Shown here piece by piece: positions 1 through 64,000 of a stretch of DNA of 64,000 nt. Under the pieces are notes generated by a model. The model had not been told where the DNA came from. It did no database searches and saw only the letters and a list, made by a program, of their open reading frames with translations. Position numbers and translations under genes: made by a program. Origin of the DNA: Lacinutrix sp. Bg11-31. GTDB taxonomy: Bacteria > Bacteroidota > Bacteroidia > Flavobacteriales > Flavobacteriaceae. The DNA lies in assembly GCF_002831665.1 (NCBI RefSeq), contig NZ_CP025118.1, positions 62,001-126,000 of the forward strand. The letters run 5' to 3'. Within the stretch, counting starts at the first letter, position 1. Each line of letters opens with the position of its first letter.

Positions 1-100
1 AATCTGTTAGTCTTGTAATACCTCCAACAATTACCATGATGAAGATTAAAATACAGCCAGTAAAAAGCCAGTAAATTACTTTTTTGTTATCTTTTTTCAT
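1..100 (-). CDS. ctaA: Heme A synthase (CtaA/Cox15), N-terminal fragment
   Basis: Only the first 33 codons lie in the window; the gene continues past the left edge. The visible protein starts MKKDNKKVIYWLF and runs into a first membrane helix ending in VGGITRLTD. A hydrophobic helix followed by GG-x-TRLT is the N-terminal signature of CtaA/Cox15, the membrane enzyme that oxidises heme O to heme A for cytochrome oxidase. The start codon directly abuts the stop codon of the gene upstream of it (the acetyltransferase), so the two are probably co-transcribed. The family call rests on a short piece and is therefore good but not certain. Confidence 0.75.
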   Translation of the reverse strand, partial: MKKDNKKVIYWLFTGCILIFIMVIVGGITRLTD

Positions 101-556
101 TTAATCCAATATTTTTTTAAAGCACAGGCTGTTTTCCATGTCTTTGTATTGTCCGTAATTTGGAATAATACTGTACTCACAATTTTTATAAAATGAAACA
201 GCTTCAACTTGTCGAATGCCAGTTTCTAGAACTAAAGATGAAAACCCACTTTCTTTAGCCCAAAGTTCTAATGTTTTTAGAATATTGCCAGCAATACCTT
301 GCCCTCTATAACCCTGTGCTGTAAACATGCGTTTAATTTCAGCAGAAGTATTGTTGTTAAAAGGTTTGAAAGCGCCACAGCCAACAGGTATATTGTCCTT
401 GTAAGCAATAATAACATGTTTTAAAACATCGATATTATTAAACTGATTATAAAAATCATGCTCATCACCATCAGTAATTTTTAAGTAACTGTCGAGTGCT
501 TTTACTAGAGCAATAAAATCTGGATTTTCAGAATCTGTTTTTATAATATTCAGCAT
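101..556 (-). CDS. GNAT-family N-acetyltransferase
   Basis: The 151-residue protein has the length and layout of a single-domain GNAT acetyltransferase. The acetyl-CoA pyrophosphate loop is visible around residues 94-103 as RGQGIAGNIL (the Q/R-x-x-G-x-G/A motif), preceded by a strand with KRMFT and followed by an ETGIRQ segment and a FYKNCEY segment typical of motif B. It probably transfers an acetyl group from acetyl-CoA to an amine; the substrate cannot be told from sequence. It lies 2 bases after the CCA-adding enzyme gene and directly before ctaA, as the middle gene of a same-strand run. Confidence 0.85.
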   Translation of the reverse strand: MLNIIKTDSENPDFIALVKALDSYLKITDGDEHDFYNQFNNIDVLKHVIIAYKDNIPVGCGAFKPFNNNTSAEIKRMFTAQGYRGQGIAGNILKTLELWAKESGFSSLVLETGIRQVEAVSFYKNCEYSIIPNYGQYKDMENSLCFKKILD

Positions 557-558
557 AA

Positions 559-1977
559 TTAATCTGAAATTTTTAAACCTAAAGCTTTTCCTTTTTCTAA
601 CATTAAATTAAAAGCAGCTTCGTGTTCGTTTGGTATGTCTCCTTCTAAAATGGCTTCTTTTATAGCTTCTTTAATAAGGCCTATTTCTCTTGAAGGTTTT
701 ATGTTAAAAGTTTCCATAATTTCTTCACCAGAAACTGGTGGCTGAAAATTACGAACGCTATCTTTCTCTTCAACTTCAACTATTTTCTCTCTAACAATTT
801 TAAAATTGTTGTGATACTTGTTAAACTTCTTTGGGTTCTTTGTAGTAATATCTGCTTCACAAAGCGTCATTAAATCTTCTACGTAATCACCAGCATCGAA
901 CACTAAACGTCTCACGGCAGAATCTGTTACAATATCCTGAGCCAAGACAATTGGCCGCGAGCTCATAAATACTAATTTTTGTACAAATTTCATTTTGTCA
1001 TTAAGCGGCATTTTTAAACGCTTAAATAAATGATACACCATTTTAGAGCCTTCAAATTCATGAGCATGAAATGTCCAACCTACTTTTTTGCTAAATCTTT
1101 TTGTTGGTGCTTTTCCAATATCATGGAGTAGTGCAGCCCAACGTAACCACACATCGTTTGTGTGTTTTGCAATATTATCTACAACTTCTAAGGTGTGGTA
1201 AAAGTTATCTTTATGTTTTTGTCCTTCAACTTCATCTATGCCTTTTAAGGCTGTTAACTCTGGAAGGATATATTTTAATAATCCTGTTTCTTCTAAAAGT
1301 AAAAAGCCAATAGATGGTACTTTGCTTTCTAAAATTTTATTAAGCTCTACAACAATACGCTCGTTAGTAATTATCTTAATACGTTCGTTATTTCTTGTTA
1401 TAGCTTCAAGCGATTCTTTTTCAATTATGAATCCTAGTTGCGTAGCGAAACGAATAGCTCGCATCATACGTAAAGGATCATCGCTGTAGGTGATGTCTGG
1501 ATCTAAAGGTGTACGAATTATTTTGTACTCTAAATCTTCAACACCATTGAAAGGGTCTAATAAATCACCAAAATTAACTTCAGATAAATCAAGTGCTAAT
1601 GCATTAATACTAAAATCGCGACGGTTTTGGTCGTCTTTCAACGTGCCATTTTCTACTACAGGATTTCTGCTGTTTTCGTTGTAAGACTCTTTGCGTGCTC
1701 CAACAAATTCGACTTCTATATCGTCAAGTTTTAGCATTGCAGTTCCGTACGTTTTAAAAACTTGAACTTTTGGTTTGTTGGGAAGGTTTTTAGCAACTTG
1801 TTTTGCTAAAGCAATACCGCTTCCAATGGCAACTACATCTATATCTTTTGCATCACCACGTTTTAATAAATAATCGCGTACAAAACCTCCAATAACGTAG
1901 CTGTCGAGATTTAATTCGGCAGCAGATTTGGAAATTGTTATAAAAATAGTGTGGTTTAGTGCTTCTTTGTGATTCAT
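559..1977 (-). CDS. cca: CCA tRNA nucleotidyltransferase with HD domain
   Basis: This 472-residue protein has the class II nucleotidyltransferase head: GGFVRD near residue 30, then DIDVV carrying the two metal-binding aspartates, followed by a RRDFSINAL motif that binds the template-free nucleotide pocket. A central RNA-binding region follows, and a C-terminal HD phosphohydrolase domain shows LLHDIGK around residue 285. Such enzymes add or repair the CCA end of tRNA; the HD domain gives phosphatase or phosphodiesterase activity in some members. It is followed closely by the acetyltransferase and preceded by the threonylcarbamoyl-AMP synthase gene 16 bases away, so an operon is likely. Confidence 0.92.
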
Positions 1978-1993
1978 TCTCTTTGCTAACTAG

Positions 1994-2569
1994 CTATTCG
2001 CGTATAATTTTTACGCCACCACTATTACTTAATTTTATAATAGTTGAAGGGTTTCCTCCGTTTTTTTGTTGGTGCAAATTTACTACATAATCTACGCCTT
2101 TTAAAATTGCTTCATCTATTTCTTTAAAGGATTTAGGTGCTGGTTTTCCTGCAAGATTTGCCGATGTAGAAACTATTGGTCGCCCTAAATATCGAATTAT
2201 TCTTTTACAAAAATCGTGGTCTACAATTCTTATAGCTAAAGTGTTATCATCTGCTACTAAATTTTCAGCAACTCCAGCTGGAGCATCGTAAATAACTGTT
2301 GTAGGTTTATCTGCAATATCTAAAATAGTATATGCCATTTTAGGTACATTATCCACATGCCTTTCTAGCATACTGTAGTTGTTTACCAAACAAATTAACG
2401 CTTTGTTATCTACTCTTTGTTTTAGCTTGTATATTTTTTGTACAGCTTCAGCATTTGTAGCATCACAACCAATTCCCCATACAGTATCTGTTGGATATAA
2501 AATTAGTCCACCGCGTTTTAAAACTTCTAAAGCTTTTTCTATTTCTTCTTTCATTATTTCTTGAGACAT
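1994..2569 (-). CDS. tsaC: L-threonylcarbamoyladenylate synthase (TsaC/YrdC family)
   Basis: The protein belongs to the Sua5/YciO/YrdC family, which makes threonylcarbamoyl-AMP for the t6A37 modification of tRNAs reading ANN codons. Visible signatures are LYPTDTVWGIGCD near the start, KLKQR with KALICLV (the ATP/bicarbonate pocket), and STSANLAGK. I chose the ATG giving MSQEIMKEE, about 191 residues. A further in-frame ATG lies 42 bases upstream, but it falls in front of a good TATCTTTG -7 box, so it would precede the transcript start. It heads the same-strand run cca, acetyltransferase, ctaA. The YciO subgroup is the main alternative. Confidence 0.87.
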   Translation of the reverse strand: MSQEIMKEEIEKALEVLKRGGLILYPTDTVWGIGCDATNAEAVQKIYKLKQRVDNKALICLVNNYSMLERHVDNVPKMAYTILDIADKPTTVIYDAPAGVAENLVADDNTLAIRIVDHDFCKRIIRYLGRPIVSTSANLAGKPAPKSFKEIDEAILKGVDYVVNLHQQKNGGNPSTIIKLSNSGGVKIIRE

Positions 2570-2592
2570 ATTGGCTTTAATTTTAGAGTATG

Positions 2593-2600
2593 CAAAGATA
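2593..2600 (-). promoter_or_regulatory. Bacteroidota -7 box (TATCTTTG) for tsaC-cca run
   Basis: On the minus strand the sequence reads TATCTTTG, an exact match to the Bacteroidota primary-sigma -7 consensus TAnnTTTG. It lies 23 bases before the ATG chosen for tsaC, giving a leader of roughly 17 bases. It decides the start codon, because the longer reading would begin upstream of transcription. Confidence 0.6.
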
Positions 2601-2678
2601 ATAAATATCAATTTTGAAATGATTAATAGAGCCTTTAAAAATGAAGAATTAATACATTACAATAGCTTAGGTATAAAT

Positions 2679-3863
2679 CTAATTATAAAAGTCTGTCATG
2701 GTTTTAATAAAAGCAGCACGACCGCTTTGTTTAATAATATAAGATCTTATATTTTTTGGGTTAAAAACGGGCTGTTTGTTTTTAATTTTCAACAAACTTT
2801 GGGCAATAGCTTCAGCGTCTTTTATGTTAACTAACATGCCGGTTTCTGCTGTAATAGAATCTTCTACACCACCACTTTTTGTTGCTATAACAGGTTTTCC
2901 ACAAAGCATAGCTTCTCTTACTGCAACACCATAGGTTTCTGCTATACTTGTAGATACAAAAACATCGCATGTTTGAAGTTTAGAGTTGATTTCTGTTCGG
3001 CTAAGTTGTGGGTAGAACTTACATTTATCCAAGACGTTATATTTTTTAGCTAAAGCTTCAAAGTAGGTGCTATTAGCTTTAGAGCCATTATTAAAAGCTG
3101 CATTTCCAATAATTATGGATTCAAAGTCGTCTTTACTTATAGTTTGAAAAGCCTCTAAGCTTTTAAAAAATGTTTCTGTATCCTTAATTAATTGAGAATA
3201 GGTTATCGTAACAATAGTAAATTTGCTATTTGCTTGATTAGCGTTTATTTTAAATTTGTTTTCATCCATTAAATTCCAAATAATCTCAGGATTACAGTCC
3301 ATGCTATTCATTAAAATACTGCGTTGTTGGTGATAACTTACTGCACCAATTTTAGAAGCATTTTCAATAGCCTCTTTAATACCTTTCTGTACCTTTTTGT
3401 TATAATAATTTAATATAAACGTTTGGTGTTCAGTAATTACAAACGGAATGTTATTGCTTGTCGATAAGGCGTGCGAGTAAATTCCAGCATTTGCACTACA
3501 TTGTGCATGGATAAGTTCTGGTTTCCAATGGGCTGTAATAGTTTTGAAAGCCGCTTGATAAGATTGCTTACTCTTTTTTAATTTCCATTTTTTAGGCCAT
3601 TTTTTATAATGATAAATATAAAAAGAATAGGCCTCTGGATCTTGCATTAAGTAGTTACGATTAACACCATTTCTTTTAAGAACACTTTTTAATTTAATTT
3701 TTAAATACTTAAATAGTTTAAGCTCTTTTTCGATGCCAAATAGAATTTTAATATCAAATCCATTATCATTAAGTAATTGAGCTTGTTCCCTAAAAAAAGA
3801 TCCGCCTAGCTCATTACCTGCGTTTGGATACCAAGAGGGTATAACTAGGATTTTCTTGCTCAT
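2679..3863 (-). CDS. Glycosyltransferase family 4
   Basis: The 394-residue protein is a GT-B-fold retaining glycosyltransferase. It opens with ILVIPSWYPN, an N-terminal strand and glycine-rich region typical of GT4, and has HAQCSANAG in the acceptor domain. Near residues 315-328 it shows the nucleotide-sugar motif E-x7-E as ETYGVAVREAMLCGKP. It probably adds a hexose during cell-surface polysaccharide or LPS assembly. It starts the sugar block and is divergent from the DegT aminotransferase gene, with about 280 bases between them. The sugar donor and acceptor cannot be told. Confidence 0.87.
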   Translation of the reverse strand: MSKKILVIPSWYPNAGNELGGSFFREQAQLLNDNGFDIKILFGIEKELKLFKYLKIKLKSVLKRNGVNRNYLMQDPEAYSFYIYHYKKWPKKWKLKKSKQSYQAAFKTITAHWKPELIHAQCSANAGIYSHALSTSNNIPFVITEHQTFILNYYNKKVQKGIKEAIENASKIGAVSYHQQRSILMNSMDCNPEIIWNLMDENKFKINANQANSKFTIVTITYSQLIKDTETFFKSLEAFQTISKDDFESIIIGNAAFNNGSKANSTYFEALAKKYNVLDKCKFYPQLSRTEINSKLQTCDVFVSTSIAETYGVAVREAMLCGKPVIATKSGGVEDSITAETGMLVNIKDAEAIAQSLLKIKNKQPVFNPKNIRSYIIKQSGRAAFIKTMTDFYN

Positions 3864-4108
3864 ACATTATGTTTTAATATTCCTTTCATTACTCAAATTA
3901 TTAACTAATTGAGTTTTGTTTTCTTTTTCAAGTTGCAATTTACGATATAATCTATGCTTTTTAAATAGCCTAGCCTTTAATCTTTAAAAAATCTAGTCTT
4001 GTTTTTTTAGATATTTAAGTCTTGGTTTTATGGGTTTTAAAGATGATAAATATATTAATGCTCTTGTTATGAGGGTTAATGATTTCAATATATAATAAAA
4101 AAATTATG

Positions 4109-4116
4109 TAGTTTTG
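4109..4116 (+). promoter_or_regulatory. Bacteroidota -7 box (TAGTTTTG) for the aminotransferase operon
   Basis: TAGTTTTG matches TAnnTTTG and sits 29 bases before the ATG of the DegT-family gene, implying a leader of about 23 bases. It lies in the intergenic stretch between the divergent GT4 and aminotransferase genes, where I see no other recognisable element. Confidence 0.5.
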
Positions 4117-4145
4117 TTTACACTACCTTATGGATTGATATATAA

Positions 4146-5237
4146 ATGAAGAACGAAAGAATTAATGTTACTAAAACTTTTTTGCCAAAGCAAAGTGAGT
4201 ACCAAAAAATACTAAGTAGATCTTGGGATAAAAGCTGGATTACCAATAGAGGCGAGCTTGTTTTAGAGTTAGAGAGTAAGATAAAAAAGCAATATAATGT
4301 GTCTAATATTCTGGCGACCACAAACGGAACATTACCACTACAAATAGCCATTAAATGTTTAGGTTTAAAAGGTGAAATAATTACAACGCCTTTTAGCTAT
4401 GTGGCAACTACTTCCGGTATTATTTGGGAAGGTTGCAAGCCTATTTTTGTTGATGTAAATAAAGATACTTTTAATATAGATCCATTAAAAATTGAAAGCG
4501 CAATAACTCCTAAGACGTCTGCAATATTGGCGACACATGTTTTTGGAAATCCTTGCGATATTGAAGCTATAGAAAAAATCGCAAAAAAGCATGATTTAAA
4601 AGTTATTTACGATGCTGCACATTGTTTTGGTGTAAGTTATAAGGAGCAATCTGTTTTCGAGTATGGAGATGTAAGCACGTGTAGTTTTCATGCTACCAAA
4701 ATATTTCACACAGGAGAAGGAGGTGCATTGTTTGCAAAGGATAAGGCGTTGTTTGATAAGTTGTATTACCATCATAATTTTGGACATAAAGGTGCTTCAG
4801 ATTTTCATGGTTTAGGAATAAATGCTAAAATTAGTGAGCTTCAAGCAGCAATGGGATTAGCTGTTTATCCACATTTAGATTCAATTTTCGAAAGAAGAGA
4901 AACACTTTATAAGTTATATAAAAAAGAACTAGAAGGGAAGGTTAAATTTCAGAAAATTATAAGCAATTGCGACTATAATTACTCTTATATGCCAGTTGTT
5001 TTTAAATCTGAAAAACAATTGCTTCTGGTTATTGAAGAACTTAACAGTAATAATATATTTCCAAGACGTTACTTTAATCCGTCATTAAACACAATAGATT
5101 ATGTTAATGGTGAAGTTATGCCAATTTCAGAATCTATATCTGCTAGAATTTTATGTTTGCCATTGTATTTCGATTTAGGTGAAGAAAATGTAGTTAGAAT
5201 AAGTAATTTAATAAGTAATAGTATTTCAAATGAATAA
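4146..5237 (+). CDS. DegT/DnrJ/EryC1/StrS-family sugar aminotransferase
   Basis: This PLP enzyme of 363 residues converts a keto-sugar nucleotide to an amino sugar. The family's active-site lysine is K185 in CSFHATKIFHTGEGG, and the cofactor-binding aspartate is D156 in IYDAAHCFG. TTNGTLPLQ near residue 60 contacts the PLP phosphate. It overlaps by 8 bases with a PglD/NeuD-like acetyltransferase. Aminotransferase plus PglD-type acetyltransferase is the classic pair for making an N-acetylated 4-amino-4,6-dideoxyhexose (bacillosamine- or viosamine-like); that product is an inference. No matching 4,6-dehydratase is seen in the window. Confidence 0.9.
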   Translation: MKNERINVTKTFLPKQSEYQKILSRSWDKSWITNRGELVLELESKIKKQYNVSNILATTNGTLPLQIAIKCLGLKGEIITTPFSYVATTSGIIWEGCKPIFVDVNKDTFNIDPLKIESAITPKTSAILATHVFGNPCDIEAIEKIAKKHDLKVIYDAAHCFGVSYKEQSVFEYGDVSTCSFHATKIFHTGEGGALFAKDKALFDKLYYHHNFGHKGASDFHGLGINAKISELQAAMGLAVYPHLDSIFERRETLYKLYKKELEGKVKFQKIISNCDYNYSYMPVVFKSEKQLLLVIEELNSNNIFPRRYFNPSLNTIDYVNGEVMPISESISARILCLPLYFDLGEENVVRISNLISNSISNE

Positions 5238-5871
5238 AAAAGAAATTTATTTAATTGGAGTAGGAAACTATACCGAAGTTATTATAGAATTAGCCATAGA
5301 TTGTGGCTACACTGTAAATGGTTTATATCATTATAATAACGAGAGAATAGGTGAGGAAGTTTTAGGTATAGCTATTATTGGTTGTACAGAGGATTTGTTT
5401 AAAACAGACATTAAAGGAAAGCAATTTGCTTTAACAATGGGTGAAAATAAATTACGTAGTGAAATGGCTTCTAAGATTAAAAGTTTGGGTGGTTTTACGC
5501 CAAACCTTATACATCCAACAGCGTTAATAAGTAAATCTGCTACTATAGGTTATGGCTGTTTTATTCATTTCAATGCTGTAATTTGGACTAAATCGATATT
5601 AGGTAACGACTGTGTTGTAAGTCCAAATGCAATGATAGCACATCATTCGGAAATAGCTGATGCTTGTTCCGTAGCTTCGTTTTCGGTAATAGGAGCCTAT
5701 TGTAAAGTTGGAAAACGCGTGCTTTTTGGAGTTAATTCTATAGTTTTGCCTAAAGCATTAATTATTGGTGATGATTGTATTGTTGGAGCTAAAGCTAATG
5801 TTACTAAATCTTATCCTAATAATTGCTTACTTGTTGGAAATCCTGCAAGAAAAATTAAAGACTTAAATTAA
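5230..5871 (+). CDS. PglD/NeuD-type sugar O/N-acetyltransferase
   Basis: The 213-residue protein has the two-part layout of PglD and NeuD: an N-terminal Rossmann-like substrate domain beginning with IYLIGVGNYTEV, then a left-handed beta-helix of hexapeptide repeats (ISKSATIGYGCFIH, VSPNAMIAHHSEIAD, VGKRVLFGVNSIV). A histidine pair (AHHSE, around residue 137) sits where the catalytic base is in PglD. It overlaps the aminotransferase gene and directly precedes a glycosyltransferase gene, consistent with acetylating the amino sugar before transfer. Confidence 0.88.
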   Translation: MNKKEIYLIGVGNYTEVIIELAIDCGYTVNGLYHYNNERIGEEVLGIAIIGCTEDLFKTDIKGKQFALTMGENKLRSEMASKIKSLGGFTPNLIHPTALISKSATIGYGCFIHFNAVIWTKSILGNDCVVSPNAMIAHHSEIADACSVASFSVIGAYCKVGKRVLFGVNSIVLPKALIIGDDCIVGAKANVTKSYPNNCLLVGNPARKIKDLN

Positions 5872-6789
5872 ATGAAACCACTATTAAGTATTTGCTGTAC
5901 AACTTATAATCAAGAAAAATATGTTGCGCAAACCTTAGACGGGTTTTTAAAACAAAAAACCAATTTTTCTATAGAAATTATTATTCACGACGATGCCTCT
6001 ACAGATAAAACACAAGACATTATTAGAGCGTATGCTAAAAAGGATTCAAGGATAAAATTAATACTACAAACAGAGAACCAATATTCTCAAAATATTAAGC
6101 CAACTGCGAACTTCTGTATTCCAATGGCTACTGGTAAATATATCGCTTTATGCGAAGGAGACGATTATTGGACAGACGATTTAAAACTACAAAAGCAAGT
6201 CGATTTTTTAGAGGCTAATCCCGAATACGTTGTGTCTTGGACCAATTATAAAATTTTTAAAAATAACGAAATCATTGAAAACGATTTTAGTTATAATGAA
6301 GCTGAAGTTACTATAGATTATAACAATTTATTTACACCATATTCTACATATACCTTAACTACAGTTTTTAAAAAAGAGGCACTAGATTTAGAATTATATA
6401 AGTCGCTTAAGTATTCTAAGGATAACTCTTTATATGTTATGTTATTGCAAAAAGGGAAAGGTGTTTTCTTGAACTTTTTTGGAGCCGTTTATAGAATACA
6501 TGAAGGTGGAGTCTATTCTTTGCAATCAGATTTTTTTAAAAATTATTCTTCATTTCTAAACTTAAATGAAGTAATACAAGTAATACCAGAATCTCAAACT
6601 AAAAACATTAATAAAATAATTAAATCTTTAGCCAATGGAGCTGCATTTGCTGTTTTGAAGGCTAAATATGCAGGAGAAAAACTTACCGAAGTTCAACAGC
6701 GTTTTATGGATAGTCATTTTAAAAGAGCACCATTTAAAACAAAGTTTAAATACTACAAGAGAATCTTTAAGTACAAATTTTTAAAATAG
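5872..6789 (+). CDS. Glycosyltransferase family 2
   Basis: The 305-residue protein starts with LSICCTTYNQEKYV and has IIIHDDASTDKT near residue 40, the nucleotide-binding part of the GT-A fold. ALCEGDDYWTD near residues 97-107 carries the DxD-type metal motif. EGDDYW is typical of a GT2 subgroup common in Bacteroidota surface-sugar clusters. The start codon follows the stop of the acetyltransferase with no gap, so it is the third gene of that operon and probably transfers the amino sugar or the next residue. The tail overlaps the convergent neighbour by 9 bases. Confidence 0.87.
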   Translation: MKPLLSICCTTYNQEKYVAQTLDGFLKQKTNFSIEIIIHDDASTDKTQDIIRAYAKKDSRIKLILQTENQYSQNIKPTANFCIPMATGKYIALCEGDDYWTDDLKLQKQVDFLEANPEYVVSWTNYKIFKNNEIIENDFSYNEAEVTIDYNNLFTPYSTYTLTTVFKKEALDLELYKSLKYSKDNSLYVMLLQKGKGVFLNFFGAVYRIHEGGVYSLQSDFFKNYSSFLNLNEVIQVIPESQTKNINKIIKSLANGAAFAVLKAKYAGEKLTEVQQRFMDSHFKRAPFKTKFKYYKRIFKYKFLK

Positions 6790-7776
6790 ACATTTAAAAA
6801 AGAGTACAATCGCATCTAATGTTGGGATTTTAGAATAATACCCAGAGTCGTTTTTAATGTATTTATAATAAGATCTATTATTTTCTTTGCAATTCCTAAT
6901 GGTTCTTATCATTACCTTATCTATGTGTGCTATAAATAAACTGTGATTGTAAACACCTTTTTTAGTATTTAATGCTATAAGCTCTTTAGAAGCTTCAATA
7001 GTATTTATTACTTCGTTTTTGGTAAGTCCTTTTTGTAAATTAACAACATTTAAATAAGAGTCGATATTTGCATCATTATATAAAACACCTAAGTTTATTA
7101 ATTGTTTTTTTTTGATGATGAACTCAGATTTTTTTAAGTTTTCTGCTTTAGTTTGGCTAATATTGTTAGGATGCCATCTATACTGTAGTAGAGATTCTTG
7201 AATATTATAGAATTTAGTTTTAGCAATTAATTGGCTCCATAGGCCATAATCTTCGGCAGGAACATATTTGTTTTCAAAACGCAAGTCTCCTAAATGAGAT
7301 TTTTTAAACATTATAGTAGGATTACCAATACAGCAGTTGCTTAGCATTTGTATTTTTAATCTGTCATGAGTTTCTTCATGTTTAATCACTTTGTTTTCCT
7401 TATCTCCAAAAAAAGTAAACCATGTACCGCAAACACCGTAATCTGGATTGCTTTTTAAAAAGCTTAATTGTTTTTCGAAACGTGTTGGTAGTGCAATATC
7501 ATCTGCATCAAGTAAAGCAATAAACTCTGTTTCGGCAAGTGTTATACCTTCATTTCTTAAAGTTGCAGGACCAACATTTTTAGACTTTGTAATAACAGCT
7601 ATTCTAGAGTCTTTTAACTTGTAATTTTCTAAAATTTTTGCTGTTTGGTCTTGAGAATTATCGTTTAAAATTAACAATTTAAAATTGGAGAAAGTTTGGT
7701 TTAGTACGCTGTCTATAGACTCTGCAATAAATTTATCTCCATTATAAACAGGCATTATTACTGTAAGTTCTGTCAT
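6781..7776 (-). CDS. Glycosyltransferase family 2
   Basis: This 331-residue inverting GT2 enzyme opens with LTVIMPVYNGDKFIAESI. It continues with ILNDNSQDQT, then FIALLDADDIAL, whose DADD is the metal-binding motif, near residues 95-98. A conserved ED (PAEDYGLWSQL) near residue 180 supplies the probable catalytic base. It reads against the operon to its left, with 9 bases of tail overlap, and is separated by only 2 bases from the next minus-strand gene, so those two form a pair. Donor and acceptor are unknown. Confidence 0.87.
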   Translation of the reverse strand: MTELTVIMPVYNGDKFIAESIDSVLNQTFSNFKLLILNDNSQDQTAKILENYKLKDSRIAVITKSKNVGPATLRNEGITLAETEFIALLDADDIALPTRFEKQLSFLKSNPDYGVCGTWFTFFGDKENKVIKHEETHDRLKIQMLSNCCIGNPTIMFKKSHLGDLRFENKYVPAEDYGLWSQLIAKTKFYNIQESLLQYRWHPNNISQTKAENLKKSEFIIKKKQLINLGVLYNDANIDSYLNVVNLQKGLTKNEVINTIEASKELIALNTKKGVYNHSLFIAHIDKVMIRTIRNCKENNRSYYKYIKNDSGYYSKIPTLDAIVLFFKCLF

Positions 7777-7778
7777 GC

Positions 7779-8627
7779 TTATTTGAATAGAAATTTTGCT
7801 TTTTGCGCACTGTTTTTTCCGAAAATAAAAGATTTAGATACTTTTTTGTCTTTAAAATTTTCTATTATTTCATTAAAATCCTTGCCTTCTATATATTCAA
7901 GCGTTGGCCATTCTTTTTTATCAAATGGATGAAAATCTTTATGGTCTTTATAATTGCCTTTATTTATAGATTTCCAGAATTCAAAAAAGGAATCAACATC
8001 AAAATCTATATTGTGTCCCCAATTATCTAATTTAAATTTCAGTTCTTTTTCATCTCTGCTCCAAGATTGGTGTATAGATATAAATGGAACATACCATTTT
8101 TCTTGGTTTTTGTTTTTTCTAGCTCTAGTATAATTAGCTTTTGTTGTACCTAAATAATAGTTAGTATAAGTTGGGCAGTATAAAATTCCATCTTCAAGAA
8201 CTTTGTAAACATCAACCATAAAAGAGCAAATTTGAATTGCTTTCTTTCCTGTTAATTTCTTTTTGTTTTTTCTTAAATGCTCAGTAAATCCTTTAAAATC
8301 TACAAAATATTCATCTGCATCAATTTGAATACAAATACCATCTCCCATTTGCTCAGCAAGCATATTTCGTTCTCTGGTATCATTTTCCATTGCATTTAGA
8401 GAAGCGTCGTAAAAATCATCTTCGTAAATTGTGATTTTATTATCTGTATCAAACTCTTTAACCCAATTAAAAAAATTAGGATCGACTTTAAATGTGTTTC
8501 CAGACCAAGTTTGTCTGTTAATATCCAATGCTAAAGTAATGGCATTAGTATGCTCATAAACTAAAGGAATAGAGATTTTTAAAAGTTCGTAATCGTATGC
8601 AACTAAGAAACCAACGTTTATTTTCAT
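7779..8627 (-). CDS. Glycosyltransferase-like protein with DAD motif
   Basis: I start this gene at the ATG giving MKINVGFLVAYDYELL (about 282 residues). An in-frame ATG 78 bases upstream would overlap the divergent gene and adds a sequence unlike the family. The protein resembles GT2-like enzymes: RERNMLAEQM is followed by ICIQIDADEYF, with a DAD metal motif near residue 113. It lacks the usual N-terminal PxYN motif, so assignment to a named family is uncertain. It is paired with the GT2 gene 2 bases downstream, pointing to a role in the same glycan. Confidence 0.65.
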   Translation of the reverse strand: MKINVGFLVAYDYELLKISIPLVYEHTNAITLALDINRQTWSGNTFKVDPNFFNWVKEFDTDNKITIYEDDFYDASLNAMENDTRERNMLAEQMGDGICIQIDADEYFVDFKGFTEHLRKNKKKLTGKKAIQICSFMVDVYKVLEDGILYCPTYTNYYLGTTKANYTRARKNKNQEKWYVPFISIHQSWSRDEKELKFKLDNWGHNIDFDVDSFFEFWKSINKGNYKDHKDFHPFDKKEWPTLEYIEGKDFNEIIENFKDKKVSKSFIFGKNSAQKAKFLFK

Positions 8628-8699
8628 AATTTTTAATAAAGTACGAATATAAATAATTTTAGAATTTGTAAGTTGCAAAAAGTGAATTAATACTATTAT

Positions 8700-9476
8700 A
8701 TGCAAAGTAAACTAGCGACTATAGTCATCCCAATTTATAAAGTTAATCTTTCGGAGTCTGAACAAATGTCTTTAAACCAATGCTTCAAGGTTTTGGGAGA
8801 TTTCGATATTGTTTTTGCGCATCCAGAAAATCTAGATGTAAGTTCGATAAATAAGGATGGTAAAGCGAGAACAGAGGCATTTCAAGATCATTATTTTAAA
8901 ACTGTTTTTGGTTATAATAGTCTAATGCTGTCTGAAGTGTTTTACGAACGTTTTTTAGATTTTAAATACCTGTTAATCTATCAGTTAGATGCGTTTGTTT
9001 TTAAAAATGAATTAATAGAATGGTGTGAAAAAGGATACGATTATATTGGAGCACCATGGATAGCATCGCCAAATACAATAGTTAAGAAAGTTTTAAGTTT
9101 ATTCGATTCTAAAAGAAAGAAAGAGCGTAGCAAAATATTTTTTAAAGTAGGAAATGGTGGGTTTTCATTACGTAACGTTTCTAAAAGTTATGAAATAGCT
9201 AAAGCATTAAAACCTGAAATTGAAGCGAATTTAAAGCGAGAGCAAAACGATTTTTATATTATGGAAGATGTGTTTTGGTCTATAACGGTACCAAAACATT
9301 ATCCAGATTTTAGTATTCCATTTTATAAAGAAGCTTTAGGTTTCGCGATGGATAGAAAGCCAGGTTTAGCATTAAAACTAAACAATAACAAGCTTCCGTT
9401 TGGTTGTCATGGTTTCGATAAGCCAAAGGTTGAAGCCTTTTGGAAAGACATTTTAGCATCAAATTACGTTGGATAA
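8700..9476 (+). CDS. DUF5672-family putative glycosyltransferase
   Basis: The 258-residue protein matches the DUF5672 pattern. It opens with ATIVIPIYKV, has LLIYQLDAFVF near residues 94-104, then WCEKGYDYIGAPW, and a glycine-rich VGNGGFSLR. QLD takes the place of the metal motif, and YIGAPW plus GNGG-FSLR are hallmarks of this GT-A-like group found in polysaccharide clusters. No biochemical function is firmly established for it. It is divergent from the GT pair on its left and convergent with the WaaE-like gene on its right, so it is probably transcribed alone. Confidence 0.75.
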   Translation: MQSKLATIVIPIYKVNLSESEQMSLNQCFKVLGDFDIVFAHPENLDVSSINKDGKARTEAFQDHYFKTVFGYNSLMLSEVFYERFLDFKYLLIYQLDAFVFKNELIEWCEKGYDYIGAPWIASPNTIVKKVLSLFDSKRKKERSKIFFKVGNGGFSLRNVSKSYEIAKALKPEIEANLKREQNDFYIMEDVFWSITVPKHYPDFSIPFYKEALGFAMDRKPGLALKLNNNKLPFGCHGFDKPKVEAFWKDILASNYVG

Positions 9477-9488
9477 AATGTACCTTAA

Positions 9489-10235
9489 CTAGTTTATGTT
9501 TCTATACATTGCCCAAAGCTGAATGTAGCGCTTATACACAGAAAAAGCATGTACATAACATATTATAAAACCTTCTTTACCATCTAAAAAACCAAATCTT
9601 AAAAAGTATTGGTGCATAAAGCGATACCATGGTCTAAATAGAAAGTGATACAAATTTGGGCGTACATTTTTTTTGTACAATTCTTCAGCTTGAAACGTAC
9701 TGTATTTACTTAGTTTTTCGTTATAATTATCGAAAGATTTATAGGTTTGGTGATCTAAAGCGTGTTTTAACTGTCCGATTTTTTCATCTGTCTCTATAGA
9801 TTCGTGCACAACTTTACCATTGTATTTACAATAGTTTTTATTAAATAAACGTACAGCAACATCTGTTTGAAAGCCACTATATTTTATGCGTTTTCCCATA
9901 AAATTAAAACTTCTTTTTATAAGATAAGCTTTAAGTGGGTTTTCAGAATTTACTTTAGTTACAATTTCGTTTGCTAAATAAGAGGATATTTTTTCGTCTA
10001 AATCAAAAAAAACAACCCAATCATTTTTGGCTTGTGAAATGGCGAAGTTCTTTTGATCCGAAAAATTTTTAAACTCTCGTTGTATAATTGTTACATCATA
10101 CTTTTGGGCTAGAGCAATGGTTTTATCTGTGCTAAAAGAATCGACAATAATAATCTCGTCGGCAAAAGAAAGGCTTTCAATGTAGCTTTCTATGTGTAGT
10201 TCTTCGTTGTAAGTTATTGCTAAAGCGCTTATCAT
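9489..10235 (-). CDS. WaaE/KdtX-like GT2 (LPS core type)
   Basis: The 248-residue protein resembles the WaaE/KdtX group of LPS-core beta-glycosyltransferases. It shows SALAITYNEELHIE, then IIIVDSFSTDKT, NFSDQKNFA and VVFFDLDEKIS, in which the usual DADE is replaced by DLDE. The C-terminal region FLFRPWYRFMHQYF-x-FGFLDGKEG is characteristic of this group and suggests membrane association. It is a paralogue of the gene about 1 kb further on, with which it shares the same motifs in the same order. The polysaccharide deacetylase gene lies between them on the other strand. Confidence 0.82.
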   Translation of the reverse strand: MISALAITYNEELHIESYIESLSFADEIIIVDSFSTDKTIALAQKYDVTIIQREFKNFSDQKNFAISQAKNDWVVFFDLDEKISSYLANEIVTKVNSENPLKAYLIKRSFNFMGKRIKYSGFQTDVAVRLFNKNYCKYNGKVVHESIETDEKIGQLKHALDHQTYKSFDNYNEKLSKYSTFQAEELYKKNVRPNLYHFLFRPWYRFMHQYFLRFGFLDGKEGFIICYVHAFSVYKRYIQLWAMYRNIN

Positions 10236-10373
10236 GTAATTAAAAATCGGATTTATCGATTATATTTGCTTCAAAAGTAGTGAAACTCATTTTTTCTGAA
10301 GGTAAAAGCAACGAGAAAAATATTAGTTTAATGCTTCTAAATGTATTTTGTAACCCGTTTTAATATCAATTTA

Positions 10374-11093
10374 ATGCCAAAGCTTCCCATTTTAATGTAT
10401 CATAGTGTTACAGCTAATGCTAATAAAAGCAAAGGTTTAACAATTTCGATTGAAAATTTGGAAACACAATTTAAATTTTTAAAAGAAAACGGCTATACTA
10501 GCTTACATTTTAACGATTTGCAGTCTTTTAAAACACCAGAAGATTTTCCTAAAAAGGCAGTAATTATAACGTTTGATGATGTTTACGTTAATCAATTAGA
10601 ACATGCTTATCCGCTATTACAAAAATACGAATTGAAAGCCTGTTTTTATATTCCGTTTCAATATGTTGGAGGAGTAAACGAGTGGGATAAAGGGAAAGAG
10701 CCAATTATGTCTGTCGAGCAGCTTAAATCTATGGACTCAAAAACCATAGAGCTTGGGTTGCATTCTTTTGAACATAAAAAGTATAGTGAGTTGTCTATTG
10801 AAACCATTCAAGAAGATTTTAATAAGTGCAAAGCATTTAGTTTCGAGAATAAACTTAATGTAAACAATGTTTTAGCCTATCCTTATGGTAAGTATCCAAA
10901 AAAAGGAAAAACGCAATTAGATTTTTTTAAAGCTTTAAACGAAAATAAGATAGCTTACGGATTACGTATTGGTAATCGTGTAAATAAATTTCCTTTTAAA
11001 AATAATTATGAAGTCCAACGTTTGGATATTAAAGGAGAAGATACTTTAAAGATTTTTGAAAGAAAGTTGAAGAAAGGTAAAAGCTGGTTTTAG
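10374..11093 (+). CDS. Polysaccharide deacetylase family protein
   Basis: The protein (about 239 residues) has the NodB-type carbohydrate esterase 4 layout. LPILMYHSV lies at the start, and VIITFDDVYVNQ around residue 70 carries the catalytic and metal-binding Asp pair. LGLHSFEHKKYSEL supplies the H-x3-H zinc ligands, and LAYPYGKYPKKGK is the fourth motif. It probably removes N- or O-acetyl groups from a surface glycan. I chose the ATG at MPKLPILMYHS; an earlier ATG 33 bases upstream coincides with a promoter-like GTATTTTG stretch. No signal peptide is evident. Confidence 0.85.
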   Translation: MPKLPILMYHSVTANANKSKGLTISIENLETQFKFLKENGYTSLHFNDLQSFKTPEDFPKKAVIITFDDVYVNQLEHAYPLLQKYELKACFYIPFQYVGGVNEWDKGKEPIMSVEQLKSMDSKTIELGLHSFEHKKYSELSIETIQEDFNKCKAFSFENKLNVNNVLAYPYGKYPKKGKTQLDFFKALNENKIAYGLRIGNRVNKFPFKNNYEVQRLDIKGEDTLKIFERKLKKGKSWF

Positions 11094-11147
11094 GCAATAT
11101 TTATTTTCTACACTATTCTTTCTTTAGAAAAGAAGTCAAGAAAGCAT

Positions 11148-11885
11148 TTATCTCATTCCACGCTTTAATAACATTAACTTAACATATCGAGAAAATACAC
11201 CATAAGCATTAACCGTTGCAACTGTTAATCCAGGAATACCATCTAGAAATCCACCACGTAAAATATAGCTGCTAAAAAAACGATAAAAAGGCTTAAAAGC
11301 TAAGTGGAAATAAGTTGCTTTTTTTCCTTTTTTAAGCATTTGCTCTGCTTGAAACCAGGCGTAACTATCTTTTTTACTTATATAATGCTGTAAGCCTTTG
11401 TAAGTAAAATGTAGTACAGGGTTTTCTAATTTTCCAATGGTACCATCTACAATTAATTTTTCGTGCACAGAGCCTTCAAAATGGCATTTTTCCCTTAATA
11501 CCAATCGCGTAACATTATCGCTATGATGATATAGGAACCTGTTCATATAAAAATGAGGAAAATTTAATTTGTATCCAGCATGCTTGCCAGAGGCTATAGC
11601 TTCAAAGACTTCCTGTTGAAGCGATTTTGTAATACGCTCATCTGCATCTATAAATAAAATCCACTCACCAGTTGCATATTGCAAGGCGTGGTTTTTTTGG
11701 TTAGAGAAATTGTCGAAAGTTCTAGAATAGACTTCACAACCCATTTCTTTAGCAATTTTAACTGTATTATCTTTACTGTTAGAATCTATTATAATAATCT
11801 GAGAAGCAAACGCAACAGAGCGAATAGCCTCTTTTATGTAGGCTTCTTCATTATAAGTTGGAATTATGACTGTAATAGATTTCAT
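11148..11885 (-). CDS. WaaE/KdtX-like GT2, paralogue
   Basis: The 245-residue protein carries the full WaaE/KdtX set: TVIIPTYNEEAYI, IIIDSNSKDNT, NFSNQKNHAL, ILFIDADERIT with the canonical DADE metal motif, and a C-terminal LAFKPFYRFFSSYI-x-RGGFLDGIPG. It is clearly paralogous to the WaaE-like gene to its left, which has DLDE instead of DADE. This one therefore looks the more standard member. Such enzymes add hexose to inner-core heptose or an equivalent sugar of LPS. It is divergent from the next GT2 gene, whose promoter lies in the 44-base gap. Confidence 0.85.
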   Translation of the reverse strand: MKSITVIIPTYNEEAYIKEAIRSVAFASQIIIIDSNSKDNTVKIAKEMGCEVYSRTFDNFSNQKNHALQYATGEWILFIDADERITKSLQQEVFEAIASGKHAGYKLNFPHFYMNRFLYHHSDNVTRLVLREKCHFEGSVHEKLIVDGTIGKLENPVLHFTYKGLQHYISKKDSYAWFQAEQMLKKGKKATYFHLAFKPFYRFFSSYILRGGFLDGIPGLTVATVNAYGVFSRYVKLMLLKRGMR

Positions 11886-11913
11886 ATAAAATGCGAAATT
11901 ACTAAAATAACTT

Positions 11914-11921
11914 TATATTTG
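11914..11921 (+). promoter_or_regulatory. Bacteroidota -7 box (TATATTTG), near-leaderless
   Basis: TATATTTG is an exact TAnnTTTG match, and only 8 bases separate it from the ATG of the following GT2 gene. If it is used, the transcript would have almost no leader. Confidence 0.5.
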
Positions 11922-11929
11922 TTTCTATA

Positions 11930-12751
11930 ATGAAAATAGATACTTCAATAATAATTAGCACCTATAATTCGCCAGAATGGTTAGCAAAAGTGCTACATGG
12001 TTATAATAACCAAACCTACAGTAATTTCGAAATAGTAATTGCAGACGATGGTTCTAAACAAGAAACAATAGATTTAATTGAAGCCTTAAAGGCTGAGATG
12101 GTGTATCCTATTATTCATGTTTGGCATGAAGATAATGGTTTCCAAAAATCACAAATTTTAAATAAGGCTATTGTGCAATGTACAACGGACTATATTATAA
12201 TGTCCGATGGAGATTGTATTCCTAGAAAAGATTTTGTGGAGGTACATGTAAAAGAACGGGAAGAAGGTTATTTCTTGTCTGGTGGCTATTTTATGTTACC
12301 TATGTCTATTTCTAAAGCTATTACTAAAGACGATATTAATAAAGAGCATTGTTTTAATATAAAGTGGCTTAAAAAAAATGGTTTAAAAGCCTCTTTTAAA
12401 AATAACAAGATAACTGCAAAAGGTTTAAAAGCATCTTTTTTAAACGCTATTACACCAACTAATGCGAGTTGGAATGGACATAACGCATCAGGCTGGAAAA
12501 AAGATATTGTTGCTATTAATGGTTTCGATGAGCGTATGCAATATGGAGGTCAAGATCGAGAACTTGGAGAGCGTTTAATGAACTTAGGAATAAAAAGCAA
12601 ACAGATTAGGTACTCTGCAATATGTATTCATTTAGACCATAAGCGTGGTTATAAAAATGAAGCTTCCATAGCTAAAAATAGAGCTATTAGAGCTATTACC
12701 AAAAACGAGAAAAAGGCATGGACAGACTCTGGAATTATTAAAAAAAAATAA
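11930..12751 (+). CDS. Glycosyltransferase family 2 with C-terminal galactosyltransferase-like region
   Basis: The 273-residue protein begins with TSIIISTYNSPEWL, followed by IVIADDGSKQET and DYIIMSDGDCIPR, where DGD is the metal motif near residue 95. A later GWKKDIVAINGFDERM-x-YGGQDRELGER block is the GT7C-type C-terminal part that often binds acceptor and metal. This architecture is common among Bacteroidota LPS and capsule enzymes. Its stop lies 4 bases from the end of the convergent GT9 gene. Donor specificity cannot be inferred with confidence. Confidence 0.87.
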   Translation: MKIDTSIIISTYNSPEWLAKVLHGYNNQTYSNFEIVIADDGSKQETIDLIEALKAEMVYPIIHVWHEDNGFQKSQILNKAIVQCTTDYIIMSDGDCIPRKDFVEVHVKEREEGYFLSGGYFMLPMSISKAITKDDINKEHCFNIKWLKKNGLKASFKNNKITAKGLKASFLNAITPTNASWNGHNASGWKKDIVAINGFDERMQYGGQDRELGERLMNLGIKSKQIRYSAICIHLDHKRGYKNEASIAKNRAIRAITKNEKKAWTDSGIIKKK

Positions 12752-12755
12752 AAGC

Positions 12756-13835
12756 TTATCGTTTTTGAGCTTTCAAATGTAATGCTAAGAAAGGAAGTAG
12801 TTTGGGTAAAATTAATTCAGGTGTTAACATTTGGTAAAGTTCCGAAGGATTTTTTTCAATATTACGGCGTTCTTCAACACTAAATTCATTAAAAAGATTT
12901 GGTTTGCTTTCAAGTAAGTGAACAGATGTGTGCATTTTACCATCTTCAAAACTAGCCCAATGTTCCTTTAAAACATAAGGAGAGAAAATAGTAAAAGTAG
13001 GCTTGTTTAAAGCTTTACTTATGTGTATTGTTCCACCTTCGTTACCAACTAATAATGTGCATTTATTCATTAACTTAATAAAACCACGAATACTATCTTC
13101 GTAGATGTCTATTACAATTTGGTCTTTATCGGCACATTGTTCGTAAATTTCTAAAGCGTCCTTTTTTTGGTGTGGCGCATAGTTAAATAGAATATTAACC
13201 TTGTATGTTTTAGTAATGTAATCTATAAGTTCAACAATATACTTGTAAGGCATAGATTTTTGAGGTGTACTTCCTAAAACACCAAGCATTACAAAAGGCT
13301 TATCGTAATTGTCTAGCTTATTATATTGTTGCTCTTTTTCGGTTAAGAAAATTTTTGGCTCGTAATCAACATCACTTTTTGTTATATCAAAAACAGAGGT
13401 TACCATATTTACACGATCTTCAATCGCTTTACCACAGTTTTTAGTTTTCTCTTTTAAAAGAGGAATATTGTGAGAGTAAAATGGTAATGGCGGATTTTTA
13501 TCGCGCTTTTTAAAGCCAATTCTAACAGGAGCATTAGAAGCCAGGCAAATTAAACGACTCTGTAATTTCGCATAAGGATCGAAAATAATATCATATTTAT
13601 TGTTGCGAAGCTTATTAATAAGCTTGGTAAGATTTCCAAATTTCTTCAATTCGGCATCATTAACAGCAATAATATTATCAATATTAGGATTGTTCTCAAT
13701 AACGCCAACAGTATAATCGTAAACCAGATAGTCAATTAAACTATCTGGATAGATTTTTTTCATGTTTTGTGCAATAATAGATGCTATAAGCACATCTCCA
13801 ATACGTTTATTCTGTATAACTAAGATTTTTTTCAT
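12756..13835 (-). CDS. Glycosyltransferase family 9 (ADP-heptose:LPS heptosyltransferase-like)
   Basis: The 359-residue protein is a GT-B fold member of GT9. It opens with ILVIQNKRIGDVLIAS (the conserved R-x-GD-x-L/V), has VMLGVLGSTPQKSMP in the C-terminal nucleotide-binding half, and LLVGNEGGTIHISKALNKP, equivalent to the G-x-DSG-x-x-H-x-A motif of WaaC/WaaF. In LPS these enzymes transfer L-glycero-D-manno-heptose to the core. Many Bacteroidota lack heptose in the core, so the true donor could differ. The Kdo-kinase-like gene lies on the other strand next door. Confidence 0.85.
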   Translation of the reverse strand: MKKILVIQNKRIGDVLIASIIAQNMKKIYPDSLIDYLVYDYTVGVIENNPNIDNIIAVNDAELKKFGNLTKLINKLRNNKYDIIFDPYAKLQSRLICLASNAPVRIGFKKRDKNPPLPFYSHNIPLLKEKTKNCGKAIEDRVNMVTSVFDITKSDVDYEPKIFLTEKEQQYNKLDNYDKPFVMLGVLGSTPQKSMPYKYIVELIDYITKTYKVNILFNYAPHQKKDALEIYEQCADKDQIVIDIYEDSIRGFIKLMNKCTLLVGNEGGTIHISKALNKPTFTIFSPYVLKEHWASFEDGKMHTSVHLLESKPNLFNEFSVEERRNIEKNPSELYQMLTPELILPKLLPFLALHLKAQKR

Positions 13836-13954
13836 TTAAGCCAAAGGCGTTTCAGTATCCATTTTTCCGAAAGATTCAGAAGTTAAAAGCACTTTAATAA
13901 GGATATGTATGCAAAATATTGTTTTTTCGGCTTTTATTAAAATTTAGATTCATA

Positions 13955-13962
13955 TATCTTTG
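13955..13962 (+). promoter_or_regulatory. Bacteroidota -7 box (TATCTTTG) for kinase-like gene
   Basis: TATCTTTG matches TAnnTTTG exactly and lies 17 bases before the ATG of the Kdo-kinase-like gene. A TTG codon immediately precedes that ATG and gives one extra residue; the ATG is the simpler start. Confidence 0.6.
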
Positions 13963-13979
13963 AGAAATAATAAAACTTG

Positions 13980-14741
13980 ATGCAAAACATTTACTTACAT
14001 AATAAGTACGAACATTTAAAAATAGATATTTTAGAATGCATCACGCATTTTAATACAAAAGGAAATTACGTTACTAAAGGTGAAAGAAACGTAATTAAAA
14101 GTTTTAAAATAGGAGGAGAGACCTTAAACGTAAAGTCGTTTAAAACGCCAAAACTTATAAATAGTTTTGTGTATAAACATCTTAGAAAAAGCAAAGCAAA
14201 ACGCTCTTTCGAATATGCTATAAAACTAATAGATTGTAATATTTCTACACCTTTTCCAGTTGGTTATGTTGAAAACACTAATGCTAGCGGATTAACATCA
14301 AGCTATTATATTAGCAAACATGTAGACTACGATTTCGATTTTAGAGTATTAATTCATAATCCATTATTTAGTAATCGAGATGAGATTTTAAGGCAGTTCA
14401 CTCAATTTACATACAAACTACACGAAAACAATATTAACTTTTTAGACCACTCGCCAGGTAATACGCTAATTGTCGAAAACGGATCCAAATACGATTTCTA
14501 TTTAATAGATTTAAACCGTATGCAGTTTGAGACTATGGATCTAGAAAAACGAATGGAAAACCTAAAACGTTTATGGTTGTCTAAAAAAATGATTCGAATA
14601 ATAGCTACAGAATATGCAGAAATAAGCGAATACCCATTCGAAGAAGTTTACAACTTACTACTACAATCTTCTCAAGATTTTAAAAGAAGAATTAATAGAA
14701 AAAAGTATTTAAAAAGGAAGTACTTAAAAAAGAAAAAGTAG
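13980..14741 (+). CDS. Kdo/lipopolysaccharide kinase-like protein
   Basis: The protein of about 253 residues looks like the KdkA/WaaP/InaA kinase-like group that phosphorylates Kdo or heptose in the LPS inner core. A lysine-containing strand (LNVKSFK, near residue 48) could be the ATP-binding Lys. The catalytic loop is FLDHSPGNTLI (H-x-x-x-N) and the metal site is FYLIDLNRMQF, where DLN replaces DFG. These are as in Bacteroidota 'Kdo domain-containing' proteins. The C-terminus is very basic (KKYLKRKYLKKKK), suggesting contact with the membrane surface. It closes the LPS block. Kinase activity is inferred from motifs only. Confidence 0.75.
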   Translation: MQNIYLHNKYEHLKIDILECITHFNTKGNYVTKGERNVIKSFKIGGETLNVKSFKTPKLINSFVYKHLRKSKAKRSFEYAIKLIDCNISTPFPVGYVENTNASGLTSSYYISKHVDYDFDFRVLIHNPLFSNRDEILRQFTQFTYKLHENNINFLDHSPGNTLIVENGSKYDFYLIDLNRMQFETMDLEKRMENLKRLWLSKKMIRIIATEYAEISEYPFEEVYNLLLQSSQDFKRRINRKKYLKRKYLKKKK

Positions 14742-14744
14742 GTT

Positions 14745-14835
14745 TCAGTAATCAGTAATCAGTAATCAGTAATCAGTAATCAGTAATCAGTAATCAGTAA
14801 TCAGTAATCAGTAATCAGTGAGCAGTGAGCAGTCT
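14745..14835. repeat. Tandem heptamer array (TCAGTAA)10 with degenerate tail
   Basis: Ten perfect head-to-tail copies of TCAGTAA start just after the kinase-like gene, followed by the variants TCAGTGA, GCAGTGA and GCAGTCT. The array lies between two convergent genes and runs into a hairpin whose left arm is made from the last degenerate units. Copy number is likely to vary between strains. Confidence 0.95.
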
Positions 14836-14869
14836 TGAGCAAAACTGCCAACTGAAGACTGCTCACTGC
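14822..14869. repeat. 15-bp perfect inverted repeat at the end of the heptamer array
   Basis: GCAGTGAGCAGTCTT (left arm) is matched exactly by its reverse complement, with an 18-base loop. It sits between the convergent kinase-like and dapD genes. It could act as a transcription barrier, but no T-run follows it on either strand, so it is not a standard intrinsic terminator. Confidence 0.85.
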
Positions 14870-14882
14870 CTACTTAAAACTA

Positions 14883-15698
14883 TTAAACCGCTACATTATA
14901 CTCACGTAACGCATCATTTAAAGACGTTTTCTTATTTGTACTCTCCTTACGCTTTCCTATAATTAAAGCACAAGGTACTTGAAACTCTCCAGCTGGAAAC
15001 TTTTTAGTATAACTTCCAGGAATTACTACAGAACGAGCAGGTACAACACCTTTAGTTTCCACAGGCTCATCACCAGTAACATCTATAATTTTAGTACTCA
15101 TAGTTAAAACAACATTAGCACCTAAAACCGCTTCTTTTTCTACTCTTACACCTTCAACAACAATACAACGACTACCAATAAAAGCACCATCCTCAATAAT
15201 TACAGGAGCAGCTTGTAAAGGCTCTAAAACACCACCAATTCCAACACCACCAGAAAGATGTACATTTTTGCCAATTTGAGCACAACTACCAACCGTTGCC
15301 CAAGTATCTACCATTGTACCTTCATCTACATAAGCACCAATATTTACATAACTAGGCATTAAAATAGTTCCACTAGCAATAAACGCACCATGTCTAGCAA
15401 CAGCATGTGGTACAACACGAATTCCTTTAGCAGCATAACCTGTCTTTAATGGAATTTTATCATGATATTCAAAAATTCCAACTTCCATAGTTTCCATTTT
15501 TTGAATAGGAAAATACAACACTACAGCTTTCTTAACCCATTCGTTTACTTGCCAACCGTTATCAACTGGTTCCGCAACGCGCAAAGTACCTTCATCAAGC
15601 AATCCTACTACTTTTCTAATAGCAGCTTGCGTGGTGTCTTCTTTTAATAAATCTCGATTGTCCCAAGCGTTTTCTATGATTTGTTGTAATGCTTTCAT
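14883..15698 (-). CDS. dapD: 2,3,4,5-tetrahydropyridine-2,6-dicarboxylate N-succinyltransferase
   Basis: The 271-residue protein is DapD of the succinylase branch of meso-diaminopimelate and lysine synthesis. An N-terminal helical domain is followed by a left-handed beta-helix with hexapeptide repeats: PSYVNIGAYVDEGTMVDTW, VGSCAQIGKNVHLSGG, and IIEDGAFIGSRC. The DEGTMVDTW and GGVGIGGVLEP motifs are diagnostic. It uses succinyl-CoA, made by the enzyme whose beta subunit (sucC) is also in the window, and feeds the pathway that ends with lysA at about 58 kb. It stands alone, convergent with the LPS block. Confidence 0.95.
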   Translation of the reverse strand: MKALQQIIENAWDNRDLLKEDTTQAAIRKVVGLLDEGTLRVAEPVDNGWQVNEWVKKAVVLYFPIQKMETMEVGIFEYHDKIPLKTGYAAKGIRVVPHAVARHGAFIASGTILMPSYVNIGAYVDEGTMVDTWATVGSCAQIGKNVHLSGGVGIGGVLEPLQAAPVIIEDGAFIGSRCIVVEGVRVEKEAVLGANVVLTMSTKIIDVTGDEPVETKGVVPARSVVIPGSYTKKFPAGEFQVPCALIIGKRKESTNKKTSLNDALREYNVAV

Positions 15699-15704
15699 GT
15701 CAAA

Positions 15705-15777
15705 TTTTATTTGTCATTCCCTCGAAAGCGGGAATCTTATTATTTTTTTGTTTCCGTGAAAACGAAAATCTTATTAT
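15705..15777. repeat. Two diverged tandem copies of a small 'TTCCCTCGAAAGCGGGAATCTTATTATT' type hairpin unit
   Basis: Two adjacent units of about 30 bases share the ending AATCTTATTATT. The first forms a small hairpin TTCCCTC-GAAA-GCGGGAA; the second (GTTTCCGTGAAAACGAAAAT) has lost most of the pairing. Related hairpins occur near 53.74 kb and 61.51 kb. The function is unknown. Confidence 0.6.
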
Positions 15778-15792
15778 TGTTAATTTTTTTTT

Positions 15793-15880
15793 GGGCGTGC
15801 CCTAAAGGTCAGGCTGTCACTACTCGCTTTTTTTGAGAAAAACAAAAAAGAGCTCAAACAAACCGTTCCATCCTTCACGC
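15793..15880. repeat. 88-bp structured dispersed element, copy 1
   Basis: The element starts GGGCGTGCCC and ends TCCTTCACGC, with the strongly conserved core CACTACTCGCT and AGCTCAAACAAACCGTT. Its end arms GCGTG/CACGC pair, and an inner hairpin forms from CTTTTTTTG and CAAAAAAG. A second copy lies at about 53.8 kb. It sits between the divergent dapD and ruvX genes, in a 261-base gap that otherwise holds only the small hairpin units and the ruvX promoter. Confidence 0.85.
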
Positions 15881-15937
15881 AAATATAACCTCTATTTATA
15901 ATTTGGCATAATATTTATGTATGTAGTATAGAATCCG

Positions 15938-15945
15938 TAAATTTG
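15938..15945 (+). promoter_or_regulatory. Bacteroidota -7 box (TAAATTTG) for ruvX
   Basis: TAAATTTG matches TAnnTTTG and lies 14 bases before the ruvX ATG, giving a leader of under 10 bases. Confidence 0.5.
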
Positions 15946-15959
15946 CACAAAAATTAACA

Positions 15960-16370
15960 ATGGCTCAAATTCTAGCAATAGATTATGGAAAAGTAAGAAC
16001 AGGATTAGCTGTCACAGACGATATGCAAATTATCGCATCTGGGCTAACAACTGTTCCTACAAAAGAACTGTTAGATTTTTTAAAAGACTATACTAAAAAA
16101 GAGAACGTAGAGTTGTTTTTAGTAGGCGAACCTAAACAAATGAATAACGAAGCCAGCGAAAGCGAAGCTTTAATTATTCCTTTTATTAGTAAGTTAAAAA
16201 CCTTTTTTCCAAACATACCAATAAAGAGAGTAGACGAGCGTTTTACTTCTAAAATGGCTGTGCAAACCATGATTGATAGTGGGTTAAAGAAAAAACAAAG
16301 AAAAAACAAAGCACTTGTTGATGAGATTAGTGCAACAATAATATTACAAAGTTACCTTTACAATAAATAA
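15960..16370 (+). CDS. ruvX: Holliday junction resolvase-like / pre-16S rRNA nuclease (YqgF family)
   Basis: The 136-residue protein is a full-length YqgF/RuvX with an RNase H-like fold. ILAIDYGKVRTGLAV provides the first catalytic Asp and the DYG-x-x-R-x-G signature. LFLVGEPKQM is the second strand, RVDERFTSKMA carries the DER-x-T-S motif, and LVDEISATIIL supplies the final acidic residue. The family trims the 5' end of pre-16S rRNA in E. coli and resolves junction-like structures in vitro. It is followed after 4 bases by def, so these form an operon. Confidence 0.93.
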   Translation: MAQILAIDYGKVRTGLAVTDDMQIIASGLTTVPTKELLDFLKDYTKKENVELFLVGEPKQMNNEASESEALIIPFISKLKTFFPNIPIKRVDERFTSKMAVQTMIDSGLKKKQRKNKALVDEISATIILQSYLYNK

Positions 16371-16374
16371 TAAT

Positions 16375-16965
16375 ATGGTATTACCAATAGTCGCTTATGG
16401 CGATCCAGTTTTAAAATTGAAAGCGAAAGCAATCGCAAAAGATTATCCTAATTTAAAGGCGTTAATAGCTAACATGGAAGAAACCATGCATGGTGCTTTT
16501 GGTGTTGGTTTAGCAGCACCACAAATAGGTTTACCAATACGCATGTTTTTGGTAGATGCTTCGCCTTTTGCAGATGATGATGTTCTTGAAGACGATGAAC
16601 GTGCTTTCTTAGAAAATTTTAAACACACATTTATTAATCCAACTATTCTAGAAGAAACTGGAGACGAGTGGGCTTTTAACGAAGGTTGCTTAAGTATTCC
16701 AGATGTTAGAGAAGATGTATTTAGAAAGCCAAACATTAAAATAGAATATTTTGATGAAGACTTTAAAAAACACACCATGGCATTAGATGGATTGGCTGCA
16801 AGAGTATTTCAGCACGAGTACGATCATATTGAAGGTGTATTATTTACAGATAAGCTTTCTAGCTTAAAGAAACGCTTAATAAAGGGTAAGTTGCTTAACA
16901 TTTCTAAAGGGAAAATTATAGTAGATTACAGAATGAAGTTTCCTAACATGAAAAAGAAGCGTTAA
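16375..16965 (+). CDS. def: Peptide deformylase
   Basis: The 196-residue protein removes the formyl group from the N-terminal methionine of new proteins. All three family motifs are present: GVGLAAPQIG near residue 46, EGCLSIP near residue 108 whose cysteine is a metal ligand, and QHEYDHIEG near residue 147 with the HExxH histidines and catalytic Glu. An insertion rich in acidic residues (FADDDVLEDDE) after the first motif is common in Bacteroidota deformylases. It follows ruvX closely and is followed by the DUF5606 gene after 57 bases. Confidence 0.96.
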   Translation: MVLPIVAYGDPVLKLKAKAIAKDYPNLKALIANMEETMHGAFGVGLAAPQIGLPIRMFLVDASPFADDDVLEDDERAFLENFKHTFINPTILEETGDEWAFNEGCLSIPDVREDVFRKPNIKIEYFDEDFKKHTMALDGLAARVFQHEYDHIEGVLFTDKLSSLKKRLIKGKLLNISKGKIIVDYRMKFPNMKKKR

Positions 16966-17022
16966 AAACTTGCAAAACAAAATCGAGTACAAGATATTTG
17001 CGCTCCTTAATAAAAAATAAAT

Positions 17023-17439
17023 ATGGCATTAGATAAAATATTAGCAATCGCAGGAAAACCAGGTTTGTACGAATTAATCACACAAACTAGAGGTGGCTTT
17101 ATTGCAAAATCTTTATTAGATAATCGTAAAATTTCTGTTGGTATCCAGCAAAACGTTAGCATATTAAGCGAAATTGCAATTTACACACTAACAGAAGAAG
17201 TGCCTTTACGTACCGTTTTAAGTAAAATTAAAGCTAAAGAAAATGGCGGACAAACTTCAATAAGTCACAAAGAAGGAAAAGAGAAATTAGAAGAATATTT
17301 TTTCGAAGTGTTACCAGATTACGATGAAGATAGAGTTTATGCAAGCGATATAAAGAAAGTTGTACAATGGTACAATATGCTTCAAAAAAATGATTTATTA
17401 GATTTAGAAGACATTAAAAAATCTGACGAAGAAGAATAG
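17023..17439 (+). CDS. DUF5606 domain protein
   Basis: The 138-residue acidic protein matches DUF5606, a short family confined to Bacteroidota with no known function. It opens ALDKILAIAGKPGLYEL, then has a strand-rich N-terminal half with RGGFIAKSLLDNRK. A helical C-terminal half with DYDEDRVYASDIKKVVQWY ends in an acidic tail. No signal peptide or membrane helix is seen, so it is cytosolic. It follows ruvX-def on the same strand, as is usual in flavobacteria, and its transcript ends at a clear terminator before mazG. Confidence 0.85.
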   Translation: MALDKILAIAGKPGLYELITQTRGGFIAKSLLDNRKISVGIQQNVSILSEIAIYTLTEEVPLRTVLSKIKAKENGGQTSISHKEGKEKLEEYFFEVLPDYDEDRVYASDIKKVVQWYNMLQKNDLLDLEDIKKSDEEE

Positions 17440-17464
17440 AAATTCTACTTTAATACTATAAATT

Positions 17465-17493
17465 AAAATCCAGCTTTTTAGCTGGATTTTTTT
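17465..17493 (+). terminator. Intrinsic terminator after DUF5606 gene
   Basis: AAATCCAGC and GCTGGATTT pair around a TTTTTA loop and are followed by a run of seven T. It separates the ruvX-def-DUF5606 transcript from mazG. Confidence 0.9.
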
Positions 17494-17524
17494 GTTTACG
17501 GTATATTTACAAAAATATTATTTT

Positions 17525-18298
17525 ATGAATTCTAGAGCCAATCAATTAAAAGCATTCGATCGTTTATTAACCATTATGGACGAGCTTCGTGAGCAATGTC
17601 CTTGGGATAAGAAACAAACCATGGCAACCTTACGTCACTTAACAATCGAGGAAACTTACGAACTTGGCGATGCTATTTTAGATAATGATTTAGAAGAAGT
17701 AAAAAACGAAATTGGCGATTTAATGTTACATCTCGTATTCTATGCAAAAATAGGAAGCGAAACCAACACGTTCGATATTGCAGATGTTTGTAATTCTATT
17801 TGCGAAAAACTAATTCATAGACATCCACACATCTATGGAGATGTAAAAGTAAAAGATGAAGCCGAGGTAAAACGTAATTGGGAAAAACTAAAACTTCAAG
17901 AAGGTAGAACAAGTGTTTTAGAAGGTGTGCCTAAAAGTTTACCAGCTTTGGTAAAGGCAAGCCGCATTCAAGATAAAGTAGCAGGAGTAGGTTTCGATTG
18001 GGAAAAACCAGAACAAGTTTGGGAGAAAGTAGAAGAGGAGCTTAAGGAGTTTAAAGTTGAGGTCGCTAAAAACGATGTAGACGCAATGGAAGACGAGTTT
18101 GGTGATGTTTTATTCTCTTTAGTAAACTATGCTCGTTTTAAAAATATAAACCCAGAAAACGCCTTAGAAAGAACTAATAAAAAATTCTCAAAAAGATTTC
18201 AATACTTAGAGTCTAAAGCGAAAGCACTAAATAAAGACCTAAAAGAGATGACTTTGGCTGAAATGGATATTTTTTGGGAAGAAGCCAAAAAAATGTAA
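17525..18298 (+). CDS. mazG: Nucleoside triphosphate pyrophosphohydrolase MazG
   Basis: The protein (257 residues from the chosen ATG, MNSRANQLKAF) is a two-domain MazG that hydrolyses nucleoside triphosphates to monophosphate plus pyrophosphate, a housecleaning role. The first domain has CPWDKKQTMATLRHLTIEE and the metal motif EIGDLMLHLVF. The second has a matching EFGDVLFSLVNYARF, so both MazG domains keep E-x-x-D. An earlier in-frame start would lie inside the preceding terminator and was rejected. Its last 20 or so bases are the first unit of a 67-bp tandem repeat that continues past the stop. Confidence 0.94.
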   Translation: MNSRANQLKAFDRLLTIMDELREQCPWDKKQTMATLRHLTIEETYELGDAILDNDLEEVKNEIGDLMLHLVFYAKIGSETNTFDIADVCNSICEKLIHRHPHIYGDVKVKDEAEVKRNWEKLKLQEGRTSVLEGVPKSLPALVKASRIQDKVAGVGFDWEKPEQVWEKVEEELKEFKVEVAKNDVDAMEDEFGDVLFSLVNYARFKNINPENALERTNKKFSKRFQYLESKAKALNKDLKEMTLAEMDIFWEEAKKM

Positions 18299-18489
18299 TT
18301 GGAAAAATCTATTTCTGGATTTTTCAAATACTCTTATTTTTTGGGAAGAAGCCAAAAAAATGTAATTGGAAAAATCTATTTCTGGATTTTTCAAATATTC
18401 TTATTTTTTGGGAAGAAGCCAAAAAAATGTAATTGGAAAAATCTATTTCTGGATTTTTCAAATACTCTTATTTTTGGGAGGAGGTCAAA
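18276..18489. repeat. 67-bp tandem repeat of the mazG 3' end and terminator (three units plus a partial)
   Basis: The unit begins GGGAAGAAGCC, includes the last codons and stop of mazG, then a hairpin GAAAAATC/GATTTTTC. Units begin at 18276, 18343 and 18410; a degraded fourth starts at 18476. Because 67 is not a multiple of 3, the later copies of the mazG tail fall in different frames. They produce a spurious reading frame of about 86 codons that I do not consider a gene. Confidence 0.95.
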
Positions 18490-18493
18490 AAAA

Positions 18494-18550
18494 AACTTGA
18501 GTAATTCAAAAATAAAAGATTTTCAAATACTCAAGTTTCTTATTTTTTTT
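18494..18550 (+). terminator. Strong hairpin after the mazG repeat
   Basis: AACTTGAGTA pairs with TACTCAAGTT, with further partial pairing inside, and is followed by TTCTTATTTTTTTT. It would end any mazG read-through and faces the end of the convergent peptidase gene. Confidence 0.75.
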
Positions 18551-18643
18551 CTAAAGTAATGGTTTGTACTTCATTCTTTCTAAATTAAAAAATGAAGAAA
18601 CTCATTATTCAATTTAAAAGTGTTGACCTTTAGATTTTTATCT

Positions 18644-20473
18644 TTATTCTGTAGCTTTAGTAAGTGCTTTTAATCCACCAACAACAGGTAAAGTTAAACG
18701 CGTTTTATCTAAGTCTATAGTTAATTCGGTTCCTGGTTTTGGATGTAATGTAAACTCCTTATCACTAGAAAAAATAATTAAACCTATTTGTTGTCCAGCT
18801 CTAATAATTTGGTCGTCTGGTTGTAATTTAAATGTTACATCGTAAAATTTACCTTTTTTTAATGGCTCACTTTCTCTAATAGATTTATAGTTTTTAGGGT
18901 CTGCCCAACCTCTTGTAATAATATTGTCTGTAATTACTTTAGCATCCTCCTCGTAAGGTAAAGACACTAGCATAATAGATAAGTTTGCAGCTGCTTTACT
19001 ACTGGTTAAACTAATAGTAACCTCAGCTTCACCAGAAATATGAAGATCTCTTGTAAGATGAGGTGTTGCGTATAATAATCTGTTTTTAGAACTAGAAACT
19101 TGTGCATGTTCTTTAGCCGAAATATTAAAATCATCAACTAAAGTTTCCATTTTTTGTCTTTTGTTCTGTTTTGTAGATAAAGCACCAATGTTGTTTCCGC
19201 CTTTGTTTAAAAACAAAGTCACATCTTCGGCATTTGGATTAGGATACGCATCGTAAGCTGTAGGGTTATCGTGTTTGTCGTTTTCTCTAACAATCCAAGC
19301 TTGTTTATCGTTTTCAACGCCATTATCTATACCATGTAAATAATGTGTAAACCAACGGTTCATCATTATCATTGGTGGTGGTCCACCATGTCCATTTTGG
19401 TGATAATATAATTGAGTTTGTAAACCCATTGCTTTCGCTTTTTGGTAGATTCTATTACTGTGTTCTGGCATTACGTTCCAATCGTTAAAACCATGAGACA
19501 TTAATAAAGCGGCTTTCATAGGAGCCATTTGGTTTAAGTAATCTCTATTATTCCAAAAGTCGTTTAAATCACCAGTTTGTCTGTCCATACCATTTTTCAT
19601 TTCGGTATCTCTTACGCGCTTGTTATTTCCTGGACGTTTATCTTCGGCTCCACTATGTACAAAATCGTAAAGTACATCTATGTCTTCACCTAAATAACCA
19701 CCTGGAGAACGTACTAAACCATTAGATCTGTAATAATGATAATATGAAGTATTTGGAGCAATAGGTATAATAGCTTCTAAACCTTCAACGCCTGTTGTTG
19801 CAGCTGCTAGAGGTAATGTTCCGTTAAACGACGTTCCTGTCATTCCTACTTTTCCTGTAGACCAAAAAGCGTCTACTGGTTCGTTGCCATCTCTTTCTGT
19901 AAAGCCTTTTGCTCTACCACATAACCAATCTATAACTGCTTTTGGTGCTAATGCTTCGTTTGGTCCACCAATAGTTGGAGATCCATCACTTAATCCTGTA
20001 CCAGGAGAAGACGAGTGTACTACAATATAACCACGTGGCACCCATTTTCTAAGATGCGAGTTAGATATAATAGGGCGTTCTCCTCTACGTTTTACTTCTG
20101 GATGTACACGTTCTTTTCCAATTTCACCAAGTTCGTGTTCTACTTCCCACATTACACCAGGAAGATCTGCTGCTACTCCAGCAAAATAGGGGCTTGTAAC
20201 ATATACTATAGGTAGCTTTAAGCCTTCTGTGTCTGTTTGTTTTGGTCTGGTAACTGCAACGTGCATACGGTCTGGTTTCCCATCTTCGTCTGTGTCGAAA
20301 GTGGTTTCTACCCAAAGGTCGTGTCTAATCCAATCGTTTGTATCTGTAAAACCTTGAACTGGTTGTGCTTCTCCATCTGCAAAAAAAGGAACCGTTTTGT
20401 CTTGTGCAAAACCAAGAGTTACTGTTAAAAATAAGACTGAAAATAAACTGAATACATTGTGCTTTTTTGTCAT
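18644..20473 (-). CDS. Secreted X-Pro dipeptidyl-peptidase-like S15/CocE hydrolase
   Basis: The 609-residue alpha/beta hydrolase has a signal peptide (a hydrophobic stretch ending GFAQDK). The nucleophile serine is in GMTGTSFNG near residue 214, the probable catalytic Asp in GFNDWNVMP, and the His in NGHGGPP. The C-terminal part (LHISGEAEVTISLTSS) is the jelly-roll domain of the X-Pro dipeptidyl-peptidase C-terminal family. It probably cleaves X-Pro dipeptides or related esters/amides outside the cytoplasm. The gene stands alone, with the repeat-rich mazG tail on one side and the first cassette-like element on the other. Confidence 0.85.
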   Translation of the reverse strand: MTKKHNVFSLFSVLFLTVTLGFAQDKTVPFFADGEAQPVQGFTDTNDWIRHDLWVETTFDTDEDGKPDRMHVAVTRPKQTDTEGLKLPIVYVTSPYFAGVAADLPGVMWEVEHELGEIGKERVHPEVKRRGERPIISNSHLRKWVPRGYIVVHSSSPGTGLSDGSPTIGGPNEALAPKAVIDWLCGRAKGFTERDGNEPVDAFWSTGKVGMTGTSFNGTLPLAAATTGVEGLEAIIPIAPNTSYYHYYRSNGLVRSPGGYLGEDIDVLYDFVHSGAEDKRPGNNKRVRDTEMKNGMDRQTGDLNDFWNNRDYLNQMAPMKAALLMSHGFNDWNVMPEHSNRIYQKAKAMGLQTQLYYHQNGHGGPPPMIMMNRWFTHYLHGIDNGVENDKQAWIVRENDKHDNPTAYDAYPNPNAEDVTLFLNKGGNNIGALSTKQNKRQKMETLVDDFNISAKEHAQVSSSKNRLLYATPHLTRDLHISGEAEVTISLTSSKAAANLSIMLVSLPYEEDAKVITDNIITRGWADPKNYKSIRESEPLKKGKFYDVTFKLQPDDQIIRAGQQIGLIIFSSDKEFTLHPKPGTELTIDLDKTRLTLPVVGGLKALTKATE

Positions 20474-20574
20474 GATAACTGCTTGTAAAGTTTTTAGGTT
20501 ACAATTTAGCTATTTTTTTGGAATAGAGGAGGAGTGGAGTGTTAAGAGTGTTGTAAAATTTTGAATTTGGTAGG

Positions 20575-20713
20575 TTCGTTTAACGTTGTTGTGTATGGTT
20601 AGTTGCGTGGTTAAGCACCTAATTTAGTAAACAAATCACAGATAGAATATTCCGCAGGAATGTTCGTAAGTCGGCAGTGACCTAGCAATTAATTATACAC
20701 GGTGTTAGCCACA
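20575..20713 (-). repeat. Downstream folded site of cassette A (attC-like, about 139 bp)
   Basis: Arms TGTATGGTTAGTTGC and GCAATTAATTATACA pair at 12 of 15 positions, the other three being G-T. They enclose about 80 bases with a nested palindrome (ATTCCGCAGGAAT). It closely resembles the site after cassette B, including the shared inner stretch CTAATTTAGTAAACAAA. The end facing away from the gene carries GTTTAAC, a match to the integron core-site form RYYYAAC; the end facing the gene does not match that consensus fully. Confidence 0.75.
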
Positions 20714-20717
20714 GTAT

Positions 20718-21302
20718 TTATTCCGTTTTGATTAAAATTATTGTGTCTCTTTCTCGTAAGTTGTTTTCTAGAAATTGGTATTTTTCAAATCTAATTTTCA
20801 ATTCCGTTTTCCCGTTTGATGTATATATTGAATTATCGCTAAATTCAATTTCATTGTTTAAATTCACCTCTTTCATTCTCTTCTCTAGCACAAAAAATTG
20901 TTTTTCCGTAATCTCATATGGGCAACAACTTCCAAGAAATCCTTGTGCTTTTTGATAAATCACAAAATCGTTTTTCTCCAGCTCAATATAATTCGGTTGA
21001 ATAGGATAAAGTACTATCGAGGCTAAAATTCCGAAAAATATTCCGCCAAACAACCAGAATAATAAAGTCAGAATTGGCGTAAACGCATAAAAACTAAAGT
21101 AAATTCCGATTTTCTTAAAAGGCTTGAGATTCCACAAAAAGAGAATAATTCCGCTTGCATAAACTAATAAAGTTATAAAATAAGAGAATCTATAATTCAG
21201 ACTTATTTCAATAGTGCTTTTCAGAGCGAAATTCAATAAAGCAAATCCCAAAAGGTAGAAATGAATCTTTGTAATTATATCTCTGATTTGGGTTTTCGTC
21301 AT
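20718..21302 (-). CDS. Hypothetical membrane protein (cassette A cargo)
   Basis: I do not recognise the family of this 194-residue protein. Three or four hydrophobic helices fill the first 110 residues: FYLLGFALLNFAL, FSYFITLLVYASGIILFLW, IYFSFYAFTPILTLLFWLF, and a glycine-containing FGGIFFGILASIVL. A hydrophilic C-terminal domain of about 85 residues follows, with FLGSCCPYEI as a possible reactive or metal-binding pair of cysteines. The topology suggests an inner-membrane protein with a soluble tail. It is a lone gene between two attC-like sites and is unrelated to its chromosomal neighbours, consistent with acquired cargo. Confidence 0.7.
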   Translation of the reverse strand: MTKTQIRDIITKIHFYLLGFALLNFALKSTIEISLNYRFSYFITLLVYASGIILFLWNLKPFKKIGIYFSFYAFTPILTLLFWLFGGIFFGILASIVLYPIQPNYIELEKNDFVIYQKAQGFLGSCCPYEITEKQFFVLEKRMKEVNLNNEIEFSDNSIYTSNGKTELKIRFEKYQFLENNLRERDTIILIKTE

Positions 21303-21304
21303 AT

Positions 21305-21372
21305 TGTGGCTAATGTTTCGTTGATATAAAATCGTTTCAATGTTTTATATCATACGTTAAACGAAGTTAGCC
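21305..21372 (-). repeat. Upstream folded site of cassette A (about 65 bp)
   Basis: The site folds on itself: GGCTAA/TTAGCC, TTCGTT/AACGAA and GATATAAAA/TTTTATATC pair around a short loop. The site before cassette C shares most of this sequence, including the stem GATATAAAA/TTTTATATC and the stretch CAACGAAACATTA, and the site before cassette B is a more diverged relative. Confidence 0.75.
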
Positions 21373-21399
21373 TAAAAAATTGACAAAGTCAAGTATGGG

Positions 21400-21440
21400 A
21401 AACCACCAAAATAGATGGTTTAGTGTTTCCGCGAAAGCGA
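21400..21440 (-). terminator. Terminator module after the histidine kinase gene
   Basis: On the minus strand a small CGCTTTCGCGGAAA hairpin unit is followed by a hairpin made of AAACCATC and GGTGGTTT. The same two-part module follows two other minus-strand genes (near 29.6 and 30.2 kb). This copy is the most diverged and lacks a long T-run. Confidence 0.55.
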
Positions 21441-21507
21441 AATAATGCTATTTTTTTTAATAAGTCTCTATTTTATATCTCTATAAAAGCAAAATTATAT
21501 ACTTGTT

Positions 21508-23745
21508 TTAAGTTTCTAATGTTTCTGAATTAGATGGTGTTGTTTTTTCTGCTAGAGCAGTATATAATTTATCGATTTCTAGAGGTTTCCATAGTACTTT
21601 ATTAAACAGTATAGAGGTCTCACTGTTTTGACTCGTCATTACATCTGCAGTTATTGCAAAAATAGGAGTATGCGTATTTGTGTTTTTAGTGTTTCTAATT
21701 ATACGAGTGGCATCTATGCCATTTAACTCTGGCATGTGTAAGTCCATTAATATAAAATCGTACTTTTTCTTTTGTGCATATTCTACGGCTAGCTTTCCAT
21801 TAGTAACATGTTCTGTTGTAACTCCCCATTTAGAAAGCACTTTTTTTATTAGAATGGCATTCATTATTGTGTCTTCAGCTAAAAGCACATTTTTGTTTTT
21901 TAATTGAGGATAAGTAGGCTTGTTTTCAATGTGTACTATTTTAGATGCTTTCTCGAGTTTAAGATTAAAATAAAACTCTGAACCTTCTTGAATTTTACTT
22001 TTTACTTGAATGTTACTACCATGAAGTTTTATTAATTTTTTTACAATTGCCAACCCTAAACCTGTGCCTCCTTGTTTACGTGTCATTACAGGTTTTATTT
22101 GAGAAAAACTTAAAAATATTTCTGATATATCTGCTTCTGTAATACCTTCTCCTGTGTCCTTTACGCTAACTTGTATGGTGTCGAATTTGGAGTCTTCTTT
22201 TATTAGTTTTAAGCTAAAAGTTATCTGGCCTTTATCTGTGAATTTTATTGCATTTCCAATAAGGTTACTTAGTATTTGAGAGAGTTTAGTTTGGTCTAAA
22301 AGATAATTTCTGTCTTTGGGAATATCATTATTTAAAACTAATGCTAAACCTTTTATTTTTGCTACGTTAAGGTGCAGATTTACTATTTTAGTAGAGAACT
22401 CGTTAAAGTTTCTATTATCTAAGTCTAAAGCTGTTTTCTTAGAATCTAATTTGGTAAAATCGAGAACGTTATTAACAATATTTATTAGATTGTCTGATGC
22501 AAATTGTAAGCTTCTAATTAACGATTTACTTTCACCATGTACTTGGTCTTCTAAAATGGATACTATTATTGTAATGGCATTTAAAGGTGTTCTAATTTCA
22601 TGACTAATTACAGACAAAAACTCTTGCTTTAATTTTACTGCTTTTAGTTCGTCTTTGCTTTTTTTCTCTATAATTTTTTGTCGTTCTTTTTGCAATAAGG
22701 CTTCACTTTCTAACACATTCATTTTATTGATTAAGTTATAGTTTTCCATAACTTGTTGTGTGTGGGTGTTCATTATAGTTTCTTTTTCTTTAAGGTATAA
22801 TTCTAAATATTTAAAAGATTTATTAATGTTAGATTGCTCTTTAAAGATTAGATATAATAAATGATATCCTTTTATTTTAGTCATAGCAATATTATAGGAA
22901 GTAGATAGTTTTAGACCTTCTTTAACTATTTTTATTGCTTTATCTAATTGGTTAAATTTATAGTATAATTTACCTAGTTTGTTATAAGCCATTGAGGCTC
23001 CCATAATTTCTACAACTTTATTATGCTTGTCTATAGCGTCTAAAAAATCGATTTCAGCATTTTTAAAACCACCTTGTTTAAGATGTATTTTTCCACGTCC
23101 ATAAACAGCAAAAGCAAGTCCTCTAGTATCTCCAGTTTGTTTTTTTATTGTGATAGCGTGCTCTATCATTTTCATTGCAACACTAGGTTTCTGCCTTTTT
23201 AATAATAAGCCAGATAGATTATTAAAGACATTAGATTCTAAATTTAGATTTTTAACTTTTCTAGCATTTCTTACAGCAGATTTGTAAGATGAAAAAGCAT
23301 TTGAGCGATCTCCAATATACTCGTAAACAGTTCCAATTGCTTTTTCTACTTTAGATTGGCTTTCAAAATCGTCGTATTTTTTATAGATTCTAAGCGCTTC
23401 TTTTAAGTATATTAAACCTTCGTGATAGTTGTTGGTTTTATAATTAATACTACCAATATTATATTTAGCATCTGCTATACCACGTTGGTCGTTTATTGCT
23501 TTAAAGAAAACAATAGCTTCTTGTGAATGGGTATTAGATTTCTCGAAGTCGCTATTAATCATATAATACAGAGATAGCTGGTTTAAGCTTTTTCCAATTA
23601 ATGATTTGTTATCTAGACTTTTACTCAAGTATAGCGCCTTTTTTGCTAGCTCTATACTCTTGAGCAAATTAGATGTACGCCCAGAATAGGCGTCACTAAG
23701 AAGCACGTGTACTTCGCTGGTTTTTCGTAGGTTATTGATAGTCAT
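21508..23745 (-). CDS. Hybrid sensor histidine kinase with N-terminal TPR repeats and receiver domain
   Basis: This 745-residue protein has about 330 residues of TPR-like helical repeats (SLNQLSLYYMINSDFEKS, and YNIGSINYKTNNYHEGLIY are examples) and a coiled-coil linker. Next is a HisKA domain with the phospho-accepting His in SVISHEIRTPLNA near residue 380, then a HATPase_c domain (LSNLIGNAIKF, DTGEGI, GGTGLGLAI). The C-terminal receiver has its Asp in FILMDLHMPELNG near residue 667. There is no signal peptide or membrane helix, so it probably senses a cytoplasmic or protein-borne signal through the TPRs. No output regulator is adjacent. An output via phosphotransfer is likely but unknown. 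Confidence 0.92.
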   Translation of the reverse strand: MTINNLRKTSEVHVLLSDAYSGRTSNLLKSIELAKKALYLSKSLDNKSLIGKSLNQLSLYYMINSDFEKSNTHSQEAIVFFKAINDQRGIADAKYNIGSINYKTNNYHEGLIYLKEALRIYKKYDDFESQSKVEKAIGTVYEYIGDRSNAFSSYKSAVRNARKVKNLNLESNVFNNLSGLLLKRQKPSVAMKMIEHAITIKKQTGDTRGLAFAVYGRGKIHLKQGGFKNAEIDFLDAIDKHNKVVEIMGASMAYNKLGKLYYKFNQLDKAIKIVKEGLKLSTSYNIAMTKIKGYHLLYLIFKEQSNINKSFKYLELYLKEKETIMNTHTQQVMENYNLINKMNVLESEALLQKERQKIIEKKSKDELKAVKLKQEFLSVISHEIRTPLNAITIIVSILEDQVHGESKSLIRSLQFASDNLINIVNNVLDFTKLDSKKTALDLDNRNFNEFSTKIVNLHLNVAKIKGLALVLNNDIPKDRNYLLDQTKLSQILSNLIGNAIKFTDKGQITFSLKLIKEDSKFDTIQVSVKDTGEGITEADISEIFLSFSQIKPVMTRKQGGTGLGLAIVKKLIKLHGSNIQVKSKIQEGSEFYFNLKLEKASKIVHIENKPTYPQLKNKNVLLAEDTIMNAILIKKVLSKWGVTTEHVTNGKLAVEYAQKKKYDFILMDLHMPELNGIDATRIIRNTKNTNTHTPIFAITADVMTSQNSETSILFNKVLWKPLEIDKLYTALAEKTTPSNSETLET

Positions 23746-23892
23746 TGGGTAACTAGCGTTAAGATGGTGAATTTAGTTAAAAAAATAATAAGGTGTAAAA
23801 TTCTTGCTTGTTTTAAACGATTGGGCTTTATTTATTGGGTTATAGAGATTAATTACGCAGTCTAATTTAGAAAATACAAGCTACAAAATAAT

Positions 23893-24573
23893 TTAAAACT
23901 GTATGCTATTCATCGCTTTATAAATTATCATTTTTATTTTTAAATCTGCTATATTTTTTGAAACAAATTTTTGATTCATTTCAATCTCAATACCCAAATA
24001 ATGTTTAGTAAATTTTGTTCTTAAGTAGGTCGTAAACCCATCATTTTTACCTAAATAAGGGTAGTTAAAGCGTACATTTAAGTTAGAACCTTCTTTTAAA
24101 AGTTCTGTTTTTAACTTTTTACAAAATGCTTGTTCTGGTTTTTTTGTAGAATCGAATAACAAACCAATATCACAATTTCTGGTTTTGTTATTTAATTGAG
24201 ATGTAAAGCTATGAATAGATAAATGAAGCACAACATCTCCATTATCGATGTAGTTTTTAATGTTTTTTTCTACTAAAGAACGATAGGGAAAATAATAGGT
24301 TTCAATAATTTCTGACTTCTCAGTTTTAGACGCAATTTTTGTGAATTCTGAAAATAGCTGATTGTGATGTAACGAGCGATTTAATTCAATTAGCAAACGA
24401 CTTGTTGTACTAAAATAGGATACATTAGATAATGGTTCTAAATTTTGAAACAAATCTAATGCTCCCAAATCATAGCCACGATGTGTTTTTAACACCGCTT
24501 TATTTTTGAAGTGTTTTTTATAAGTTTCAGGAATATCATTTCCACCATGTTCGCAAGTTAAAACGAGTTTCAC
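23893..24573 (-). CDS. N-formylglutamate amidohydrolase family protein
   Basis: The 226-residue protein matches the N-formylglutamate amidohydrolase family (zinc hydrolases related to HutG2). VLTCEHGGNDIP gives the Glu-His metal pair, HRGYDLGALDL the conserved His and Asp, and LIELNRSLHH and LHLSIHSF further conserved histidines. It overlaps by 4 bases with the GCS2-like ligase gene, which itself lies 2 bases from an ATP-grasp ligase gene. In this setting the enzyme more likely trims or recycles an amide or formyl-type product of the two ligases than takes part in histidine degradation, since no hut genes are present. Confidence 0.85.
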   Translation of the reverse strand: MKLVLTCEHGGNDIPETYKKHFKNKAVLKTHRGYDLGALDLFQNLEPLSNVSYFSTTSRLLIELNRSLHHNQLFSEFTKIASKTEKSEIIETYYFPYRSLVEKNIKNYIDNGDVVLHLSIHSFTSQLNNKTRNCDIGLLFDSTKKPEQAFCKKLKTELLKEGSNLNVRFNYPYLGKNDGFTTYLRTKFTKHYLGIEIEMNQKFVSKNIADLKIKMIIYKAMNSIQF

Positions 24574-25796
24574 GGTTTAAATAATGTGTTTGTTATTAAA
24601 CACTTTTGAAGGTTGCGATACACAGTAATAATATGTTTTTCAGTAGTGTCATTACCAACCGCTTTTAGTAATCGTGTAGCCAAAGTGCCTTCTGCCAAAA
24701 TTAACTCAATAGCGTCGTGATGTGTTGCATGTAGTTTTGGTTTTACGGTTTGGTACAAATGTTTCCAAACGTTATTTATAGTTGCAGGAGCTTTTAGTCC
24801 AAATAAGTTTAAATATGCTTCATTTTCAATTTTAGAATTTTCAGCATGTTTTATAGCATCATTTAAAATTAGGAATAAGTCTTCTTTCGTCCAACTTTTT
24901 TGGTCTTTTAAAGAAGAAAATTCTTTTTTAACTAAAGCTTTTAAGACTTCAATAATTAAAGCGCAAATAGCAATATCAGCCTTAGGAGATTCTTGAATAT
25001 CTACTAATCGTATTTCTATAGCATTACGATCGAAACGAGCAATTGCACCTCGAGAGTTTAAGAAATGCTGGTCCAAAATCTTATTTTTATCATAAGGTCT
25101 AATGGCGTTTTTTATAGGTTCGAAAATGGTCGCATAATAATCTAATTTCGAAAAAACACGTTCAGGAATTACAAGTCCTGTTAACTCAGGAATTTCCTTT
25201 TGGTTCGTTTTGTAAAACTCTAATCGTGTGTCTTTAAAGCCTGTAATTTTTCCTTCTAAAATTGGTGAGCTCGCACAAAGTCCTGGTAATAATGGCAAGA
25301 TTATTCTAATGGCTGCATGTAGTTTTTCGAATTCCTTATCGTTATAAAACGGTAAATTAATATGCGTGCTTTGTACATTGCTCCAGCCATGACCTTTACA
25401 ATTAAAAATAGTATTGTAAAGTGCATAGACTTCGCTGTAACTGTGTTTCCATAATTGAGTGTCTGTATTAGGATTCATTAATGGATGCGAAGCAGAACCT
25501 AAAAGTTGTAGGTTTAAAGGTTTTAAAAGTGCGTCGATTTCCAAAATATTGGCATGAAATTTCGCAGCCAAGCCGTTTGTGCTTTTCGCAGGACCATTAG
25601 TTTTTAGTTCTATAACATGCGCAACCAATTCGTTGCTCCATGCAATATCTCCATTTTCTATGTCTGCTTGTAATTTGCCTGCTTTTTTTGTTAGTAGTTT
25701 GTCTACCTGTGGCGCGACTTTAAAAGTGTCTTTATTAACAAGCATGTATTCTAGTTCAATGCCGTAAACGTCGAATAAGTGATAGGGTTTTTTCAT
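24570..25796 (-). CDS. GCS2-type carboxylate-amine ligase
   Basis: The 408-residue protein resembles the glutamate-cysteine ligase family 2 (YbdK-like), which has the glutamine synthetase-type fold and forms amide bonds using ATP. YGIELEYMLVN near residue 11 carries the Glu-x-Glu metal site, IAWSNELVAHVIELKT the next strand with a catalytic Glu, NVQSTHINLPF an HxN strand, and RGAIARFDRNAIEIRLVDIQE the C-terminal strand pair. It is the middle gene of a three-gene operon with a RimK-type ATP-grasp ligase and an amidohydrolase. The substrate is unknown; a glutamate-like amino acid is a reasonable guess. Confidence 0.85.
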   Translation of the reverse strand: MKKPYHLFDVYGIELEYMLVNKDTFKVAPQVDKLLTKKAGKLQADIENGDIAWSNELVAHVIELKTNGPAKSTNGLAAKFHANILEIDALLKPLNLQLLGSASHPLMNPNTDTQLWKHSYSEVYALYNTIFNCKGHGWSNVQSTHINLPFYNDKEFEKLHAAIRIILPLLPGLCASSPILEGKITGFKDTRLEFYKTNQKEIPELTGLVIPERVFSKLDYYATIFEPIKNAIRPYDKNKILDQHFLNSRGAIARFDRNAIEIRLVDIQESPKADIAICALIIEVLKALVKKEFSSLKDQKSWTKEDLFLILNDAIKHAENSKIENEAYLNLFGLKAPATINNVWKHLYQTVKPKLHATHHDAIELILAEGTLATRLLKAVGNDTTEKHIITVYRNLQKCLITNTLFKP

Positions 25797-25798
25797 AA

Positions 25799-27244
25799 TT
25801 ATGCTAAGCGTTTTTTTAATGCTGAAAGAATTTCTGTGTAAACTAAATCACCATAGTATTCATCTTCTACACCAAAATCAATATTCGGATTGTCGTTAAT
25901 TTCGATAACCATTAATTTATTATCCACCACTTTAATATCGATGCCATAAAGACCTAATCCCATTAATTTAGCCGATTTTAATGCCATATCTATTACGTTT
26001 TTTGGTACGTCTTCAATAGGTAAACAATCTGCATCTCCATCTTGTTCGTTTTTGTTGGTTGCTTTCCAGTTATAAATCTGCCAATGGCCTTTTGCCATAT
26101 AATATTTACAGGCGAAAAACGGTTTATTATCAATAATACCAATACGCCAATCATAATTCGAAGGACAAAATTCTTGTGCAATAATTAGATCAGATTCTTT
26201 TAACATTTCGGTAACCAAAACATCGTATTCTGCTATTGTTTTTGCTTTTTTAACACCAAAAGAAAACGTAGAATCTGGTGCTTTTAAAACACAAGGTAAC
26301 CCTGTTTGTTCTAGAACCGTATTTCTATTATTGCTATGTACAATCACTGTTTTTGGCGTGCTAATATTGGCATTATTTAAGGCTTCTGCCATGTATACTT
26401 TATTGCAGCATTTTAAAATAGCATCTGGATAATCTATAATAGCAATGCCTTCTTGCTGTGCTTTTCTAGCATACATGTAAGCCTCGTTGTTTACTTCTGT
26501 ACTTTGTCTTAAAAACAAGGCATCAAAAGACGATAAGCGTGATAAATCTTTAGGTTCAATAATTTCAGCATAGATATTCATCTTCTCTGCAATCTCAATA
26601 AACTTTTTTAAAGCTTTAGGATTACTTGGAGGCGCAGGATCGTTTGGGTTAACCAATATCGCTAAGTCAAAATCATAATTGTTAACCTTTGCAGTGTCAT
26701 ATCGTTTTTTTGCAAAATACTGATTGGCAAATTCATAAACACTCGAAACGTGTTCTTCAGGAATTTCAGATTCTGAAATGGCTTTAATACTCTGGATATT
26801 CCACTTCGTCGTGTGGTTAAATTTTACACGTAAAAAAGGCACTTGAAAATGCTTGTAAAAAAGCGCGCTCAAAGCTTTATATTTTTGTGCTACGTTTTGT
26901 CCAAAGTAGATGCTTAACGTAAAATATTGAGATTTTATATTTTTTAAGCTTTGCTGAATAACATCATCAAACTCATCGGAAACTATTCTAACCAGTTTTA
27001 ATGTTTTTAAATCTACAATGTTTTTAGTAGTAGGGATTGGTAAATGTCCTCTTGCTTCTGCCAAAAGTGACACGTAATAACCTTTAGATTGGTACGAGTA
27101 ATCCTTACACAAATTGAAAATTCGTGCATTCTTTAATAGGGAATACTTAGGATTTGTAAGATAATCTTGAGAGGAAATTACTGTAATATTATCAATTGAA
27201 AAATTCCATTTTTCAGGTTGATTTACAACAATGTATTTGTTCAT
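25799..27244 (-). CDS. RimK-type ATP-grasp ligase with N-terminal RLAN domain
   Basis: The 481-residue protein has an N-terminal region of about 170 residues typical of the RimK-like ATP-grasp N-terminal (RLAN) domain, then a pre-ATP-grasp Rossmann-like part (YDFDLAILVNPNDPAPPSNP) and an ATP-grasp domain. The latter shows LPCVLKAPDSTFSFGVKKA (ATP lysine and glycine loop), IIAQEFCPSNYDWRIGI and KLMVIEINDNPNIDFG with the metal-binding E-x-N. RimK relatives ligate amino acids, often glutamate, to a peptide or protein end. It is first in the operon with the GCS2-like ligase and the amidohydrolase. Confidence 0.88.
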   Translation of the reverse strand: MNKYIVVNQPEKWNFSIDNITVISSQDYLTNPKYSLLKNARIFNLCKDYSYQSKGYYVSLLAEARGHLPIPTTKNIVDLKTLKLVRIVSDEFDDVIQQSLKNIKSQYFTLSIYFGQNVAQKYKALSALFYKHFQVPFLRVKFNHTTKWNIQSIKAISESEIPEEHVSSVYEFANQYFAKKRYDTAKVNNYDFDLAILVNPNDPAPPSNPKALKKFIEIAEKMNIYAEIIEPKDLSRLSSFDALFLRQSTEVNNEAYMYARKAQQEGIAIIDYPDAILKCCNKVYMAEALNNANISTPKTVIVHSNNRNTVLEQTGLPCVLKAPDSTFSFGVKKAKTIAEYDVLVTEMLKESDLIIAQEFCPSNYDWRIGIIDNKPFFACKYYMAKGHWQIYNWKATNKNEQDGDADCLPIEDVPKNVIDMALKSAKLMGLGLYGIDIKVVDNKLMVIEINDNPNIDFGVEDEYYGDLVYTEILSALKKRLA

Positions 27245-27484
27245 TTAGAGCGCATAACGCTATTATAATTTTAAGTAAATGTATATTATTTTTTAATTGG
27301 TTTTACATTGCTTTAAAAATTATTTTTGGATAGTTTTTTTATTATTAATAAAGTTGAATTATCGTTTTAACAAACTAACTTATTGAAAATAATTTGTTAG
27401 ATAGCGCTTATCTTTTTAGAAATTATAAAGTCGATGAACTTTTAGAGAATTGTGAAAATTATGGAATGTAATATTCTTTCGTTT

Positions 27485-27621
27485 GTTGAACGGTTTTGTA
27501 TATGGTTTGTTACGTGTTTTAGTAACTAATTTAGTAAACAAAAACGAACGCGAGAAAATTCCGAAGGAATTTTCTAAATAAGCACTTGCCAAAGCAATTA
27601 ACTATACGCGGTGTTACCTGC
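27485..27621 (-). repeat. Downstream folded site of cassette B (attC-like)
   Basis: It is homologous along its whole length to the site after cassette A, with the shared inner stretch CTAATTTAGTAAACAAA and an inner palindrome GAAAATTCCGAAGGAATTTTC-like (arms GAAAATTCC and GGAATTTTC). It occupies most of the 369-base gap between the ATP-grasp gene and the cargo gene. The remaining 240 bases next to the ATP-grasp gene hold only AT-rich sequence with a weak TACATTTA promoter-like box. Confidence 0.7.
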
Positions 27622-29404
27622 TGGATTTTTTCCAAAGTATTGATTTTTTCTTAATCGGAATACTTAGTTTAATACCAAGTTCTCCCTCTTTAGCATTTTT
27701 AACAGAACTACCATTTAATTGAATATCGATAATCTCTGATTTATAGAATTTTCCATTTTTCTCTATTAGAATTTCTTCGTTAATTGAAAGTGAACAATCT
27801 TTAATATTTACAATGCAAATTTTTCCATTTTCAAATAATTCCAAAGGTTCATCAATAAACTCTAAATTCTGAGGTTTAAACTCTACAAGACCATAGTTTT
27901 TGAAAGTGTTTCTAGCATCTTCTTTTGATAAAATCCCTTTTTGAACTAAATCATAAAGTTGATAAAGTTGCCAAGTTGTAAGCAAACCTCTTTCATCGTT
28001 TATTGCATCCTGTATTTGATGTTCAGTAAAAGGTGGATTCTGTCTTTTTAGTGGTGGTTGATAACGTTGATGATTTACTAAATACAAAGCAAATACATCA
28101 AATGCGTTTCTTTGTTTACATCGACGATGCTTTATTTTTGAAATCTGACTACAGTCTCCATCCGTTGATGTGCCTCCAATCCCTTTACATTCAATAATTA
28201 ATAGACCCTCTGGTATATCTACTTGAATATCTTCTTCCAATATTACAGAACCATTTTCAGTATCAAAATCTTTTGCATTTTTAAATTCTAACCAGTTCAA
28301 AAATTTAATTACAGCATTAACTAACTCATCACCAGTTTCTGTAATTAATTCGTGAAGAAATCCATGTTTTTTATTGTTAGTAATAATTTTACTTGCATTT
28401 CTAGCCAACTTTTCTTTATAATCCTTTTCAATTACTTTTTTATCATCTAAAAGTTCAGCAAAATTTGGCAACCAATATTCTTCTTGTTTCCTCCAATCAA
28501 AAGTAGTCGAGTAGGGAAATAATCCCGGAAAAATTGATGGTGCAATTTTAGATAGAAATTCTAAAAGAAAATTTGCTTTATCCTCAATTTGAGGAAAAAC
28601 AATTAGATTGTTAAATTTATTTATTTCAACATAAGAAACAATATCTCCATTAATGTTAGTTATTAAAGGAAAATAATTTTCATATTTTTCATTTTCTCCA
28701 CCATTCCATCGAGTGGGATGCTCAAATGTTTGGTTATAGTAGAGATTAGATTTATACTTTTCTAGTAAACGTTGTAAGTCATCTATTGATTTGTAAACGG
28801 TTATTTCTTTACCATATTTAGGCTCTTGGCAAGGAATATAGTTCCAAAATGAATATATACTATGTTTTTCAATTCCTTGTCTTCTTGCATTGCCTTCGGT
28901 TACCATTATAGGTTCGTATTCAACTTCATAGTTTGAAGAGGAAAAAGCTATGACCAAATATTCTCTATTGGTTATTTTATAAAACTCTTCTTTTAATAAA
29001 GAAGATGCAATTGGCCTTGGGTCGAATAAAGTTTCAGGAAAACTGCTTAATAAAGAATATGAGCTTTTTCCTGTATGCATTGCTCTAATATGCTCTTCTT
29101 CATTGTAGTCTATAGTTTCAAAACTATCTAAATCCATAACGAATATATCAAGTTCGTGAAGATTTAGAGGGAAATTGTGATTTGGTAATAACTGATGATT
29201 TTCCCTTCTGGTACTATTCGGAACTTTTATTTTAGAACCCAAAGAACCTAATGATAAATTCATTCCAGCTTTTTCTAAAGTAGATATGACTTCTTTATCA
29301 GTGTCGATACAACAAATTCTTGGGCGTTCAACAGTTTTTGTTTTTTCCACTTGATTGGTAGATTTCTTTTTTTCTCTCTTTTTCTTATCTCCAAAAATTC
29401 CCAT
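27614..29404 (-). CDS. PD-(D/E)XK nuclease-like protein (cassette B cargo)
   Basis: This 596-residue protein is not one I can name. After a very basic start (GDKKKREKKK), residues 28-150 form a region with ICCIDTDKEV and FVMDLDSF that could be a Rossmann-like or receiver-like fold. Around residues 385-403 the pattern ILEEDIQVDIPEGLLIIECKG has the spacing of a PD-(D/E)XK nuclease core (D, then E-x-K), followed by RRCKQR. The last 70 residues (KSEIIDIQLNGSSVKNAKEG, GIKLSIPIKK) resemble the small beta-barrel of EF-Tu domain 2. A lone nuclease-like gene with accessory domains fits a defence or DNA-processing role, which is inference. Confidence 0.6.
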   Translation of the reverse strand: MGIFGDKKKREKKKSTNQVEKTKTVERPRICCIDTDKEVISTLEKAGMNLSLGSLGSKIKVPNSTRRENHQLLPNHNFPLNLHELDIFVMDLDSFETIDYNEEEHIRAMHTGKSSYSLLSSFPETLFDPRPIASSLLKEEFYKITNREYLVIAFSSSNYEVEYEPIMVTEGNARRQGIEKHSIYSFWNYIPCQEPKYGKEITVYKSIDDLQRLLEKYKSNLYYNQTFEHPTRWNGGENEKYENYFPLITNINGDIVSYVEINKFNNLIVFPQIEDKANFLLEFLSKIAPSIFPGLFPYSTTFDWRKQEEYWLPNFAELLDDKKVIEKDYKEKLARNASKIITNNKKHGFLHELITETGDELVNAVIKFLNWLEFKNAKDFDTENGSVILEEDIQVDIPEGLLIIECKGIGGTSTDGDCSQISKIKHRRCKQRNAFDVFALYLVNHQRYQPPLKRQNPPFTEHQIQDAINDERGLLTTWQLYQLYDLVQKGILSKEDARNTFKNYGLVEFKPQNLEFIDEPLELFENGKICIVNIKDCSLSINEEILIEKNGKFYKSEIIDIQLNGSSVKNAKEGELGIKLSIPIKKKSILWKKSSR

Positions 29405-29420
29405 AGTTTTTTTTCAGCTT

Positions 29421-29485
29421 GCAGGTAATGTTTCTCTAATAAAAAATCATTCTAATTTTTCATCAAAAGTTCAACGAAGTTAATC
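29421..29485 (-). repeat. Upstream folded site of cassette B (about 65 bp)
   Basis: It aligns with the sites before cassettes A and C: GGTAATGTTTC at the gene side, a central AT-rich stem (TAATAAAAAATCAT with ATTTTTCATCA), and CAACGAAGTTAATC at the outer side. Pairing of the central stem is weaker than in A and C. Confidence 0.6.
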
Positions 29486-29492
29486 GTTTTAA

Positions 29493-29533
29493 GTTAGAAA
29501 ATCTATACGTAGAACTACGTATTTTTCTCTAAC
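29493..29533. repeat. 41-bp long hairpin beside cassette B
   Basis: Outer arms GTTAGA/TCTAAC and inner arms ATACGTAG/CTACGTAT, with a two-base loop AA, make a compact palindrome immediately outside the upstream site of cassette B. It is not a terminator. The outer arms again look like core-site motifs, so it may be a remnant of another folded recombination site. Confidence 0.6.
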
Positions 29534-29564
29534 AAAAGCCAAGTTAAAACAACTCAATCGATCT

Positions 29565-29592
29565 ATTTTACGGCTTTCCGTAATCGTAAAAT
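29565..29592. repeat. Overlapping, mutually exclusive hairpins
   Basis: ATTTTACG can pair with CGTAAAAT, while TTACGG inside the first arm can instead pair with CCGTAA around CTTT. The two structures cannot coexist. It lies between cassette B and the terminator of the next gene. Confidence 0.5.
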
Positions 29593-29599
29593 AAAAACA

Positions 29600-29648
29600 T
29601 AAAAAAACCACCTAAAAAGGTGGTTTAGTATTTCCGCGAAAGCGATAA
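29600..29648 (-). terminator. Terminator module (CGCTTTCGCG unit plus CCACC hairpin)
   Basis: Read on the minus strand, the stop of the next gene is followed by a CGCTTTCGCGGAAA unit and then by the hairpin AAACCACC-TTTTT-AGGTGGTTTTTTT with a T-run. Confidence 0.85.
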
Positions 29649-29652
29649 ACGT

Positions 29653-30117
29653 TTATTTATAAACGAGCTCAATAATTTTGCCTTTAACTTTTAGAGCACT
29701 TATTTTTTCTTTTTTATCTATAGGGATTTCAAATTCTACGGCAAAAATTCGTTTTTTGTTTCCTTTTAAACTCTGCTCGTAACGGTTTAATTTTGAGGTT
29801 AGTTTTAAGGCTTTTACAACCATATCTATTTTAATTAGATTTTGGTCTTTATCGACTAATTGTATGTTTGCGAAATCTATAATTTGTTTTTCGCTACTAT
29901 TATTTTTAAACTGAAACATCATTGAGATAAAACGTTTTCCTTTTTCGGCGACATAGTTCACGTTTCCTCTATTGGTCATTCTTGTTCTACCAATTTTGTA
30001 GATGGTAAATTCTAAGTTTTCGGAATAGCTATAGAGTTGGTCTCTGTCTATTTTTTCTTTTTTCTGTGCCATAACACTTGCTGTGATAAAGAATAGGAGG
30101 ATGGCTAGTTTTTTCAT
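29653..30117 (-). CDS. Small secreted hypothetical protein
   Basis: The 154-residue protein has a signal peptide (LAILLFFITASVMAQ) and a strand-rich mature part. RFISMMFQFKNNSSEKQIIDF and a conserved-looking RIFAVEFEIPIDKKEKI suggest an immunoglobulin-like beta sandwich of the DUF4352 type, which is a structural guess. It probably acts in the periplasm or on the surface. It is a single-gene transcript with its own terminator, between cassette B and the PadR operon. No function can be assigned. Confidence 0.7.
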   Translation of the reverse strand: MKKLAILLFFITASVMAQKKEKIDRDQLYSYSENLEFTIYKIGRTRMTNRGNVNYVAEKGKRFISMMFQFKNNSSEKQIIDFANIQLVDKDQNLIKIDMVVKALKLTSKLNRYEQSLKGNKKRIFAVEFEIPIDKKEKISALKVKGKIIELVYK

Positions 30118-30193
30118 GTTTGGTTAGTTTTTATAAATGTAACAAATTTATATTATACTTGTTATTAGGTTTTTAGTGTTGTTTGTAAAAACA

Positions 30194-30239
30194 AAAAACC
30201 ACCTAAAGAGGTGGTTTTGTATTTCCGCGAAAGCGATAA
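30194..30239 (-). terminator. Terminator module at the end of the PadR operon
   Basis: It has the same composition as the previous module: a CGCTTTCGCGGAAAT unit, then AAAACCACC-TCTTT-AGGTGGTTTT and a T-rich tract on the minus strand. It directly follows the stop of the last gene of the padR operon. Confidence 0.85.
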
Positions 30240-30425
30240 TTAAATTTTTGCTACATCTTGTTTGTATAGCTTGTAAAACAAGGTTGGTAAAAAACCAAAG
30301 TTAAGAAGCATGAAACCTGTAAATAGGATAATGTTTTCGTAGGGCCAAATCATCATTTTAAATAATGCGGCTGTACTTAGTGTAAACAAGGCTAAAAAGC
30401 CAAAAAGATAAACTGATTTTTTCAT
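30240..30425 (-). CDS. Small two-helix membrane protein with FKMMIWPY motif
   Basis: The 61-residue protein consists almost entirely of two membrane helices. The first ends in LFKMMIWPYE, the second starts IILFTGFMLLNFG. The same helix-motif-helix pattern (LFKIMHWPYA) is present in the gene just upstream, so the two share a module also seen at the N-terminus of the gliding protein GldL and in many small Bacteroidota membrane proteins. Third gene of the padR operon, 23 bases after the second. Probably works with, or senses the membrane together with, its neighbour; function unknown. Confidence 0.7.
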   Translation of the reverse strand: MKKSVYLFGFLALFTLSTAALFKMMIWPYENIILFTGFMLLNFGFLPTLFYKLYKQDVAKI

Positions 30426-30448
30426 TTTGATTGATTTTAATGTTCGTA

Positions 30449-30880
30449 TTAAGATTGATGTTTAAGTGTGTGTTCTTTATGTTTGTTGTAAAAATAAAGT
30501 GGTAATGGTATGGCTATTAAAAAGGCAAAACCTGCAAATATTATGGTGGCTGCATAAGGCCAATGCATAATTTTAAATAGACATCCTGTGGTTACTAGTA
30601 TTGCTGTAAAAAGCTCTGAGATAGATAATAGCCTTTTTCTGTTTTTAGCCGATTTAAAATAGAGTTGTGCGTTGGTTTCTCTTTCTATTTGATTGATGTT
30701 TAAATAACCACCAAATTGCTGAATTGCGTTTTTATAGGCTTGGTCGAAATTACTGTGTTCGGTTTGTTCTATATAGGTGCAAATATGATCTAGAATGTCT
30801 TCTTTTAATGCTTTATTTTTTAAACCGTATAACTCTAAATTGGTTTGTATATAGTCTATTTGTTGGTCTGTTAATATCAT
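30449..30880 (-). CDS. Membrane protein with cytosolic helical domain (PadR-operon partner)
   Basis: The first 75 residues are soluble and helical (ILTDQQIDYIQTNLELYG, LKEDILDHICTYIE), resembling the short HAAS-type domain found next to PadR regulators. Two membrane helices follow, joined by LFKIMHWPYA. The gene overlaps padR by 4 bases. PadR plus a membrane protein with an N-terminal HAAS-like domain is a recurrent pair, in which the soluble domain is thought to modulate or be controlled by PadR; the exact role is not established. Confidence is good for the gene and modest for the role. Confidence 0.75.
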   Translation of the reverse strand: MILTDQQIDYIQTNLELYGLKNKALKEDILDHICTYIEQTEHSNFDQAYKNAIQQFGGYLNINQIERETNAQLYFKSAKNRKRLLSISELFTAILVTTGCLFKIMHWPYAATIIFAGFAFLIAIPLPLYFYNKHKEHTLKHQS

Positions 30881-31215
30881 TTTGCTATAGATTTAGAGTT
30901 AAATATTAATGATAGTGTTTTTATAAAATCGTTAATCTGTTCGGTTTGCTCTTTTATAACTTGCTCTCCAGTTTTTGTTACCGAATAGTATTTTCTAACG
31001 CGTTTACCTATGTATACTTTTTCGGTTTCTAAAACCTTATTGTGTTCTAGTTTATGCAAAATAGGATATAAGGCACCTTCTGAAATGTCTATTTTTCCTT
31101 TGGTAAGTTCTTTTACCTTTTGGGTAATCTCGTAACCATACATTTTATCATGCTGACTTAACAATTTTAAAATGATAGGTTTTAGTGTTCCTTTTGTGAG
31201 TTCTTTGCTATACAT
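30877..31215 (-). CDS. PadR-family transcriptional regulator
   Basis: The 112-residue protein has the winged-helix PadR fold. LKPIILKLLSQHDKMYGYEITQKVKE is the N-terminal helix-turn-helix region, ISEGALYPILHKLEHNKVLE is the recognition helix and following strand, and KYYSVTKTGEQVIKE is the wing and dimerisation helix. It is the first gene of an operon with two small membrane-protein genes. A perfect 25-base palindrome lies just upstream and overlaps the probable promoter, so autorepression is likely. The -7 box is only 4 bases from the ATG, suggesting a leaderless message. Confidence 0.9.
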   Translation of the reverse strand: MYSKELTKGTLKPIILKLLSQHDKMYGYEITQKVKELTKGKIDISEGALYPILHKLEHNKVLETEKVYIGKRVRKYYSVTKTGEQVIKEQTEQINDFIKTLSLIFNSKSIAK

Positions 31216-31219
31216 ATGT

Positions 31220-31227
31220 CAAATATA
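31220..31227 (-). promoter_or_regulatory. Bacteroidota -7 box (TATATTTG) for padR, leaderless
   Basis: The minus strand reads TATATTTG, exact to consensus, ending 4 bases before the padR ATG. No good alternative start lies further down in the gene, so translation of a leaderless message is the simplest reading. Confidence 0.55.
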
Positions 31228-31237
31228 CATTTTTAAT

Positions 31238-31262
31238 CAATACATTTTAATAAAATGTATTG
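31238..31262. promoter_or_regulatory. Perfect 25-bp palindrome, probable PadR operator
   Basis: CAATACATTTTA and TAAAATGTATTG are exact inverted copies around one central A. The palindrome starts about 10 bases upstream of the -7 box and covers the -33 region. ATACAT...ATGTAT half-sites resemble known PadR-type operators. Autorepression of the operon is the likely role. Confidence 0.7.
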
Positions 31263-31280
31263 TAATTTATTTTGAGACAT

Positions 31281-31310
31281 AAAAAAACCACCTGATTTAG
31301 GTGGTTTTTT
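31281..31310 (-). terminator. Intrinsic terminator after the lipocalin-like lipoprotein gene
   Basis: AAACCACC and GGTGGTTT pair around TAAATCAG-type loop bases, followed by a T-run on either strand. It serves the minus-strand gene that ends about 50 bases away. Confidence 0.85.
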
Positions 31311-31360
31311 ATTTTGGCTAAAGCCTTTTTGATGTTGTTGTATTTAAAAGAGACTTTGCG

Positions 31361-31879
31361 TTAATCGTTAACAATATATGTTACTAAATCGCCACATTCT
31401 GTAGTTCCAATTTTTTTGTAATAATTAAAAGTTCTGTCATTATTTTCTATTTCTATAGTGTATGTATTGTCGCAATTTATAGTTATTAATCTTGTTTGCG
31501 ACAAAAATTCGTTTGGGTTATTGGCATCTTGAATGTAATCAAAAGTATAGCTGCCTCCTGCTAATGCAGTCCAAGTTCCATTTGCTGTTTCAACATCTGC
31601 ATAACGATCTATAAAAGTTCCATCTGCTTTAAATTCTAGAATTATTTCCGAGTCTTCTCTTAAGGTTTTAAACCAAGTATCTACTGTTGTCCATTCGGTT
31701 CCTGTCCACTCGTCTATTACAGTTTCTAGATTTTCCTCTCTGTACATTTGCCATTCGCCAACTACTTCCTTAAATTCTTGTTGGTTGTTGTCTGAGCTAT
31801 CGTCATCTGTATTACAAGATGTAAAACTAATTAGACAGAATACTACAAGCGTGTTTAAAATAAAATTTTTCATAGACAT
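31361..31879 (-). CDS. Lipocalin-like lipoprotein, hypothetical
   Basis: The 172-residue protein has a lipoprotein signal with lipobox FTSC near residue 22, followed by an acidic linker (NTDDDSSDNN). The mature part, with VVGEWQMYREENL, LEFKADGTFIDRY and GTWTALAGGSYTFDY, has the repeated W-x-Y and 'F-x-x-DGTF' strands of Bacteroidota lipocalin-like domains. A second ATG two codons in (MKNFIL) is an equally possible start. It is probably exported and anchored by lipid; its ligand is unknown. It is transcribed alone. Confidence 0.75.
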   Translation of the reverse strand: MSMKNFILNTLVVFCLISFTSCNTDDDSSDNNQQEFKEVVGEWQMYREENLETVIDEWTGTEWTTVDTWFKTLREDSEIILEFKADGTFIDRYADVETANGTWTALAGGSYTFDYIQDANNPNEFLSQTRLITINCDNTYTIEIENNDRTFNYYKKIGTTECGDLVTYIVND

Positions 31880-32023
31880 TATTTTTTGTTTGTATTAATA
31901 AAACAGCTTTGTTGGTTTATATTCTACTTCCAAAACTGTTTTGTTTTTTTTTAGGGATTCTTCGCTTCGCTCTGAATGACAGTTTTGCTCTGAATTACAT
32001 TTGTGTTATTAATGAAAACAATA

Positions 32024-35000
32024 TTACTCTATAGTCACAATTAAATCGTCCTGTTTTACCATACTTCCTTCTTTTAGGCTCACCGTTTTTACTGTTCCAG
32101 ATTTAAAAGCTGTTACGGTAGTTTCCATTTTCATGGCTTCGATAATAAAAAGCGGATCGTTTTCTTTTACTTCTTGTCCTTTTTTAACTAATACTTTATA
32201 AAGTGAACCTTGTAAAGGCGCTCCAATTTGGTTAGTATCTGCAGGATCTATTTTTGTATTTTGTTCAATTTTAATATTTAGGGATTTGTCTGTAATTTCT
32301 ACAAATCTGTTTTCGCCATTCACTTTAAAAAAGATGGTTCTAGAACCTAAATCGTTAGGGATACCCACCGAAAGCAATTTGATAATAACTGTTTTTCCTG
32401 GCTCTAATTCAATTAAAATTTCCTCCCGCAATTTCATACCAAAAAAGAAATTCTTAGTAGGAACTAAAGCAAGATTACCATAGGTTTTATAGTTTTCGTG
32501 CGCTTGCTCAAACACTTTTGGATATAAGGTGTAAGATAGGAAATCTTCCATTTCTATGTCTCTTGTAAAGCCTTTTTGGAACTTCTTTTTAAAAGCTTTG
32601 TACTCCTCATCAAAATCTATAGGTTCTAAATGTGCGTTTGGTCTATTAGTATATGGCTTTCTGTTTTTTAGAATAATTTTCTGAAGTTTTTTAGGGAATC
32701 CGCCTACTGGCTGTCCTAAATCTCCAACAAAGAAACTAATTACAGAATCTGGAAACGAAATCTCGTCACCACGTTTCATAACATCTTCTGTGGTTAGATT
32801 ATTGGTGACCATAAAAATGGCCATATCTCCAACAACTTTAGAACTTGGTGTTACTTTTATTAAGTTACCAAAGAGTTTATTAACTTCTGCGTACATTTTT
32901 TTTACTTCATCAAAACGGTCTGCTAAACCTAAAGCTGTGGCTTGCGGTCGTAAATTAGAATATTGTCCGCCAGGAATTTCATGTTCGAAAACCTCTGCTG
33001 TTCCTGCTTTTAAGTCAGACTCAAACGGATAATATAATTCGCGAGTATCTTCCCAGAAATTAGAAAACTGATTTAGTTTTGGCATATCGAAATCATGTGC
33101 TCTTGGTTGCCCTTTCATCATTTCTACAACCGCATTAAAATTAGGCTGAGACGTTAAGCCAGATAAGCCACTTAATGCTACATCTACAACATCAACACCA
33201 GCTTCAATAGCTTTTAAATACGTTGCTGTTTGTAATGATGAGGTGTCGTGTGTGTGTAAATGAATTGGTACGTTTACAGTGTCTTTTAAAGCCGAAACTA
33301 ACTCTGTTGCAGCATATGGTTTTAATAAACCTGCCATGTCTTTTATAGCAATCATGTGTGCTCCTGCGTTTTCTAAGTCCTTAGCGAGTTGCGTGTAGTA
33401 TTTAAGCGTGTATTTTGTTTCGTTTATATCTAAAATATCTCCTGTGTAACTTACGGCAGCTTCTGCAATTCCGCCAGTTTTATTTCGTACATAATTAATA
33501 CTTGGTTCCATAGCTTTTACCCAGTTTAGAGAATCGAAAATTCTAAAAACATCGACGCCATTCTCCCAAGATTTTTCAACGAATTTTTCTATTAAATTAT
33601 CTGGATACGCTTTATAACCAACAGCGTTAGAGCCACGTAATAACATTTGGAATAATATGTTTGGTACTGCTTTACGTAACTCTCTTAAACGCGTCCACGG
33701 ACTTTCGTGTAGGAAACGTAAGCAAACATCGAAAGTTGCGCCTCCCCAAACTTCCATACTAAAAGTGTTTGGATGGTTTTTAGCAAAACTTTCGGCTACC
33801 TTTAGCATATCGAACGTTCGCATTCTTGTTGCTAATAAAGATTGATGCGCATCACGCATTGTGGTATCTGTAAAATGAATTTTTTTCTCGTCTTTTAACC
33901 AAGCACAGAATTTTTCTGGTCCTAATTCTGTAAGCCTATCTTTTGTGCCTTTTGGATAGGCTTCAGATAAACTGAACTTTGGAACTTTAGGTGTTCTAAA
34001 GACTTTGTTTTCTTCAATGAACTTTACGTCCGAATTTCCATTAACAATGACTTCAGCTAAAAAATTAACCACTTTAGAGGTTCTGTCTTGCGGTAGTTTT
34101 ATTTTAAATAGGGCTGGCGTATTCTGAATAAAATTAACTGTTACTTTTCCATCTTTAAAGGTTGGATGCTGAATAACATTTTGTAAAAAATGAATATTCG
34201 TCTTCACACCACGAATTCTAAACTCTTTTAGTGCACGCACCATTTTACGCGTTGCTCCATCTAAAGTTCTTCCGTGAGAGGATACTTTTACTAACATAGA
34301 ATCGAAAAACGGGCTCACTTGATAGCCTTGATAAATGCTTCCTGCATCTAAACGAATTCCCATTCCAGAGGCACTTCTATAAGTGGTTACATTACCATAA
34401 TCTGGTGTAAAATTATTTGAAGGATCTTCGGTTGTTAATCGACATTGTAAAGCAAAACCGTAGGTTGCTATGGTTTCTTGACCGTATATTTTAATTTGCT
34501 CGCTGTCTAACTTGTAATTTCCAGCGATAAAAATTTGTGTTTTTACTATGTCTATTCCTGTTACCATTTCGGTAACTGTATGTTCTACTTGTATTCTTGG
34601 ATTTACTTCAATAAAAAAGATGTTATCTTCTTTATCTACTAAAAATTCAACTGTACCAATATTATTATAACCCACTTCTGTAGCAATGGCAACGGCATAT
34701 TTATATAAACTCTGTTTTACAGTATCGCTTACATTAAATGAAGGTGCAATTTCTACAACTTTTTGATGACGACGTTGTACAGAGCAATCTCGCTCATGTA
34801 AGTGACGAATATTACCATGATTATCTGCTACAATTTGTACTTCAATATGTTTTGGATCTTCTACATATTTTTCTAAAAACATGGTGTCGTCTCCAAAAGC
34901 ATTTAGTGCTTCGTTTCTAGCAGAATCAAAATTGATTTCTAAATCTTCGTCTTTTCTAATAATACGCATGCCACGTCCTCCACCTCCAGAAGCTGCTTTT

Positions 35001-35476
35001 AGCATTAAAGGATAACCAATGGTTGCGGCTTCGGACAAAGCGACTTTAAGTGATGATAGTTTTTTTTTATTACTTTCAATAATAGGAACATTACATTTTA
35101 CGGCTACTTTTTTAGCGGTAATTTTGTCTCCTAAAGCATCCATAACCTCAGGCTTTGGGCCTATAAAAATAATACCGTTTGCTGCGCATTGTCTTGCGAA
35201 TTCAGAGTTTTCAGATAAAAAACCATAACCAGGATGTATGGCATCTACGTTTTTTGCTTTTGCTAAATCTATAATTTGAGCAATATCTAAATAGGGTTTT
35301 AAAGGTTGGTTATCCTCTCCAATTTGGTAAGACTCATCTGCTTTATTTCTGTGTTGCGAGTAACGGTCTTCATAAGTGTAAAGTGCGACAGTAGTTAAAT
35401 TTAACTCTGTACAAGCACGTAAAACGCGAATAGCAATTTCGCCTCTATTTGCTACAAGAACCTTTTTAATTTTCAT
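32024..35476 (-). CDS. pyc: Pyruvate carboxylase
   Basis: At 1150 residues this is a full-length, single-chain pyruvate carboxylase, which makes oxaloacetate from pyruvate, ATP and bicarbonate to refill the TCA cycle. Domains in order are: biotin carboxylase (KVLVANRGEIAIR, GGGGRGM in the ATP-grasp, EVNPRIQVEHTVTE), the HMG-CoA lyase-like carboxyltransferase (DTTMRDAHQSLLATR near 545, HLHTHDTS) and the biotin carrier at the C-terminus with the biotinylated lysine in EAMKMETTV near residue 1110. It follows a conserved hypothetical gene by 13 bases and is probably co-transcribed with it. Confidence 0.97.
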   Translation of the reverse strand: MKIKKVLVANRGEIAIRVLRACTELNLTTVALYTYEDRYSQHRNKADESYQIGEDNQPLKPYLDIAQIIDLAKAKNVDAIHPGYGFLSENSEFARQCAANGIIFIGPKPEVMDALGDKITAKKVAVKCNVPIIESNKKKLSSLKVALSEAATIGYPLMLKAASGGGGRGMRIIRKDEDLEINFDSARNEALNAFGDDTMFLEKYVEDPKHIEVQIVADNHGNIRHLHERDCSVQRRHQKVVEIAPSFNVSDTVKQSLYKYAVAIATEVGYNNIGTVEFLVDKEDNIFFIEVNPRIQVEHTVTEMVTGIDIVKTQIFIAGNYKLDSEQIKIYGQETIATYGFALQCRLTTEDPSNNFTPDYGNVTTYRSASGMGIRLDAGSIYQGYQVSPFFDSMLVKVSSHGRTLDGATRKMVRALKEFRIRGVKTNIHFLQNVIQHPTFKDGKVTVNFIQNTPALFKIKLPQDRTSKVVNFLAEVIVNGNSDVKFIEENKVFRTPKVPKFSLSEAYPKGTKDRLTELGPEKFCAWLKDEKKIHFTDTTMRDAHQSLLATRMRTFDMLKVAESFAKNHPNTFSMEVWGGATFDVCLRFLHESPWTRLRELRKAVPNILFQMLLRGSNAVGYKAYPDNLIEKFVEKSWENGVDVFRIFDSLNWVKAMEPSINYVRNKTGGIAEAAVSYTGDILDINETKYTLKYYTQLAKDLENAGAHMIAIKDMAGLLKPYAATELVSALKDTVNVPIHLHTHDTSSLQTATYLKAIEAGVDVVDVALSGLSGLTSQPNFNAVVEMMKGQPRAHDFDMPKLNQFSNFWEDTRELYYPFESDLKAGTAEVFEHEIPGGQYSNLRPQATALGLADRFDEVKKMYAEVNKLFGNLIKVTPSSKVVGDMAIFMVTNNLTTEDVMKRGDEISFPDSVISFFVGDLGQPVGGFPKKLQKIILKNRKPYTNRPNAHLEPIDFDEEYKAFKKKFQKGFTRDIEMEDFLSYTLYPKVFEQAHENYKTYGNLALVPTKNFFFGMKLREEILIELEPGKTVIIKLLSVGIPNDLGSRTIFFKVNGENRFVEITDKSLNIKIEQNTKIDPADTNQIGAPLQGSLYKVLVKKGQEVKENDPLFIIEAMKMETTVTAFKSGTVKTVSLKEGSMVKQDDLIVTIE

Positions 35477-35489
35477 CTTTAGTAGTGTG

Positions 35490-36551
35490 TTATTTAATTA
35501 TGTATGGGTTTTCGTTTTGGTAATTACGCATTACAAAGTCTAGGGCTGCTTTAAGCAATTCTCCCATGTTTTTAGCACGTTTAAACCTAACATCTCCTGT
35601 TAAATCGAACAAGCCTAATTTTAATTGTTTAATTTTTTCGGGTGAAGAAATTTGATCTCTCTTCATGCATAATATTAAATGGCGTAAACGCTTTTGTTCA
35701 CTTTTAGCACGTTTTGCAAGTAGTGAGCGTTCCTCTTTTTCGTATTGTTTTATAGAGCCTCTAGTTAATACCTCCGCACTCATTTCTACCAATGGATTGT
35801 TTTCTTTTAAAAACTGAGGTTTATAAACTTTAGGGTTGCCTTCGTAACTTTGTTGGTCGAAATCTACAGCACGAATACGGTATTGTTTACGGTCGAAATC
35901 GTGTGTAATTACAATAACGTAATTGTACGAGCGCATATCAGCTAACAACCTTACAAAACAACGTTCGTTAAACTTTACAAATTCTTTTGCTAAAGCTCTT
36001 CTGTCTTGTTCTGTAATGGTGTGTAAATGTTCTTTTATATAAATGTCTCCAGGAATTCCAGAGATGTGCTCTTCAATTAATGTGTCTTTATGAACTAAAA
36101 AATTGATGTGATTAGGAGAGAGTATGTCTTCTAACTCTAAACCATAAATACGTGAGGCATCTGCCTTTTTTATATAAAGAAAGATGTAGTTATCGTTTAA
36201 TACGTTTCTTACCTTAATACGAAAAGGCTTCGTGTTACCAAAGGTGCAAAAATCGATACTATCAATATTTAAATAGGGTAGAATACTATCGCTTCCATCA
36301 GAATGTAAGATGGAATACATTTGCTTTAAGCTGTTTTGTATTTCTTCGCGTTCGTGTTCTGCATAGTAACAGCTTACCCAAAGCGTATCGACATCTTTAT
36401 CGTCGAAAACTTCTATAGCGCCTTGAAAGCGCAGTAAGTCATCATAAAAAATCGGAATTTTTATATTCCTGCCTTGAGCAGTTAAGTAGTTAGATAGTTG
36501 GGCAGTAATAGGATAGGCAGGCTTTTTTTTAGAAATTAATTTTTCGTTCAT
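35490..36551 (-). CDS. Conserved hypothetical protein, upstream partner of pyc
   Basis: I cannot name a family for this 353-residue cytosolic protein. FRIKVRNVLNDNYIFLYIKKADASRIYGLELE and LVHKDTLIEEHISGIPGD in the middle look like the N-lobe and hinge of a kinase-like fold. YRIRAVDFDQQSYEGN (V-D-F-D near residue 228) could be the metal-binding loop of such a fold. The C-terminal 100 residues are basic and helical. It lies directly upstream of pyc, an arrangement that hints at a shared operon. A kinase-like function is only a suggestion. Confidence 0.6.
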   Translation of the reverse strand: MNEKLISKKKPAYPITAQLSNYLTAQGRNIKIPIFYDDLLRFQGAIEVFDDKDVDTLWVSCYYAEHEREEIQNSLKQMYSILHSDGSDSILPYLNIDSIDFCTFGNTKPFRIKVRNVLNDNYIFLYIKKADASRIYGLELEDILSPNHINFLVHKDTLIEEHISGIPGDIYIKEHLHTITEQDRRALAKEFVKFNERCFVRLLADMRSYNYVIVITHDFDRKQYRIRAVDFDQQSYEGNPKVYKPQFLKENNPLVEMSAEVLTRGSIKQYEKEERSLLAKRAKSEQKRLRHLILCMKRDQISSPEKIKQLKLGLFDLTGDVRFKRAKNMGELLKAALDFVMRNYQNENPYIIK

Positions 36552-36631
36552 AGTTATTGTGGAAAGTCTATAAGTTAGCTAAAAATTAATTAAAATACAA
36601 TGCGTGCATAATATATTTTAATAATATAAAT

Positions 36632-36668
36632 AAAAAAAGCAGCCTAAATTTTTAGGCTGCTTTTTTTT
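36632..36668. terminator. Bidirectional intrinsic terminator
   Basis: GCAGCCTAAA and TTTAGGCTGC flank a short loop, with seven A on one side and eight T on the other. It ends the ilvE transcript on the minus strand, upstream of the pyc operon. Confidence 0.9.
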
Positions 36669-36708
36669 GGCTGTATTTGAGTAAGTACTACTTATCGAAT
36701 ATTGTTTG

Positions 36709-37776
36709 CTAAATTTTAACTCTCCATCCAAAAGGATCTTCGGTTTTATTAGTTTGTATTGCCACAATACGCGCTTTTAATTTACTAGCGTAAGTGTCTT
36801 TTAATTCTGGTAAATCGAAATCTGAATCTCTAAAACCAAAACCAGAAATAGGAGAAATTACAGCTGCTGTTCCAGCACCAAAAATTTCTTTTAAACTTCC
36901 GTTTTTAGCAGCTTCAACAAGTTCGCTAACTTTTATTTTTCTTACCTCAGTGTTTATGCCTTCCGCTTTAGCGATATCTAAAATACTTTTTCTAGTAATT
37001 CCATCAAGAATTCTGTCGCTTACAGGAGAGGTAATTAATGTATCGTTAATACGTATAAAAACATTCATTGCACCAGCTTCTTCAATGTATTCGTGAGATG
37101 TATCGTCTGTCCAGATTACTTGTTGATATCCTTTGTCTTTCGCTAATTGTGTTGGGTAAAATTGTCCAGCATAATTACCACCAGCTTTAGCAAAACCAAC
37201 ACCACCATTTGCGGAACGCGAATATGTTTCTTCGATTAAAACTTTTACTTTTCCAGAAAAATAAGGTCCAGAAGGTGCACAAGCAATAATAAATTTATAC
37301 TCGTCTGCAGGAGACGCGTGGAAACCTTCTCCAGTAGCAAAAACAAAAGGTCTAAGGTATAAAGAGCTTCCTTCTTTAGTAGGAATCCAATCTTTTTCTA
37401 AGTCTAAAAGGGCTTTTAAACCTTCCATAAAATAGTTTTCAGGAATTTCTGGAATACATAAGCGCTTTGCCGAAATGTTTAAACGTTTTACGTTATCCAT
37501 TGGGCGAAATAAAAGCACATCATCATTAGCGTCTTTATAGGCTTTCATACCTTCAAAAATAGATTGTCCGTAATGAAAAATCTTTGCTGAAGGCATTAAC
37601 GTAATAGGTGCAAAAGGCTCAATTTTTGGTTGTTGCCATTTCCCATCCTTATAATCGCATGTTAGCATGTGATCTGAAAATACTTGACCAAAAGCAAGAT
37701 TGTTAAAATCGATACTATCAATTTTAGAGTTTTTTGCTTTTATAATTTCTACTTGATCTTTAGTTATGTTTCCCAT
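36709..37776 (-). CDS. ilvE: Branched-chain amino acid aminotransferase
   Basis: The 355-residue PLP fold-type IV enzyme is of the longer (eukaryote-like, class IIa) branched-chain aminotransferase group. FHYGQSIFEGMKAYK lies near residue 87, LYLRPFVFATGEGFH near 160, and FAKAGGNYAGQF near 200 contains the PLP-binding lysine. EEAGAMNVFIRI and ITRKSILDIAKAEGI complete the cofactor-phosphate loop. It makes and breaks down leucine, isoleucine and valine. A TACTTTTG -7 box lies 25 bases upstream, and a bidirectional terminator lies downstream. Confidence 0.95.
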   Translation of the reverse strand: MGNITKDQVEIIKAKNSKIDSIDFNNLAFGQVFSDHMLTCDYKDGKWQQPKIEPFAPITLMPSAKIFHYGQSIFEGMKAYKDANDDVLLFRPMDNVKRLNISAKRLCIPEIPENYFMEGLKALLDLEKDWIPTKEGSSLYLRPFVFATGEGFHASPADEYKFIIACAPSGPYFSGKVKVLIEETYSRSANGGVGFAKAGGNYAGQFYPTQLAKDKGYQQVIWTDDTSHEYIEEAGAMNVFIRINDTLITSPVSDRILDGITRKSILDIAKAEGINTEVRKIKVSELVEAAKNGSLKEIFGAGTAAVISPISGFGFRDSDFDLPELKDTYASKLKARIVAIQTNKTEDPFGWRVKI

Positions 37777-37801
37777 GAAAATATTGTGTGTTTTTCTAGT
37801 G

Positions 37802-37809
37802 CAAAAGTA
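37802..37809 (-). promoter_or_regulatory. Bacteroidota -7 box (TACTTTTG) for ilvE
   Basis: The minus strand reads TACTTTTG, an exact TAnnTTTG match, about 25 bases before the ilvE ATG. Confidence 0.55.
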
Positions 37810-37852
37810 CAGAATTAAGAATTAAGAAATCGGGTTTTTCATCTTAAAATAC

Positions 37853-37860
37853 TATCTTTG
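37853..37860 (+). promoter_or_regulatory. Bacteroidota -7 box (TATCTTTG) for DUF4920 operon
   Basis: TATCTTTG lies 34 bases before the ATG of the DUF4920 lipoprotein gene, giving a leader of about 28 bases. It is divergent from the ilvE promoter, with the two boxes only 43 bases apart. Confidence 0.6.
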
Positions 37861-37894
37861 AAGGAGTGAAAAATAATTTAATAAATATAGTAAT

Positions 37895-38401
37895 ATGAGA
37901 AAAGTAGTATTAGCACTAGCTGTTGTTTTTAGTATTGTAGCTTGTAAAGAAGCTAAAAAAGAAGAAGCTGTTGAGGTAGTTAAAGAAATGGCTGTTAATT
38001 ACAAGTCGTTTGGAGAAGCAATTATTGCAGACGATGCTGTTGATGCAAAATCTATGGCAGAACATTATAAAGCAATGAATGTTGGAGATAGTATAAACAG
38101 CAAAATGATAGCAAAAGTAGACGAGGTTTGCCAAGCAAAAGGTTGCTGGATGAAATTAGATTTAGACAATGGTGAACAAGTTATGGTTAAGTTTAAAGAT
38201 TATGGTTTTTTTATGCCTAAAAACATTGCAGGACAAGAAGTAATTATAAACGGTAAAGCGTATGTAAACGAAGTGCCTGTAGAAGAGTTACGTCATTATG
38301 CTGAAGATGCTGGTAAATCTAGCGAAGAAATTGCGTTAATTACAGAGTCTAAAAAAACATACTCTTTTGAGGCTGATGGTGTTTTATTAGTAGAAGAATA
38401 A
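37895..38401 (+). CDS. DUF4920 lipoprotein
   Basis: The 168-residue protein has a lipoprotein signal (ALAVVFSIVAC, lipid Cys at residue 17) and a charged linker. A DUF4920 domain follows: VDEVCQAKGCWMKLDLDNGEQVMVKFKDYGFFMP, in which CQAKGCWM has two cysteines that might bind metal or form a disulfide, then AGQEVIINGKAYVNEV and VEELRHYAEDAGKS. The family resembles OB-fold-like domains and its role is not known. It is the first gene of a four-gene run with a cytochrome-like lipoprotein 3 bases downstream, then mnmD. Confidence 0.88.
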   Translation: MRKVVLALAVVFSIVACKEAKKEEAVEVVKEMAVNYKSFGEAIIADDAVDAKSMAEHYKAMNVGDSINSKMIAKVDEVCQAKGCWMKLDLDNGEQVMVKFKDYGFFMPKNIAGQEVIINGKAYVNEVPVEELRHYAEDAGKSSEEIALITESKKTYSFEADGVLLVEE

Positions 38402-38404
38402 AAA

Positions 38405-38848
38405 ATGAAATATCTACTTTGCTTAATAAGTTTAGCTTTTGTTTTAAGTTGTAACTCCAACACAAAAGATAACGCTAAACAAGAAGAGAAATCTGAAATG
38501 AAAGTTTATGATATGTATGAGCCGTCTGAAATGGCGATTCTCATGAACGAATTTTATGCCATAAATGAGAAAATTAAAGCAGATATTCTAGCAGGTAATA
38601 CTCCAGAGGAATTTCCTTTAGATTTTATGAAGATTCATAGAGCAGAGCTTTCCGATTTTAAAAAAAGAAATGCAAAGTTTGAGGCTTTTTCAAAGCTATA
38701 CATTGAAGCGGAAAAAGAAGTTTTTAATACAGAATCTAGCTTTCCTGTAGAAGAACGATTTAATAATGCTATTGGTGTTTGTATTTCTTGCCACCAAACA
38801 GAATGTACAGGACCAATACCAAGAATTAAGAAGCTACTAATTAAATAG
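38405..38848 (+). CDS. Cytochrome c-like lipoprotein with a CxxCH motif
   Basis: The 147-residue protein has a lipoprotein signal ending FVLSC (Cys at residue 16). The mature part is helical (YEPSEMAILMNEFYAINEKIKADIL), and a single heme-attachment motif CISCH lies near residue 133, close to the C-terminus. That layout (a four-helix body with the heme motif on the last helix) resembles class II cytochromes c'. A nearby C (HQTEC) is extra. It probably binds heme in the periplasm, given that a cytochrome maturation system exists; this is inferred from one motif. Confidence 0.7.
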   Translation: MKYLLCLISLAFVLSCNSNTKDNAKQEEKSEMKVYDMYEPSEMAILMNEFYAINEKIKADILAGNTPEEFPLDFMKIHRAELSDFKKRNAKFEAFSKLYIEAEKEVFNTESSFPVEERFNNAIGVCISCHQTECTGPIPRIKKLLIK

Positions 38849-38853
38849 TTTAT

Positions 38854-39528
38854 TTGGAACGTAAAATAATAATTACAGACGATGGTTCTACAACTATCCA
38901 CATACCAGAGTGGAACGAGCAATATCATTCTACACATGGAGCAATACAAGAGGCTAAGCATGTTTATTTAGAACATGGCTTAGCCTATTTTTGTGCTTCA
39001 GAAGGCTACATGAAACAGTCTCAAATTTCTATTTTAGAAATAGGTTTCGGTACAGGTTTAAATGCTTTTTTAACAGCGATTAAAGCCAAAGAGTTAAACT
39101 TGAATTGTAATTATGTTGGTGTAGAAGGTTTTCCTATTTCTAAAGAAGAATTAAAAGCTTTAAACTATTCTGAAGTACTAAAGCATGAAAATACTTTTAA
39201 TGCTATTCATGATAGTGAATGGGAAAGTAGTTTTACTATCTCTGAAAATTTCAATCTTAAAAAACAACAGAAGCAGTTTTCTGGGATAACAGATAAAAAT
39301 AAGTTTGATATTGTTTATTTCGATGCCTTTGGGCCAAGAGTACAACCAGAGTTATGGACAGAGGCTATTTTTAAAAGCATGTACGAAGCCATGAAGCCAA
39401 ATGGTGTGTTAGTTACGTATTGCGCTCAAGGTCATGCTAGACGCGCTATGATTTCGGTTGGTTTTACTGTAGAGAAAGTAAAAGGTCCTCCAGGAAAACG
39501 ACACATGTTGAGAGCTGTTAAATTATAG
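38854..39528 (+). CDS. mnmD: tRNA U34 mnm5s2U-forming methyltransferase (MnmD-type)
   Basis: The 224-residue SAM-dependent enzyme matches the stand-alone MnmD/DUF752 family, equivalent to the N-terminal half of E. coli MnmC, which methylates nm5s2U to mnm5s2U at the tRNA wobble position. HSTHGAIQEAKHVYLEHGL, ILEIGFGTGLNAF (SAM motif I), FDIVYFDAFGPRVQPELW and GVLVTYCAQGHARRAM, with VEKVKGPPGKRHMLRA at the end, are family hallmarks. The start is TTG, 5 bases after the preceding stop; no ATG fits the conserved N-terminus. No MnmC2-like oxidase domain is present. Confidence 0.9.
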   Translation: MERKIIITDDGSTTIHIPEWNEQYHSTHGAIQEAKHVYLEHGLAYFCASEGYMKQSQISILEIGFGTGLNAFLTAIKAKELNLNCNYVGVEGFPISKEELKALNYSEVLKHENTFNAIHDSEWESSFTISENFNLKKQQKQFSGITDKNKFDIVYFDAFGPRVQPELWTEAIFKSMYEAMKPNGVLVTYCAQGHARRAMISVGFTVEKVKGPPGKRHMLRAVKL

Positions 39529-39655
39529 TTGCTATTTTGGTTTTAAAGAATTATTTCAATCAAAATCATCAATTTTAAACTTTAATATTTAACGAAACAT
39601 TAGTGCTTTAGGTGTTTATCGCTATCAACTAAAATTGTATTTTTATAAAAAAGAG

Positions 39656-40558
39656 ATGCGAGTACTTATTACAGGAGCAACAGGTCTAATTGGAACTGAA
39701 ATTGTAAAAAAATGTCATAATAATGGCATTGCGGTTAATTACTTAACAACAAGTAAATCTAAAAAAGAAAACACTGCTAGTTATCAAGGCTTTTATTGGA
39801 ATCCTAGTAAAGCCGAAATTGATGTTAACTGTGTAAAAGATGTAGATGTTATTATTCATTTAGTAGGATCTAGTATCTCTAAACGTTGGACAGAAGCTAA
39901 CAAACAGGTTATGATTAGTAGTAGGCTAGAAACTACAGCTTTACTACATGAAACAGTTAAAAACAATCCTAATAACATAAAACAAATTATTTCTGCAAGC
40001 GCTATTGGTTATTATCCAGACTCTCTAACTAACTACTATACTGAGGAAGAAAAACAAATTAGCGATTCTTTTCTTGGTAAAGTTGTGCAAGAATGGGAGC
40101 AAGCAGTAGACGCTTTTAAAACCTTAAATATTACCGTTTCTAAAATAAGAATTGGTATTGTGTTTTCTAAAAAAGGAGGTGCTTTTCCACAATTAGCAAA
40201 ACCAATTAAGCTTGGAGTAGGAGCTGCAATGGGAAGTGGTGAGCAATGGATGTCTTGGATTCATTTAAAAGATTTAACAAACATATTCCTTCATGTTCTA
40301 GAACATAAATTAGAAGGTGTTTATAATGGTGTTGCACCAAATCCTGTAACAAATCAAGCAGTTACAAAAGCTATTGCAAGGCAACTAAAAATGCCGTTAA
40401 TTTTGCCAAACATTCCAAAATTCGCTATGAAATTTGTGCTTGGTGAAATGCATACTCTTTTATTTGAAAGCCAGCGTGTGTGTTCTAAAAAGATTGAGAA
40501 AACTGGTTTTGAGTTTGAATATGTTAATTTAGAATTGGCTTTAGAGGAGTTGGTGTAG
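39656..40558 (+). CDS. TIGR01777-family NAD-dependent epimerase/dehydratase (SulA-like)
   Basis: The protein (300 residues from the ATG at MRVLITGATGLIG) is an extended short-chain dehydrogenase of the TIGR01777/YfcH group. ITGATGLIGTEI is the NAD(P) glycine motif, IIHLVGSSISKRW replaces the usual NN-A-G segment, and SASAIGYYPDS carries the catalytic Ser with Y-x-x-x-K partly altered, as in this family. IRIGIVFSKKGGAFPQLAKPIKLG and SWIHLKDLTNIFL are typical. An upstream TTG is unlikely as start. The substrate is unknown; relatives are involved in cell division and nucleotide-sugar metabolism. Confidence 0.87.
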   Translation: MRVLITGATGLIGTEIVKKCHNNGIAVNYLTTSKSKKENTASYQGFYWNPSKAEIDVNCVKDVDVIIHLVGSSISKRWTEANKQVMISSRLETTALLHETVKNNPNNIKQIISASAIGYYPDSLTNYYTEEEKQISDSFLGKVVQEWEQAVDAFKTLNITVSKIRIGIVFSKKGGAFPQLAKPIKLGVGAAMGSGEQWMSWIHLKDLTNIFLHVLEHKLEGVYNGVAPNPVTNQAVTKAIARQLKMPLILPNIPKFAMKFVLGEMHTLLFESQRVCSKKIEKTGFEFEYVNLELALEELV

Positions 40559-40654
40559 TGGAGATTAGCTGAAAATTTATAGATAAAATATGTTTTGAGT
40601 CGTTTCTTAGGCTAAATGTAATTATACTTTTTAAGAACTTAAATAACTCCAAAA

Positions 40655-40690
40655 ATAAAAGCCACATCTCACGACATGGCTTTTTAATAT
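40655..40690. terminator. Terminator module (AAAAGCCACATC type), copy 1
   Basis: AAAAGCCA and TGGCTTTTT pair around a loop containing a second short pairing, and the sequence continues AATATAACGTATAGAAATCTA. A close relative of the whole block lies at about 43.27 kb. It separates the convergent epimerase and lipoprotein genes. Confidence 0.8.
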
Positions 40691-40725
40691 AACGTATAGA
40701 AATCTAGCTGTGTTTACAGCTATAA

Positions 40726-41490
40726 TTAGTTTACATATTCAAATACGGTAGAGTATGTGCTTTGTTGAGAATCTTCAGTAGAAATTGCTGTTATTGTAGC
40801 AGAAGTTGGATAGTTTTCACTATCGTAAACATAATTAACTGTAATAGTGTATATAATTTCTCCTTGAGCATTTTTGTAAACAATTTGAGAAGGGTTGTTT
40901 ACTGGTAAAAGTAATCTTGCTTGTACTATTTCTGGTACTTGAGGATTAACACTAAAGTTTAATTGTACACCATCTAAAACTTCAATAATACCACCAGCTT
41001 GTAATGTGTAGAAATATGGGTTATGTGTATTATCGTAAGTAATATCTGCTGTAAATATTTCTGTAGTGTAGCTATTTGTGTTAAAATCGTATTCTTCTTC
41101 GTAAAACTCTATCTTTTTAGGGTTTCCGTTATTATCGTAATTTAAAACGTTACCAGTTTCAAAAGCATCATAAGGTGAATCGTATAATTCTTCTATGTTT
41201 AAATTATCTCCATTTCCAGTAATGTTAGATAAATCTCCATTACTGTATACAAAAATACTAGTTTCTACACCATCAGAAATAGTGTTTAAAGAGCCATTTG
41301 TGTTATAAGATAATGCTATGTTTTTATTCTCTTGCGCATCTTGAGCAGAGACTACAGATATAGACTGTACAAGCTTAGTTGCAACATTTCCGTTTGTATT
41401 ATTAAATTCATCTGTAGCAGAGTCTTCAGAGCAATTTGTAACTAGCATAGCTGTGCATAAAAGAGTAATAAAATAGAATGCTTTTTTCAT
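40726..41490 (-). CDS. Hypothetical lipoprotein
   Basis: The 254-residue protein has a lipoprotein signal ending AMLVTNC (lipid Cys at residue 20), an acidic linker, and a beta-rich body. Repeats such as LSYNTNGSLNTISDG, FVYSNGDLSNITGN and LNYDNNGNPKKIEFY resemble the YD-type or DUF4595-like strand repeats common in Bacteroidota lipoproteins. It is probably anchored in the outer membrane. No function or partner is evident. It is transcribed alone, with a module-type terminator behind it. Confidence 0.72.
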   Translation of the reverse strand: MKKAFYFITLLCTAMLVTNCSEDSATDEFNNTNGNVATKLVQSISVVSAQDAQENKNIALSYNTNGSLNTISDGVETSIFVYSNGDLSNITGNGDNLNIEELYDSPYDAFETGNVLNYDNNGNPKKIEFYEEEYDFNTNSYTTEIFTADITYDNTHNPYFYTLQAGGIIEVLDGVQLNFSVNPQVPEIVQARLLLPVNNPSQIVYKNAQGEIIYTITVNYVYDSENYPTSATITAISTEDSQQSTYSTVFEYVN

Positions 41491-41766
41491 AATTAATTTG
41501 TGAAATTGTTAGTTTAATAAGTTGTGAAAATTAGGTTTAGTTATTACAAGAAGTCTTTTAATTAATTGTTATTGAAATCCTTTTAACAGATTTCAAAGAT
41601 AGCAGAAATTTTGTGAAACTAAAATCGTTCGGAATAGGTGAACAAAAAAAAACATCATTTTACGATGTGGATTCCATGATAATTAAAAAAAAATTAGTTA
41701 TATTTTTCACTAACTATAATGAGAATTAGTTATTGAAGTGTTTTTGTAAACTTAGGAATTGGTTTT

Positions 41767-43089
41767 TTAAAATGATATTTGAGCGCCAACAACAATTCCC
41801 ATGCTATTCGCTTCTCTTAAACTATGTGTAGTGCCAGCCGGAAATGGAGCATTGTCATCGCTACCACTAATAAAATTTAAAGGCGCATAACCATCGGTAC
41901 GGAATACTTCGGCAAATAACTTTGATGAATTATTTATTAGTGTAGCAAAGCCTAATACCATTTGATTTTGTCGTTCCCATGGAGCTCCATCTGCTCCAGC
42001 TCTAAAATTTGAAAACTCTCCCGAAATAGTATGTTTGAATTTGCCGTTTTCATTTAAATCATATTTAGCACCTACATCTAAGGAGCTAACTTTTGAGGCT
42101 TCAAAAATATTTAATGGAGGAGCTGGATTATAAGTGCCCTTCCACACCTTTGTTGTTTTTGCAAAGCCACCTTTAACGATCAAACGGTTATTGATGCTTA
42201 AGGTTCCATAATAAGTGTAGGCAGGATTATTTTCTTTGCAAGAAGAAAAATGAGTTACAGGGAAGTCTTGACAGTATGCGCTTCCTTTTAAGTAAGAAGC
42301 ACCTACTAATAATTTTACATCTTCTAAAATATTAAATGAATAATTTATATCTGCGACATAATTATTAATTTTAGATGGAACGTTTGTGCCATCACCAACA
42401 GGTGTATGTAAAGCTCGGAATTGTGCACCTCCTTGAACTGCCATTAATTTAGCATGTAAGCCTCCTTTTGCGAATCCTATTTGCGCACCATAACCTAATC
42501 CGCCAAATGCATGCCACATAGTTGTGTTAGTAAATGGGCTTACGCTTCCCATTTGTCCAAAAGGAGCATCCATTTTTCCAAGAGCACCATAAATTGGAAA
42601 CATGTCTAAATTGCCTATTAATACAAAGGCTTTCCTTAATTGAAGTTGGTTTCTATTTAGGTCTGTAATAGTTCCGCTTCCAAAACTTTGCTCAGGATTA
42701 TACAGTATTTCGGCATGAGTACTTATCCAGCTATTAACTGTAGCAGTAATGGATAGTTGAAAAGAATGAATAACAGCTTCACTAACCTCTTTGCCAATTT
42801 GATTATTAGAAGTTGGATGTCTCATAAGGTACGCAAACTTAGAGTCTGTATTAGAATGCTGATAGTCGAAAATTGAAATTAACGAAGTCCCAATGATTAA
42901 GCTATTATTATTAATAGTACCATTCTTTTTTTCTTCTAGAAGGATATTAATTTTTCTTAAATCTTGATTTTGATCAAGCATTTTGTAAGTGAATCCAGAG
43001 TTGAATTCTACTTTTTTAATAGCAATTGTGTCATTTTGTGCGAATACTAAATTTCCAATTAGAATTAATGTTAAAAGTAATTTTTTCAT
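41767..43089 (-). CDS. Outer-membrane beta-barrel, probable porin
   Basis: The 440-residue protein has a signal peptide (LLLTLILIGNLVFAQ) and ends in VVGAQISF, the aromatic C-terminal strand of an outer-membrane barrel. Alternating strands such as LQLRKAFVLIGNLDMFPIYG, with the segment LGKMDAPFGQMG, recall the LbtU/phosphate-selective-porin type group, in which a glycine-proline-rich turn follows the barrel strand describing the pore. There is no TonB box or plug, so it is not a SusC-type receptor. The substrate is unknown. It is separated by more than 200 bases from both neighbours. Confidence 0.72.
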   Translation of the reverse strand: MKKLLLTLILIGNLVFAQNDTIAIKKVEFNSGFTYKMLDQNQDLRKINILLEEKKNGTINNNSLIIGTSLISIFDYQHSNTDSKFAYLMRHPTSNNQIGKEVSEAVIHSFQLSITATVNSWISTHAEILYNPEQSFGSGTITDLNRNQLQLRKAFVLIGNLDMFPIYGALGKMDAPFGQMGSVSPFTNTTMWHAFGGLGYGAQIGFAKGGLHAKLMAVQGGAQFRALHTPVGDGTNVPSKINNYVADINYSFNILEDVKLLVGASYLKGSAYCQDFPVTHFSSCKENNPAYTYYGTLSINNRLIVKGGFAKTTKVWKGTYNPAPPLNIFEASKVSSLDVGAKYDLNENGKFKHTISGEFSNFRAGADGAPWERQNQMVLGFATLINNSSKLFAEVFRTDGYAPLNFISGSDDNAPFPAGTTHSLREANSMGIVVGAQISF

Positions 43090-43216
43090 AGGTTAGTAAA
43101 TATGTAGGTTAGTTTTGAAGCGCGAATATATAACATTAACAGGGTATTTTCTTTTATTAATGTTTCATGCGAGATTGGTCTTTAATTATGTTTGATAACT
43201 TTAAAATTTTATTCAA

Positions 43217-43236
43217 TTTTTTTTTTTTTTTTTTTT
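43217..43236. repeat. Run of 20 T
   Basis: An uninterrupted run of 20 T lies between the porin gene promoter side and the YceI terminator. Runs of this length are prone to slippage and to sequencing error; it is not in a coding region. Confidence 0.9.
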
Positions 43237-43255
43237 GAGAAATAAAAAAGCGCAT

Positions 43256-43300
43256 AAAAAAAAAGCCACATCTTTCGATGCGGCTTTTCAATATAATTTG
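43256..43300 (-). terminator. Terminator module (AAAAGCCACATC type), copy 2
   Basis: AAAAGCC-A-CATC pairs with GATG-C-GGCTTTT around TTTC, followed by CAATATAATTTGTA. It follows the YceI lipoprotein gene on the minus strand and is closely related to the module at about 40.67 kb. Confidence 0.85.
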
Positions 43301-43311
43301 TAAAAATCTAA

Positions 43312-43977
43312 TTAAGACTTTTTAGCTGTAATAGAAATTTTTAATTCCATTTCATCATTAATAAACTTGTCTCCAAGGTTATCAAAGATACTTTTAGAAC
43401 CATAGTTTATAGACCATTTTGTTCTATCAATAGTAAAAGCATCACTAGTAATAGTCATAATGTCTCCAGTATTAGTAACTGTAGCAGGAAAAGTAATGTT
43501 ATTTTTATTTCCTTTTAAAGCTAAATTACCAGATATCATTGTTTTTCCATTTTCAACAGCAGTTCCTGTAATTTCAAAAGCAGCATTTGGAAATTTTGCA
43601 ACGTTAAAAAAGTCACCTTCTTTACCTTCAACAGTACCTTTTAAGTGCGCATCAAGATTTGCTTTTTGGTCACCTTCTAAATCTGTAGTGTTAATAGAAG
43701 TCATATCTATAATAAACGTTCCGCTTTGTAAAACATCATCAGTTACAGAAAAGATACCACTATCTAAATTTATTGTACCATTATGTGTTCCTGTTGGTTT
43801 AAAGCCTTTCCACTCAATAGTAGATTCTGTTATATTTGCAACATACTTTACAGAATTACTTTCGCTAGTTGCTGCAGCTTCTGCTTCACTTGTATTTGCT
43901 TCTGTTCCTTTCTTACATCCTACAACTGCAAGACCTAAGGCTAGTACAGTTAAAATATTTAATACTTGTTTTTTCAT
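43312..43977 (-). CDS. YceI-family lipoprotein
   Basis: The 221-residue protein has a lipoprotein signal (ALGLAVVGC, Cys at residue 21), a low-complexity Glu/Ala/Ser linker, and a complete YceI domain. STIEWKGFKPTGTHNGTIN begins the lipocalin-like barrel, FIIDMTSINTTDLEG, FFNVAKFPNAAFEITG and TIDRTKWSINYGSKSIFDNLGDKFIND are diagnostic. YceI proteins bind isoprenoid lipids and are linked to stress in the periplasm. A TACTTTTG -7 box lies 28 bases upstream of the start. Single-gene transcript. Confidence 0.92.
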   Translation of the reverse strand: MKKQVLNILTVLALGLAVVGCKKGTEANTSEAEAAATSESNSVKYVANITESTIEWKGFKPTGTHNGTINLDSGIFSVTDDVLQSGTFIIDMTSINTTDLEGDQKANLDAHLKGTVEGKEGDFFNVAKFPNAAFEITGTAVENGKTMISGNLALKGNKNNITFPATVTNTGDIMTITSDAFTIDRTKWSINYGSKSIFDNLGDKFINDEMELKISITAKKS

Positions 43978-44004
43978 TTTAAATGTTTATTAATGGTTAA
44001 GTAA

Positions 44005-44012
44005 CAAAAGTA
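44005..44012 (-). promoter_or_regulatory. Bacteroidota -7 box (TACTTTTG) for yceI-like gene
   Basis: The minus strand reads TACTTTTG about 28 bases before the ATG, matching TAnnTTTG. Confidence 0.55.
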
Positions 44013-44133
44013 AAAAACATTCCATGGAAAATACTTAATTTTTTCATAAAAATATTTAGATTTTAGTGTTTAATAATTACCCAATTAGGGCAGATACTGA
44101 AACGAGTTCTGTATAAAAAAAAGATAATGACAT

Positions 44134-44166
44134 TTTGACATTTTTATAATAATGGCAGTACTTTTG
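44134..44166 (+). promoter_or_regulatory. Promoter of grpE-dnaJ (TTG ... TACTTTTG)
   Basis: TACTTTTG (44159-44166) matches TAnnTTTG, and TTG about 21 bases before it fits the -33 element. It is the best full promoter match in the window. It overlaps an upstream in-frame ATG of grpE and thereby sets the start downstream. Confidence 0.65.
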
Positions 44167-44199
44167 CAAATCTTAAATAGTATTAAAATAAATACAGAG

Positions 44200-44742
44200 A
44201 TGAGCAAAGCAAAAGATATAAAAGAAGATATAATCGAAGAGCAAGTAGAAGCTACAATAAACGAAGAAACTGTTGAAGTTGAAGAGTTGTCTACAGAAGA
44301 CAGGCTTAATAAAGAACTAGGTCAAGAAAAAGACAAGTTTTTAAGATTGTTTGCCGAATTCGAAAATTATAAAAAAAGAACATCTAAAGAACGTGTTGAG
44401 TTATTTAAAACAGCAGGTAAAGATGTCATGGTGTCAATGTTACCCGTTTTAGACGATTTCGAACGTGCTTTATTACATATCGAAGACGATAAAGAAGCCG
44501 AAGAATTAAGAAAAGGTGTGGTATTAATATACCAAAAACTGTTAACCACTTTAAGTCAAAAAGGTTTAGCTGCAATGGAAGTGAAGAAAGGAGATGTTTT
44601 CGATTCGGAAATTCACCAAGCCATCACACAAGTACCAGCGCCAAGTAAAGATTTAAAAGGGAAGATTATAGATGTTGTTGAAAAAGGTTATTTACTTGGA
44701 GAAACAGTAATTCGTTTTCCAAAAGTAGTTATTGGACAATAA
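44200..44742 (+). CDS. grpE: Nucleotide exchange factor GrpE
   Basis: The protein (180 residues) is the nucleotide exchange factor of DnaK. An acidic, disordered N-terminus (about 55 residues) precedes the long dimer helix with FLRLFAEFENYKKRTSKER, then the four-helix bundle and the C-terminal beta domain with GDVFDSEIHQAIT and GYLLGETVIRFPKVVIGQ. I place the start at MSKAKDIKED, because an in-frame ATG 48 bases upstream lies ahead of the TACTTTTG promoter box. dnaJ follows 56 bases downstream, forming the usual chaperone pair; dnaK is not in the window. Confidence 0.95.
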   Translation: MSKAKDIKEDIIEEQVEATINEETVEVEELSTEDRLNKELGQEKDKFLRLFAEFENYKKRTSKERVELFKTAGKDVMVSMLPVLDDFERALLHIEDDKEAEELRKGVVLIYQKLLTTLSQKGLAAMEVKKGDVFDSEIHQAITQVPAPSKDLKGKIIDVVEKGYLLGETVIRFPKVVIGQ

Positions 44743-44798
44743 TAAAAGTAATTTTTAATTAAAAGGCAACAGCAAATAGCTAAAAGCCAAAGAAAAAT

Positions 44799-45932
44799 AT
44801 GGCAAAGAAAGATTATTACGAAACATTAGGCATTAGTAAAGGTGCTACAGCTGCTGAAATAAAAAAAGGTTATAGAAAGAAAGCTATCGAGTTTCATCCA
44901 GATAAAAACCCAGACGATGCAACTGCCGAAGCTAAATTTAAAGAAGCTGCCGAAGCTTACGAAGTTTTAAGCGACGACAATAAAAAAGCACGTTACGACC
45001 AGTATGGTCACCAAGCCTTCGAAGGCGGTGGTGGTTTTGGTGGAGGCGGAAGAGGAGGCATGAATATGGACGACATATTTAGCCAATTTGGAGATATCTT
45101 TGGTGGAGGTGGTGGAGGCTTCTCTGGTTTTGGAGGTGGCGGTTTTGGTGGAGGCCAACAACGTCGCGTAAAAGGAAGCAACTTACGTATTCGCGTAAAA
45201 TTAACACTAGAGGAAATTGCCAATGGTGTTGAGAAAAAAATAAAAGTTAAACGTAAAATTCAAGCAGAAGGCACTACATACCAAACCTGTGGAACTTGTA
45301 ATGGTGCAGGTCAAGTTACTAGAGTTACAAATACCATTTTAGGTCGTATGCAAACTGCAAGTCCATGTCCTACTTGTGGAGGAGCAGGACAAACTATAGA
45401 CAAAAAGCCAGCAGGAGCAGATGGACAAGGTTTAATTGTAAATGAGGAAACTATTTCTGTTAAAATTCCAGCTGGAGTTGTAGATGGAATGCAGCTTAAA
45501 GTAACTGGTAAAGGAAACGATGCGCCAGGAAATGGAATTGCAGGAGATTTATTAGTGGCTATAGAAGAGCTAGATCATGAAACTTTACAGCGTGAAGGTG
45601 ATAACTTGCATTACGATTTATATGTAAGTTTACCAGATGCTATTTTAGGTGCTTCTAAAGAAATTGATACTGTTACTGGAAAAGTGCGTATTAAAGTAGA
45701 GGCAGGTTTGCAATCTGGAAAGATTTTACGCTTACGCGGAAAAGGGATTCCAAGTATAAATGGTTATGGTAAAGGAGATTTATTAGTACATGTAAATGTA
45801 TGGACACCAAAAACATTGAATAAAGAACAGTCAGCATTTTTTGAAAAAATGAAAGACGACGAACATTTTTTACCTAAACCAGAAAGAAGCGACAAATCGT
45901 TTTTTGAAAAGGTGAAAGATATGTTTTCATAA
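44799..45932 (+). CDS. dnaJ: DnaJ chaperone with only half of the zinc-finger motifs
   Basis: The 377-residue co-chaperone has a J domain with HPD at 33-35, a long Gly/Phe-rich region (75-118), a cysteine-rich region, and C-terminal substrate-binding domains. A standard DnaJ has four CxxCxGxG motifs; here only two remain, CGTCNGAG (164-171) and CPTCGGAG (190-197). The expected first motif is replaced by a KVKRKIQAEG stretch and the fourth by PAGADGQG. In E. coli terms this keeps zinc centre II (motifs 2 and 3) and drops centre I. Paired with grpE, so it is the main DnaJ. Confidence 0.96.
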   Translation: MAKKDYYETLGISKGATAAEIKKGYRKKAIEFHPDKNPDDATAEAKFKEAAEAYEVLSDDNKKARYDQYGHQAFEGGGGFGGGGRGGMNMDDIFSQFGDIFGGGGGGFSGFGGGGFGGGQQRRVKGSNLRIRVKLTLEEIANGVEKKIKVKRKIQAEGTTYQTCGTCNGAGQVTRVTNTILGRMQTASPCPTCGGAGQTIDKKPAGADGQGLIVNEETISVKIPAGVVDGMQLKVTGKGNDAPGNGIAGDLLVAIEELDHETLQREGDNLHYDLYVSLPDAILGASKEIDTVTGKVRIKVEAGLQSGKILRLRGKGIPSINGYGKGDLLVHVNVWTPKTLNKEQSAFFEKMKDDEHFLPKPERSDKSFFEKVKDMFS

Positions 45933-45955
45933 TATTAAGAATATTTATCAAAAAA

Positions 45956-45986
45956 ATAATCCGCAATACTCTTGCGGATTATTTTT
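45956..45986 (+). terminator. Intrinsic terminator of grpE-dnaJ
   Basis: AATAATCCGCAA and TTGCGGATTATT flank TACTC and are followed by TTTTTATT. It starts the 335-base gap to the ABC transporter genes. Confidence 0.92.
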
Positions 45987-46038
45987 ATTAATAAGCGAAC
46001 TTATTTAATATGAAAAGGAATAGTTAAACAAAAAACAG

Positions 46039-46140
46039 TATATTTGGTTTATCATTGGTTTGCGCCAATGGTAATTTTTCTTTTTCATAGCAATTTTTTC
46101 CCATCCTTTATTTGCGTAAAGGGTGGGTTTTGTTTTTTAG
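46039..46140 (+). ncRNA. Candidate small RNA with its own promoter and terminator
   Basis: A TATATTTG -7 box (46039-46046) is followed by a hairpin CATTGG-TTTGCG-CCAATG. About 40 bases later comes a strong terminator hairpin, CCCATCCTTTA-TTTGCG-TAAAGGGTGGG, with a T-rich tail. A transcript of about 90 bases is predicted. Both hairpins have the same TTTGCG loop. It lies between dnaJ and the ABC operon, after the dnaJ terminator. It could instead be an attenuated leader of the ABC operon. No known RNA family was recognised. Confidence 0.4.
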
Positions 46141-46267
46141 CAATATTTTATATTTACTAAATAATTAGACGCGTAATTATTTATTCCTTACAGCGTTAAA
46201 ATAATTTTAAACAGCAAAGCATACCAACTTACATTTTCTATATTTACATAAACAACAAACATATTAT

Positions 46268-47194
46268 ATGAGTAACTTATTAGAGGCACAATCGGTTTCT
46301 AAAAATTTTGGTGATTTCACAGCACTTAACAACGTTTCTATTGCTGTAGAAAAAGGAAGCATATTTGGATTGCTTGGTCCAAATGGAGCAGGAAAAACCA
46401 CTTTAATTCGTATTATTAATCAAATTACAATGCCAGACAAAGGTCAAGTGCTTTTAGATGGCGAGCCTTTGCAGAGGCATCACATACAAAATATTGGTTA
46501 TTTGCCAGAAGAACGTGGCTTATATAAAACAATGAAAGTTGGTGAACAGGCTCTATACTTGGCGCAACTTAAAGGGTTAGATAAAGCTGAAGCTAAAAAG
46601 CGTTTGTTAGAATGGTTCGAAAGATTAGAGATTGGAGATTGGTGGAACAAGAAAATTCAAGAGTTATCTAAAGGAATGGCTCAAAAAATTCAGTTTGTAG
46701 TAACAGTATTGCATCAGCCAAAATTATTAATTTTCGATGAACCTTTTTCAGGTTTCGACCCTATTAATGCAGACATCATTAAAAATGAAATTCTAAGACT
46801 TAGAGAGGAAGGTGCAACGGTTATTTTTTCTACGCACAGAATGGAATCTGTTGAAGAGTTGTGCGATCATATTGCATTAATACATAAATCTAATAAAATT
46901 TTAGATGGCAATCTTAATGACATTAAAAGGCAGTATAAGTCTAATACTTTCGAGGTAGGTATTACTACAGATAATGCTTTAGAACTACAGCGCTCGCTTT
47001 CCGATAAGTTTATAGTGTCTCCAGCAGAATTCAAATCATTAAATAATGAGTTGAAACTTAATGTAAAGCTTTCGGAAAACGAATCTGCAAATCAATTATT
47101 AAATTATCTAACCACAAAAGGCGAGGTGTCTCATTTTTTAGAAGTGATACCAAGTGCTAGCGATATTTTTATTCAAGCTGTAAAGAATAATTAA
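46268..47194 (+). CDS. ABC exporter ATP-binding protein (NatA-like)
   Basis: The 308-residue ATPase has Walker A GPNGAGKTTL near residue 38, a Q-loop, signature LSKGMAQKIQF near residue 138 (the LSKGM form common in this group instead of LSGGQ), Walker B LLIFDEPFSGFDP and the H-loop STHRM. The 90-residue C-terminal extension after the ATPase core is typical of NatA/YhaQ-type exporters. It is first in a five-gene operon and is followed after 5 bases by the ABC-2 permease gene. The substrate is unknown; sodium or antimicrobial export has been shown for relatives. Confidence 0.92.
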   Translation: MSNLLEAQSVSKNFGDFTALNNVSIAVEKGSIFGLLGPNGAGKTTLIRIINQITMPDKGQVLLDGEPLQRHHIQNIGYLPEERGLYKTMKVGEQALYLAQLKGLDKAEAKKRLLEWFERLEIGDWWNKKIQELSKGMAQKIQFVVTVLHQPKLLIFDEPFSGFDPINADIIKNEILRLREEGATVIFSTHRMESVEELCDHIALIHKSNKILDGNLNDIKRQYKSNTFEVGITTDNALELQRSLSDKFIVSPAEFKSLNNELKLNVKLSENESANQLLNYLTTKGEVSHFLEVIPSASDIFIQAVKNN

Positions 47195-47199
47195 AAACC

Positions 47200-48534
47200 A
47201 TGAATCATTTACCACTAATAATAAAACGTGAGTACTTAACTAAAGTGAGAAATAAAGCCTTTATAGTTATGACTTTTTTGAGTCCTTTAATTATGATAGG
47301 ACTCTTTTCTTTAGTTGCGTATTTATCCCAATTAAATAATGCAAAACAAAAGAATATCACTGTTTTAGACGAATCTGGACAAATTGAATCTATTTTCACA
47401 GATAAAGAAACTGTAAAGTATACCATTTTAAAAAATGTAACTTTAGAGAGTGCAAAAACAATTGTAGAAGAACAGGAAAGTTACGGATTACTTTATATTT
47501 CAGACTTTATAACCACTGTTGGAAGTTTTCAGGAAGATGAAAAAAGGAATGTTGATGTTGCTTTTTATTCAGAAGAAACACCTTCTGTTACTATTATTTC
47601 TGCATTAGAAGTAAAAGTAGAAAAACGTTTAAAAGAACTTAACCTTGAGAAAAAAGGCGTAGATCAGGCCATTTTAAAAGATGCAGAAGTTAGTATAACT
47701 ATAGATCAAGAAAATTTTACAGGAGAAAAAACATCTAAAGTAGATAGTGTTGTAAAACTAATTTTTGGAGGTGCAGCTGGTTATTTGCTTTTCATGTTTA
47801 TTATAATTTATGGAAACATGATTATGCGTTCTGTAATTGAAGAGAAAACGAGCAGAATAATTGAGGTTATTATTTCTTCGGTTAAGCCTATACAATTAAT
47901 GTTGGGTAAAATTATTGGTACTACACTTGCAGGAATTACACAGTTTGGTATTTGGCTAATTTTAGGTAGTATTTTATCGGTTATAGCAGCATTGGTTTTC
48001 GATATTGATTTCTCGCAAGTCAATACACCACAACAAGAACTAGTAACACAGGCCATACAAAATCCCGATGGAAATGCAAATATGCAATTATTTATAAGCG
48101 CCTTTTTAAATATGCCACTAGCAAATTTAATAATAGCCTTTATCTTGTTTTTTGTTAGCGGTTATCTATTATATAGCTCTTTGTACGCAGCTATTGGTGC
48201 AGCAGTAGACAATGAAACAGATACACAACAATTTATGCTGCCTATAATTATGCCTTTAATTTTAGCAGTATATGTTGGAGGTTTTACGGTTATAGAAGAT
48301 CCTCATGGAACAGTAGCAACGGTATTTTCTTTTATACCATTTACGTCTCCAGTTGTTATGTTAATGCGAATTCCTTTTGGAGTCCCAATTTGGCAACAAA
48401 TACTATCTTTGTTAATATTAATTGGTACATTTATGTTTACCATTTGGATGGCTTCAAAAATATATAGAGTTGGTATATTAATGTATGGTAAAAAGCCAAC
48501 ATACAGAGAGCTTTTAAAATGGATTAAATATTAA
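47200..48534 (+). CDS. ABC-2 type permease (NatB-like)
   Basis: The 444-residue membrane protein has one N-terminal helix (AFIVMTFLSPLIMIGLFSLV), a large extracytoplasmic domain of about 150 residues, and five or six C-terminal helices. The amphipathic segment VIEEKTSRIIEVIISSVKPIQLMLGKIIG is the coupling motif characteristic of the ABC-2/NatB group. It pairs with the ATPase encoded 5 bases upstream and is followed by mscS after 2 bases. It probably forms the export channel of the complex in the inner membrane. Confidence 0.9.
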   Translation: MNHLPLIIKREYLTKVRNKAFIVMTFLSPLIMIGLFSLVAYLSQLNNAKQKNITVLDESGQIESIFTDKETVKYTILKNVTLESAKTIVEEQESYGLLYISDFITTVGSFQEDEKRNVDVAFYSEETPSVTIISALEVKVEKRLKELNLEKKGVDQAILKDAEVSITIDQENFTGEKTSKVDSVVKLIFGGAAGYLLFMFIIIYGNMIMRSVIEEKTSRIIEVIISSVKPIQLMLGKIIGTTLAGITQFGIWLILGSILSVIAALVFDIDFSQVNTPQQELVTQAIQNPDGNANMQLFISAFLNMPLANLIIAFILFFVSGYLLYSSLYAAIGAAVDNETDTQQFMLPIIMPLILAVYVGGFTVIEDPHGTVATVFSFIPFTSPVVMLMRIPFGVPIWQQILSLLILIGTFMFTIWMASKIYRVGILMYGKKPTYRELLKWIKY

Positions 48535-48536
48535 AG

Positions 48537-49496
48537 ATGCAGGAAAAAGTTAAAGATCAAATTGAGGATACTGTCGAAGAACTAGGAGAGGCTATTACTG
48601 AAAGTTCTATATGGGAAAAATTTGTAGATTTTTTAAATTTTAAATTACATACGTTTACAGATGGTAACGGTTTAGAAACAGGGGCTTTAAAAGTAAAGTA
48701 CTTTTTACTAATTATAGTAATACTTATTTTTACCACCTATGCTTTACGTTGGTTAAAGAAGTTACTAACACGTAAAATGCCAGAGAATGACAAAGCAAAA
48801 TTTACAACTGTATTTTCCTTTGCTAGATGGTTAATTTATATTGTTGTTTTTTTAGTAGCCTTGAGCTCTTTAGGAATAGATGTTACGGCAGTTTTTGCAG
48901 CTTCTGCAGCCTTATTAATAGGTGTTGGTTTAGCTTTGCAAACGTTATTTCAGGATATAATTTCAGGTGTTTTTATTTTAGTAGATCAATCTGTTCATGT
49001 AGGTGATATTATTGAAATTGAAGGAAAGGTAGGTAGAGTAGAAGAAATAAAATTACGAACCACAAGAGCTGTTACAATAGATAATAAGGTATTAATAATA
49101 CCAAATCATTTGTATTTAGCGAATAGCCTATATAATTGGACACAAAATGGATCTTCCACCAGAGAATCTGTAGATGTTGGAGTTGCCTATGGTAGTGACG
49201 TCGTGTTAGTTAAAAAGTTATTGTTACAAGCAGCAGCTTCATCAAAATTAGTTTTTAAGCAACCAGCACCTGCTGTTGTGTTTATGGATTTTGGAGAAAG
49301 CTCTTTAGATTTTAGAATAGCTTTTACTATACAAGATAGTTTTAATGCTAGGATTCCTAAAAGTGAAGTGCGTTTTGCTATCTATAAATTATTTAATGAG
49401 CATAATATTAGTATTCCGTTTCCACAACGCGATATACACGTTATTCAAAAAGGTGAGGAGAATATTCAATTAAAAATGAATTCGAAAAAACAGTAA
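48537..49496 (+). CDS. MscS-family mechanosensitive ion channel
   Basis: The 319-residue protein has an amphipathic N-terminus, three membrane helices, and the pore helix VTAVFAASAALLIGVGLALQTLFQDIISG near residue 125, with the Gly/Ala packing pattern of MscS TM3. The beta domain follows with VGDIIEIEGKVGRVEEIKLRTT and IPNHLYLANSLYNWT, then a C-terminal alpha/beta domain. Such channels open under membrane tension to release solutes after osmotic downshock. It lies in a tight operon between an ABC exporter and an outer-membrane protein. Confidence 0.93.
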   Translation: MQEKVKDQIEDTVEELGEAITESSIWEKFVDFLNFKLHTFTDGNGLETGALKVKYFLLIIVILIFTTYALRWLKKLLTRKMPENDKAKFTTVFSFARWLIYIVVFLVALSSLGIDVTAVFAASAALLIGVGLALQTLFQDIISGVFILVDQSVHVGDIIEIEGKVGRVEEIKLRTTRAVTIDNKVLIIPNHLYLANSLYNWTQNGSSTRESVDVGVAYGSDVVLVKKLLLQAAASSKLVFKQPAPAVVFMDFGESSLDFRIAFTIQDSFNARIPKSEVRFAIYKLFNEHNISIPFPQRDIHVIQKGEENIQLKMNSKKQ

Positions 49497-49510
49497 TACT
49501 AATTAAATCT

Positions 49511-50395
49511 ATGCAAAATCAACCAGCTAAGTATATTGTAATCGTTTTTTTTATAATGACGTTTCAAAGCACGTTTGCTCAGCTCACAGATTTAGCACGT
49601 TTAGAGTATTCTTATATCCCAAAAGGAAATTCTGAAGATAGTTTTAATAGATTTAGAGGCTTAGTTAATTATCCAATTGAAACAAAAGAAAACTGTTATC
49701 TAGTAATTGGAGGAGAATATAGTAGAATAGCTCTTAATATAGAAGATAATTACCCATTTAACACTTCGAACTTAAGACGCTTGCACATAATGGATTTAAA
49801 TGTAGGTTATACTTTTAAACTAAAGAGTGGTTGGCGTTTAGGAGCAAAAATTTCACCTAGAATAGCGTCTACATTAACACACAAATTATCTAGTAACGAC
49901 CTCTTTTTAAATGGAGGTATTTATGCGATAAATGATAGAACAAAAGACGAATCTAAAAATAAACCATACCGTTTAATTTTAGGACTAACCTATAATAGTA
50001 CAACAGGAATACCATTACCACTGCCATTTATAAGCTATTATAGACGCGTAAACGAGCAGTGGTCTTTTAATTTAGGAGTACCTAAAACAAATGTTAAATA
50101 TTTTTTTAGCGAACACAGTATTTTACAAACATTTGTAGGCATCGACGGTTATTTTGCAAATATTCAAGATACTATTACTATTGAAGGTAAAGAAGTAGAT
50201 AATATTTCGTTATCGGTTATTCTTGCTGGTTTGGGCTATGAGTATTGTTTTACAGACCATTTAATATGGTATGCATATTCTGGTTACACATTGAGCATGA
50301 ATAATAGATTACGGGATAAAAATAGAGATGAAGTTTATAAATTAGACAACAAAAATACATTTTACTTAAGAACAGGAATTAAATTTAAAATATAA
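49511..50395 (+). CDS. DUF6268 outer-membrane beta-barrel
   Basis: The 294-residue protein has a signal peptide (IVIVFFIMTFQSTFAQ) and a barrel-like body with paired amphipathic strands, including LRRLHIMDLNVGYTFKLKSGWRLGAKISP. It ends with the strand FYLRTGIKFKI. DUF6268 proteins are uncharacterised Bacteroidota outer-membrane barrels. The stop and the start of the next gene overlap by one base (TAATG), so translation of the sigma-54 regulator is probably coupled to it. Its position in the MscS-exporter operon suggests an envelope-stress function, which is inference. Confidence 0.78.
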   Translation: MQNQPAKYIVIVFFIMTFQSTFAQLTDLARLEYSYIPKGNSEDSFNRFRGLVNYPIETKENCYLVIGGEYSRIALNIEDNYPFNTSNLRRLHIMDLNVGYTFKLKSGWRLGAKISPRIASTLTHKLSSNDLFLNGGIYAINDRTKDESKNKPYRLILGLTYNSTTGIPLPLPFISYYRRVNEQWSFNLGVPKTNVKYFFSEHSILQTFVGIDGYFANIQDTITIEGKEVDNISLSVILAGLGYEYCFTDHLIWYAYSGYTLSMNNRLRDKNRDEVYKLDNKNTFYLRTGIKFKI

Positions 50396-51558
50396 TGCCA
50401 AAAATATTAGTAATAGAAGACGAAGCAGCGATTAGAAGAGTTTTAATAAAAATTCTTTCTGAAGAAAATGATAAATATCAAGTCTTTGAAGCCGAAGATG
50501 GTTTGGCAGGAATAGAAAGAATTAGAAAAGAAGATTTCGATTTGATCCTTTGCGATATTAAAATGCCAAAAATGGATGGTGTTGAAGTCTTAGAAGCCGT
50601 AAAAAAGATAAAACCAGAAATACCAATGGTCATGATCTCTGGTCACGGAGATTTAGACACAGCAGTAAACACAATGCGTTTAGGTGCATTCGATTATATT
50701 TCTAAGCCACCAGATTTAAACCGTTTATTAAATACGGTTCGTAATGCATTAGACAGAAAAGAACTGGTTGTAGAGAATAAAATTCTTAAAAGAAAAGTTA
50801 GTAAAAAGTACGAAATGATTGGAGAAAGCGATGGAATTTCTCAAATTAAAGATATAATAGATAAAGTAGCACCAACAGATGCTCGTGTATTAATTACAGG
50901 TCCAAATGGAACAGGTAAAGAGCTAGTAGCACATTGGCTACACGAAAAAAGTGCACGTGCAAAAGGACCTATGATAGAGGTAAACTGTGCAGCAATACCA
51001 AGTGAGCTTATTGAAAGTGAATTGTTTGGTCATGTAAAAGGAGCTTTTACAAGTGCGGCAAAAGACAGAGCAGGTAAATTTGAAGCCGCAAATGGAGGAA
51101 CCATTTTTTTAGACGAAATTGGAGATATGAGCCTATCTGCCCAAGCAAAAGTACTACGTGCATTACAAGAAAGCCGTATACAACGTGTAGGTAGCGATAA
51201 GGATATTAAAGTAGATGTTCGTATTGTTGCAGCAACAAATAAAAACTTAAAAAAGGAAATTGCAGATGGTAGATTTCGTGAAGATTTATACCACAGACTA
51301 GCAGTAATACTTGTTAAAGTTCCAGCACTTAACGATAGAAGGGACGATATTCCATTATTAATAAAACATTTCGCTAAGAAAATCTCTAACGAACAAGGTA
51401 CAGTAGAAAAGAAATTTTCGGCAAAAGCCATAAAATTATTACAAGAATACGATTGGACAGGAAATATTAGAGAGTTAAGAAATGTTATTGAACGTTTAAT
51501 AATTCTTGGAGGAGTAGAAGTAAGTGTTCAAGATGTAAAACTATTTGCTAGTAAATAG
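50395..51558 (+). CDS. Sigma-54-interacting response regulator lacking a DNA-binding domain
   Basis: The 387-residue protein has an N-terminal receiver with phospho-acceptor D54 (LILCDIKMPKMDG) and a AAA+ domain with Walker A GPNGTGKE (169-176). The sigma-54 contact loop reads GAFTSA (216-221) instead of GAFTGA, and FLDEIGDMSLSAQAKVLR is Walker B and switch. The protein ends about 20 residues after the AAA+ lid; the Fis-type helix-turn-helix of NtrC is missing. It must therefore act without DNA tethering or through a partner. It is the last gene of the ABC-MscS operon. No sensor kinase is adjacent. Confidence 0.92.
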   Translation: MPKILVIEDEAAIRRVLIKILSEENDKYQVFEAEDGLAGIERIRKEDFDLILCDIKMPKMDGVEVLEAVKKIKPEIPMVMISGHGDLDTAVNTMRLGAFDYISKPPDLNRLLNTVRNALDRKELVVENKILKRKVSKKYEMIGESDGISQIKDIIDKVAPTDARVLITGPNGTGKELVAHWLHEKSARAKGPMIEVNCAAIPSELIESELFGHVKGAFTSAAKDRAGKFEAANGGTIFLDEIGDMSLSAQAKVLRALQESRIQRVGSDKDIKVDVRIVAATNKNLKKEIADGRFREDLYHRLAVILVKVPALNDRRDDIPLLIKHFAKKISNEQGTVEKKFSAKAIKLLQEYDWTGNIRELRNVIERLIILGGVEVSVQDVKLFASK

Positions 51559-51574
51559 TTTGTTTTAATAAAAC

Positions 51575-52792
51575 TTAGATTCCAAACTGAATTCCAAATC
51601 CAGTTTGGATATCTGGAATATTTATAGCAGTAAAATCTTGTTGAAGATAAAAACTTAGGGTTATAGTTTTTTTAGTGTAAGAATATACTAAAGACCAATA
51701 GTCATTATTTTTGTACAAATTTGTTGCTCCATGTCCCCAAGAATTAAAGGCTAGAGGGTCTCTAATTGCAACTATATACTCAAGTTCCTCTTTTTTATTT
51801 AAACTTGTTTGAATATAAAAAATCACCCCAAAATTATGAATATTACTTCTCTTAGTTCTAAAACTGTATTCTAATGCCGATTCAGAATTTGCTAAAAAAT
51901 CGTTTGTCCCATATTGAAGATTATCACTTTTAAAGTTAGCTAAAGCCTTCCTTAAAACACCTAAACTAGTTCCAATATTAAAATTACTTCTATTATTTAT
52001 TACAAATGTTTTTAAAGCATTTCCAGATAAACCAAAATCTAAAGAAGAATTGCTTTTAGATAAATTAACACCTAAATGTGCGCCAAAGTTAACAGAGAAT
52101 AATCTGTTTTTACTTCTTAATGTTTCAGGATAATAGTAATATGCAGTTTCTAAGCCAGTAGCAAAAATATTACCATTGTCAACTTTTGAACTGTTTCCAT
52201 TTCTATCAGTATATTCTATACCTGCTTGCTCTAGCCCAAAAACTTTTCTGTCAAATGGGTCTTCACCACCAGCAATGTTACTATGAAAACTTTCAACAAA
52301 TTTGTCGCCTGTTAATATTGTAAATGGTAATTTTCCTTTAGTTAATACAAAGGCTCTAAATCCAATTTGTAGTTCGTGCTTTTCAGCGAGTTTAAAATTT
52401 ATTTTACCTCGTAAACCTTTTATAACACCGTCATTTTTTGTGCTAAAAGAATCTTTTGCATAAGAATTATCTTCAAACCCATTATGTGATTGATCCCAAT
52501 TATAACCTCTGGCAATTGCTCTGTCAGATTCATTTTTAGGAATGTAAACTTTTATCCCAGGAGACCATACATTACCACTTTCTAAACTCAATGAAATCGT
52601 TTTGTTTTTTGAAACCTTTGAGTTAAAATGACCTTGTAGTCTAGAAAAGTAGACGCCAAAAGTATGAGTAGATAAAATACTAGGTTTAGTAATATTATCT
52701 TTAATATAGGGCTCTATGTTGCTATTCTCTTGAGAAAAAATAGATTGACATAGCAATAAAAAAAATGAAAGAAAAAGATAGAGTTGCTTCAT
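51575..52792 (-). CDS. Outer-membrane beta-barrel, hypothetical
   Basis: The 405-residue protein has a signal peptide (LYLFLSFFLLLCQSIFSQ) and a barrel-like sequence with strands such as HTFGVYFSRLQGHF, RLFSVNFGAHLGVNLS and LSFYLQQDFTAI, ending in TGFGIQFGI. I do not recognise its family. It is convergent with the regulator gene, with 16 bases between stops, and divergent from the PPK2 gene. A role in the outer membrane is likely; its ligand is unknown. Confidence 0.68.
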   Translation of the reverse strand: MKQLYLFLSFFLLLCQSIFSQENSNIEPYIKDNITKPSILSTHTFGVYFSRLQGHFNSKVSKNKTISLSLESGNVWSPGIKVYIPKNESDRAIARGYNWDQSHNGFEDNSYAKDSFSTKNDGVIKGLRGKINFKLAEKHELQIGFRAFVLTKGKLPFTILTGDKFVESFHSNIAGGEDPFDRKVFGLEQAGIEYTDRNGNSSKVDNGNIFATGLETAYYYYPETLRSKNRLFSVNFGAHLGVNLSKSNSSLDFGLSGNALKTFVINNRSNFNIGTSLGVLRKALANFKSDNLQYGTNDFLANSESALEYSFRTKRSNIHNFGVIFYIQTSLNKKEELEYIVAIRDPLAFNSWGHGATNLYKNNDYWSLVYSYTKKTITLSFYLQQDFTAINIPDIQTGFGIQFGI

Positions 52793-52854
52793 ATTAGAGT
52801 TTGAAGGTGCTAAAGTATGGAATCTTCATTATATTTAATGCATATTTATAATTC

Positions 52855-53733
52855 ATGAAGAAAATCACAATAGCAGACCATAAAATAATATCAAAAATTA
52901 AGTTGTCTAACTTACCATCAATTCTAGACTTAGAAACAAATGATGACGATATTAAAAAGGAACTAAAAAAAGTTAGAAAAAAATTAGGGAAACTTCAAGA
53001 CACGCTTTATGCACATGGGAAGTATTCTATTTTAGTATGTTTACAAGGCATGGATACCTCTGGAAAAGACAGCCTAATTCGTGAAGTTTTTAAAGATTTC
53101 AATGCACGCGGTGTTGAGGTTATGAGTTTTAAAGTACCAACAGAGTTAGAGTTAAAACATGATTATTTATGGAGACACTATTTAGCTTTGCCTGCGAGAG
53201 GAAAGTTTGGTGTTCATAATCGTACACACTACGAAAATGTATTAGTAACACGCGTACATCCTAATTATATTTTAGGAGAAAAACTACCAAATATTCATTC
53301 TGTAGAAGACGTAAATGATAAATTTTGGGATACACGCTTCAACCAAATAAATAATTTCGAAAAACATCTGGCCGAAAACGGAACCCTAATCTTCAAGTTC
53401 TTCATGAACCTCTCAAAAGACGAACAAAAACGTAGATTATTACGTCGTTTAGACCTAAAACAAAAAAACTGGAAGTTCTCAGCAGGCGATTTAAAAGAAC
53501 GTAAACTTTGGGATAATTATATGGATTGCTACCAAGACGCCATCAATAGAACTAGTAAAGAACACGCGCCATGGTTTAATATTCCAGCAGATAATAAACC
53601 AGCAGCAAGATTAGCAGTCGCAACTATTTTGTACAATACATTAAAAGAGTATAAAGACATTAAAGAACCAGAATTAGACGACAAAACAAAGGCTAATCTG
53701 CATTTATATAAAGAACAATTAAATAACGAGTAA
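52855..53733 (+). CDS. ppk2: Polyphosphate kinase 2 family protein
   Basis: The 292-residue protein has the PPK2 fold, transferring phosphate between polyphosphate and nucleotides. Walker A is GMDTSGKD (65-72), followed by SFKVPTELELKHDYLWRHYLALPARG with the conserved PT-x-x-E-x-x-HD-Y-LWR and the lid basic residues (FNRTHYENVLVTRVHP-like). The Walker B region is TLIFKFFMNLS. KRRLLRRL and WKFSAGDLKERKLWDNYM are typical. The subclass (AMP-, ADP- or GDP-directed) cannot be assigned with confidence; its size suggests class I or III. Transcribed alone. Confidence 0.92.
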   Translation: MKKITIADHKIISKIKLSNLPSILDLETNDDDIKKELKKVRKKLGKLQDTLYAHGKYSILVCLQGMDTSGKDSLIREVFKDFNARGVEVMSFKVPTELELKHDYLWRHYLALPARGKFGVHNRTHYENVLVTRVHPNYILGEKLPNIHSVEDVNDKFWDTRFNQINNFEKHLAENGTLIFKFFMNLSKDEQKRRLLRRLDLKQKNWKFSAGDLKERKLWDNYMDCYQDAINRTSKEHAPWFNIPADNKPAARLAVATILYNTLKEYKDIKEPELDDKTKANLHLYKEQLNNE

Positions 53734-53740
53734 CCAATTC

Positions 53741-53760
53741 CTGTGCAGGCAGGAACCTTA
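53741..53760. repeat. Small TTCCTG hairpin unit
   Basis: TTCCTG-TGCAGG-CAGGAA is a short inverted repeat, followed by CCTTAT. It belongs to the same loose family as those near 15.71 and 61.51 kb and lies directly before the second copy of the structured element. Confidence 0.6.
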
Positions 53761-53773
53761 TAAATAATATTTT

Positions 53774-53862
53774 GGGCGTTACCACAAGGGTCGCGCTTTC
53801 ACTACTCGCTCTTTTTGCGAAAAGCAAAAAGGAGCTCAAACAAACCGTTTAATCGCTAACGC
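53774..53862. repeat. 89-bp structured dispersed element, copy 2
   Basis: It begins GGGCGTTACC and ends CGCTAACGC, with the same CACTACTCGCT core and AGCTCAAACAAACCGTTT as copy 1. The end arms GCGTTA/TAACGC and the inner stem CTCTTTTTGC/GCAAAAAGGAG have changed relative to copy 1 in both partners, so pairing is conserved. It ends only 7 bases before the start of the M28 peptidase gene. Confidence 0.85.
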
Positions 53863-53869
53863 ACTCACC

Positions 53870-55267
53870 ATGAAACTAAAATTCTTAATAGCAGTTCTTT
53901 TCTTATCAGCAAACGTGTTTGCACAAAACGATAAAGAAACCGTAAAAACCATTTATAGTCAATCGTTAACAAATGGGCAGTCTTACCAATGGCTAGATTA
54001 TTTGTCAAACCAAATAGGAGGAAGATTGTCAGGTTCTGTAAATGCAGAAAAAGCAGTGCAATACACAAAGTTAGAACTAGAAAAACTAGGTTTAGATAAA
54101 GTATGGCTTCAAGAAGTTATGGTGCCTAAATGGGAACGTGGCGAAAAAGAAGTTGGTTATTTCGAAACCTCTGGAAAAAAATTTAATGTAAATATTTGTG
54201 CACTTGGAGGATCAGTAGCAACTGCATCAACAGGATTAAAAGCGAAAGTAATAGAAGTAAAAAGTTTCGAAGAATTAGCAGCACTTGGAACTAGCGTAAA
54301 AGGAAGAATAGTATTTTTTAATGGCGCTTTAAATCCAGAACTAATACACACATTCGAAGCTTATGGAGGGTGTTCAAAACAACGTTATGCAGGAGCTTAC
54401 GAAGCAGGGAAACTTGGTGCAGTTGGTGTAATTGTACGTTCTTTAAATTTACGTCAGGACAATTTGCCACACACAGGAAGTATGGGATATTTAGATTTAC
54501 CTAACAACCAACGCGTACCTTCTGCAGCAATAAGTACTAACGATTCTAATGCGCTTTCAGAAGCCTTAAAAAAGGATGCAAACTTAGAATTCTACTTCAA
54601 ACAAAGTTGCGAGCAATTTGAAGACGTATTATCTTATAACGTTATTGGTGAAATTACTGGTAGCGAATTCCCTAACGAATATATGGTAGTTGGTGGACAT
54701 TTAGATTCTTGGGATCTTGGAGACGGTTCGCATGATGATGGAGCAGGAGTAGTACAATCTATGGATGTTGTAAGATTGTTAAAAGAAAGCGGTATAAAAC
54801 CAAAACGTACCATTCGTGTTGTCCTTTTCATGAACGAAGAAAATGGATTACGTGGAGGTAAAAAATATGCTGAAGAAGCAAAACGTAAAAATGAAAATCA
54901 TGTATTTGCACTAGAAAGCGACTCAGGAGGTTTTTCACCAAGAGGTTTTAGTTTCGATTGTAGCGATGCTAACCTAAATAAAGTATTAAGTTGGGAACCA
55001 TTATTTAAACCCTATTTAATTCACTATTTCGAAAAAGGATATAGTGGAGCAGATATAGGCCCTTTAAAAAACGATAATATTGTTTTAGCAGGATTACGTC
55101 CAGATTCTCAGCGTTATTTCGATCATCATCATGCAGCAAACGATACTTTCGATGCTGTTAATAAAAGAGAACTTGAGCTTGGTGCAGCAACCATGACGAG
55201 TTTAATTTATCTCTTCGATAAATACGGAACAACTACTATTTCAGATAAAAAAGAAATAAAAGATTAA
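53870..55267 (+). CDS. M28-family zinc metallopeptidase with PA-type insertion
   Basis: The 465-residue protein has a signal peptide (FLIAVLFLSANVFAQ) and an M28 aminopeptidase/carboxypeptidase Q-like layout. A protease-associated domain lies in roughly residues 95-215, then the dizinc catalytic domain. Zinc ligands and catalysis are visible in VVGGHLDSWDLGDGSHDDGAG (His, Asp, Asp), LFMNEENGLRG (Glu pair), ALESDSGGFSP, and the late YFDHHHAANDT (His). It is probably an exported exopeptidase. It is preceded by the structured repeat, ending 7 bases before the ATG. Confidence 0.92.
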   Translation: MKLKFLIAVLFLSANVFAQNDKETVKTIYSQSLTNGQSYQWLDYLSNQIGGRLSGSVNAEKAVQYTKLELEKLGLDKVWLQEVMVPKWERGEKEVGYFETSGKKFNVNICALGGSVATASTGLKAKVIEVKSFEELAALGTSVKGRIVFFNGALNPELIHTFEAYGGCSKQRYAGAYEAGKLGAVGVIVRSLNLRQDNLPHTGSMGYLDLPNNQRVPSAAISTNDSNALSEALKKDANLEFYFKQSCEQFEDVLSYNVIGEITGSEFPNEYMVVGGHLDSWDLGDGSHDDGAGVVQSMDVVRLLKESGIKPKRTIRVVLFMNEENGLRGGKKYAEEAKRKNENHVFALESDSGGFSPRGFSFDCSDANLNKVLSWEPLFKPYLIHYFEKGYSGADIGPLKNDNIVLAGLRPDSQRYFDHHHAANDTFDAVNKRELELGAATMTSLIYLFDKYGTTTISDKKEIKD

Positions 55268-55347
55268 GAATTTGTAAGAAAAACACGCAACCTTTTAACT
55301 TTTTTTGCATCTAATAATAAATTGCTAACCAACAAAATTATTAGATT

Positions 55348-56718
55348 ATGAAAAAGAAACTAACATTTGTTTTTGCAACAACACTTTTACTATTTACATT
55401 TTTTGCTTGTAATAGTGACGACGATGTCAACAACCAAGAAGAAACAGTAAATATAGTAACAGAAGAAAATTTACCAGATATTATAAGAGCGCTATCCAAT
55501 ACAAATTATAGAGTTGAAGCTAGTGGAGATATGGGTATTGCTTGGTCTCAACAAATACAAAAACTTCAATATAATGATGAAACAAGATACATACCCAGAC
55601 AAGGAGAGGTTGATAATATTTGGAGTAGCTTATATTCTAGAATAGATGATATAGAAGCACTTATTAATTATGCAGAAGCAAATGATAATGACAACTTAAA
55701 AGCAACAGCTTTAGTTTTAAAAGTTTACACTTTTGCATTAATAACAGATTTGTTTGGAGATGTACCATATTTTGAGGCTTCTATCAGTGATACTCCTGCA
55801 TATGATTTACAAGAAACAATATATGGAGAGTTAATTTCTACATTAGAGCAATCTAATCAACTCTTTAATACAACAGATGTTATTAACTCTAATTTTGATG
55901 TGCTTTATCAAGGAGACGCTAACAAATGGAAACGTTTCTCAAATTCATTAAAATTTAAAATTTTAATGAGAGCATCTAATAATCTTTCTGTTAATGCACA
56001 GTTACAAGAACTTATAGATAATGGTAATTTATTTAATGCTAACACAGAGGAAGCTAAATATAATTATTCTGGAATAGGAGATGATAAAAACCCAATACAT
56101 GAGACTATTGTTGAGGGAGAAAGACACGAGTACAGATCAAGTGCAGTTTTGTTTTCTCATTTAAATAATGGTTTAGATCCAAGAACATCAAAAATGATTG
56201 GTTTAAACCAAAATGGCGAGTATGTTTTTGGAGGATTTGATGGTTTAATATCACCTATAGCAGAACTCTACTTAAGAGCCGATGCTCCAGGTTATTTTTT
56301 GTCGTATTCTGAGTTAGAATTCTTAATAACAGAAGCTGCTTATAAAGGATACATTAATGTACCAGTTGAATCTCACTATAACGCAGGTGTTATGGCTTCG
56401 TTTAAAGCAAATGAGTTAACTAATGATGAAGCCTTAAGTTTTTTATCAACTAATCCATACGATTCTTCAAATGCATTAGAACAAATAGGTATTCAAAAAT
56501 ACTTAGCATTATTTTGCCAAGGTTTCGAAGCTTGGACAGAGTATCGAAGAACTGGATTCCCAGAATTAATACCACCAGTGGATGCTGTTCTTGATCAAGT
56601 TCCATCGCGTTTAAACTACCCAATTTTTGAGCAGACTACTAATACAGTTAATTATAACCAAGCAGTTTTGTCTCAAGGAGAAGATAATTTAATAACACCA
56701 TTATGGTGGCAAGAGTAG
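55348..56718 (+). CDS. SusD/RagB-like lipoprotein (SusD-like_2 type), orphan
   Basis: The 456-residue protein has a lipoprotein signal ending TFFAC (Cys at residue 21) and an acidic export tail (NSDDDVNNQEE). The TPR-rich SusD fold follows, with LKATALVLKVYTFALITDLFGDVPYFEA, YQGDANKWKRFSNSLKFKILMR and IQKYLALFCQGFEAWTEYRRTGFPEL. SusD proteins sit on SusC TonB-dependent transporters and capture nutrients. No susC gene is nearby: the preceding gene is an M28 peptidase. The partner must therefore be elsewhere, or it acts with a peptidase in peptide uptake. Confidence 0.9.
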   Translation: MKKKLTFVFATTLLLFTFFACNSDDDVNNQEETVNIVTEENLPDIIRALSNTNYRVEASGDMGIAWSQQIQKLQYNDETRYIPRQGEVDNIWSSLYSRIDDIEALINYAEANDNDNLKATALVLKVYTFALITDLFGDVPYFEASISDTPAYDLQETIYGELISTLEQSNQLFNTTDVINSNFDVLYQGDANKWKRFSNSLKFKILMRASNNLSVNAQLQELIDNGNLFNANTEEAKYNYSGIGDDKNPIHETIVEGERHEYRSSAVLFSHLNNGLDPRTSKMIGLNQNGEYVFGGFDGLISPIAELYLRADAPGYFLSYSELEFLITEAAYKGYINVPVESHYNAGVMASFKANELTNDEALSFLSTNPYDSSNALEQIGIQKYLALFCQGFEAWTEYRRTGFPELIPPVDAVLDQVPSRLNYPIFEQTTNTVNYNQAVLSQGEDNLITPLWWQE

Positions 56719-56746
56719 TAAATAAGTATAATGTTAAAATAAAAAT

Positions 56747-56771
56747 AAAAAAGAGGCATTGCCTCTTTTTT
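56747..56771 (+). terminator. Intrinsic terminator after susD-like gene
   Basis: AAAAAAGAGGC and GCCTCTTTTTT pair around ATT. It begins the 358-base gap that also holds a gene remnant and the end of a minus-strand gene. Confidence 0.85.
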
Positions 56772-56824
56772 ATTTTTATAGCTTTATTATATTATAATTT
56801 GAGGTCACTAACCTCAATAATTAT

Positions 56825-57021
56825 TTGTTTCTAGTTACTTTAGCGAATGCTCAAGAAACCAAAAAAGAGCTTACGTATTACGAATTTCCAAAGGATATAG
56901 AAAAATTTATATCAAGAACAATTGCAGCAAAACAAGCAGAAAATACTTTAAGAACGAGCAATGGTATTTGGCATTGTTAGGAACTGGCTTTGTTTTGAGG
57001 CGTTATAGAAAAACTCTATAA
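56825..57021 (+). pseudogene. Frameshifted remnant of a small exported protein
   Basis: One frame reads FLVTLANAQETKKELTYY, the end of a signal peptide and the start of a mature protein, and runs for about 45 codons to a stop after GIWHC. In another frame the same stretch continues QWYLALLGTGFVLRRYRKTL to a stop, a convincing C-terminal membrane helix with a basic tail. No start codon with a complete signal peptide is left. A frameshifted, 5'-truncated remnant explains both. It lies after the terminator of the SusD gene. Confidence 0.45.
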
Positions 57022-57076
57022 ACCCCTACGATGAATTGTTTTAATGGAACGGTTAAAAAATAGTTTGTTTCAAAAC

Positions 57077-57604
57077 CTATAATTCATCAATAGCATCAAT
57101 TTCTTCTAAAGACATTTTTTTGTTTTCTATCTCTTGAATATCATTCATTAGTTCAGCGTTATTCCAATACCCAAATTCTTCAACAATTTTACCTTTGTTA
57201 AATTGGTAGGTAATATGCACAGGAATAACAATGCCTTTATTGTTATCTTTTAAATTACCTTTCCATAATCCCCAAAAATTGACCCATTTTTTGCCGTTAT
57301 TGTCTTCAATCATTTCATACTCTCTGCTATCATCTTCATAAGCTCGAGTTGACATATAGCTATCATTTTTAGTAAAAAAAGCTTCTAAATCTTTAGCGCT
57401 TAAAACGTTTTTTCTTGTGTTGTAATAAACTTTTGCAGTATCTGCATAGTTCATGGCTAAACTATCCCAATTGTGTACATCGTAAAAAGCGATGGTTTGT
57501 TTTACAATTTCAATTTCTGGGGAATCTTGAGTGTAACGCTGTGTTGTATTCTTACAATTAAAGAGGAGCAAGCTTACACTTACTAATAAAATCAATTTTT
57601 TCAT
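57077..57604 (-). CDS. SnoaL/NTF2-like lipoprotein
   Basis: The 175-residue protein has a lipoprotein signal ending LLFNC (Cys at residue 17) and a cone-shaped NTF2/SnoaL-like domain. IEIVKQTIAFYDVHNWDSLAMNYADTAKVYYN is the first helix-strand pair, and VNFWGLWKGNLKD and HITYQFNKGKIVEEFGYWN are later strands. Such proteins are common in flavobacteria, some as ketosteroid isomerase-like enzymes, most unknown. The C-terminus is acidic (EEIDAIDEL). Transcribed alone; probably periplasmic or outer-membrane anchored. Confidence 0.78.
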   Translation of the reverse strand: MKKLILLVSVSLLLFNCKNTTQRYTQDSPEIEIVKQTIAFYDVHNWDSLAMNYADTAKVYYNTRKNVLSAKDLEAFFTKNDSYMSTRAYEDDSREYEMIEDNNGKKWVNFWGLWKGNLKDNNKGIVIPVHITYQFNKGKIVEEFGYWNNAELMNDIQEIENKKMSLEEIDAIDEL

Positions 57605-57770
57605 AATTTAAGATTTAGTAATTAAATAAATTAACCAATTATGGTTTAGACTTAACGCAGCTTTTGTAGGTAAATAATTTTTAATGATAAATAATTACAA
57701 ACTAGCGCATTACTAAAGATAATTAAAAAAAATAAGATTACCAATACGATAATAACATTAGAATTTGAAC

Positions 57771-57805
57771 AAATAAATAGCACTTCAATTTAAGTGCTAT
57801 TTATA
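57771..57805 (-). terminator. Intrinsic terminator of lysA
   Basis: AAATAGCACTT and AAGTGCTATTT flank CAATTT, with T-rich sequence on the minus-strand side. It directly follows the lysA stop. Confidence 0.85.
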
Positions 57806-57806
57806 G

Positions 57807-59033
57807 TTATGCTTTTTCTTTTTTAGGTTTTAGATCTATTTTAATTTGATTATTTATTATATCATCAAAAGTTTCTCGCTTTCTTATTAAATGTGCTTCT
57901 CCATTATGCCAAAGCACTTCTGCAGGACGATAACGAGAATTATAATTACTAGCCATAGAATAGCAATAAGCTCCAGCATTTTTAAAGGCTAAAATATCAC
58001 CTTCATTAATTTCAGAAATACGTCTATTATTTGCAAACGTATCTGTTTCGCATATATAACCAACCACACTGTAAAAACGTTCACGTCCTTTAGGATTAGA
58101 AATGTTTTCAATTTCATGTTGAGAACCATATAACATTGGACGTATTAAATGATTAAATCCAGAATCTATTTGTGCAAAAACAGTAGAAGTGGTTTGTTTT
58201 ACCACATTAACTTTTGCTAAAAACAGTCCAGCTTCGCTTACTAAAAACTTTCCTGGCTCAAAGGCTAAGGTTAATTCTTTTCCGTATTCCTTACAAAACT
58301 CATTAAAACGAGTGGATAATTTTTCTCCAAACTCTTCAATATTAGTTTCAATATCTCCAGGCTTGTATGGTACTTTAAAACCAGACCCAAAATCTATAAA
58401 CTCTAAATTTTTAAAGTTTTTTGCAGTTTCAAAAAGTATTTCACTTGCATAGATAAAAACATCTATATCTAAAATATCGCTCCCAGTATGCATGTGTATT
58501 CCGTTTATATTCATGTTTGTATTTTCAACAATACGCAGAATATGTGGAATTTGATGTATTGAAATACCAAATTTACTGTCTATATGTCCTACAGAAATGT
58601 TAGTATTTCCACCAGCCATAACATGTGGATTTATACGAATACACACAGGGATATCTGGATGTTTTGTGCCAAATTGCTCAAGTATCGATAGATTATCAAT
58701 ATTTATTTGGCAACCTAATATGGCTGCTTGCTCTATTTCTTCAAGAGAGACACCATTAGGTGTAAAAATAATATGTTCAGCTTTAAAACCAGCAGCTAAG
58801 CCTAATTGTACCTCTTGAATAGAAACAGTATCTAGCCCTGCTCCAAGAGATTTCATCAATTTTAAAATAGAAATATTCGAAAGTGCCTTTACGGCATAAT
58901 TTATTTTTACCTTTTTTACAGACTTAAAAGCAGACGTTAAACGTTTGTATTGTTGCGAAATGATTTCAGAATTATATACATAGACAGGACTTCCAAAGTC
59001 TTTTGCTATTTTAAGTAATTGCGTATTGGTCAT
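57807..59033 (-). CDS. lysA: Diaminopimelate decarboxylase
   Basis: The 408-residue PLP enzyme of alanine racemase fold decarboxylates meso-diaminopimelate to lysine, the last step of the pathway that includes dapD in this window. The PLP lysine is in NYAVKALSN near residue 48. HVGSQI is replaced by GIHMHTGSDI, EPGKFLVSEAGLF is the active-site EPGR-type loop, and VGYICETDTFA carries the conserved Cys from the partner subunit. AGAYCYSMASNYNSR is the C-terminal hallmark. A TATCTTTG -7 box lies 15 bases upstream. No leader-type lysine riboswitch is seen. Confidence 0.96.
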   Translation of the reverse strand: MTNTQLLKIAKDFGSPVYVYNSEIISQQYKRLTSAFKSVKKVKINYAVKALSNISILKLMKSLGAGLDTVSIQEVQLGLAAGFKAEHIIFTPNGVSLEEIEQAAILGCQINIDNLSILEQFGTKHPDIPVCIRINPHVMAGGNTNISVGHIDSKFGISIHQIPHILRIVENTNMNINGIHMHTGSDILDIDVFIYASEILFETAKNFKNLEFIDFGSGFKVPYKPGDIETNIEEFGEKLSTRFNEFCKEYGKELTLAFEPGKFLVSEAGLFLAKVNVVKQTTSTVFAQIDSGFNHLIRPMLYGSQHEIENISNPKGRERFYSVVGYICETDTFANNRRISEINEGDILAFKNAGAYCYSMASNYNSRYRPAEVLWHNGEAHLIRKRETFDDIINNQIKIDLKPKKEKA

Positions 59034-59048
59034 AAATTATTTTTTTAT

Positions 59049-59056
59049 CAAAGATA
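59049..59056 (-). promoter_or_regulatory. Bacteroidota -7 box (TATCTTTG) for lysA
   Basis: The minus strand reads TATCTTTG, exact to consensus, 15 bases before the lysA ATG, leaving a leader of about 10 bases. Confidence 0.6.
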
Positions 59057-59200
59057 TTTGTTTGTTTAAATTAATAAATTTTTACAACAAAATATTACAT
59101 ATTTAAACAGTTTGTTAATTATTTAACAAAATTAAAAAAGTAATAGTTCTTGATATTGTATTTTCATAATTAAATATTAGGGTAAGTTATTGTGATTATT

Positions 59201-59208
59201 TACTTTTG
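59201..59208 (+). promoter_or_regulatory. Bacteroidota -7 box (TACTTTTG) for sucC
   Basis: TACTTTTG matches TAnnTTTG and lies 62 bases before the sucC ATG. The resulting leader of about 55 bases is longer than for most genes here and contains the short inverted pair TTTCTG-TTTAAG-CAGAAA. Confidence 0.55.
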
Positions 59209-59270
59209 TAGCACTAAAATTTAATAGACTTTCTGTTTAAGCAGAAATTTAAATAAATCCATTAATAAAG

Positions 59271-60461
59271 ATGAATTTACACGAATATCAAGGAAAAGAA
59301 TTATTAAGCAGCTTTGGCGTACGTATTCAACGTGGTATTGTTGCTCAAAATGCTGATGAAGCAGTAGCTGCAGCAAAAAAATTAACCGAAGATACTGGAA
59401 CAGGTTGGCACGTAATAAAAGCACAGGTTCACGCAGGTGGTCGTGGTAAAGGTGGTGGTGTTAAGTTGGCTAAAAACTTAGACGAAGTTAAATCTATCGC
59501 TGGAGATATTATAGGAATGGATTTGGTAACACCTCAAACTTCGGCAGAAGGAAAGCGTGTACACCAAGTTTTAGTATGTGAGGATGTATATTATCCTGGA
59601 GATTCTGAGCCAGAAGAATATTATATGTCTGTTTTATTAAACAGAGGAACTGGGCGTAACATGATTATGTATTCTACAGAAGGTGGAATGGATATTGAAA
59701 CAGTTGCAGAAGAGACTCCACATTTAATTTTTAACGAAGAAATAGATCCTGCAACAGGAATTTTACCTTTTCAAGCACGTAAAATTGCTTTTAACTTAGG
59801 TTTATCTGGAGCAGCTTTTAAAGACATGACAAAATTTGTAACGTCTTTATATACAGCTTACGTAAAATCGGATTCTGCTTTATTTGAAATCAATCCTGTT
59901 TTAAAAACAAGTGACGATAAAATAATGGCTGTAGATGCTAAAGTAACTTTAGATGCTAGTGCATTATATAGACATAAAGATTTAGCAGCAATGCGCGATT
60001 TACGTGAAGAAAACGCAATTGAAGTAGAAGCAGGTGAGCAAGGACTTAACTATGTAGACCTTGACGGAAACGTAGGTTGTATGGTAAATGGTGCTGGTTT
60101 AGCAATGGCAACTATGGATTTAATTAAGCAAGCAGGTGGTGAGCCAGCTAACTTTTTAGATGTTGGTGGTACTGCAGATGCTGCAAGAGTAGAAATTGCA
60201 TTCGAGCTTATTTTAAGAGATCCAGCTGTAAAAGCTATTTTAATTAACATTTTTGGTGGTATCGTGCGTTGCGATCGTGTTGCTCAAGGTGTAATTGATG
60301 CTTATAAAAACATGGGTAACATTAGCGTGCCAATTATTGTACGTTTACAAGGTACTAATGCAGATATTGCTAAAAAATTAATTGATGATTCTGGACTTGA
60401 TGTAATGAGTGCTACAGAATTTCAAGAAGCAGCAGATAAAGTACAAGCTGTATTAGCATAA
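59271..60461 (+). CDS. sucC: Succinate-CoA ligase, ADP-forming, beta subunit
   Basis: The 396-residue protein is full-length Suc[18 protein letters not shown] is the conserved start; the ATP-grasp domain has [20 protein letters not shown] near residues 45-65 and [10 protein letters not shown] with the metal-binding E-x-N. The C-terminal ligase domain shows [27 protein letters not shown] and [14 protein letters not shown]. It makes succinyl-CoA or ATP in the TCA cycle and supplies succinyl-CoA to DapD. sucD is not adjacent, which is common in flavobacteria. The gene has its own promoter and terminator. Confidence 0.97.
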
Positions 60462-60532
60462 ATATATTTACTATAAGGTTCTTGTATCGAGTTAAGTTCA
60501 ATACCTAACTTTTATAAATATTACATAAAACA

Positions 60533-60567
60533 AGAAAGAGCAACGTTAATCGTTGCTCTTTCTTTTT
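60533..60567. terminator. Bidirectional terminator overlapping the end of the DUF1456 gene
   Basis: AAAGAGCAACG and CGTTGCTCTTT flank TTAAT, with T-run TCTTTTT behind. It ends sucC; its right arm lies inside the last codons of the convergent DUF1456 gene, including the stop in the loop region. Confidence 0.88.
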
Positions 60568-60869
60568 GGTTTATTAAAATTCTTCTTATTACTTAAAGGA
60601 TTAGGTTTTACTTTCCTTGCAGCTTCTTTTTTAGGTTCCTCACCTTTCTTTGGCATTGGTCCACGAAGATGAATAATCAATCCATTTAGAAAATTTCTTA
60701 ATATTTGATCACCACATTCTACATAATTAGGGTGGTCTTCTTTTCTAAAAAAAGCACTTAGCTCTGTTTTAGCAATTCTAAAATCTACTAAATCTAATAT
60801 TGCAATAATATCAGTATCTCTTAGTTTGTGCGCAACTCTTAGCTTTTTTAAGATATCATTATTTGTCAT
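60546..60869 (-). CDS. DUF1456 family protein (YehS-like, single repeat)
   Basis: The 107-residue protein has one complete DUF1456 module: NNDILKKLRVAHKLRDTDIIAILDLV, then ELSAFFRKEDHPNYVECGDQILRNFLNGLI. E. coli YehS has two such modules; this one has a single module and a basic, Lys/Asn-rich tail (RKVKPNPLSNKKNFNKPKRK) that may contact nucleic acid. The function of the family is unknown. The last codons are shared with the terminator of sucC. Confidence 0.88.
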   Translation of the reverse strand: MTNNDILKKLRVAHKLRDTDIIAILDLVDFRIAKTELSAFFRKEDHPNYVECGDQILRNFLNGLIIHLRGPMPKKGEEPKKEAARKVKPNPLSNKKNFNKPKRKSND

Positions 60870-61051
60870 GCTGTAATGTGTTTATAATTAGTGTTTTAAA
60901 TGCTGTTTTGTGCGTTTTATTCTTTAGATAATTGATAAACAGCGTTTAAAATCGGTGTAAAACTACTCATTTTTCGACAAGCTACGTACTTTCTACGATT
61001 ATAAATTGCCATTATTATGTAATTTTATAAAAAGAAAAATTATTCCTTATT

Positions 61052-61453
61052 ATGCCTAACAAAGTCGAAAAACTAAGTTTGCTGTCTGAAATGATAGCGT
61101 TTGCTAAAGCAGATAAAAACTTAAAGAGATTAGAGTATAACTTCCTCTTAGGTATCTCTAAACAATTAAATGTTTCTCGAGAAGATTTCGACTATTTAAT
61201 TGAGCACCCTATAAATTATGAGAACCTTAAATCTCATAGCGAACGTATAGTACAGTTTCATCGTCTAGTTTTATTAACACATATAGATAAAGAGCGTACA
61301 CGTAGTGAAGAAGTAAAATTATATAATTATGGTTTACGAATGGGATTAAATCATGAGTCCATTACAAAAGTATTGTATTTAATGGATGGTTTCCCAAATA
61401 TGATGGTTCCTGCAGAAGTTTTAATCGATATTTTTAAGGTACAGTATAATTAA
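61052..61453 (+). CDS. TerB-like helical protein
   Basis: The 133-residue all-helical protein resembles the TerB-like superfamily. KLSLLSEMIAFAKADKNLKRLEYNFLLGISKQLNV begins the helical bundle with the usual conserved acidic and basic positions. FHRLVLLTHIDKERTRSEEVKLYNYGLRMGL follows the metal-site region, and a C-terminal helix ends ILIDIFKVQYN. TerB folds bind divalent metal ions in tellurite-resistance and stress systems; many stand-alone members are uncharacterised. No ter operon is present. Transcribed alone. Confidence 0.72.
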   Translation: MPNKVEKLSLLSEMIAFAKADKNLKRLEYNFLLGISKQLNVSREDFDYLIEHPINYENLKSHSERIVQFHRLVLLTHIDKERTRSEEVKLYNYGLRMGLNHESITKVLYLMDGFPNMMVPAEVLIDIFKVQYN

Positions 61454-61508
61454 GTGAAACTCTAAATTGAAAAGCCTTTTGGTGCATTCAATTTAGCTAG
61501 TTGAACTT

Positions 61509-61533
61509 ATTCCTGCGAAGGCAGGAATCTCAT
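61509..61533. repeat. Small TTCCTGC hairpin unit
   Basis: ATTCCTGC-GAAG-GCAGGAAT followed by CTCATG is a short perfect inverted repeat, the best preserved of the three such units in the window. It lies between the TerB-like gene and cassette C. Confidence 0.7.
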
Positions 61534-61574
61534 GTTTTAAGAGCCTTTTATAACTTGACTTTTTCATTTTTTTT

Positions 61575-61640
61575 CGCTAACTTCGATTATCGTCTGATAT
61601 AAAACATTAAAACAATTTTATATCAACGAAACATTATGAG
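61575..61640 (+). repeat. Upstream folded site of cassette C
   Basis: GCTAACTTCG, the stem TGATATAAAA/TTTTATATCA around a short loop, and CAACGAAACATTA are shared with the site of cassette A over most of 65 bases. The two differ mainly in the outer arm (ATTATC instead of TTTAAC) and in the bases after CATTA. Confidence 0.75.
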
Positions 61641-61679
61641 CAATTAGTGTATTTAAAAAAAACATTCCCTTGAAATAGA

Positions 61680-62714
61680 ATGACAAAAAAACAAACAAAA
61701 CGAATACTCAGAATAGTATTTATTATTGCAAGTATATTTTCTTTGTGGTTCGTACCATGGATTTTGGTAAAAGCTTGGATATTACCACTACCTGATACTG
61801 TTGAAGAACAAGTAAATAGGGCAATTGATTATGGGTTTGATGGAATGATTGTTTATGTAGACGAAGCAGGTAAACCGCCAGCATTTTATACAAGTGGTTG
61901 GAAAGACCGAAAAAACAAAATACCTACCGACTCTCAAGCCTTATTCAATATTGGCAGTATCAGCAAGCTATATGTCGCTGTTGCTATCACAAAATTAGTA
62001 AAAGACAAACATTTATCTTTAGATAAAACGCTGGCTGATTACTTTCCAGAACTTGTGGGTAGAATTGAAAATGCAGAAAAAATTACTCTGAGGTTGATGA
62101 TAAAACATCGGAGTGGTATACCAAATTATACAGATTATGGTTATTGGGATAATCCACCGAAAAGTCATAAAGAAACCCTTGAATTGGCACTTGATTTGCC
62201 AGCCAATTTTAAGCCAGGTGAAGATTATGGTTATTCAAACACGAATTATTTATTGCTTCGGAAACTCATGGACAAGGTCTTAGGTTATAGCCGTAACCAA
62301 TATATTAAGGAGAAAATTTTGACACCACTCGAGCTAAACAATACATTCAATTCCCTTAATGAAGTAAATATAGACGATATTATGAGTGGATATCATGTTG
62401 GCTATGAATCCGATTTAAAAACGGAATATGGTGGAATGTTTGCTACAGCAGAAGATGTTGGCATTTTTTTAAGAGCACTAAACGATGGTTCAGTGTTTGA
62501 TGAAGGCGAACAAGAAATCTATTCTTCGATTTATGTGTACAAACATTCGGGGTGGGTTCTTGGATATCAGAGTTTTTCCGAATATTATGAAGATATTGAT
62601 ACTGTTGTTGTTCAGTTTAATAACACAACCGACTCTAAACTATATATGTGGAATTTGGCAGAAATAGTATATACCCGAATAGTAAAAATAATTAGAAATA
62701 AAAAAATCTCATAA
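61680..62714 (+). CDS. Beta-lactamase-fold serine hydrolase (cassette C cargo)
   Basis: The 344-residue protein has an N-terminal membrane anchor (IVFIIASIFSLWFVPWILV) and a class C beta-lactamase/DD-peptidase-like domain. The S-x-x-K motif is S93-ISK96 in FNIGSISKLYV, the Y-x-N motif is in DYGYSNTNY, and the third motif is HSG (YKHSGWVLGY) instead of KTG. Members include esterases, D-amino peptidases and PBP4-like proteins; beta-lactamase activity is not implied. It is a single gene between two attC-like sites and has no relation to its chromosomal neighbours. Confidence 0.88.
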   Translation: MTKKQTKRILRIVFIIASIFSLWFVPWILVKAWILPLPDTVEEQVNRAIDYGFDGMIVYVDEAGKPPAFYTSGWKDRKNKIPTDSQALFNIGSISKLYVAVAITKLVKDKHLSLDKTLADYFPELVGRIENAEKITLRLMIKHRSGIPNYTDYGYWDNPPKSHKETLELALDLPANFKPGEDYGYSNTNYLLLRKLMDKVLGYSRNQYIKEKILTPLELNNTFNSLNEVNIDDIMSGYHVGYESDLKTEYGGMFATAEDVGIFLRALNDGSVFDEGEQEIYSSIYVYKHSGWVLGYQSFSEYYEDIDTVVVQFNNTTDSKLYMWNLAEIVYTRIVKIIRNKKIS

Positions 62715-62908
62715 CAACGTGTGTAAAACATAGCTAATAAGAGTTTGACCCATAGGTACGTGTATATTTACAAAGACCGCCAAATTTTTAAATTTGGCTT
62801 TTAAGATTGATAAGTTAAAAACAAAATATAAAAATTCGGCTCTGTGTTAACCCGAAAAGTTAGTGTCTTTTTACGAGCTACGTTTCATACACGAACACGA
62901 TAATCGAA
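62708..62908 (+). repeat. Downstream folded site of cassette C (about 200 bp)
   Basis: Arms CGTGTGTAAAACATAGCT and AGCTACGTTTCATACACG pair at 15 of 18 positions (the rest are mainly G-T or A-C). They enclose about 140 bases with a nested hairpin (GCCAAATT/AAATTTGGC). Longer than the sites of A and B, but with the same placement and with an outer arm that matches the upstream site of the same cassette. Confidence 0.65.
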
Positions 62909-62925
62909 CCTCTACCAAAAACATA

Positions 62926-64000
62926 CTATTTCAAAGTTTCTAACTTCCCTTGATAACTTTTAATTTCGTCACGTAATTTTGCAGCAACAATAAAATCTAA
63001 AGCTTTTGCTGCTTGCTCCATAACTTTACGTTTTTCACGTATTTTCTTTTCTAATTCACCTTTAGTTAAATATTCGCTTTCTGGTTCTGCAGCACGTGCA
63101 GCTTCCAATTCGTAGCTATAAGTACTTACAGAGTTTTTACCTAAAGCACTATCTAAACTTTTGTTTAGGGCTTTTGGTACCATGTTATTTTCTGTATTGT
63201 AAGCTATTTGTTTTTCGCGTCTATATTCGGTTTCATCAATAGTTTTCTGCATACTTTTGGTAATCTTATCTGCATACATAATGGCTTTACCATTTAAGTT
63301 TCTTGCAGCTCTACCAACGGTTTGTGTTAATGATCTTGCCGAACGTAAAAAGCCTTCTTTATCTGCATCTAAAATAGCAACTAAAGACACTTCTGGTAAA
63401 TCTAAACCTTCACGCAATAAGTTTACACCAACCAAAACATCGTAAATACCTTTACGTAAATCTTGCATAATTTGTACGCGCTCTAAAGTATCTACATCAC
63501 TATGTATGTAATTAACACGAATAGAAATTCGGCTTAAATATTTGGTTAATTCTTCGGCCATACGTTTGGTTAACGTGGTAACTAAAGTACGTTCGTCTTT
63601 CTCGATACGTTGTTGTATTTCTTCAATTAAATCATCTATCTGGTTTAAGCTTGGTCGTACTTCAATAATAGGATCTAGTAAACCTGTTGGTCTAATAACT
63701 TGCTCTACATAAACACCATCGGTTTTTTGAAGCTCGTAATCTGCAGGCGTTGCACTTACGTACAATACTTGGTTTTGCAAAGATTCAAACTCTTCAAATT
63801 TTAAAGGCCTATTATCCATTGCAGCAGGTAATCTAAAACCATAATCGACTAGGTTTACTTTTCGGCTGTAATCACCTCCATACATAGCATGCACTTGTGA
63901 GATCGTTACATGACTTTCGTCTACAACCATTAAATAATCGTCTGGAAAATAATCTAATAAGCAGAAAGGTCGTGTGCCTGGCATTCTACCATCAAGGTAG
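62926..64000 (-). CDS. uvrB: UvrABC excinuclease subunit B, C-terminal part
   Basis: The visible 358 codons run off the right edge of the window; the true start lies beyond, and the internal Met in the GRMPGTRPF region is not a start. The protein shows [28 protein letters not shown], the helicase motif [33 protein letters not shown] and TVGRAARN, and ends with the UvrB/UvrC interaction motif ([24 protein letters not shown]). UvrB loads on DNA with UvrA and recruits UvrC for nucleotide excision repair. Confidence 0.97.

Follow-up and report, generated by a model that had tools for sequence, protein, structure and literature searches.

One gene on the minus strand of this marine bacterium's genome is enclosed by two nested pairs of complementary arms, which raises the question of whether it is a mobile cassette and, if so, what kind of system placed it there. 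The window, that is, the whole stretch of 64,000 nucleotides analysed (G000:C1:62001-126000), belongs to a genome consisting of a single contig of 3.67 Mb. The unit, cassette A, is very probably a mobile cassette with a single gene that belongs to an integron-like system and was inserted into a platform composed of a promoter and a hairpin.

The cassette A locus in the window

Every element of the original prediction was present at its predicted position on the minus strand (Table 1). The gene-side arms (20705-20713 / 21305-21313) pair at 9 of 9 positions as proposed, or at 92% over 13 nt. The outer arms (20575-20586 / 21354-21365) show the complementary nesting that had been described, with 12 of 12 positions paired rather than the 11 of 11 first counted, and the arms of the platform hairpin are fully paired (10/10). 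The bottom strand of the cassette A site folds better, and an Rfam search of the 64-kb window returned no match.

The exact 9-mer TTAGCCACA occurs twice in the window, both times at the inner-arm positions of cassette A, while TTAAACGAA occurs four times, two of them at cassette A. When one mismatch was allowed, words like TTAGCCACA were at chance level (15 against 15.3 expected; 61 of 100 shuffles reach 15), and words like TTAAACGAA, most of them away from cassette A, numbered 78 against 56.9 expected, a count reached in 0 of 100 shuffles. Because such single-word counts are insufficient, the significance of the arm pairing lies in the repetition of the end rule in the array and the platforms.

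The window holds two further units, and unit C is its third platform-borne cassette. The flanks of the unit C locus are conserved in genome G002, which carries a different cassette there; the site preceding the right arm of platform C gave only a weak model match (E 0.002).

Table 1. Features of units A, B and C, with positions in the window
Feature	Position	Strand	Evidence
Platform A promoter, read towards the gene: TTGAC (21388-21392), then TAACTTCG (21362-21369)	21362..21394	-	59 platform copies
Platform A left outer arm R'' = TTCGTTTAA, then C at 21356	21357..21365	-	12/12 pairing with 20575-20586
Platform A hairpin (arms 21343-21352, 21322-21331)	21322..21352	-	Pairing; dispersed repeat
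Cassette A left end TTAGCCACA; junction A|TT between 21314 and 21313	21305..21313	-	Same start in array cassette and in another genus
Cassette A gene, 194 aa, weak DUF6057 similarity (below cut-off)	20718..21302	-	In 2/299 family genomes
Cassette A right end TGTGGCTAA, then C	20705..20713	-	9/9 complement of left end
Cassette A site (attC-like); arms GTGTATAATTAATTGC / GCAACTAACCATACAC, core 20591-20700	20584..20704	-	38 genome matches; CM R1 157.5 bits (R1 member)
Platform A right outer arm R' = TTAAACGAA	20575..20583	-	Pairing; same arm and flank in G005
Unit B platform, diverged (76% identity)	29425..29482	-	Arm TTCGTTGAA; one-mismatch complement 1988 nt further on
Unit B gene, 596 aa	27614..29404	-	ORF; Pfam: none at E<=0.01
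Unit B cassette site, second in window	27482..27624	-	CM R1 122.3 bits (R1 member)
Unit C platform, left arm TTCGATTAT at 61582-61590	61553..61635	+	Dispersed-repeat match
Unit C gene, 344 aa, serine hydrolase, beta-lactamase family PF00144	61680..62714	+	Pfam
Platform C right arm ATAATCGAA, exact complement of the altered left arm	62900..62908	+	Arm comparison

Cassette sites, the array and its recombinases

A search with the 3ʹ site region of cassette A (161 nt) returned 38 matches (E<=1e-3) across the genome. In the direction of the gene, the 41 sites delimited by script in the stretches examined read NNNNNNNAA-C, 3 nt, an arm of 16, a middle part with an inner hairpin, the second arm of 16, 6 nt and G|TTNNNNNNN. 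New covariance models of the sites, which had been suggested as a check, were built from 22 of the 28 type-1 sites (R1; four IS-cut sites and two others were left out) and from all 13 type-2 sites (R2), and R2 matched sites across the family. The site query gave no match in plasmids. A looser chain finder, with 1-10 in reversed-sequence controls, was used solely for the constant spacing of about 120 nt.

The main array, at 149-183 kb (about 34 kb), has 28 sites on a single strand, with three weak matches uncounted, and at its head stand a tyrosine recombinase and an attI-like stretch. In 24 of the 25 array cassettes tested (two longer gaps were skipped), the longest ORF runs the same way as the site; the sole exception is a 330-aa ORF of an IS110-type element. 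Like a canonical integron, the array is made of units of one gene plus a 3ʹ site that run in one direction. In 26 pairs of consecutive sites (main array, 22; second locus, 4), we set the start of each cassette against the reverse complement of its end. The ends agreed at 9 of 9 positions in 13 pairs and at 8 of 9 in 4 more, that is, 17 of 26 at 8-9 of 9. Among the nine other pairs, four start at sites cut by IS-like sequences, four span sites found later by the models, of which one matched weakly (E 1.7e-4), and the pair 155907-153612 in the array breaks the rule without explanation. At end positions 3-10, 133 of 208 comparisons agree, against a mean of 75.0 (sd 7.1, maximum 106) in 10,000 shuffles. 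We read the cassette ends as cassette-specific 9-nt complements.

The canonical attC consensus is RYYYAAC for R'' and GTTRRRY for R'. The R boxes of the sites fit RYYYAAC in 3 and GTTRRRY in 4 of 41 cases, and both together in none; AAC is present in 36 and GTT in 35 of the 41. The cassettes appear to follow the integron logic originally invoked, and the R boxes rarely fit its consensus. The fit of the outer arm of cassette A to the attC consensus, also pointed out in the original prediction, looks incidental, since other platform arms read TTCGATTAT/ATAATCGAA and TTCGCTTAT/ATAAGCGAA.

Some sites are interrupted, and in four of them an IS110-like element begins directly after the second arm. 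The sequence of the element at L042:13313-14305 (-) is also found behind the G000:C1 sites 159870, 173475, 2545163 and 3548230, and a variant of it lies behind sites 2541753 and 353817. The 330-aa ORF of the site-cutting element, which we take to be an IS110-type transposase, was observed at 2545163 and behind 159870. A group II intron was considered as the sequence cutting several sites and was rejected, as there was no Rfam match and the ORF looks IS110-type. The insertion has a parallel in IS1111 elements, which target attC according to an excerpt of PMC11187229.

The arms of the sites are asymmetric between the strands. Over the 16 arm pairs of each of the 41 sites, 527 pairs are Watson-Crick, 116 show A.C when read on the top strand and G.T on the bottom one, 2 show the opposite, and 11 are of other kinds. 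The arm mismatches lean to the bottom strand in 41 of 41 sites, which are related within one genome and do not represent 41 independent events, and folding with DNA parameters gave a more stable bottom strand in 36 sites, a more stable top strand in 2 and equality in 3. The bias was weaker in 53 sites of other genomes (83 to 23; arms picked automatically, orientation by ORFs) and absent in 4 sites of G055 (2 to 3; arms picked automatically). Mismatches reading A.C on top and G.T on the bottom are expected if the folded bottom strand recombines, and recombination probably uses a folded single strand.

Seven genes of the genome carry PF00589, two of which (376 and 383 aa) directly precede cassettes. 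With TIGR02249, whose cut-off is 265, the array-heading recombinases reached 209 and 211 bits; with NF040815 they passed the cut-off. The IntI-specific domain (patch III / I2) of canonical integrons is lacking: residues 178-247 of IntI4 (2a3v) align to merely 278-304 of the integrase query, all 5 IntI have the insert, all 27 non-IntI rows (XerC, XerD and 25 integrases of types 1-3) are without it, and the predicted structure has no extra helix between 271-284 and 301-314. In a midpoint-rooted tree of 32 rows, the 5 IntI form one group (100/99), XerC/XerD stand separately (100/99), and the integrases without I2 are placed with IntI, with weak support (80/88) for a grouping of their own. A PDB search with the integrase model (mean pLDDT 83, pTM 0.57) returned IntI4 (2a3v) first (E 2.8e-15, TM 0.47/0.54), with XerA structures close behind. 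Pfam searches of 20 integrase members gave integrase and SAM-like domains and otherwise single weak matches; types 1 and 2 have an extra N-terminal part of about 105 aa without a Pfam match, and residues 5-72 of the model form an alpha/beta unit. Judged by these features, the array-heading recombinases are relatives of IntI that lack its specific insert. The cassettes and integrase 1 have the same direction.

Behind the integrase stop there is a palindrome, for example AATAAACACACTAGTGTGTTTATT, followed by a few bases and the first cassette. This order of integrase, attI-like stretch and first cassette, with the stretch beside the integrase gene as attI is in an integron, recurs in several genomes, and the first cassette starts about 70 nt after the stop in S0862 and Seonamhaeicola. 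Perfect palindromes of 22-24 bp with differing sequences were present at 7 of the 17 integrases examined, several others, including those in this genome, were imperfect by eye, and 6 of the 17 had none of at least 8 bp. For the seven perfect ones, 0-3% of random 95-nt windows, which may overlap the palindrome, were equal; random windows at other loci reached up to 30. A tmRNA gene (L040:14470-14864, -) is located some 4 kb away from integrase 1; it is the sole Rfam match near the array and possibly the insertion point of a larger island. An integrase relative (55% over 230 aa) was also observed beside tet(X3) on an Acinetobacter plasmid (L341:2643-3308).

Platforms, their cassettes and their distribution

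The region of the platform A hairpin had 26 matches in this genome at E<=1e-3, some of them partial. An 83-nt platform query matched 13 of 13 genomes of the same genus, 2 of 24 other genomes of the family (G003 and G008, once each) and none of 23 genomes of other families. A platform opens with TTGACTTTG...TAACTTCG, the distance from TTG to TA being 23 in at least 44 of 59 copies; across these copies the TTGAC letters are conserved at 76-88% and the TAACTTCG block at 95-100%, its first T at 68%. The second block agrees, but for one letter, with the Bacteroidetes -7 box TAnnTTTG as given in an excerpt of PMC7366714, which also reports that a -33 motif was not found in Flavobacterium johnsoniae. 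The platform promoter is presumably active.

On our reading, the spacers of the platform hairpin are those of a cassette site (AAC, 3 nt, arm; arm, about 7 nt, TT). The left arm was readable in 52 platform copies, and its exact complement lay within 7 kb downstream in 38 of them. Six of these 38 are empty platforms with the complement directly behind the hairpin, and a seventh empty one has one mismatch. No exact complement was found for the other 14 arms, the sequence examined being short for many. Altered arms have correspondingly altered complements (TTCGATTAT/ATAATCGAA, TTCGCTTAT/ATAAGCGAA, TTCGTTTAT/ATAAACGAA), and 5 of 12 non-consensus arms have an exact partner. The resident site of cassette A is not unique: it is one of a family of dispersed, promoter-bearing platforms with a geometry like that of a cassette site. 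Where platforms stand in tandem (G000:C1:758203-758566, L116; G005:C32:49995-50181, L145), the segment TTAAACGAA...TTCGTTTAA makes up a short unit that may be a promoter cassette without a gene.

An empty site reading TTCGTTTAAC-hairpin-GAAACA-TTAAACGAA had been predicted for relatives, and two are present in G004 (C38:147768 and 391642). The first reads ...AACGAAACA|TTAAACGAAACTAAAATCC and is filled in the genome under study (G000:1307198), where the sequence is ...AATGAAACA|TTGTGCGTC ... GAACGCACAAC-site-CTAACCG|TTAAACGAAACTAAAATCC, with the arm split exactly at A|TT and the own ends of the cassette agreeing at 8 of 9 positions. The downstream flanks of these two loci are 89% identical over 2.7 kb; the upstream flanks were not alignable in the sequence examined, and the promoters share an unusual spacer. 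The second empty site is filled in G005, with both flanks at 92-96% and the cassette starting at the same A|TT; there the right arm lies 2044 nt from the left arm, with a further insertion behind. The loci G000:216144 and G004:C23:22994 have flanks of 91-94% identity and different cassettes. At the locus of cassette A itself, platform and cassette are both missing from G012; G005 shares the right arm of the platform and the flank, and the cassette there is another one, starting TTGGCAACA. No target duplication was seen by eye at the cassette junctions read. Orthologous platforms carry different cassettes in different species, which amounts to cassette turnover. The empty and filled platforms and the arm split at A|TT support the idea, put forward for cassette A, of a circle entering a resident hairpin site with a break before TT.

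The cassette A gene was found at E<=1e-20 in 2 of 299 family genomes, this one and one of another genus, and the arms covary; the contrary pattern named in the original prediction, a gene conserved across the family with arms that do not covary, was not found. The copy in the other genus, the third, has the same ends and is located between two other cassette sites. Array cassette B, the array paralogue of cassette A, is 86% identical over 629 nt, from exactly TTAGCCACA into the site, and the sites of the two are of different types. In the arrays examined, 1 of 23 of the genome's own platform cassettes has a full array homologue, and two others matched over 45 and 56 nt. Traffic between array and platforms is suggested by this one cassette, whose two copies end in different site types. 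A search of a large protein set with the cassette A protein gave 69 proteins including the query, among them sequences named as from Algibacter, Winogradskyella, Mariniflexile, Leeuwenhoekiella and Tenacibaculum.

With strict filters, R2 matched 37 of 60 relatives (13/13 of the same genus, 21/24 of other genera of the family and 3/23 of other families). The three genomes of other families had 1, 4 and 1 matches and are the same 3 of 23 that have an integrase-1 match below 1e-80; for G042 and G055, R2 gave one weak match each (1.6e-4 and 3.7e-5). Among the named organisms with related integrases are Winogradskyella ursingii, Seonamhaeicola aphaedonensis, Algibacter onchidii and Rufibacter, the last with sites of 55 nt. 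A strict link test on 44 of 80 fetched integrase relatives found linked cassettes at 6 loci (L262, L265, L269, L282, L284 and L289) and none at the other 38; shuffles had means of 0-0.2 and a maximum of 2 over both strands, which equals the L289 count and was reached by the shuffles of L289 itself. A complete site of this family is also present in the marine Winogradskyella phage Peternella_1 (L340:3001-3129), where the annotated genes run opposite to the site; the phage is a possible vehicle for cassettes.

Proposed mechanism, rival explanations and known systems

In the mechanism that we propose, a circular cassette would recombine via its own folded site into a platform, in which a promoter is followed by a short hairpin site. 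An exchange just before TT would turn the 9-nt platform arms (TTCGTTTAA / TTAAACGAA) into the two outer ends and the cassette arms (TTAGCCACA / TGTGGCTAA) into the two inner ends, and the platform promoter would then drive the cassette gene. Cassettes would be stored in the array headed by the integrase with its palindromic attI-like stretch, and would also occupy some two dozen scattered platforms, alone or in small groups. The site anatomy, the arm rule, the array, the empty and filled platforms, the cassette turnover and the bottom-strand bias can be read directly from the DNA sequence. The cassette presumably passes through a circular form, with putative integrase-catalysed excision and insertion, and the enzyme is probably the array-heading I2-less tyrosine recombinase.

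Could the same observations be explained by a canonical integron of IntI and attC, or by its remnants, with cassettes that a true IntI produced elsewhere remaining here as single or clustered attC sites? It would account for the shared cassette logic, the AAC...GTT core (36 and 35 of 41), the array, the place of attI and the IS inserted at a fixed place within the sites; true IntI over the cut-off also occurs in 57 of 198 genomes of the phylum (GTDB), and excerpts of reviews list integrons for Bacteroidota or the Bacteroidetes/Chlorobi group (PMC8618304, PMC2426708). However, over-cut-off IntI was found in 0 of 19 genomes of the family and 1 of 49 of the class by our count, the array-heading recombinases fall short of the IntI cut-off and are without the insert, and few R boxes fit; we regard this explanation as quite improbable. 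It is unlikely, too, that the system is as described and another enzyme, the host XerCD or some other tyrosine recombinase acting in trans, does the work while the array integrase is a bystander. XerCD, which is without I2, uses the hairpins of CTX phage (PMC7790495, in excerpt), and some platform-rich genomes are without a full-length integrase-1 orthologue, the best match in G005 and G007 being a shorter relative of about 285 aa with 38-41% identity. Against this stand the attI-like stretch and first cassette placed directly after the integrase in several genomes, and the co-occurrence of sites and integrase 1 outside the family.

The dispersed nature of the platforms, their hairpins and the scattered single units also recall a hairpin-ended transposon or a MITE/REP-like repeat that carries genes by accident. 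We hold this to be highly improbable: the ends are not constant, the arms vary between cassettes yet pair within each, an element that was already there takes up inserts exactly at A|TT and keeps both halves of its arm, and a head-to-tail array is accompanied by an integrase. An ordinary vertically inherited gene between flanking terminators, its arms pairing by chance, has a negligible probability; the arms are indeed short and rich in A+T, and one-mismatch TTAAACGAA-like 9-mers are common, but the gene is rare in the family, G012 is without both gene and platform, the arms covary, and empty and refilled orthologous sites were found.

The mobile cassette system favoured here appears to operate like an integron and to add scattered promoter platforms; two defining features, the IntI-specific insert and the attC R boxes, were tested and did not hold, which keeps it from being a canonical member. 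In an integron survey described in an excerpt of PMC9668308, the IntI-specific domain served to recognise integrases, and attC models served to recognise sites; a system lacking both could escape such a survey. We found no description of such a system in open-licence PubMed Central papers (without preprints, and mostly by titles and abstract openings), and one may exist elsewhere. An excerpt of PMC7790495 describes the I2 helix as the step that allowed single-strand recombination; if integrases do use folded single strands without I2, that account needs a second solution. With scattered promoter platforms, cassette expression would extend beyond the first few array positions. We lean towards regarding the whole as a 'distributed integron', a second lineage of gene capture in Bacteroidota, one without I2, in which a G.T/A.C strand code would let folded bottom strands be read, a palindromic attI would stand at the head of the storage array, and cassettes would reach dozens of conserved expression platforms, each a promoter plus a hairpin, across the chromosome.

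Like IntI/attC integrons, including sedentary chromosomal integrons and CALINs, this system has one-gene cassettes with a 3ʹ folded site, a head-to-tail array in one direction, an integrase adjoining an attI-like stretch, exchange before TT with AAC/GTT, and strand-asymmetric inverted-repeat sites. Unlike them, it has integrases without the IntI insert and with the N-terminal addition in types 1 and 2, an integrase 1 co-directional with the cassettes, many promoter platforms, variable 9-nt R arms, and a strand bias expressed through G.T versus A.C pairs. The integrases resemble XerA and XerD-type recombinases (NF040815; PDB 4a8e, 5hxy, 1a0p) in the domain content of the C-terminal part of about 260 aa and in having no I2, but differ in falling with IntI apart from the genome's XerC/XerD (midpoint root) and in their association with cassette arrays. 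The most unusual part is the platform network. As in gene-less cassettes that carry promoters (PMC11014356, in excerpt), an element with a recombination site brings a promoter to downstream cassettes; the platforms, however, are chromosomal loci with the right arm at the far end and not just members of an array. Insertion of cassettes by IntI into the chromosome outside the array, at attG sites, is likewise known (PMC12901181, in excerpt, citing Loot et al. 2024), whereas the platforms described here form a conserved repeat family, combine a promoter with attC-like geometry, and are re-used by different cassettes.
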